A stretch of 31,286 nt of DNA from the NCBI GenBank assembly GCA_016748015.1, contig JAAOMT010000036.1, positions 31,547 through 62,832 of the forward strand, read 5' to 3'. Positions 1-31,286 of this stretch are shown piece by piece. The notes below the pieces were generated by a model. The model did no database searches. It worked only from the letters and a program-made list of their open reading frames with translations, and was not told where the DNA came from. Position 1 is the stretch's first letter. Every line of letters begins with the position of its first letter. The translations under genes were made by a program, and so were the position numbers. This DNA is from Geosiphon pyriformis (lineage: Eukaryota; Glomeromycota; Glomeromycetes; Archaeosporales; Geosiphonaceae).

Positions 1-2377
1 TAATTATGCAAAGTCTTTACAGCTAAAAAAAGCCAAATTATTTAAATGTTAAAATTGCAACAAAAAGTAACAGCTCTATAAATTCATTGGGAAAATATTT
101 AATTATCAATAAAAACATGAAGCTCAATTAGATAAACCTGTCAAATAAATTTGTAAAAAAAAAATTTGTACATAATTGAGATACACTGTATTCAATTTTG
201 TAGTATAATATAAATAATCAATAAATATTTGTTCTTTAAATACTTATTCAAATTAATTTTTTTTTAAGCAAAGGTTGTTCTAAATTAATTTACAAAAGTC
301 AATAGTTGGTAAAATTTAAAACTGAGCATAATAATAATTAAAAAATTGCATATTTTAAATAATAAAATTTTTGGAATCACTATATTAAACAAATCAAAAA
401 CTAAACATCTGAAATTTAACATTTACAATTATTTTCCAAATAGAAAAACCATTTTGTTTATAACACATTGTAAAAATTTTAAATTCTGTTTGTTAATCTG
501 TTTTAAAGAACTTAATATTGTATTATGCAACTATTGCAATTTTACTTAATGATAAGCATTGATAATTTAAAAAATAAAAGATTAATTAACAAATTTTTGG
601 TTGAATGAATTTTTTTTACTTTGTTTCTTACTATTTTTATTAATATATATTAATTACTGTATTATATAATTAATCTTTATTTTTTAGATAATTAACTTAA
701 TTGTTAACTTGATTATTAATCTAATTATTAATTAAATTGTTGATCTAATTACTAGTCTGATTGTTAATTTTTTTTGTAACTATATAAATAATAAATCTCT
801 TAATATAAAAGGCATTTAGCAATTAAAGTTTAATATTCCAATTTTTTTTATTTTTCTATTTTAAGTTTTTCAAAAAAAATCTTTTTTTTTGCTTTTACAA
901 AGTGTGGTTCTACTGTTATTTACATGCATAAACTAAAACATTTATAATAGATGTGATTCATGTTTTGTCTGTATGTAACCAGTCACCTGAACCAGTTAAG
1001 ACAACACCATATATTATTTAACACATTTTCAACTAAATTTTCAAACATCTAATCAATAAGTAAACTTGAAAAAATTTTCGAATTACTACTTAAATTATGA
1101 TAACTTATATAAACTAATTTTTCCAAGTAAAAATTTGCTTGCTCACAATATAATCTTCATTGATTAAATCAATGAATTATAATTTTGCATTGTATTTAAA
1201 CAAAACGCCTTTACGTTTTGGATGTTGGTAAATTCAAGCAATTAATAATGACCACAATAAAAAAATAGGGTGCAACTCACTGTATAGATATGTATTGCGG
1301 GCATTAGAAGAATGTTAGAGGGAAAATCCAGTAACTCAACTACCCTCTCAAACTGTTTTTTAATAAAGGGGAATTCTGCAATTCGGAATGTTATTGGATG
1401 ACGTAATTAATATGATTTCTAAAAAGTTAGTTTTTAGTTCTTTTAGAGTTGTAATCTACTCAAGGTCATTTTAATACCATATCAAATTTTTGTGAATTGA
1501 TTTGATTATTTAAAACTTTCAAACTAAGAATTTTGGATCGATAATTGGTCAGAGAGGTCTTTTATGATATTAGGTAGGTCTCAAAAGTGAATAATTGTGT
1601 TTTTGACAATATTTGCAAAAACTTTTTGAAAAAAGGTTTTCATAAAATTAACTATAATATCAAATAAAGAATCTGAATTAAATTTTAAGTTTTAAGCAAG
1701 ATTTACCCCACTCCAAATATTTATAAACCAATAATTTTTATTATAAAATAAGATAAATTATTTTCTAAACTAAATTATTCAATTTAATTAAAACCATTTT
1801 TATATAGATATATTTTTATTTTTATTAAACCCTAGAATTTTTAGAAGCATATTCAATATTGTGAATTTCAAATTATATTTTTTTAGAAAGAAATTTAAAT
1901 AATCATATACTTGAAATACCATTAAAGTTTCATTTCTTGGGAAAATGTTTAAATTAAACAAAATAATTTTAATTTGATTACTTGAAACTTTAGAAACTTA
2001 ATGAGTAGTAAAATTATTTACTATTAAAAATAAATTCAAGAAATCAACGAGATAATAATATATTGATACTTGGAAAATTTGTTTTTATACTTTTTTGAAA
2101 TGTATTTTTGACAATTTTTAAAAAATAAATTCATGCAAGGGAAAAATTTTTTGAATTACCGCTTAAAAGAAATATTAGCCTTGGAAAAGAAAAGAAAAAA
2201 TCATGATAACTTTTCAATTGCCTAAAGATGGGGGTATGACAATGCTTAAACTATGATGAATTACATAATTGATGATTTAAAAGGGCTTGGCATTTTTATA
2301 ATTATTATAAAAATTGCCATGAAATTTTTGTGTTGTCCATAGGTTTAGATTCTAAAAATTTTTAATCCCTCAACAAA
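1..2377. other. AT-rich intergenic DNA
   Basis: This stretch is dominated by A and T homopolymers and stop codons in all frames. I see no convincing gene. The only recognisable structure is a probable LINE 3' remnant near 881-1015, listed separately. From about 650 to 770 there is a loose AT-rich quasi-repeat built on attaatt/gttaat words, too degenerate to call a defined repeat. Confidence 0.6.
881..1015 (-). mobile_element. Decayed 5'-truncated LINE 3' end (probable)
   Basis: Read on the plus strand, a short T-run at 882-890 is followed by sequence that resembles the 3' untranslated end of the LINE at 14,568-14,720. The clearest part is 953-1004, which parallels 14,657-14,714: both have a tgtga-tcatg word, then tct--atg, then accag-cac, then acaacacca or ataacacta. 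The differences are mostly c/t and a/g. Insertion with poly-T on the left gives the same orientation as the young LINE. I infer a 5'-truncated dead copy. Upstream similarity fades quickly, so the inner boundary is uncertain. Confidence 0.5.
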
Positions 2378-2980
2378 ATGAACTCTCGAGGCTTCAATTC
2401 TCTTTTGATTCTTCTCTTTGTACTTTTCTCGATTTTTACAAAATCTTGTTCAACCTCTCCAATTCCCACAAGTCATCGTGAGGAGGATTTTTACAATCCT
2501 CGTGAATCAGTAACAGATACAAATAGTGATACAAAAAATAATTCAAACATTGATGCTGACCTTGTGTCAGAATCTGGTGATAAATTCATGACGTCAAATC
2601 TGGCATCCCTCAATCCAGCACTTTTCTTCCCACCCTCCGCCCAACTTCAAGATTCATCATCATCATCAGATCTCTCGAGTACTGATACAATCCCTTCATC
2701 ACCAATGATCTCTGATAAATTTCATCTTTTACATAAAAGAATGTGGCCAATGATGCTGAACAATCTTGGAATTTCAAAGAAAAAATTAGAAGAAATGCCT
2801 GAAGGAACAACAAATTATCACCAAGGAGCAGTTTATAACGGGGATGATAGTAATACAAATAATGTAACAATCGATGATGAGAAAAACGTTTCCGAAAGTG
2901 AACATACCAAAGGGCCGTTTATCCCTTTAGGACTCAAGAAGTATAAGGTTGTTAATCCCGAAGGTAGCAAAGTGAATTGA
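2378..2980 (+). CDS. Predicted secreted protein of unknown function
   Basis: This 200-residue single-exon frame begins with a classic secretion signal: a short polar start (MNSRGFN), then a hydrophobic core of Leu, Ile, Phe and Val from about residue 9 to 21, then TKSCSTS, where cleavage would be expected. The rest is rich in Ser, Asn, Asp and Thr and has no recognisable domain or membrane segment, so secretion to the wall or host interface is likely. At residues 120-121 a Lys-Arg pair after LLH is a possible Kex2-type cleavage site, preceding MWPMMLNNLG. A KKK follows at 134-136. The base composition is less AT-rich than its surroundings, which supports a real gene. A TATA-like tataattattataaa lies roughly 65-80 bases before the ATG. 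I do not recognise the family. A candidate effector or a processed peptide precursor are possibilities only. Confidence 0.7.
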   Translation: MNSRGFNSLLILLFVLFSIFTKSCSTSPIPTSHREEDFYNPRESVTDTNSDTKNNSNIDADLVSESGDKFMTSNLASLNPALFFPPSAQLQDSSSSSDLSSTDTIPSSPMISDKFHLLHKRMWPMMLNNLGISKKKLEEMPEGTTNYHQGAVYNGDDSNTNNVTIDDEKNVSESEHTKGPFIPLGLKKYKVVNPEGSKVN

Positions 2981-3487
2981 ACAGGTTCATCTTTTAAATT
3001 ATTTGAATATTTTTTTCTATTAGTATCATTTGAATTATTTTTTTGGTGCAATTAAAAATAAGAGCAGAAAGATGTAGTTGATTTGCAAAAGCTTGATATT
3101 TAAGCAAGGAAAGTTTTCTTATATGTAAAAAAGACTCCGCTTTATTTTATTTGTGGATGGTTGCCCTATTTATGAGACTTGCAATGCGGGATATCTCACG
3201 ATCACGCGGAAATAATATACAACAAATTTACATGCAAGAAAATTATAGATATTTAACAAAAAGTTCCGTGGTTGAAATTCAAAAAAGGCAATTTAAAAAT
3301 GCGTCTTCTTAATCAAGAAGATATAATTCTTCACAATCTCAAAAAAAAACAACCATTTGATCTCTACAGAGTTTCTTTTAATTATAATTTCGAAAATAAA
3401 TTAAATATTATGCTTTAAAGAATGAACAATTTGTTTGTAAATTATAAATGTAAATTTTCAAAATTTTGTCACCCTGCAAAACTTAAA
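2981..3487. other. Intergenic region between convergent genes
   Basis: This region lies between the stop codons of the secreted-protein gene (+) and the Smr gene (-), so it should hold two 3' ends. It is AT-rich. A less AT-rich patch at about 3,125-3,230 contains no usable frame. I see no further feature. Confidence 0.5.
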
Positions 3488-4225
3488 TCAGCAAATAACG
3501 CACCCATTGTCACCAAATAATTTATCGAACCACGAAAGATCGCCCTTCCCATGGTTAAACTCTACGTATAAGCATCCAGAGTTCGGTTTATTGGGTGTGC
3601 ACCGGAATTGATATTTTTGAACCAGTTCACCAATAGCAGGTTTCAATTTTGGTATACCGTTTAAGGAATGGTTTCCTTTGCCCACAATTATCATTAGGGT
3701 ATCGATTCGATTTGCTTTACATAATTTGATTCGTTCTTCTGTGTATTCAAGTGCTTCTTTTACAAAGAGACCATGTAAATCGATTTCATCTTTATTTCGG
3801 TGTCTATTATTTTCTGTATTTTAAGGGAAGAAAAAGGATAAGAATAATATTTGAAATAGTTTCTCAATTAATTATTTCATGGCATTAAATTAGAGAACAA
3901 CCAAGTTTTTTCAGATTACGTATGCCTACTTAAATTGCGAAATTCAGCTCATCTTTTTTTTTTAAAAAAAAATTCAATAAACCCATCTCCATTGCATACC
4001 AGAAAAAATAATTTCAGCCGCTTTTTTATTATAAAGTTCCATGAGTCGATAATGCTCTTTGCTCTTATTAGATAAATCTTTGGCCTTTCTCTTGTTTCCA
4101 CTTTTATATGCTTTTTGTGCCTGTTCCGAAATATCTTTTCGTATTTTTGCTTGTTCATCGGCATTATGACGATATTTGGCAGCTTCTGTTCCAGATGATT
4201 GTGGGATTGATCCACTTTGACCCAT
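3488..4225 (-). CDS. DUF1771-Smr domain protein with possible N-myristoyl and CaaX signals
   Basis: Two exons, 4225-4000 and 3813-3488, join to a 183-residue protein. The 186-base intron (3999-3814) starts GTATGC and ends ATACAG, and it splits codon 76. Residues 17-75 are a charged helical DUF1771 region (YRHNADEQAKIRKDISEQAQ, then AYKSGN). Residues 86-160 are a small MutS-related (Smr) domain with DLHG at 87-90 and GKGNHS at 120-125, the two hallmark motifs. Smr domains bind or cut nucleic acid, and DUF1771-Smr proteins are a widespread eukaryotic pairing. The length suits a minimal member. Unusually, the protein starts MGQSGS, a myristoylation-like context, and ends CVIC, a CaaX-like box, so membrane anchoring is plausible. 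The start is the only Met upstream of DUF1771, and a TATA-like run lies about 100 bases before it. The substrate is unknown. Confidence 0.88.
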
Positions 4226-4319
4226 GACGACTACCGAATTTTCAGTTTATTTTGAAATTCCGAGTAAAGAGCTTCGAGATATTTTAGTATTTTTACAATT
4301 ATGAAAATCGCTTTGGAGG

Positions 4320-4335
4320 GCTTTATATATATATT
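4320..4335 (-). promoter_or_regulatory. TATA-like element of the Smr gene
   Basis: On the minus strand this reads aatatatatataaag, about 95-110 bases before the ATG of the DUF1771-Smr gene, a reasonable place for a TATA box. In such AT-rich DNA the match alone is weak; the position and the local GC-richer flank are what make it noticeable. Confidence 0.35.
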
Positions 4336-7100
4336 GTACAATTGTTAATTCAATACATTTCTTTTTTCGGAAAAAATTAGAATCGGCCGAAAGGAATAAT
4401 TAAGAGTGGTGAAACGTTAAAAAAAATCAAAGAATGGCCTTTTTCTAATTTTCATGGTTGTTAACATTTCCCCTGACCACCACATGACAACATATGTGTA
4501 CCCAGTGTTAATGCGTTAAACAAACGTGCTTTCACTTTATAAGGTATGATGTAATATCTGATAAGGGTACAAATTAAACCTAATGTATGACAAAGTCAGA
4601 TGTTCGTGGGAATTCAAATCAATAATAAATGCTGTCAAATACATTTAAATTTTTGAATGAAAAAAACTAGGATAACTCTTATTACAATAAAGTAAAAAAA
4701 GATACGCGATTGGAAAATAGCTAAAGAAATTTTTAGCTCCGGATGTTGGGGGAAAACTCTTGAATATTTTCAGTGAGTGTATTAAGATTTCAATGATTAG
4801 TAACTTATATGAATATATGATACAAGGAAAACTCCATTTGAAAAATCATGTGATTAAATCATTATTAGGCGTTTTAAATTGAATGGTAAATTTTCTAAAT
4901 ACCAAAAATCATTAAGAGAGTTACCTTTACAACTCTCCTTAAAAAAATCTGGCACAAGATTATGAAGGCTTTATATCGTTATTTGTCTGTTAACTGTTAC
5001 AATTTAAGAATAAACATTTTTCAAGATTGCTTGCAAAATTATCGAGAAATTTATGATCAAAGTTTTATACAACTTTATTTGCAACAACGAAATAAAATAA
5101 AATTTTATAAATGTATTTTGTTGATTTCCATCTATTTAAGGTTTAAATGCACCTAAGAATTTTTTTGATTCTAGACGCTTGAGCAGTTTTTATTGAAATG
5201 ATGAATTGTAGCTTGGGTTTTAGTATGTGTAATGTAATTGTGACACTACATAAAATAGCTTCGCAAAATCCAATAACGCTGTCTTTCCAAGAAATTGACA
5301 AGTCACCAATGAACTAACTAGTTCCCATGATGGCAATATGCGTTCTTGATCTTTGAAATACTTCATCTGCGTAAATTGCCAATATTTTAGTAGTCAATAT
5401 TAAAGTTTGGTCTGGCTTTATACAAAAAAAATTGTGTAAATGAGCTTATCCTCGTATGAATAAGTGTTGTTGCGCAAATACAGGAGCTAGATTTTAAAAG
5501 ATTATAATAACAAGTACGAAATAAAAATTCAAGTCATTTTATGATTACTTTTAATAATATTAATGCTCTTGCAATTAAATTTAATTATTGTATTTTATAA
5601 ATTATTAGACATTTTTTTTCGACATTGAATTCTGTTTATTATTAACTCAAAGATATTATTTTAGATCACATATACATTAGTAAATTAAATAGTATTTTTG
5701 ATAAATTAAAAAAAGGGAATTTTTTTAAAACTATATGATCCTTATCGATCGTTTTTAATAATTATTTTAAATAAAAATGTTATATTTATTTGTTATTTAG
5801 ATTTAAACATATTATCATTATACTTATTAAAGTTGATTTGGTAAAAAAAAATTGATATAACATATTAATATAATATTTTCAATATTTTATTTTATTAAAA
5901 ATTAATGAATAATTTATTATATAAATTTAAAAAATCTATTATGATCAATTTGTTAGTAATACTCAAATGTATCTATTGTAATTTGTTTTTTTTTTACTTA
6001 TTAATTATATTTAAAAATTTTCAGGTTTATAATAAAATTATTCGTAATTTTTAATAAAATAAAATATTGAAAATATCAATCTTTTATTTCTTGAACTTTT
6101 AAAGTCAAAAAATTTCATACTAATCTTTTCGTTTTTTTTAATTGATTAATTAAATATAATCAATTAATAATTTATCATAATAATATTTTGAAATTTATTA
6201 GCTTTTTGTATTAAATCATACTTTATTATTATTATTATTATAAACTGCAAGAACTATTCAAGCATAAAATGTTTTAAGTTTATTAAAGTGGAATCGTCTG
6301 ATCATGTGTTTGTTTGTTGTGCAAATTTAATAAAATGTTGGAAATTTTAGGAATTTGAGATTGGTTCATTAGATTAATTCTGGTGTCTTGCAAGATTTAA
6401 GGAACATGATACTCTCGTATTCAATAGCAACATCTATTATAGAACATGTATATGTGAAAATAAGTAGATAATATATTTATACTTAATAATTGCAAGCAGT
6501 TCTCCTTGAAGCTGAAGGATATGTTTGAGGAGAATTGCAATTTTACGGTATAATGAAATGGATGGTTGCGGGAATAAATTAATATTTACGCCTCAGACTT
6601 TTTTAGAATTTGGAAACAAGATAAATTTTGATAACTGTCTTGCCACCACTATTTTCTGTTGGGATTGTAATTAATTTGAATTTTTGAGAAAACAATTAAG
6701 TTGTTAGAAAGTTTAGACTGAATAAAAACAAATTTCAAATTCAGTAAATTACTTGTATAATTTAATTGGCAAAAACAAAAAAAAATCTGAATATTATATA
6801 TTATTTAATACATAAAATATTTACCTGTTTTTAATAAATGTTCGATAAAATTTAAAGAAACTAGTTTTATAATAATTTAATTAAAAGATACTTAAAATTT
6901 ATAGAGTAATCATAGAATAAGTATATCACAATTTGAATGTTGTCAGATATTATTTATATTTTGATAGCTTTTGATCAGAGATGAATATTAAATATGGGCA
7001 GTTTTGACATTTTAGCAGTTGTAGTCATCATGATTTATCGATTCATGTTAGCCTAATCAATTTTGATATTCTTCAACTCATTTGATGAGAACTGAGACCT
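4336..7100. other. AT-rich intergenic DNA
   Basis: No gene is supported. A 64-codon frame at 4962-5156 has no domain, no intron context and ordinary chance length. A short ATT microsatellite lies at about 6,222-6,241, and a small imperfect hairpin at about 6,489-6,542 (ttgcaa...ttctcct / aggagaa-ttgcaa). The inverted repeat at 5,874-6,075 is listed separately. Confidence 0.5.
5874..6075. repeat. Imperfect inverted repeat, about 48-bp arms
   Basis: The left arm 5874-5921 and the right arm 6028-6075 are near-perfect reverse complements. The first 31 bases of the left arm match exactly, and the rest differs by a few substitutions and one-base gaps. The spacer is about 106 bases. Both arms are AT-only or nearly so. 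It could be a decayed miniature transposon, but I see no clear target duplication. Confidence 0.55.
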
Positions 7101-7360
7101 AATAATAAAGAAATAATAAAATAATGAAAATTTCTATTAATAAAAACTATAACTTTAAAAAAATCTTATTTCAAAAGACAAGCCTTTTTAAGATTTAGAA
7201 AATTCGAGGTAAAAATATCCAAAATAAAATATTTTTTCACCTATTTACCTAAGTGATAGGTTATTTGATAAATGTAAATGCTTCCTGTTCACAGATCTGT
7301 AAAATTTAAACACAATAATTAGTAAAAGATATGCAAGCAACTAGGGTCTTATGAATAAAT

Positions 7361-7430
7361 CATACAACTCATTTGGGTAACAAGACAATAAGACAATGAG
7401 GAAACTTGTTTGGCGTATTTCTTTATGTAG
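7361..7430 (+). promoter_or_regulatory. Conserved 70-bp block, copy 1 (distal, kinase A)
   Basis: The block reads from atacaactcatttgggtaa through gacaat and gaaacttgtttggcgtattt to ctttatgtag. It is strongly conserved with 7795-7864 and with the minus strand of 30161-30230. Three copies that stay alike inside AT-drifting DNA suggest either recent duplication or function. No protein can be read through it. Confidence 0.5.
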
Positions 7431-7794
7431 AGAATCTTTTTTCTTGGGAATAACTCAACCGAATAATTAATGATCCAAAAAATTTCGTTTGAAGCATCCG
7501 AAGTTAGTTTGAAAAGAAACTAAAACTTTATAGAAATTAAAAGGAACCATTGATAAAAATTTTCTGTTTTAGTATTAGGCAAACTAAAAATAATTTTATA
7601 TAAAAATTTCTATTGTTAATGCATAATGCTTTATTTATAAAGATAAGCCTTTTTAAGATTTAGAAAATCCGAAACTAAAACTCATCAAGTTGACCTATTC
7701 ACCTATTAACCTATTAAACTATTAATAGATCTGTAAAGGTTAAACACAATAATTAATAAAAGATATGCAAACAACAAGGGTCTTATAATTAAAT

Positions 7795-7864
7795 CCTACA
7801 ACTCATTTGGGTAACAAGACAATGTGACAATGGGGAAACTTGTTTGGCGTATTTCTTTGTGTAC
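7795..7864 (+). promoter_or_regulatory. Conserved 70-bp block, copy 2 (proximal, kinase A)
   Basis: The same block as at 7361-7430, ending about 180 bases before the ATG of kinase copy A. The corresponding block of copy B ends about 230 bases before that gene's ATG, because copy B has roughly 50 extra bases in between. It may be an upstream control element, but this is inferred only from conservation and position. Confidence 0.5.
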
Positions 7865-7918
7865 TTTAGCTACTTTTAAGGTTAATAAATTGATTTTTTT
7901 ACTATGTGAACACAGAGA

Positions 7919-7935
7919 AACAATATAAATAAGAA
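7919..7935 (+). promoter_or_regulatory. TATA-like element of kinase A
   Basis: The sequence acaatataaataagaac lies about 115-125 bases before the ATG. It is retained, apart from neighbouring changes, in the same place upstream of kinase copy B (minus strand, about 30,037-30,053). The whole leader from here to the ATG is highly alike in the two copies. Confidence 0.45.
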
Positions 7936-8045
7936 CTCGGCGTTTAAATAAATTACTTTTTAAACGTACTATCAAATAAACATTTTCAAAAAAACCCTCT
8001 TCAAATAATAATCTATTTACATTTTATCCGTTCATATTCATACCC

Positions 8046-9591
8046 ATGGAAAACAAAGAAATTAAAAGAATAACTCGTCTAGAATCTCATGATTGCAATG
8101 AGTGTGAAAAATGTCAAGAGAGCATTAAAAATTATAGTAATAATTGGTGTAGTGCATGCCATTTCATATTTTTTGAAAAACTTTACCAAGACTTTTCAAG
8201 TAGCAATAAAGTAGTTGATGAAATGATTAAGAATCCAATCTATATTCCACCTAATAAGAATAATCAAAACTGTGATGATGTTCTTTACTATGAATGGATT
8301 CCATGGGAGCGTTTGTCGAATATTAACCAAATTGCTAAAGGAGGGTTGGGTATAATTTATAAAGCAACCCTAATTGATGGAATAATTGCTCCCTGGAGTA
8401 TAAAACATTATGGTTCAATGAAATATAAAAGAAGAGGAACACAGGAAGTAGCAATAAAAATTATTAAAACGAACAGTGAAGAAGTGTTTAAAGAGGTAAA
8501 CAAACTATTATTATTGATATTTATATTTAAATAATTTTTAATTAATTCATATTTACCTATTATTTATTTACTGTATATTATCATTTATTTACTATTTTAC
8601 ACTGTGTCGTTGATAGTTAAATATTCGAAGAGCTATATCTATTAGCGATGATTATAAATACGAAAATAACATCTCTTATATATATGGGATTACGCAAAAC
8701 GCTGAAACACACGAGTATGGAATTGTGATGCCCTTTGCTAAACTTGGAGATATGCGAAAATATTTATCAACAAATTTCCATTCTACAAGTTGGATTGATA
8801 AAATATGGATCGCAGGTAATATAGCTGAAGGACTTAAACAAATTCATACTTGTGGTATGGTTCATCGTGACCTACACTCGGGCAACATCCTACAATTCAA
8901 TGAAGATGAAGTGAAAATTGGAGACCTCGGATTATGTCAACCAGTAAAAAATGAAGCAACAACAACAACAGAGGAAAAAAAGATATATGGAGTGATTCCA
9001 TACATTCCACCAGAAGTTTTAAGAGGAGAAAATTTTACAACAGCTGGTGATATTTATAGTTATGGAATGTTATTATGGGAATTATCAACAGGAAAGCCTC
9101 CCTTTTATGAATATAAACATGATCATATTCTTATAATGGCTATTTTAAATGGTCAAAGACCTAAGATTACCTCCCCACTTATTCCACCTTGTATTGTCGA
9201 AATAATTGTAAAGTGTTGGGATCCTAATCCTAAGAATCGTCCTACTGTCGAAGAAGTTAGGTATAAGATATGGGAACTTAAAAGCAAGTATAGTAGGATG
9301 AAAACTGATGTTTATAAAGATGAGGAGCTTATAGCTGGTGGGTTTGTATATCAAGAGTCTGCAGATGAGGAGTCTGGAGTATGGAAGTTTTCATATGTAG
9401 AGTCTAAAACTGTAGGTCTTCTGTTTAGAGAATCAGATAAATACGTAAAAGAAATGGCAGAAAGTGACGACTCAACGACAACAAATCAATCAACTACGAC
9501 AATGACAACGACAACAACTCGTATTCATCCAGGAGCAGTTTATACAAGTCGTGTTTTAACTTTGCAAATGTTTCAAGAAACAAAAGGTTAG
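8046..9591 (+). CDS. TKL-like protein kinase, copy A (intact)
   Basis: Exons 8046-8495 and 8617-9591 join in phase 0 across a 121-base intron (gtaaac...gatag), giving 474 residues. The N-terminus has a small Cys cluster (C20-x2-C23, C35-x2-C38), probably a zinc ribbon. A linker with EWIPW at 83-87 leads into the kinase domain: Gly loop IAKGGLGIIYKA (96-107), VAIK with Lys138, HRDLHSGN (233-240), GDLGLC with Asp253 in place of the usual DFG, PPE at 282-284, and a helical C-lobe. The ATP-binding and catalytic residues are all present. The tail is Thr-rich, then IHPGAVYTSR, as in many glomeromycete kinases. This architecture fits the large TKL-like kinase expansion of Rhizophagus; the substrate is unknown. 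After TSRV the frame differs by one T from copy B. A donor at 9587 (gttagt) and an acceptor at 9792 would instead end the protein a few residues later, in DDA. Confidence 0.9.
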
Positions 9592-11005
9592 TCTATTTAA
9601 TTTAGAAATAATTAATTTATTTGATTTATTTATTATACAGTATATTAAAAAAATACATTTAATTTACATTACTATTTTAAAAGAATTAGTGTTTCTCCCT
9701 AAAGGTAAGAAATTGAAAAAAATTTTAAATATAATTATGGAATTTACATTATAATATTTTAAATGGTTATTTTACTATTTATTTTATATTAGACGACGCT
9801 TAATATATCTAATCGTGATCGGGTATCTTTATTTCCCATTCGTAAGTACGTTAACTCTATAATGAGATTAATTTTTTTACTTGGTTAATCTTTTCATAAG
9901 TGATATATTTTAAAATTTTAATTCTAGTAGTTACAATATTTATTACATTCATTTCATTATGTTTTCATTCTTTTATCAATTTATTATAAAATATTCCCTT
10001 TGAGTTTGATGTTTAATTGTTTAGTTGTTAACTTAATTCAACTTATAAATCTCAATTATCTAAGATATTGCCTAGCAGTAGGTTATAACAACAGAATGAA
10101 TTCTATGTAACCTAACACGCGATCTCTAATTTATCGAACCAATGAGTAGAATGGTCATATCTCCAAATAAAATAAATTTAAACAAATAAAAATATACTTC
10201 TTTAAAGAGTTTATTACTATTCTGCAAAGATGTGTTAATAAATTTTATTTGGTGCTTTGAATTAGTTTTGTTTCTTAAAATTCCATTTTACAATGATATT
10301 TCATGCTATCTAAATCAATTAATCTATCAATTTATGTTGTTTTATTAATGCATTGAATCCTATTCTAGCGATTTCATTGATATTTTTTATATAATAAACA
10401 GTTTTAATTTAATAATAATAATAATTTTATTATTAAATGGAATATAAAGTGAATTCTTAATAATTCAATTATTTCCTATGATTTATTACAATCCTAATAT
10501 TTTATTCAAAAGGAATATAATTTTTTAAGAAGTGTTGCAAAAAAAATAAATAGAATTAACTAATTACAATAGTTTTAATTGTTTATGCTCGACTTTGCAT
10601 AAATTTTTAGTTCAATCAATTTAAATCAATTAAAATTTTTAAAATTTCAAATAATATATTTTGAAATACATTTTTATTCACATTATTGTATTAATAAAAA
10701 AATGTTATAATATTAAATTTTTCTAAAACGAAGTCGGTTTTGGTTTTCCTGTTTAATTGTATTAATAGTGTTTGAAAATTCTTTTAATAACATAATTTCA
10801 ATGTAATTTTCTTAATAAAATTAAATATTTTGATCAACTTTTGATAATTATAAATTTATTTAAATAACCAAAGCATTTCAAAATTTTACAATGTTATATA
10901 AATATATTTTAAAATTTTATAAAATAATAATTTTGAATTAAATTTGAAATTTGTTGAATTTTTTGTAATGATAATCCCAATTTAATATAAAAAAAATTTG
11001 ATTTT
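9592..11005. other. AT-rich DNA downstream of kinase A
   Basis: The first 240 bases are probably the 3' end of the kinase gene. A patch at 9807-9835 (ctaatcgtgatcggg-atctt) matches the minus strand of about 28,316-28,345 behind copy B, so the duplication includes the downstream sequence. Beyond that I see no gene or repeat until LINE-like sequence starts near 11,010. Confidence 0.5.
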
Positions 11006-11109
11006 TTTCCCATACATCTCTAATTCTTCAAAGAGCCCAATTTTTGCAAAAAAGTTTAATTTTGGTTTTTCTGCTATATTTCAAGAATTCAACTCCTTTA
11101 TTATGGGCT

Positions 11110-12935
11110 TGGCATAACATTATAACTAAGAAAAAGTTGGCTAAAGATGTTGTCTTTGGTTTTATTAGTAAAAGTTTTACTTAAAAGCACAAAACATCTG
11201 TTGAAAATATTAAGCATTCTGAAAATAAAGCTGATTTAGAGTTCAAAATACCATTGGGTATTATCAAACAAATCCAATATATGAAGATAAATACAGAGTT
11301 TGAAACAATAAGTTCTTTAAGTTTTGATGTTAATTATAATATTAGCAATAAAAATAAAATAATCTTAAACTTAAAAACCAATACTTCTAAAGTAAAACAA
11401 TTTAATACTGACAAGTTGGCTAGTTTTTTTTTTATTTTTTAAGCTTTAATATTAATAATAATAATACAAAAAGAGCTCTTCTTTTTTAAATACTTTTTTT
11501 TTAAATAAAAGATATATCAATTTCTAGATTATTGAAATTTTTGTAAAAGTTTTCATTAATAATTTCTATGTATTAAACATCAATTTTCTTGCTGTAAAAG
11601 ATAAATCAACAATGACTAAGATATAAGTTGCTAAAAAAAATTTTACATTGATAAATAGTTTTAAGAAAGCTATTATTTTCTTAAAATTTAAAAAATCATT
11701 TTTACATCAAAAAAAGTTTAAAAAAAACTGTGGATTTGGCTTTTAAAATAAAAATAAAATAAATAGTAATATTAAAAAACAAAAAATTTATTCAGATTAA
11801 ACTGTAATTATTAAAAAAAAATTTATAAATGTTAAAAAAAATAATTATTTCAGTTTTATTTAAGTTTGGTTAAATAATATTAATCTGATTACAACTTATT
11901 AAACTATCACAAAAAGCCATGATAAAATTTACCAAATTAGAACAAATTAATTTTTTAGCATCTAAATAGTTTATTTTAATTAGAAAAAATTCAGTTTATA
12001 TAATCAAAATTATTAGAAATTATAATATTTGGTTATCTAAAAATTGTTTTTGTTTATTTTGCTTATAAGAATAACTGCACACAATTTTGGTATTTTGTTA
12101 AATAAAACTAATAGAAAAACATATTTTATTAATTATTTATTTGATATTAGTACTAAAATATATTGTATTAATATGTGTTTTAAATCAAAAAAAGCTTTAA
12201 AAATAGTTTATTACACTATTTTAATGTTTACTTATATAAATTTATTTTGAATAAGAATTAATCTAGTTTATTATAAAAAAGTATAAATACTTTAATTATT
12301 TAAATATAAAATACAAACTGTTTAAATTTATTGTCTTTTCCTAAAAAAATTTATATAAATTTTTTTTAAATAAAAATTATCTTCAATTAATCTATTTATA
12401 TGTTAAAAAAAAACATTTCTATTTTGTAACCAATAGTTTTTAAAAACAAATTTTGAGTTCAAGTGGTTTTATTACTTTTTATTTTAAAAATTAGTTTGTT
12501 TAAGCATTATTTTGGCTTTTTTTTGCTTAATTTATCTTTATTTGGTGTGATTAATCCTCTGTTTTACTTTGTTTTTTCTATGTTTAATTAGTTAAACACT
12601 TTGGAATAATTTCTAAAAATTCTGTTTAATTAAATTTTTAAATTTTTTTGGTAATTAGATTTTTTTTTGATAATATATTTTGACTTTTTATCATTTTTTA
12701 TTATAATTATGACTATAAAAAATTGCTTAATTTCAAATATTATTGTAAATAATACATGTTTTTCATTTTTTTTACTAATAATATCATTGAAAATTTCTTA
12801 TATTTAGCTTAAAGCTTTATATTTTCAAAGTTAGTGGTCTAAAATTTAAAATATTTACTCTTAAAGTTTTAATTAGTTTATTTTAACAAAGTTAAATTAA
12901 TTGTATACTAAATTTTGGTTTTTTTTATCTATTTC
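11110..12935 (+). pseudogene. Relic ORF1 of the old LINE
   Basis: ORF1 of this LINE lineage encodes an RNA-binding protein with an RRM-like fold and a CCHC zinc knuckle. Here the expected start has become ATA (near 11,105). An early readable piece is KKKLAKDVVFG followed by SVENIKHSENKADLEFK (about 11,125-11,250). The middle, 12,044-12,250, aligns with young-LINE ORF1 downstream of the RRM. The end, KVSGLKFKIFTLKV near 12,828, matches KVGCLESKLMALEV of the young copy. There are many stops, no functional product is expected, and the knuckle is not recognisable. Confidence 0.75.
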
Positions 12936-13880
12936 TTAATAATAAATCTTATTTGAAAAGTTGCTATATACAATATTAAAAATATTAATATATTTGTAAA
13001 ACAAAAAAATTTTATTAAATAACATATTAATATAAATAATGTGATTTTAATTATCATAAAAACTAAGTTAAAAATTAATATTAAACTTTAAATTATATAT
13101 AAATTTAATAATATTTAAATATTTACTTAAAGTTTAAAGTTAAGTTTTTTAAGTTTAATATAACTTAAATAATTAATAATAATATTTTTACAGTTTTAAG
13201 TAGTAATTTTAATAAAAATTGTATTTATTATAACTATTGTTTTAGATATTAGTCTTTTGAACTTATTTTTTAATAGTTTAATAGTAAAAGTTCTAATATA
13301 ATACAATTTAAAAAAAGCATAAAAAATAGTTAATTATATTTTTGTTAATAAATCTTTAATTATAGCTATGATAAATTAATATGTTTATAGAATTTCTGAA
13401 TTTTTTAATTATGATCACAATATTGTATTTATGTCTTTTTGTACTAAAAAATTTGTTGGATATTTGTTTTTTATTATATGAAAATCTGATAATAAAAGTT
13501 ATTGAAAGTTTAATTTTAAAAATGCTAATTTAATCAAATAAAATTGTTCAAAGAATTTTTTTCTTTGTTAATTATAAATACATCTATTTTTTTAAGAATA
13601 TATATTAATATAATAACTTAAACAAAATATAAAATATTATTAAAGATATTATGCTAATAAAATATTTGGCAATTTATAAGTTAAAAATTTCAATAATAAT
13701 AGAACTAAATAATTATCAATATTTTATAAGCTAGAATTTTTGGTTTCTAAGATTATTAAAAAGTTAAAAAAAATTTTAGTGTAAATATTAGCAGGTTTAT
13801 AAAAGTATAATGTTATTTTGTTCTTTTTGCTTAATATTACTAATATTATTTTGCTGTTAATTTTGTTGTTAATAGAAGTT
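12935..13880 (+). pseudogene. Relic ORF2 of the old LINE, endonuclease part
   Basis: The frame starting near 12,945 reads KVAIYNIKNINIFVKQ, then IIIKTKLK, matching KIATCNVKGMNNSAKQ and IVTKMKLK of the young LINE. Further on, VLSSNFNKN near 13,185 matches the GDFN region (catalytic Asp replaced by Asn), FFNYDHNIV near 13,395 matches the Asp-His motif, and KFNFKNA near 13,505 matches the linker after the APE-type endonuclease. It is riddled with stops. About 200 bases between the TETK and GDFN regions are missing relative to the young copy. Confidence 0.8.
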
Positions 13881-14567
13881 AGTAAACTTCTAATAAGTTA
13901 ATTTATTTTACAAAATATTTTTTTTTACTTTGAACTATATATGCTGTTAGATTTATAATAAAATAGCCAATTCTATGCCAATTATTTTGTGTAGTTATTT
14001 TACTCTAAAAGTTTTCTATAATAAGTCTTAACTATAAGCTATTTAATAATATAAAAATATAAAAAAAAAATTGAATAAACTAAAAAAAAGAATAATGAAA
14101 TAGGTTTTAATAAAGTTGTTTTTGGTTTAAATTCGAAAATACTAACAGTTATTGAAATTAATAGCTAATTAATTTCAAAATATTAGTTTCAATTCGGTAA
14201 TTTCGAAACAGTAATAATTAAAAATTTGGGTTTTTAAGATGAATTTTATTTGAATTGATTTGTAGTAGTTTTTTAAACAGAAATTAATTCTAAAAAAAAT
14301 TATTTTAGTTAAGATTAATTTTCTTAAAAACTCTTTTTTTATACAACTTTGTTATAATATTATTTTATGGTCTAGTACTTTTTTTTCTAATATTTTAGCA
14401 AACTAAATATATATTTCATTAAGCTACAAGTTATTTTTGCAAATTATCAATTATTTTCATGCATTTATTAAATATTTCGGTAAATTTCAAACATTTTAGC
14501 AAATTTATAAATATTATATAATTTGGGATATTGCATAATCTAATTATTACAATTTTATATATTTGTG
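13881..14567. other. Unassigned AT-rich DNA between old LINE arm and young LINE
   Basis: Old-LINE similarity fades by 13,880, although by alignment the next LINE codons only resume at 24,857. These 0.7 kb plus 21,342-21,550 (about 0.9 kb together once the younger insertions are removed) are therefore extra sequence. I see no frame or terminal repeat that identifies it. A further unknown insertion or a subfamily-specific insert are both possible. Confidence 0.4.
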
Positions 14568-14571
14568 TTTT
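14562..14571 (+). repeat. Putative target-site duplication, young LINE (left)
   Basis: The sequence tttgtgtttt abuts the poly-T of the LINE and recurs at 21,342-21,351, just beyond the 5' end of the element. The T-rich composition and the adjoining poly-T make the exact length ambiguous, so support is moderate. Confidence 0.45.
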
Positions 14572-14586
14572 TTTTTTTTTTTTTTT
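14568..14586 (-). other. Poly-A tail of the young LINE (poly-T on plus)
   Basis: Nineteen uninterrupted T residues on the plus strand follow tttgtg and precede the 3' UTR (attatgttttatgagtg). This marks the 3' end of a target-primed reverse-transcription insertion. Confidence 0.85.
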
Positions 14587-14709
14587 ATTATGTTTTATGA
14601 GTGAAGTCCAAACACTACCTAGAGCTATACATCAAAGAAATAACATAAACTAAGTGTGAATCATGCTCTTTCTACATGCGACCAGCCACTCAGGCCGATC
14701 AGGATAACA

Positions 14710-17700
14710 CTATGCAGCTATATGTACCGAAACAGAATTACCAACACCAGAAAAGAAAAAACATTGTTTACAAAAGCCAAAATGAATGTCAAGAGCTTTA
14801 GCCATACCAAGTAGCCTAATGATGCCAGCCAAGAACCTAAAAGCCGAGCCAGGGACCGAGATAGAAACTGAACCATCAAGTGAGATGAGATTATTTTTTT
14901 CCATGAATGCACAATGCTTAACCTAAACCAACCAAATATCATTCCTAAAAGCAAAACTAAGAGAGCACATAAACTCAACAATATTTGAACTAGCAACCTT
15001 GTGAGATTTGAAAACAGAGACAGTTTCATGAAGCCACTCATTAAAAACAAACTCTTTAAAGAGAGCCATAAATACAAAGACATCAGAGGCACAAAAAGAC
15101 AACAATTACAGCATGCAGGAGGAAGAGAAAGACAGGCCAGAAAGCACCCTCCAAGATTTCGAACATGTATCCAGTATCTGAAGATGTGCAGAGTCATCAA
15201 CCTTGTAAGAAAAAGCATGATCTGATGTCTCCACCTCACCACAATATAAGCACAATACGCTGGGGTATCTTCTGTTATATAGGCATTTACGAACAGCAAC
15301 AGGCAGCCAGTGGTGCAATGTCTTTATGAAAAAACTGCACGCATCTGTTATGGGCTTGCTAGTGTGGCCAGCGGCCATGTGTGAATCAGGATGCCATACC
15401 AGTAAGGAGCAGGACCAATCAACGTCTGCAAACAAACTGGCAGGCAGAAATTTAGAACCAGAACCAACCTTCCAGTGTGCACAACTGACGGAACAAAAAA
15501 TATCATGAACAAAATACCTAGAATTACCAGAAACAGCCCCACTGTCTGCCAACAAGAAGTGCGCATGCAATTGAGAAGGAAGAAACCAGCCTGAGTGAGA
15601 AAAAGCCCCAGCTATAGCATCAGCATGTTCATTTCCAATTACACCAGAATGACCTTTTACTTTGTGCCATTCAACCATCAAATTTTTGCCATAAATAACA
15701 TTTACAATATGCTGGCGTTCGACCCAACAACAATTGCAAAAATCCAGATGCACCAGACCCAATTCCGACTTGCAAGCATCCAGAGCAGCTTGACTATCAG
15801 AAAACAGACAAACAAAACTAGAACAGGGAACACACTCCAGTGCCAGTGCAATAGCTTGCATTTCCACCAAAGTAGAAGACAGCAGACCCAAAACTCCAAC
15901 ACTCAAACCCAGATCAATGTTACTGAAAAAAACTCCAGCCCCAGCTGCGCAATTCTTAGTACCAAAATTTGTTAGAGACCCATCCATATAAACAGAAATG
16001 CTACTAGAAAGAACTTGGGAAAGCTGATCACGAACCAACACAAAGCCAAGAGAGGCAAAAATACTCTGAAGACCCACATCAACCAAAGCAGAAGAAGGGG
16101 CACAAGGAGAAAACGTACCAGACAAGAACTCAACAGAAAGCATAAACCACTCAGGAGTCGGGCCACGGGGGTTCAACCTCTTCCACCACTTGAATTTGTA
16201 CCAGTCAAACACAGCACCATAATGATTACAGAGTTGGTCAACAAAGGCAATGCCATATTACTGAAATAAAGGAAGGAACCTGACAAATCTAGACTCACTG
16301 AGAATGGTAGACATGGGTATTCTACCACAAAGCTGAAATGGACTATCAACAAAACCACTCAAAGATAAATTGCAATCGAGGAGAACACAAACAACTCCCA
16401 TTAAAAAGTTATTCAAAGAGCTGACTCGAACATAAACAGGAACACTCAAAAGATGAACAGGGCGCTAGCATGAAACTTGTAAGTCATGAAACCTGTGGAA
16501 GAATAGGCAACCCAGGATTCTCACTGAGTTTGCAAAACAAATAAGGGAAGTGACTTTACTCTCTAATTGAATCTGGGCGAAAGATTTCAACCCATAGAAT
16601 GGATTGTGTCACTAGGAAAATCAAGAGGTAATTCAGACTTAGATTTCAAGCCTCTGCAAATCAAAACATCCTACTTATTACACACATTGACAGGAACAAA
16701 ACTAAACTGAGTCCTATAACCGATGATGGGATGGAGGACAGCTAACACTAAATATAGAAATTGTTTGTGCAATATGGCCTTTCTTAGAACCAAGTTGATA
16801 AAAAAACAAACATCTGAATGTGCCTTTGCCAGGCTGGGCTTTGACAGTCTCTCAGATGACACAAAGATACTCAGATAATAATGTGATTCGCCTGATTTAG
16901 CTATTGAAATAGGGGACCCACTGATGAAAAAAGAAAGTACACTGGCACGGCTATTAATTGGAATGGCCACTGTCTTATCATTATTAATAGAAATATTATT
17001 GATGTGGAAAAATTCACTAGCCATATTAAGAATGTATTGAATGGCAGTCTGACTGCTACCCACCCAGATTGTATCGTCCATAAAAGCACCAGCAGCAAAG
17101 AAAGATGACAAACCAGCCTGAGACTCCACACGGCCTGTTTTAGCAACGAAATGAGAGTTTAACTTGTAACCATATACACTTTCCTGCCTCTTAACTTCGC
17201 ACAAGAAAGGATCATAAAATATACACCAAAGAAGAGATAAAAACACCTCCTCTTGGTCCAAGCCATCGTGTACATGATAACCATTCATCAACCCAAAATC
17301 AGTCATAACTCGGTTGGTACAACCATCATGAATATTCCCAAAAAACCTAATAAACCTGCAGCACATTTTTATTCTAACCAAACTTTTCTTAAGATGATCC
17401 CAACCGACCAAGTCATATGCTTTCCGCATGTCTTGTAAAACCAGCCAGAGCTCCCGGTTTTTTTCAAGAGCATCCTCGATTACCGAACCAATCGCAAAAA
17501 TGGGAGACTGAGTTGTAGTGTCTTTGAGAACTAAAAAATTGTCCTCATGAAGAATGTCAAACTTGCTATATGCCAAAGAGATTCTATCAGAGAGAATCTT
17601 AGAAAAAATTTTTCAAGCCATCTCAATCAGAGCAATAGGACGAGTGTTTGTGAGCATGCCCTTCCATTCATAAGGTTTGGGAATCATTGACATCCAGGCT

Positions 17701-19370
17701 TCCTTCCAAGCACCAGGCACAGACTCACCACAAAGACAAGAATTAATGAGCACCAAGAGCATATCAAGAACAGATTTGTCACAGTGCTTCCAAAGTTCAT
17801 TGAAGATGCCTGAGAGACCAGCAGCCTTTCCGTCAGGTAGGTCAGAGACCATGCCAGACATCTCATCAAAACTAACACAGCTTATCACATCTGAAAAAGC
17901 ACCATCAAACACGTAATCCAATGGCTGATATTGGCGAGACCAATTTTCCGGAATATCAAGAACCACTTCATGTTTACGAGTCCACCCCTTCATAATCTCA
18001 TCCACTTTTTTTTTAACAGGATCAGGTTTCAAATACAGCTCATTACCAACGACCAAATGATCCAAAACCACCTTGTGAAAAGGCCTCTCCAAGACACTTC
18101 TAATAGTATGACTCTTGTTAGATTCAAAGCTCTCCATCCTCTTATCAATAGCAGATCTGATTTGTGAATCTTTAGCACGTTTTGATTCTGACAACTTTGA
18201 GGTACGATAAGACTTCCTGGCTTTGGACAGAGCTGAATGAATGTTGTCAAAAAGAGACCTCACTATAGCAGCACCAGCAGAATCAAGCGATTTCCAAGTA
18301 TCAAGCAGTAATACGAACACATCACAATCAACAGAATGGGAAGCCTTAACCAACTTGGACACCAAAAGTTCTAACTTATGGAACCTGGACGAATGCTTAG
18401 TGAAAACGCTGTCATAATCTTTAAACCATTTTTTCCTGAAAACTTCACTCGCCAAAAAGCTCATTGTTTTCCAAATAGCATCCCACATCGCATCCAAATC
18501 CGACAGTTCTTTGGCGGCCAAGAAATCATCAGAGAACATGGCAGCATTCACTGCCATGGCCTCCCTGAATTTCAACCACAAGGCAACACCAGCATTCTTA
18601 AAATTGTACTTCCAACGATCCCTATTGGCCTGCTTGCGAACAAAACACAAATGTGTATCCAAGAGACCACCTAAACCAATTGACACAGAGACAGCATAAT
18701 GGTCAGTATCAAAGAAATTGGACACATGCAGAACATCACAATCCACAATAGCATTGACCAAATTGGGAGACACAAAAAAATAATCAATTGTTTTCGTCAC
18801 ACCCTGGGAATTACTCCATGTTGGAACTTTCACAAATAGATTACTGACAAAAAAGTTGACCAGACCCAAGCTACCACACTTTCTGAAACTGGCACTTTTA
18901 CGCAAACCATCTTTATTGAAGTTACCACTTAAGACCACAAAGGATGATTTATTCACAGCACTAGTGATCAAAGCATTCATGTCATCAGCCTGAGAAAAGC
19001 GCACCAAAGCTGACATGCCAGCATATAGACCCAAAATAAAAACCGAGAGTTTATTCCTAAAAAGCAACTTGATAGAAATAAGATGACCAGGAACTTCAGA
19101 AATTTTGCACACATGCTTGGCCAGAGAATTGTTTATAATGATTACCACCCCAGAACCAAGATGACCAGAATTCAAACCAGAAATGAAGATCCAAACACCA
19201 TTGAATTTGCTAGCAATCCAAGGCCAAACCTTATCTTTTAACTTCATCTTAGTAACAATTGAAACTAAATTGTTCTTATCTCTGTGCCAACATATAATGT
19301 CCTCTTGCTTTGCTGAATTGTTCATTCCCTTAACATTACACGTGGCTATTTTCCATACTAAATCATTCAT
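14710..19370 (-). pseudogene. LINE ORF2: APE endonuclease, reverse transcriptase, RNase H (broken)
   Basis: ORF2 nicks target DNA, reverse transcribes the element RNA and removes the RNA strand. Reading from ATG 19370: the endonuclease (about 19,370-18,640) starts VWKIATCN, but the usual catalytic Glu of the TETK motif is Lys (VTKMKL) and the Asp of GDFN is Asn (SGNFNKDG); TIDYFFVS and the DTDHYAV motif remain. The RT has LQDMRKAYD and FMDDTIWVG. RNase H (about 16,000-15,550) keeps Asp of YMDGSL, Glu of LVEMQA, Asp of FSDSQAAL and Asp of GNEHADAIAG. A terminal CLYC-x7-H motif ends in Tyr where Cys is expected. Stops lie at 17,613, 16,668, 16,465, 16,258, 15,106 and 14,923. A frameshift near 16,600 moves the reading frame after DFPSDTIH to YGLKSFAQ. 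Most stops are one transition away from Arg, Gln or Trp codons. Confidence 0.92.
19367..19370 (-). promoter_or_regulatory. ATGA stop-start overlap joining LINE ORF1 and ORF2
   Basis: On the minus strand the ORF1 stop (TGA, 19369-19367) overlaps the ORF2 start (ATG, 19370-19368). Such overlaps allow termination-reinitiation in several non-LTR elements. The first ORF2 codons, MNDLVWKIATCN, match the expected start of the endonuclease, which supports this Met over an in-frame Met further upstream. Confidence 0.75.
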
Positions 19371-21208
19371 TGAGATACAAAAAAGACTGCAGAACCTGAG
19401 CCAGCACACATTTGATCTAACTTCCCTAATACCAAACAAACTGAAACTTCGAGAGCCATCAACTTTGACTCCAAACAGCCCACTTTTGAAGTCAGAATTT
19501 TTGAACTACTCGAACCCATACTTGAGGCACCAGAGAAAACCGAAGAAGGAGGAATAACCACAGAATTAGGTTCATCCAAAACCATATCCGAACCAAATTT
19601 CATATCAACCGAACCAGGGGCAATCAAAGGCTGAGAAGAGGAGGCGAAAGCCAAGGGCACCAGGCTTAAACTGTCAAGTTTGTCAATAATACCAGACACC
19701 TTATCCATAAGAAGTTCCAAAGAGTGCTTCAAAGAAACAAGACGAATTTCCAAAATCAAACTAACAGAACCCGTAAGAGACGAGTAACTAACCAAACCTA
19801 AGGTGCTAGAAAAAGAGCCAAAACCAGGACCAGAAACAAAGTGAGGACCATTAGACAAAGATGCTAGAAAGACAACCTGGGCCCATGACTTGCCACCAAA
19901 TGCAGCCAGTTTGGAAATAAACACACTCTTTTTTACATATAGCTTGGCCAACTGGAAGCAGTTCTCATTAGAAACAACCTTTTTAAATAACTTGGAAAGT
20001 TTAGGAGAATGTGAGATCTCAGCATTACACTCCAGAACAGAATAACCAAGTTTCCCATACCGTTCACACTGAATTATGTCCAATCTAGCCCAAGAAAGTT
20101 TCACCCTACCAAAAACAGACTCCGTACGAAATGCAGACTTCAAATTCTCATCATTCTTAAAACAAACCACAGCACAATGAACCCTGTTACCAGTGTCTAA
20201 GAATCAATTTATGACACAAGTTTTTCTACCAGCTCCTGCCAAAAAATTGCCAAGATCATGAGCCATTGTTCCCACCAGCAAAGTAAACAAAAGCACTCTA
20301 TACCGATCTCTAAATGCCCACATCTCACAATCCTTTACAGCTTTGGCCACATGTACAGAATTTTTCCCAATTAAGAATAACCACTTAGCTGCCAACTGAT
20401 CTGTCTGACTTGATTCGGCAAGCTTCACCACAGCCTTTTGCCACAGCCCAATGAGTTGCAATCAGATTGACACCACTTGACCAAATTCGGACACTGCGGC
20501 AATGATCATTTCTTTTGGCATATCTATGGAAATTTTTTTAATGACTACAGCCCAATCTGAACAAACTCCTTGTCTCTTAAGATTGTTGTTTACCATGATG
20601 TCATTTTCCCTGGCCAATGAAGTGGTCTTTTCCATGCTTTCTGATGAAGTAAACGTTGATCTGATGATCTCTTCAAATTTTGAGGGGGTAGTGGCCCTCC
20701 CAAAACCATTGATTCGTGAAAACAATTTCCTTATGACCTGAGTTTTAGTCATCGCCAATTTCCCTTCTACAGCCAAAAGATTAATGTCCAAAGTGAAAGA
20801 TTTCTTCACAGCTATTTCCACCTGGGTTTTAACAATTTTGGGGTCCACCCACACTTTTTCCAAAGAGAAAGACAAATGGGGGGGAAAAGAAACTTCCTCC
20901 TCATCATCCATGTCATAATTAATAGAGCTGAGAAGGGAACTGATAACTGCACCAGTATTGAAACACTTCGCATCGGGCATATTCATTTGGGAGTCAGAAG
21001 TGCTTTTACCATCAGAGGTTTCTCCATTCATATCCATGCTAGCAAAATGTCCATTTGCACAAACAGACCCACCATCCTTGAGATTCATATTTGTGCCAGA
21101 AACTTTAATATTACTGAGAAACTTTCTGACTTTCTGAGTTGAACCTCCACCAACTGAACTAGTGGTTGAAACTCTGGCTGACCTTCTCTTAGCTTCAGGC
21201 TCACTCAT
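19367..21208 (-). pseudogene. LINE ORF1: RRM-like and zinc-knuckle protein (two in-frame TGA)
   Basis: This is one continuous frame of 613 codons plus stop, interrupted by TGA at 20,462-20,464 and 20,204-20,206. I infer that both were CGA (Arg), changed by C-to-T. The N-terminus is basic (EAKRRSAR), then Ser/Asp-rich. An RRM-like segment (DWAVVIKKI ... FGQVVSI, then LQLIGLWQKAVVKLAE) is followed by a region that should hold a CCHC knuckle, but it reads C-ER-Y-GKLG-Y-SVLE-C: the second Cys and the His have both become Tyr by single transitions. The C-terminal half is Ser/Leu-rich with a possible coiled coil (LISKVGCLESKLMALE-like). The protein would bind element RNA. The frame ends TGA, overlapping the ORF2 start. 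Confidence 0.9.
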
Positions 21209-21341
21209 AGTGGCAGCTGGTTCAACAACAAAGGGGTTTGTTTCTTGTGAAATAGTGAAAGACAGTATGCAAAATAGAAAAAACTTCTTTTAAAAATTTG
21301 GCTCTTTTTCAGGAATTTGAGACGAAGGAAAGAAAGAAGTT

Positions 21342-21351
21342 TTTGTGTTTT
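21342..21351 (+). repeat. Putative target-site duplication, young LINE (right)
   Basis: The second tttgtgtttt copy, directly beyond the leader of the minus-strand LINE. See the left copy at 14,562-14,571; the T-rich sequence limits certainty. Confidence 0.45.
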
Positions 21352-21542
21352 GTTTAAATTAGATTATTAACTGTATAATAATTTGGATAATTTAATAAGA
21401 TAATATATACTAATTTACTAATAAAAATTATAAGGATAATTTTATGCTAATTAATAGCTCAAATTTCTACTAGTAATAATAAACATATGTGGATAATTCA
21501 GTGGCTTCTCAAATTTAAAACATTCTTAATACAGAATTGTAT

Positions 21543-21550
21543 ATAAACAG
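21543..21550 (+). repeat. hAT target-site duplication, left
   Basis: ATAAACAG immediately precedes the element end TAGGGTTT. The identical 8 bases follow the other end at 24,849-24,856. Eight bases is the standard hAT duplication length. Confidence 0.85.
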
Positions 21551-21725
21551 TAGGGTTTTTATTGAACCAAATCGAACCAAACTTTGGGTGTTGTTCAAGT
21601 TTGGTTCGAATTACAAACTGAACTTGAACTGAACCAATTTTTCAAAGTAGGTTTAGTTTAAGTTTGGCATTAAACTTTTTTGACAAGTCTAAGTTTGGTT
21701 CAAAGTTTATGAATTTGTTCAAGTT
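21551..21725 (+). repeat. hAT left terminal and subterminal repeats
   Basis: After the terminal TAGGGTTTTTATTGAACC come repeated words gaaccaaa, tcaagtttggttcgaa, gaacttgaactgaacc and aagtttggttcaaag in both orientations. These can pair with one another and with 24,665-24,848. They would serve as transposase binding sites. Confidence 0.7.
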
Positions 21726-21879
21726 TGATAGAATTAAAAAAAGATATAACTTGTATTACTTGTTTATTAATTATTACTTTGTTTAATTACTATAATCAGT
21801 TAAAAAGTATATAAAACTATGTATATATAACAACTTCACTCTTCAACTTATTAAAATGAATTTATTGTCAGTATTATTC

Positions 21880-24571
21880 AATATTACTGAAGATTCAAAA
21901 TTCAAAATAACAGAATTTGATAATCTAAATAGTCTAAATATTAATATATTTGATAAACATAGTTTTCAGAGCGAATTATAGAACTATTTTGATAAGTTTG
22001 AGTGGATAAAAAAAAACAGCTAAATGTACAGTCTTAAAATATGTGCATAAACTATTTTTTCATAGAATTACGGAAACTACCAAACTCTTATGGTGCTATT
22101 TAGAGGCTTTTTACTAGACAGTATATATTACAACAGAAAAATATCATAAGAAAAACAAAATGTTCAAAAAAATTGTGAGTTAATTGAAAAAATGTTTTGA
22201 TAAGTAAAATTACTATTTTTTTTTATAATTTTTGACCAATCTAACTAAAAAACTGCTTTAGCTTTCTGTAGTAACTGCTATTAATATTGATAATAAAAAA
22301 CTTTGTAACATGATTACTATTTGGCTTATCAACTGCCAGTGATTACTTTTTATAATAGAAGATCTTGAATTAATTAAAATATTCTAATATTTGAACCACA
22401 TTTCTCAAACTGCTTGTGTTAATATAATTAAGAATAGAATTATAGAACTTTATGTCTTAAGTAAACAAAAATTAAGAGTAAGCACTACTTTATTATAAAA
22501 TGTCTCTTTTTTTTACCCATATTTATAATGTAATAAACATACTTAGATATTATCAAATTTAAAATTTTCTTTTCATTAGATCTCTGGACATTTTTTAATA
22601 ACAAAGTCTTTGTCTTTGTTATTGCTAATTATATATATAACAATTGGGATCTTCAATAAACAATAATAAATTTTGGATTAATAAGTAGATAACATAATAA
22701 AATAAATATTGTAAACAGATTTTTTAAAGTATTAAAAGATTATAGAATTACATCAAAGGTACAAATATATATTTTTGCATAAATTTAAATTAATTAATAG
22801 CCAATGATGAGATTAGCATATCATGTAGCATATTAATATTATCTGAAACTCAAAGTTACTATAGTGCTCATATTATTAAAAATTGTATTTTCTTATTGTT
22901 AGTTTAAATTGATTTTTATCATTGCTTCAAAGCTAAATTTTTGGCATTAGTATTATTTAAGACTCAGAGTTATTACAGTGCTTATATTATAGAAAACTGT
23001 ATTTTCTTAATGTTAGTTTAAGTGGTTTTTATCATTGCCTTAAGCTGAATTTTTGACCAAAAAAATTAAGAAAAAAGTTTAAAAAAGAGTTATACTTACT
23101 TTTTTTTTATATAAGTTTACTATTAATTTTTTTTTAATAGTTTCTTGCTATTATTCTCAATAATGCTGCAAATAATGATACTTTTATAAAAGAGTTAGTA
23201 AGAAAATTAGAAGAAAAAACATTTAATAGAATTCAGAGGATCTTTGATTTTAATGTTTTAATCATATTCTAAACTTGGCAATACAGATAGTTTTAAATAA
23301 AATAAAAGATAATGTTTCTAATATATTTGTTAAAAACCCAAACCAAATATATTTATTTGAAATTTTTTTAATGTAAACTTTATATAAATTAAAGATTAAA
23401 GAACTTAACTTTGCAATCCATACTTTGCCTTAATGTTTTGAGCTTCTTAAATGTGTTTGTAATGTATGTCAAATTAAATACTGTAAACTTATTCTGAATT
23501 GTTTTACTTGGTAGAATTCTATTTATGATATGGTCAAGAATAAATTATCTTTTAAATCAGAAGCTATTTATTTCTAATTTTATATATTTTAAATACAAAA
23601 TTTTAACTGTAAATTTATAGACATTAAACACCATTACTAACACTAATATTGATCTTTATCAATATGCTATTTCACATAATCAGTGGACTGTTTTTAATAA
23701 AATTGCTAAATTCCTTGAATAATTTAAGAATATTATGATTAAAATGTTAGCCAGTTCAAATAATACTGCCTCTTTTATTATTCTTCTTTTTAATATCATT
23801 TTTAATCATGTCGAAAATATGATTAATGATAATAAATTTGGTAAAGCATTATAATCTTGATTGTATTTATTTAGTTATTTATTTAACACATTTAATATTA
23901 GATTTATTACTTGTTATAACAGCTAGGGCAACAAGAAAAAAGGTGGCTGAATATTACTCTAAAACAAATACAACTATAATGTTCTGTTTGTATTAAATCC
24001 AAGAAAAAAATTCTATTATTTCATAAAGAAGAAATTTTCAAATAATAATATTAATAAAATAAAAGAATTGTAAATTAATAATTTATTTAAACAATTTTAT
24101 ATTCCAACTCTTACATAATAAATAAATCGTTAGAATGTGTATTTTTTTTGAAATGAAGTATACATTGGACATTATACAAACATTAAATAACAGTTTTTTA
24201 TTGAATAACAATTTTAATGATATTATAGCATTAGTTACTAATCCATATTAGAAACAGACTTTGATAATAATGATGAAAAAAAACTTAACAAAATTAATTA
24301 TTATATCTCTGAAAAAGTGACCAATAGGAAAATAAATATAATGACATAATGGAAGATATATTATAAAAAATATTTATCTAAATTAATATTTTATTAATAA
24401 TTTGATATTTAGATATATTAAACACAATTTTCTTATTTTACATATATGGCTCATAATTATTTGGCAATTCAAAAATTATTTGTTGTTTTTGAATACATTT
24501 TTTTTGCAGATGAGAATATAATTATAAATATGAAGTCTTGCTTAGTGCCTAAAACTATAAGAACAGCATAG
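21880..24571 (+). pseudogene. hAT transposase relic
   Basis: Fragments in several frames appear in family order. A BED-finger-like piece (YFDKFEWIKKN, then AKCTV after a frame change) is near 21,985-22,060. IIEDLELIKI is near 22,357. NNAANNDTFIKELVRKLEEK is near 23,160, matching the DNASNND region of hAT transposases and followed by a weak cfaHvlNL-like stretch. WNSIYDM-like is near 23,515, then AISHNQWTVFNKIAKFLE near 23,665 and ASFIILLFNIIFNHVENMI near 23,768. The dimerisation (hATC) domain, MAHNYLAIQ ... NMKSCLVPKTIRTA, runs from 24,446 to the stop at 24,569-24,571. Stops and shifts occur throughout, so no product is expected. It would have cut and pasted the element. Confidence 0.82.
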
Positions 24572-24848
24572 TGTCTTCAATCATAAATGCAAAAATCATT
24601 GAAAAAAAAATTAAATAATTATATAATACAATATAATGTTTTTAATAGTCAAATCTGAACATGTTTATGAATTTTAAACTAAACTTGAACCAGACTTATT
24701 GTATCTGTTTGGGTCTAATTGAAGTTTAATAATTTTAAGTTTGATTCAATTTTGAGTTCAAAATTTTGCCAAATTTTTTGTTTGAGTTCAGTTTAGCTTG
24801 GTAGTTCAATTGAACTTAAACCGAATTAGACCAAATATTGAAATCCTA

Positions 24849-24856
24849 ATAAACAG
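24849..24856 (+). repeat. hAT target-site duplication, right
   Basis: ATAAACAG follows the element end AAATCCTA and is identical to 21,543-21,550. Confidence 0.85.
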
Positions 24857-27800
24857 TATATATATTATTTTTTTGCATATTAAAAAAAACTATAAAAAAT
24901 CAAAGTATTATAAATTTTGTATTTGTACTACTGTTACTATTTAAATAGCTATTATAAAACACATAAATAATTTTGTTACAAATAAAGACAACATAATTAA
25001 AAGCATTCTGAACTGTCTTTTCAGAAAAATTGTTTTGAATTATTTAATCATTGAGAATAGACTGATATTTAAACCTAATAAAATCAAATCTAAGATTGAT
25101 TTAATTATAATAAATTGGACCAAAAAAAGATTAGGTGTGAATGTTATTTCAAACCATTAGTGTAAACAGTTTATTTTTTTAAATTATGTAATTAATAATG
25201 CTTTTGTTAATTAACAACCAAAATCAGATAGAAAAAGTTAATATTTGTTGTTAAAAATCTTTTAAATAACAAGATTGTAAATTTGGTTGGTATTTTAATA
25301 AGCTTTAAAAAAATTGTTGTAATATAATTTTCAATATGTATTTGGATTTTTTAAATAATTGTTTGCTAAATTAATTGGTGTTTATTACTTAAAAAAAATT
25401 TAAATTTTAATAATGCTTAAAATATGGTCTGTTTTAAATTAAAATATGTGAAAAATTTACCAAAATTTTTGGCAGTATACATAATAATAGAACAAACAGA
25501 ATTATAACAGACTTTGATTTGTTAAATAATTGCAAAATATATGATAAGTTTAATTAAAAAAAGATTTTTTTATTATTGTTGTAAAGATTTTTTATGATTT
25601 TTTATTGTTTAAAATAAAAAAATAAAAAAATTTGTGTAAATATAAAGTAAATTTTAAGTTTATTATAAAGATTGGTTAGATTAAATTAGTTGTAAGCATA
25701 ATATTATATTTTATTGTTAAAGCTTTTGTGAATAATACAATTTAAGTTAATAGTTTTTTAATTGTATTTTAATATATTTTGAATATTGCCAAAATATTTT
25801 TTAGTTTAAGTAATATAGCCATTAATAATAAAAAAATTATTACTATTTTTATTTATTATTAAATTGGAATTTTATTTTTAAGTATTAGTAATAAGTCTAT
25901 ATTTATTGCAAAAAAAGAAAATATACAAATATTTTAATATCTTGTTAATTAATAATTTGTTTAAATTTAGTTTAAAAAAAATTTAGTCTAATATTAAATT
26001 TTTTGTAAAAATAGTATTATATAAACAGTTTTTAATAATAATTTACATATCTTATTTTGGTAATATTATAACTAATAATTAGATATAAAACTTAATTCAA
26101 TTTTGTTTTTAAAGTATTTACTTAAAATAAAATTTGATTATTAAGCATAAGTTAAAATTCAAAGCTAATTTGTTTATAGATTTTTTTAATAAAGTTATTT
26201 ATTATTTATTGTTATATAGCTTTATATTATTTGAATAAATTTAAACAGAAAAAAAAATAACTAGTATTATTAAAAAGCTTTTTAATTATAAAATAATAGA
26301 TTTGCAAATTTATAAATTAAATATATTATTTTTTAAAATTTTTTATTAAATTATTGATTAATTTAATTAATTTTTACTTAATTTGACTAGTATTTTTTTA
26401 GATTGTAGTTTATTTTTGGCAAATAATCTGCTTTATACTTTTTATATTAAAAATAGTATTTTAATATTTAATATATTTGGTTTTATTAAGTATTTTAACA
26501 TAAAAAAATTTCTGAAAAAATTTAATATAATATTTATTAAACAGTTTTTAGATTACAATAGCTTAGTTTTTACTTAAAAAAATTTTAAATATTAAAATGA
26601 TTAGATTTTAAAGTTTTATAATTGTTTAATTTAGTTTTGCTATTGTATTTATTAGGAATAAAAGTTTTTTTAACCAATAAATTTAAAATAATTCTAATTG
26701 TTTTTGTTTATATTAATACAATTTAAATAGTTATAATATTGTCAAAAAGTATTTAATAAAAGCTTGTTTAACTGTTATTAATATTTATACAAATAGTTTA
26801 ATTAAAAGTTTTGGCTTTTTTGAAACTGTTATTAATACTGCTGCCTATTTTTTGAATCTAAATCTGAATGTATAAGTTAACATATAAAGTATTTTATTAT
26901 CTACTTTAATTAACTTTTAAATTATAATAATAATTTTAAATTATGTTTTTTTATAAAATTTTGTTGTTTTGTATTTAGATTGTTAAGTTTTTTTAAATGT
27001 GTATGGCTTTAAAATAATTGTTTTAAGTTTTGATTTGGTGTAAATGATTTTAGTATAATATTTAGATAAACATATATATGTTAATACAACAGAATTAGTG
27101 TTTATTATCTTTTGTTTTATTTTATAAAAGTCTTATAAAAGCATTTATCTGTTGTTATAATAAAAAAGTTGTTTGTTTGGACTGTAAATTGATAGAAAAT
27201 TCAAATTACATTTCTTTGTGTAATGCTAATGCAGTTATAAAAAAATATTGTTTTTTGTATTATTATTAAGTAGATATATATTTTTGGTTATTTAATTACA
27301 GACTTTTCTGTTATCTGGTTATTATATAGTATAATTATTAATAGTTACTTCTATATAGTAATGACTAAGAATTTTGTGTTAAATAGTTTGTCTTTTAAAA
27401 TAATAAAAATAAATAGTAGTATTAAAAAAGCTGTTGTATGTATTGTGTTATTTGTATATAATATAGCTGTTTACTACAAAATAAATATTTGGTTATCCAA
27501 TATAAAATTACTTATATTCTATAAATTTTATGGCCTATTGGTAAGTAATGATTTGATAGTTTAAAGTATAGTAGATGTGTCTTAAAGTGTTTTTAAAGTA
27601 AACCTACACATGTTTAGTTTTGATAATAGCTTAATAGTAATTTTTGGTTTTGCCAGTTCTTTGGCTTTTTTGTCTGCTAAATTGTGCTATAGCATTTGTG
27701 CTACTTGTAATATAGGATTGTAATGCTGTCTTGTCTGGTCTAAGTGACTGGTAATATATAAAAAAGATATAAGTCATATTTATTTTATTGTTTCAATTAA

Positions 27801-27860
27801 CTGTATGTTAATAGGTAGTGGTTAGACTGCACTCATTAAATTAAATAATAATTAATTAAT
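24857..27860 (+). mobile_element. Old LINE relic, 3' arm
   Basis: LINE sequence on the plus strand resumes directly after the hAT duplication and runs to the 3' UTR. The UTR is recognisable at about 27,722-27,840 by similarity to the 3' UTR of the young LINE: tgtctggtctaagtgactggt vs gatcggcctgagtggctggt, and taggtagtggttagactgcactcat vs taggtagtgtttggacttcactcat. The tail is A-rich and has decayed. Arms of about 2.9 and 3.0 kb, plus the implied 200-base deletion, are consistent with one original element of full length. Confidence 0.85.
24870..27722 (+). pseudogene. Relic ORF2 of the old LINE, RT to RNase H part
   Basis: Codon-level matches to the young copy run in order. KKNYKKSK (24,886) parallels RKSYRTSK. 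FRKIVLNYLIIENRLIFKP (25,020) parallels FHKVVLDHLVVGNELYLKP. IDLIIINWTKKR parallels VDEIMKGWTRKH. IFLDCSLFLANNL with FNIIFIKQFLDYNSLVFT (26,391-26,573) parallels VLLDCNLSL and YGIAFVDQLCNHYGAVFD. CLDCKLIENSNYISLC (27,178) parallels the Cys-rich motif near the C-terminus and keeps the last Cys that the young copy lost. FVYNIAVYYKINIWL (27,451) parallels FMCSLSFAFRNDIWL. Many stops; the RT and RNase H catalytic motifs are not readable. Confidence 0.8.
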
Positions 27861-28463
27861 TTTATTCATTTAACAAATATTTTAAAAACTTTTTTATTAA
27901 ATTCTTTACTTTCTGGTTTTAAAAATGTCATTGATAAAAGCTATAAAAAATAATAATACAATGTTTTTCATCTGCTAATATATTGTTTATTTGCTTAATT
28001 AATTCAAAAATTAATTTATCACTTATTGTTTTACTTAAAATCGAGAGATAGTTAAAGTTTTTAAATGACAGTAACCATAAGCTCAACGAATTTTTTAATG
28101 AATTGATATTGTATTAATGACTAAGGCTCTTTAAGTTTTCACCAAATTTTTAGTTTGATAAAGGATTAATGTTCAATTTTTTATTAATCAAATCACATAT
28201 GCAAGTAACAAAATAAATTTTGTTATTGAATAATAGTTTCAACTTGAAGGGTTTGATAATAGTACATTCACTGTTGAATTAAAATAATACGAACGATAAA
28301 ATAGATAAATAACTATGAAGATCTCCGATCGCGATCAGGTGATTAGGTCTGTTATGGAAGGTAGATAAATTCTGTTTTAAAAAAATGATAATTGAAAATT
28401 AAAACATATTAGATTATTCAATCAATATGTTTATAACTTATTATAAACTAACCTTTAGAAAAA
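27861..28463. other. AT-rich DNA between old LINE and kinase B
   Basis: No gene is seen. On the minus strand, 28,316-28,345 resembles the sequence behind kinase copy A (9,807-9,835), and a donor-like gttagt lies just after the copy B stop, so this probably contains the old 3' end of the kinase gene. Confidence 0.45.
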
Positions 28464-29929
28464 TCAATCATTTGCAAAGTTAAAAACACGACTTGTATAA
28501 ACTGCTCCTGGATGAATGCGAGTTGTTGTTGATTGAATTGTTGTCGTTGAGTCATCACTTTCTGCCATTTCTTTTAAGTATTTCTCTGATTCTCTAAACT
28601 GGAAATCCACAGTTTTAAACTCTTCTATGATTGAAACTTCATCTGTATCTTTTACAACCCACTTATATATGTCCAACAACTTATGCCATACTTCTTCAGC
28701 AGTAGGACGATTCTTAGGATTAGGATCCCAACACTTTACAATTATTTCAGCGATACAAAGTGGAATAAGGGGGAGGTAATCTTAGGTCTTTGACCATTTA
28801 AAATAGCCATTATAAGAATTTGATCATGATCACGATCATAAAAGGGAGCCTTTCCTGTTGCTAATTCCCATAATAACATGGAGAAACTATAAATATCACC
28901 AGCTGTTGTAAATTTTTCTCCTCTTAAAACTTCTGGTGGAATGCATAGAATCACTCCATATATCTTTTTTTATTTCATGTCTTTTCCTGTTGTTGGGTCT
29001 GTTTTTGTTGTTGCTTCATGGTTTACTGGTTGACATAATCCGAGGTCTCCAATATTCACTTCATATTCATATAATTGTAGGATGTTGCCTGAGTGTAGGT
29101 CACGATGAACCATACCAGAAGAATGAATTTGTGAAAGTCCTTCAGCTATTTTACACGCGATCACTAATTTATTAAACCAACTTTTGGAATGAAAATTTGT
29201 TGATAAATATTTTCGCATGTCTCCACGTTTAGCAAAGTCCATAAAAATTCCATATTCGAGTGTTTCAGCGTTTTGCGTAATTCCAATTATTTCAGAGATG
29301 CAAAAATAGTCTTTATCATCAGTGTTAATAAAAATAGCTCTTCCAATGTTTAACTATCAACGACACAGTGTAAAATAGTAAATAAACGATAATATACAGT
29401 AAATAAATAATAGGTAAATATGAATTAATTAAAAATGAATTTTAGATAAATATAAATAATAATAATAATAATAGTTTGTTTACCTCTTTAAACACTTCTA
29501 AACTGTTCGTTTTTATAATTTTTATAGCCACTTCCACTGTTCCTTCTCTTTTATATTTCATTTCATCATTACATCTTATACTCCACGTATCAATCCGTCC
29601 ATCAACCCATGTTGCTTTATAAATTATACCGAACCCTCCTCTAGCAATTTCGTTGATATTCGACAAACGCGCCCATGGAATCCATTCATAATAATTCAAA
29701 CAATTATATGTATCTTCATTATTAGGTAAAATATAGATTGTATTCCTAATTATTTTATCAACTCTTTATTCCCGCTTGAAAAGTTCCTGTAAAGTTTTTG
29801 AAAAAATATGAACCAGCATGCAGCGCACCGATTCTCTTGATTATTTTTAATACTGTCTTAACATTTCTCACAGTCATTGAAATCATGAGATTCTGGACGA
29901 GTTGTTCTTTTAATTTCTTTGTTTTCCAT
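28464..29929 (-). pseudogene. TKL-like protein kinase, copy B (inactivated)
   Basis: A paralogue of copy A in inverted orientation with the same gene structure: ATG at 29,929, a donor after Glu at 29,484, a 130-base intron (29,483-29,354), and exon 2 from 29,353 (LNIGRAIFI). Four lesions break it. Codon 24, Gln in copy A, is TAA (29,858-29,860). One base is lost near 29,762, between AATAAAG and GTTGAT. A TAA at 28,970-28,972 precedes KKIYGVILCIPPEVL. One base is lost in the G-tract at 28,769-28,773, after ITSP. Readable motifs remain: EWIPW, IARGGFGIIYKA, VAIKIIK, HRDLHSGN, GDLGLCQP, PPE. The tail keeps IHPGAVYTSRVFNF, nearer the usual family ending than copy A. It is probably a dead duplicate; partial products are possible. 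Confidence 0.88.
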
Positions 29930-30160
29930 GGTATGAATAAAAACGGATAAAATGTAAATAGATTATTATTCGAAGAAGGTTTTTTTGAAAATGTTTATTT
30001 GATAGTACGTTTAAAAAGTAATTTATCTAAATGCGGAGTTCTTATTTATATTGTTTCTGTGTTCACATAGTTAAAAATTCTTTTTATTTAATCTTAAAAA
30101 GTGGTTTTTATCAAACTATGATTCGCTATAAATTATACTAAATAGGTTTAAGTGGTTACG
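29930..30160 (-). promoter_or_regulatory. Leader and promoter region of kinase B
   Basis: The first 120 bases upstream of the ATG closely match those of copy A: tttacattttatccgtt, tactttttaaacgtactatc -like words, and caatataaataagaactc, the TATA-like site. Copy B has about 50 extra bases further out. That regulatory sequence survives beside a broken frame suggests fairly recent inactivation. Confidence 0.55.
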
Positions 30161-30230
30161 GTACACAAAGAAATACGCCAAACAAGTTTCCCATTATCTC
30201 ATTGTCTTCTTACCCAAATGAGTTGTATGA
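30161..30230 (-). promoter_or_regulatory. Conserved 70-bp block, copy 3 (kinase B)
   Basis: On the minus strand this repeats the block at 7361-7430 and 7795-7864, ending ggcgtatttctttgtgtac. Only one copy is found upstream of copy B, so the tandem doubling at copy A happened in that lineage or was lost here. Confidence 0.5.
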
Positions 30231-30621
30231 TTTAATGACAAAACTTTTGTTGCTTGCATAACTTTTATTAATAGAGAATAACGAATAAGGGTGATTTGAA
30301 TTTCAAGTTAAACTCCCATAATTAATAAGTTAGTCACTAATTTTTCATTCTAATATATTAAATTCAAATTTATTTTCTGTTATAATTTTGCTGTATATCA
30401 TATTTTGAACTTAATCATTAATAATGAAATTAAAAGTTAATAAATCTTAAATATTATACTACCATTTGATAAAACAATATTTAATTTTTTAGTTCAAACT
30501 TTTACTTTAAAATTCATAAAAATAATATATTATACATGTATTTAATTAATTAACTAATTAATTTAATTTAATTATAATATTTTCTAATTGTCTTTAAACT
30601 TTTTTTTTAACATTGTAATTT
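30231..30621. other. AT-rich DNA up to the suspected junction
   Basis: After about 30,275 there is no further similarity to the region upstream of kinase A. The stretch is plain AT-rich DNA with attaatt runs around 30,540-30,575. I see no gene. Confidence 0.5.
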
Positions 30622-30640
30622 CTGTCTCTTATACACATCT
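30622..30640. other. Tn5 mosaic-end sequence (probable library artefact)
   Basis: The 19 bases CTGTCTCTTATACACATCT are identical to the hyperactive Tn5 mosaic end used in transposase-based sequencing libraries. It is an engineered sequence, not a natural genomic one, and a 19-base chance match in 31 kb is negligible. Composition changes abruptly on its right side. Most likely two unrelated pieces were joined here in library preparation or assembly. Confidence 0.88.
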
Positions 30641-30659
30641 CTCTTGCCTTTTGCTTATG

Positions 30660-31160
30660 TAGGGCGAACCCACTATCGGCTACCAATGACAAATTACCGG
30701 CGTCCACCAACCCACGAACATAAACAGGGCGAAATTACCGGCGTCCACCAACTCATGAACATAAACACCTATAACCAGGATGAAATTACCGGCGCTCACC
30801 AACTCACGAACATAAACATCTATAAACAGGACGAAATTACCGGCGTCCACCAAATCACGAACATAAACACAATAACCAGTATGAAAATAATGGTGTCCAC
30901 CAACTCACGAACATAAACACCTATAACTAGGACGAAATTACTGACGTCCACCAACTCACCGGCGTTCACCAACTCATAAACATAAACACCTATAAACAGG
31001 ACGAAATTACCGGCGTCCACCAACTCACCGGCGTTCACCAACTCATAAACATAAACACCTATAAACAGGACGAAATTACCGGCATCCACCAACTCACCGG
31101 CGTTCACCAACTCACGAACATAAACACCTATAACCAGTACAAAGGAACACCAACAACTCA
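30660..31160. repeat. Minisatellite with 51-bp and 69-bp units
   Basis: The repeat word gaaattaccggcgtccacc starts at 30,731, 30,782, 30,833, about 30,883, 30,934, 31,003 and 31,072. Spacings are 51, 51, 50, 51, 69 and 69. The 69-bp units are the 51-bp unit plus 18 bases (actcaccggcgttcacca). Each unit also carries gaacataaacacctataa. A partial unit precedes 30,731. The array is far richer in G and C than the rest of the window. Both unit lengths are multiples of three, so frames stay open on both strands. Confidence 0.9.
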
Positions 31161-31286
31161 ACAATATCGAATAAACGAATAAACGAATAACGAATATGGA
31201 ATAAAACATTGATCACCAAATAACTGAAATTAAATTTCAGGGTTAGGTGGTGAGGAATTGATGATTGTTAGTCTGTTATCCATGCC
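31161..31286. other. End of window beyond the minisatellite
   Basis: A short tandem cgaataaa run lies at about 31,168-31,197 (three to four units). The remainder has no recognisable feature. Confidence 0.45.

Follow-up and report, generated by a model that had tools for sequence, protein, structure and literature searches.

The window, by which is meant the whole stretch of DNA analysed (31,286 bp), contains a kinase gene at 8046-9591 on the plus strand, of which the part at 8725-9588 matches the Pfam protein kinase domain. A second, inverted kinase copy is found at 28672-30272 and has 82% identity to 9275-7752. Retroelement remains occupy 14718-21208 on the minus strand; one frame there matches RNase H (E 3.6e-11) and another gives a weak reverse transcriptase match below the Pfam cut-off. 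At 22832-23055 a 114-bp unit occurs twice, head to tail, the copies matching at 83%. The features around the right-hand end of the window, with which this analysis is mainly concerned, are collected in Table 1. The last base of the window is followed by 1400 N in the scaffold, C274, which is 131,163 bp in total. This run is taken as an assembly gap; if it is a withheld stretch instead, the 646-bp piece in front of it is not bounded by a gap.

Table 1. Features at the right-hand end of the window (positions are those of the window unless a scaffold is named)
Feature	Positions	Strand	Remarks
Left flank	30270-30583	+	97% identity to segment A, C274:87354-87045 (minus)
Last 88 bp before the adapter	30534-30621	+	Exact copy of C274:75897-75984 (copy B)
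Nine CAG-side bases, expected Tn5 target position	30613-30621	+	Pooled 9-bp motif, 99 sites
Tn5/Nextera mosaic end (synthetic adapter remnant)	30622-30640	+	Exact match; 99 copies in the assembly, reversed control 0
646-bp repeat piece carrying the minisatellite	30641-31286	+	Between the adapter and 1400 N; probably misplaced filler
Minisatellite arrays, units of about 51, 69 and 101 bp	30720-31137	+	Tandem-repeat periods

The 19-mer CTGTCTCTTATACACATCT at 30622-30640 had been recognised in a first-pass annotation as an exact match to the transposase mosaic end of common library kits, and this is confirmed, with 0 mismatches on the plus strand. It is the sole match in the window at up to three mismatches, and 0 of 100 dinucleotide shuffles of the window contained any match. 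The chance expectation for the whole 124.7-Mb assembly is 0.001 copies under the base composition of the window and 0.0004 under a first-order Markov model. The mosaic end is oriented with the genomic insert on its left and its outer end facing right. The surroundings are also as that annotation had described them, AT-rich on the left and a GC-richer minisatellite on the right: the right-hand 646 bp, where the tandem array is located, have 42.3% GC, against 19.6% in the 500 bp on the left.

The whole assembly (124,688,122 bases in 406 pieces) was scanned for the 19-mer, with the same letters read backwards as control. Exact copies number 99, 51 forward and 48 reverse, against none for the reversed control, and allowing one mismatch added just three further copies. 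Many exact copies within one genome might suggest a natural repeat or a real insertion of Tn5/IS50. The ratio of 99 exact to three one-mismatch copies is unlike a natural repeat, and the mosaic end is a laboratory hybrid sequence. Nor was a 9-bp duplication with contiguous flanks, as a natural Tn5 or IS50 insertion would leave, found at the tested sites, which lack hundreds of bases or overlap. A natural origin can thus be set aside with near certainty. The element at 30622-30640 is not a real feature of the genome but a library-preparation scar, one of 99, without biological function.

Tn5 makes a 9-bp staggered cut with a published target consensus. When the 99 sites were pooled, the genomic bases that adjoin the 19-mer at its CAG end gave the motif G-Y-N-Y-W-R-N-R-C at -9 to -1, symmetric about -5. 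The enriched bases are G at -9, T or C at -8 and -6, A or T at -5, A or G at -4 and -2, and C at -1, where A is scarce, with uncorrected p values of 1.3e-10 at -1, 2e-7 at -4, 2e-5 at -6 and 1e-5 at -8; at -3 and -7 there is no significant departure from background over the 99 sites. Position -11 also departs from background (C, p 0.00025). This symmetric 9-bp pattern is as expected for Tn5 cuts. Beyond the outer end of the 19-mer, p falls below 0.05 at just two of the first 14 positions, +6 (0.0085) and +14 (0.024). The transposase attached the adapter on one side only. In the window, as a single site, 30613-30621 matches the pooled motif weakly, which was counted against the adapter reading. 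Over the 99 sites the 200-bp flanks have a GC content of 31.3% on the left and 28.4% on the right (p 0.003), and the site in the window is opposite in this respect.

The same 19-mer is found in public contigs. The sample comprised 260 copies among the matches listed, taken from 119 genome-contig stretches and 120 viral-contig stretches; stretch ends were counted as contig ends, which is true for whole contigs and presumed for the remainder. Among these listed matches, 246 of 260 copies are found no more than 100 bp from a stretch end, facing outward, and none faces inward; 25 stop exactly at base 19, and in 193 the next 8 bases are those of either of the two Nextera adapters. The copies studied here resemble this adapter read-through at contig ends in the exact mosaic end, in the insert on the CAG side and in the outward orientation, and they differ from it in that all 99 are internal and are followed by genomic sequence. 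Of the 14 internal public copies listed, 13 run into N or adapter; the exception, L187, passes straight into other sequence, like the copies in this assembly. Four actinomycete scaffolds (Doro1; L125, L157, L178 and L194) carry the 19-mer, then 3-4 bases, then N. These gap-edge remnants are similar to the present sites in that the 19-mer stands at a contig edge within a scaffold, whereas here it is followed by genomic sequence without N: in none of the 99 copies is there an N within 20 bases after the 19-mer. Likewise, CCGA or GACG, the next bases of the adapters, directly follow the 19-mer in none of the 99. Both of these null results were counted against reading the 19-mer as an adapter remnant.

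Whether the two flanks of an adapter belong together can be judged from other copies of the same loci. Whole-assembly searches were made with the flanks of three sites that lie inside multi-copy elements, 40 of 2251-4291 candidates being scored for each. For L069 both flanks are collinear, about 260-310 bp apart, in 35 of the 39 other listed copies; for L079 this holds in 37 of 39, where the spacing is mostly about 830 bp; and for L064 the pairs resolved among the 40 scored (e.g., C338, C320 and C256) are separated by about 610 bp. At the adapter, the stretch which lies between the flanks in the other copies is missing at all three sites. Reference copies on four stretches made 22 of the 99 sites testable for flank order, and a site was counted once any pair of matches met the flank-order rule. 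All 22 have both flanks in the same orientation and none in the opposite one, and at 17 the spacing is between -300 and +2500 bp, that is, close collinear or overlapping; several of the matches behind these counts are only 72-84% identical, and two of the 17 (L009 and L076) allow an alternative distance. In 2000 permutations of the flank pairing under the same rule, the means were 2.7 sites in the same orientation, 2.5 in the opposite one and 1.1 collinear, with a maximum of 5 collinear. The five sites that are not close-collinear are L034 (-5161), L081 (about -4100), L082 (+4205), L083 (-2878 or +4915) and the plus site of L096 (-1551). L096 is an 890-bp piece with an adapter at both ends, inside a collinear interval which by our reckoning lacks about 800 bp. 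Besides L008, in which 20 bp separate the two, it holds the only close pair of inverted mosaic ends among the 99 copies.

A search for suffix/prefix overlaps of up to 450 bp between flanks found that at three of the 99 sites the right flank opens with a repeat of the end of the left flank: 198 bp with 2 mismatches at L006, 266 bp with 2 at L046 and 139 bp with 4 at L059. Mismatched flank pairings yield 0.05 such end repeats per 99. Such repeats mark overlapping contig ends placed end to end, whose merger was blocked by the adapter tail. At most testable sites, then, the adapter stands where an otherwise continuous locus lacks or repeats a stretch.

These results bear on two further explanations that also start from transposase-treated DNA. 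Physical chimeric molecules, in which tagmented ends were ligated to unrelated DNA during library preparation and assembled as real junctions, would agree with right-hand junctions that bear no clear Tn5 signature, with intact copies that, where seen, mostly share nothing with the adapter end just upstream (as under blunt ligation), and with a minisatellite piece that has no counterpart in either of the two paralogous segments described below. Random ligation, however, should give both orientations and remote partners. Since all 22 testable sites keep the same orientation and 17 are close, contig-end or gap-filling artefacts are indicated rather than random chimeric molecules, and the overlapping repeated ends at three sites are a further argument against the latter. 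The flank order thus speaks for artefacts of this kind over chimeras or joins of remote loci, and chimeric molecules are very improbable as the source of these junctions. Mispriming on bases common to the outer end of the adapter and the DNA ahead of the right flank was also considered and rejected, as nothing consistent was seen by eye in the intact copies at hand, with L008 as an exception. At L008 (1501-1558) the two inverted adapter copies enclose a 20-bp stretch that is found again about 150 bp away, where a few bases in common with the adapter come after it (27 of 30 aligned positions).

The second explanation is that of Nextera mate-pair circle junctions, in which both ends of one fragment of several kb are joined through the adapter. 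Such junctions have the 19-mer in common with the sites described here, and at L034 and L081 the two flanks do share one orientation with the right one 4-5 kb upstream of the left. A circle junction, though, should show the 38-bp palindrome in which the reverse complement directly follows the 19-mer, and this double mosaic end occurs at 0 of the 99 sites, the nearest approach being L008. In addition, the right flank has no Tn5 motif, and it lies 0.3-2.4 kb downstream of the left flank, not upstream, at 16 of the 22 testable sites (two of them by the nearer distance), so that the flank order is mostly forward and not circular. Mate-pair circles are accordingly held to be a very unlikely origin, on a par with ligated chimeras.

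In the window, the left flank is itself a mosaic. Positions 30316-30560 are an exact 245-bp match to C274:87308-87064 (copy A, minus strand), and the 27 bp at 30534-30560 are exact to both copy A and copy B. Copy B continues past the point of the adapter into other sequence. The exact match to copy B at 30534-30621 may possibly reflect a copy-B read used as a contig extension, or else gene conversion. Relatives of the left flank are frequent on the same scaffold, which holds 16 of the 59 other matches listed, three before the adapter and 13 behind it.

The DNA beyond the 1400 N aligns with C274:84834-83709 (minus) at 97-98% and C355:1057022-1058258 at 84%, and the left flank matches the same two segments, at C274:87354-87045 and C355:1054005-1054252. 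The paralogous stretches compared, C274:87400-83600 (segment A, 97%) and C355:1053900-1058300 (78-84%), are both free of N. C274:83709-87354 and window 30270-30583 thus mark an inverted duplicated segment with about 97% identity at both anchors and a distant relative in C355. The spacing from the left-flank anchor to the post-N anchor is 2210 bp in segment A, about 2.8 kb in C355 and 2103 bp in the window, the 1400 N included. Because the anchors are neighbours in two N-free paralogous segments, the scaffold link is probably right: to judge from these alignments, the kinase flank and the DNA past the N probably belong together, and the scaffold order around the fault would be correct. The 19-mer and two minisatellite motifs were not found in either segment, the 646-bp piece has no match in segment A or in the C355 segment, and the spacer of segment A has 23% GC. 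Adapter and minisatellite piece are therefore probably a wrong filler, and the interval that they occupy has the right length. The earlier warning that linkage of the minisatellite to the kinase locus is unsafe is borne out, as both paralogous segments hold other sequence there and no minisatellite motif. The chimeric junction proposed in the same annotation stands as far as a false join at a synthetic transposase end is concerned, and is not supported as far as a lasting import of remote DNA is concerned; with the flanking anchors neighbours in both segments, the last 650 bases probably do not represent a lasting scaffold join to another place or molecule, and the doubt about the locus shrinks to about 700 bp.

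A narrower alternative limits the error to the 19-mer and a few bases and takes the minisatellite repeat for a genuine insertion present only in the window's copy of the segment. The repeat family of the 646-bp piece is dispersed, with at least 47 matches listed in the assembly, the paralogous segments do differ in insertions, and a minisatellite-bearing repeat inserted in the window copy alone would look similar. Against this, the interval in the window, its 1400 N included, is nearly as long as that of segment A, which has no such repeat, and the 646-bp piece is cut exactly at the adapter, where it starts in the middle of the repeat. Other copies of the family extend upstream. Six copies of the repeat were compared for this region, five of them informative (L106, L107, L109, L110 and L111) and one (L108) aligned to another repeat unit; the upstream continuation is nearly identical in C45, C374 (twice) and C338, takes a more distant form in C107, and is absent from the window. 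We infer misplacement of the entire 646 bp, and a true insertion is considered unlikely, although less so than either chimeras or mate-pair circles.

The 19-mer is, very probably, a Nextera-type (Tn5) adapter remnant that remained attached to the end of a read or short-read contig and was then placed beside the next piece. Under this mechanism, part of the adapter would have stayed on the end of the contig or read, and merging of such an adapter-tailed end with its true neighbour would have failed during scaffolding or gap filling, the end being set against the next piece without N. In the window, an adapter-bearing tail, the last 61 bp of which perhaps come from a paralogous copy, and a 646-bp piece would have been inserted into an interval (about 2.1-2.2 kb) which in the two paralogous segments holds different sequence with no minisatellite. 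For users of the assembly, 99 places carry adapter scars, and the testable ones are mostly missing, repeated or wrongly filled stretches. Masking is called for wherever gene models, repeat boundaries or insertion calls fall on these sites, and the 19-mer can double as a free tag for contig ends that were not merged.

Three of the 99 adapter sites, L014, L088 and the one followed by window 30641-31286, are flanked by one and the same minisatellite-bearing repeat family, as if this family often breaks the assembly. A second adapter copy (L041) is located on the window's scaffold at C274:19656-19674, 42.5 kb ahead of the copy at 30622-30640, and its right flank has 96.7% identity to window 30-328.
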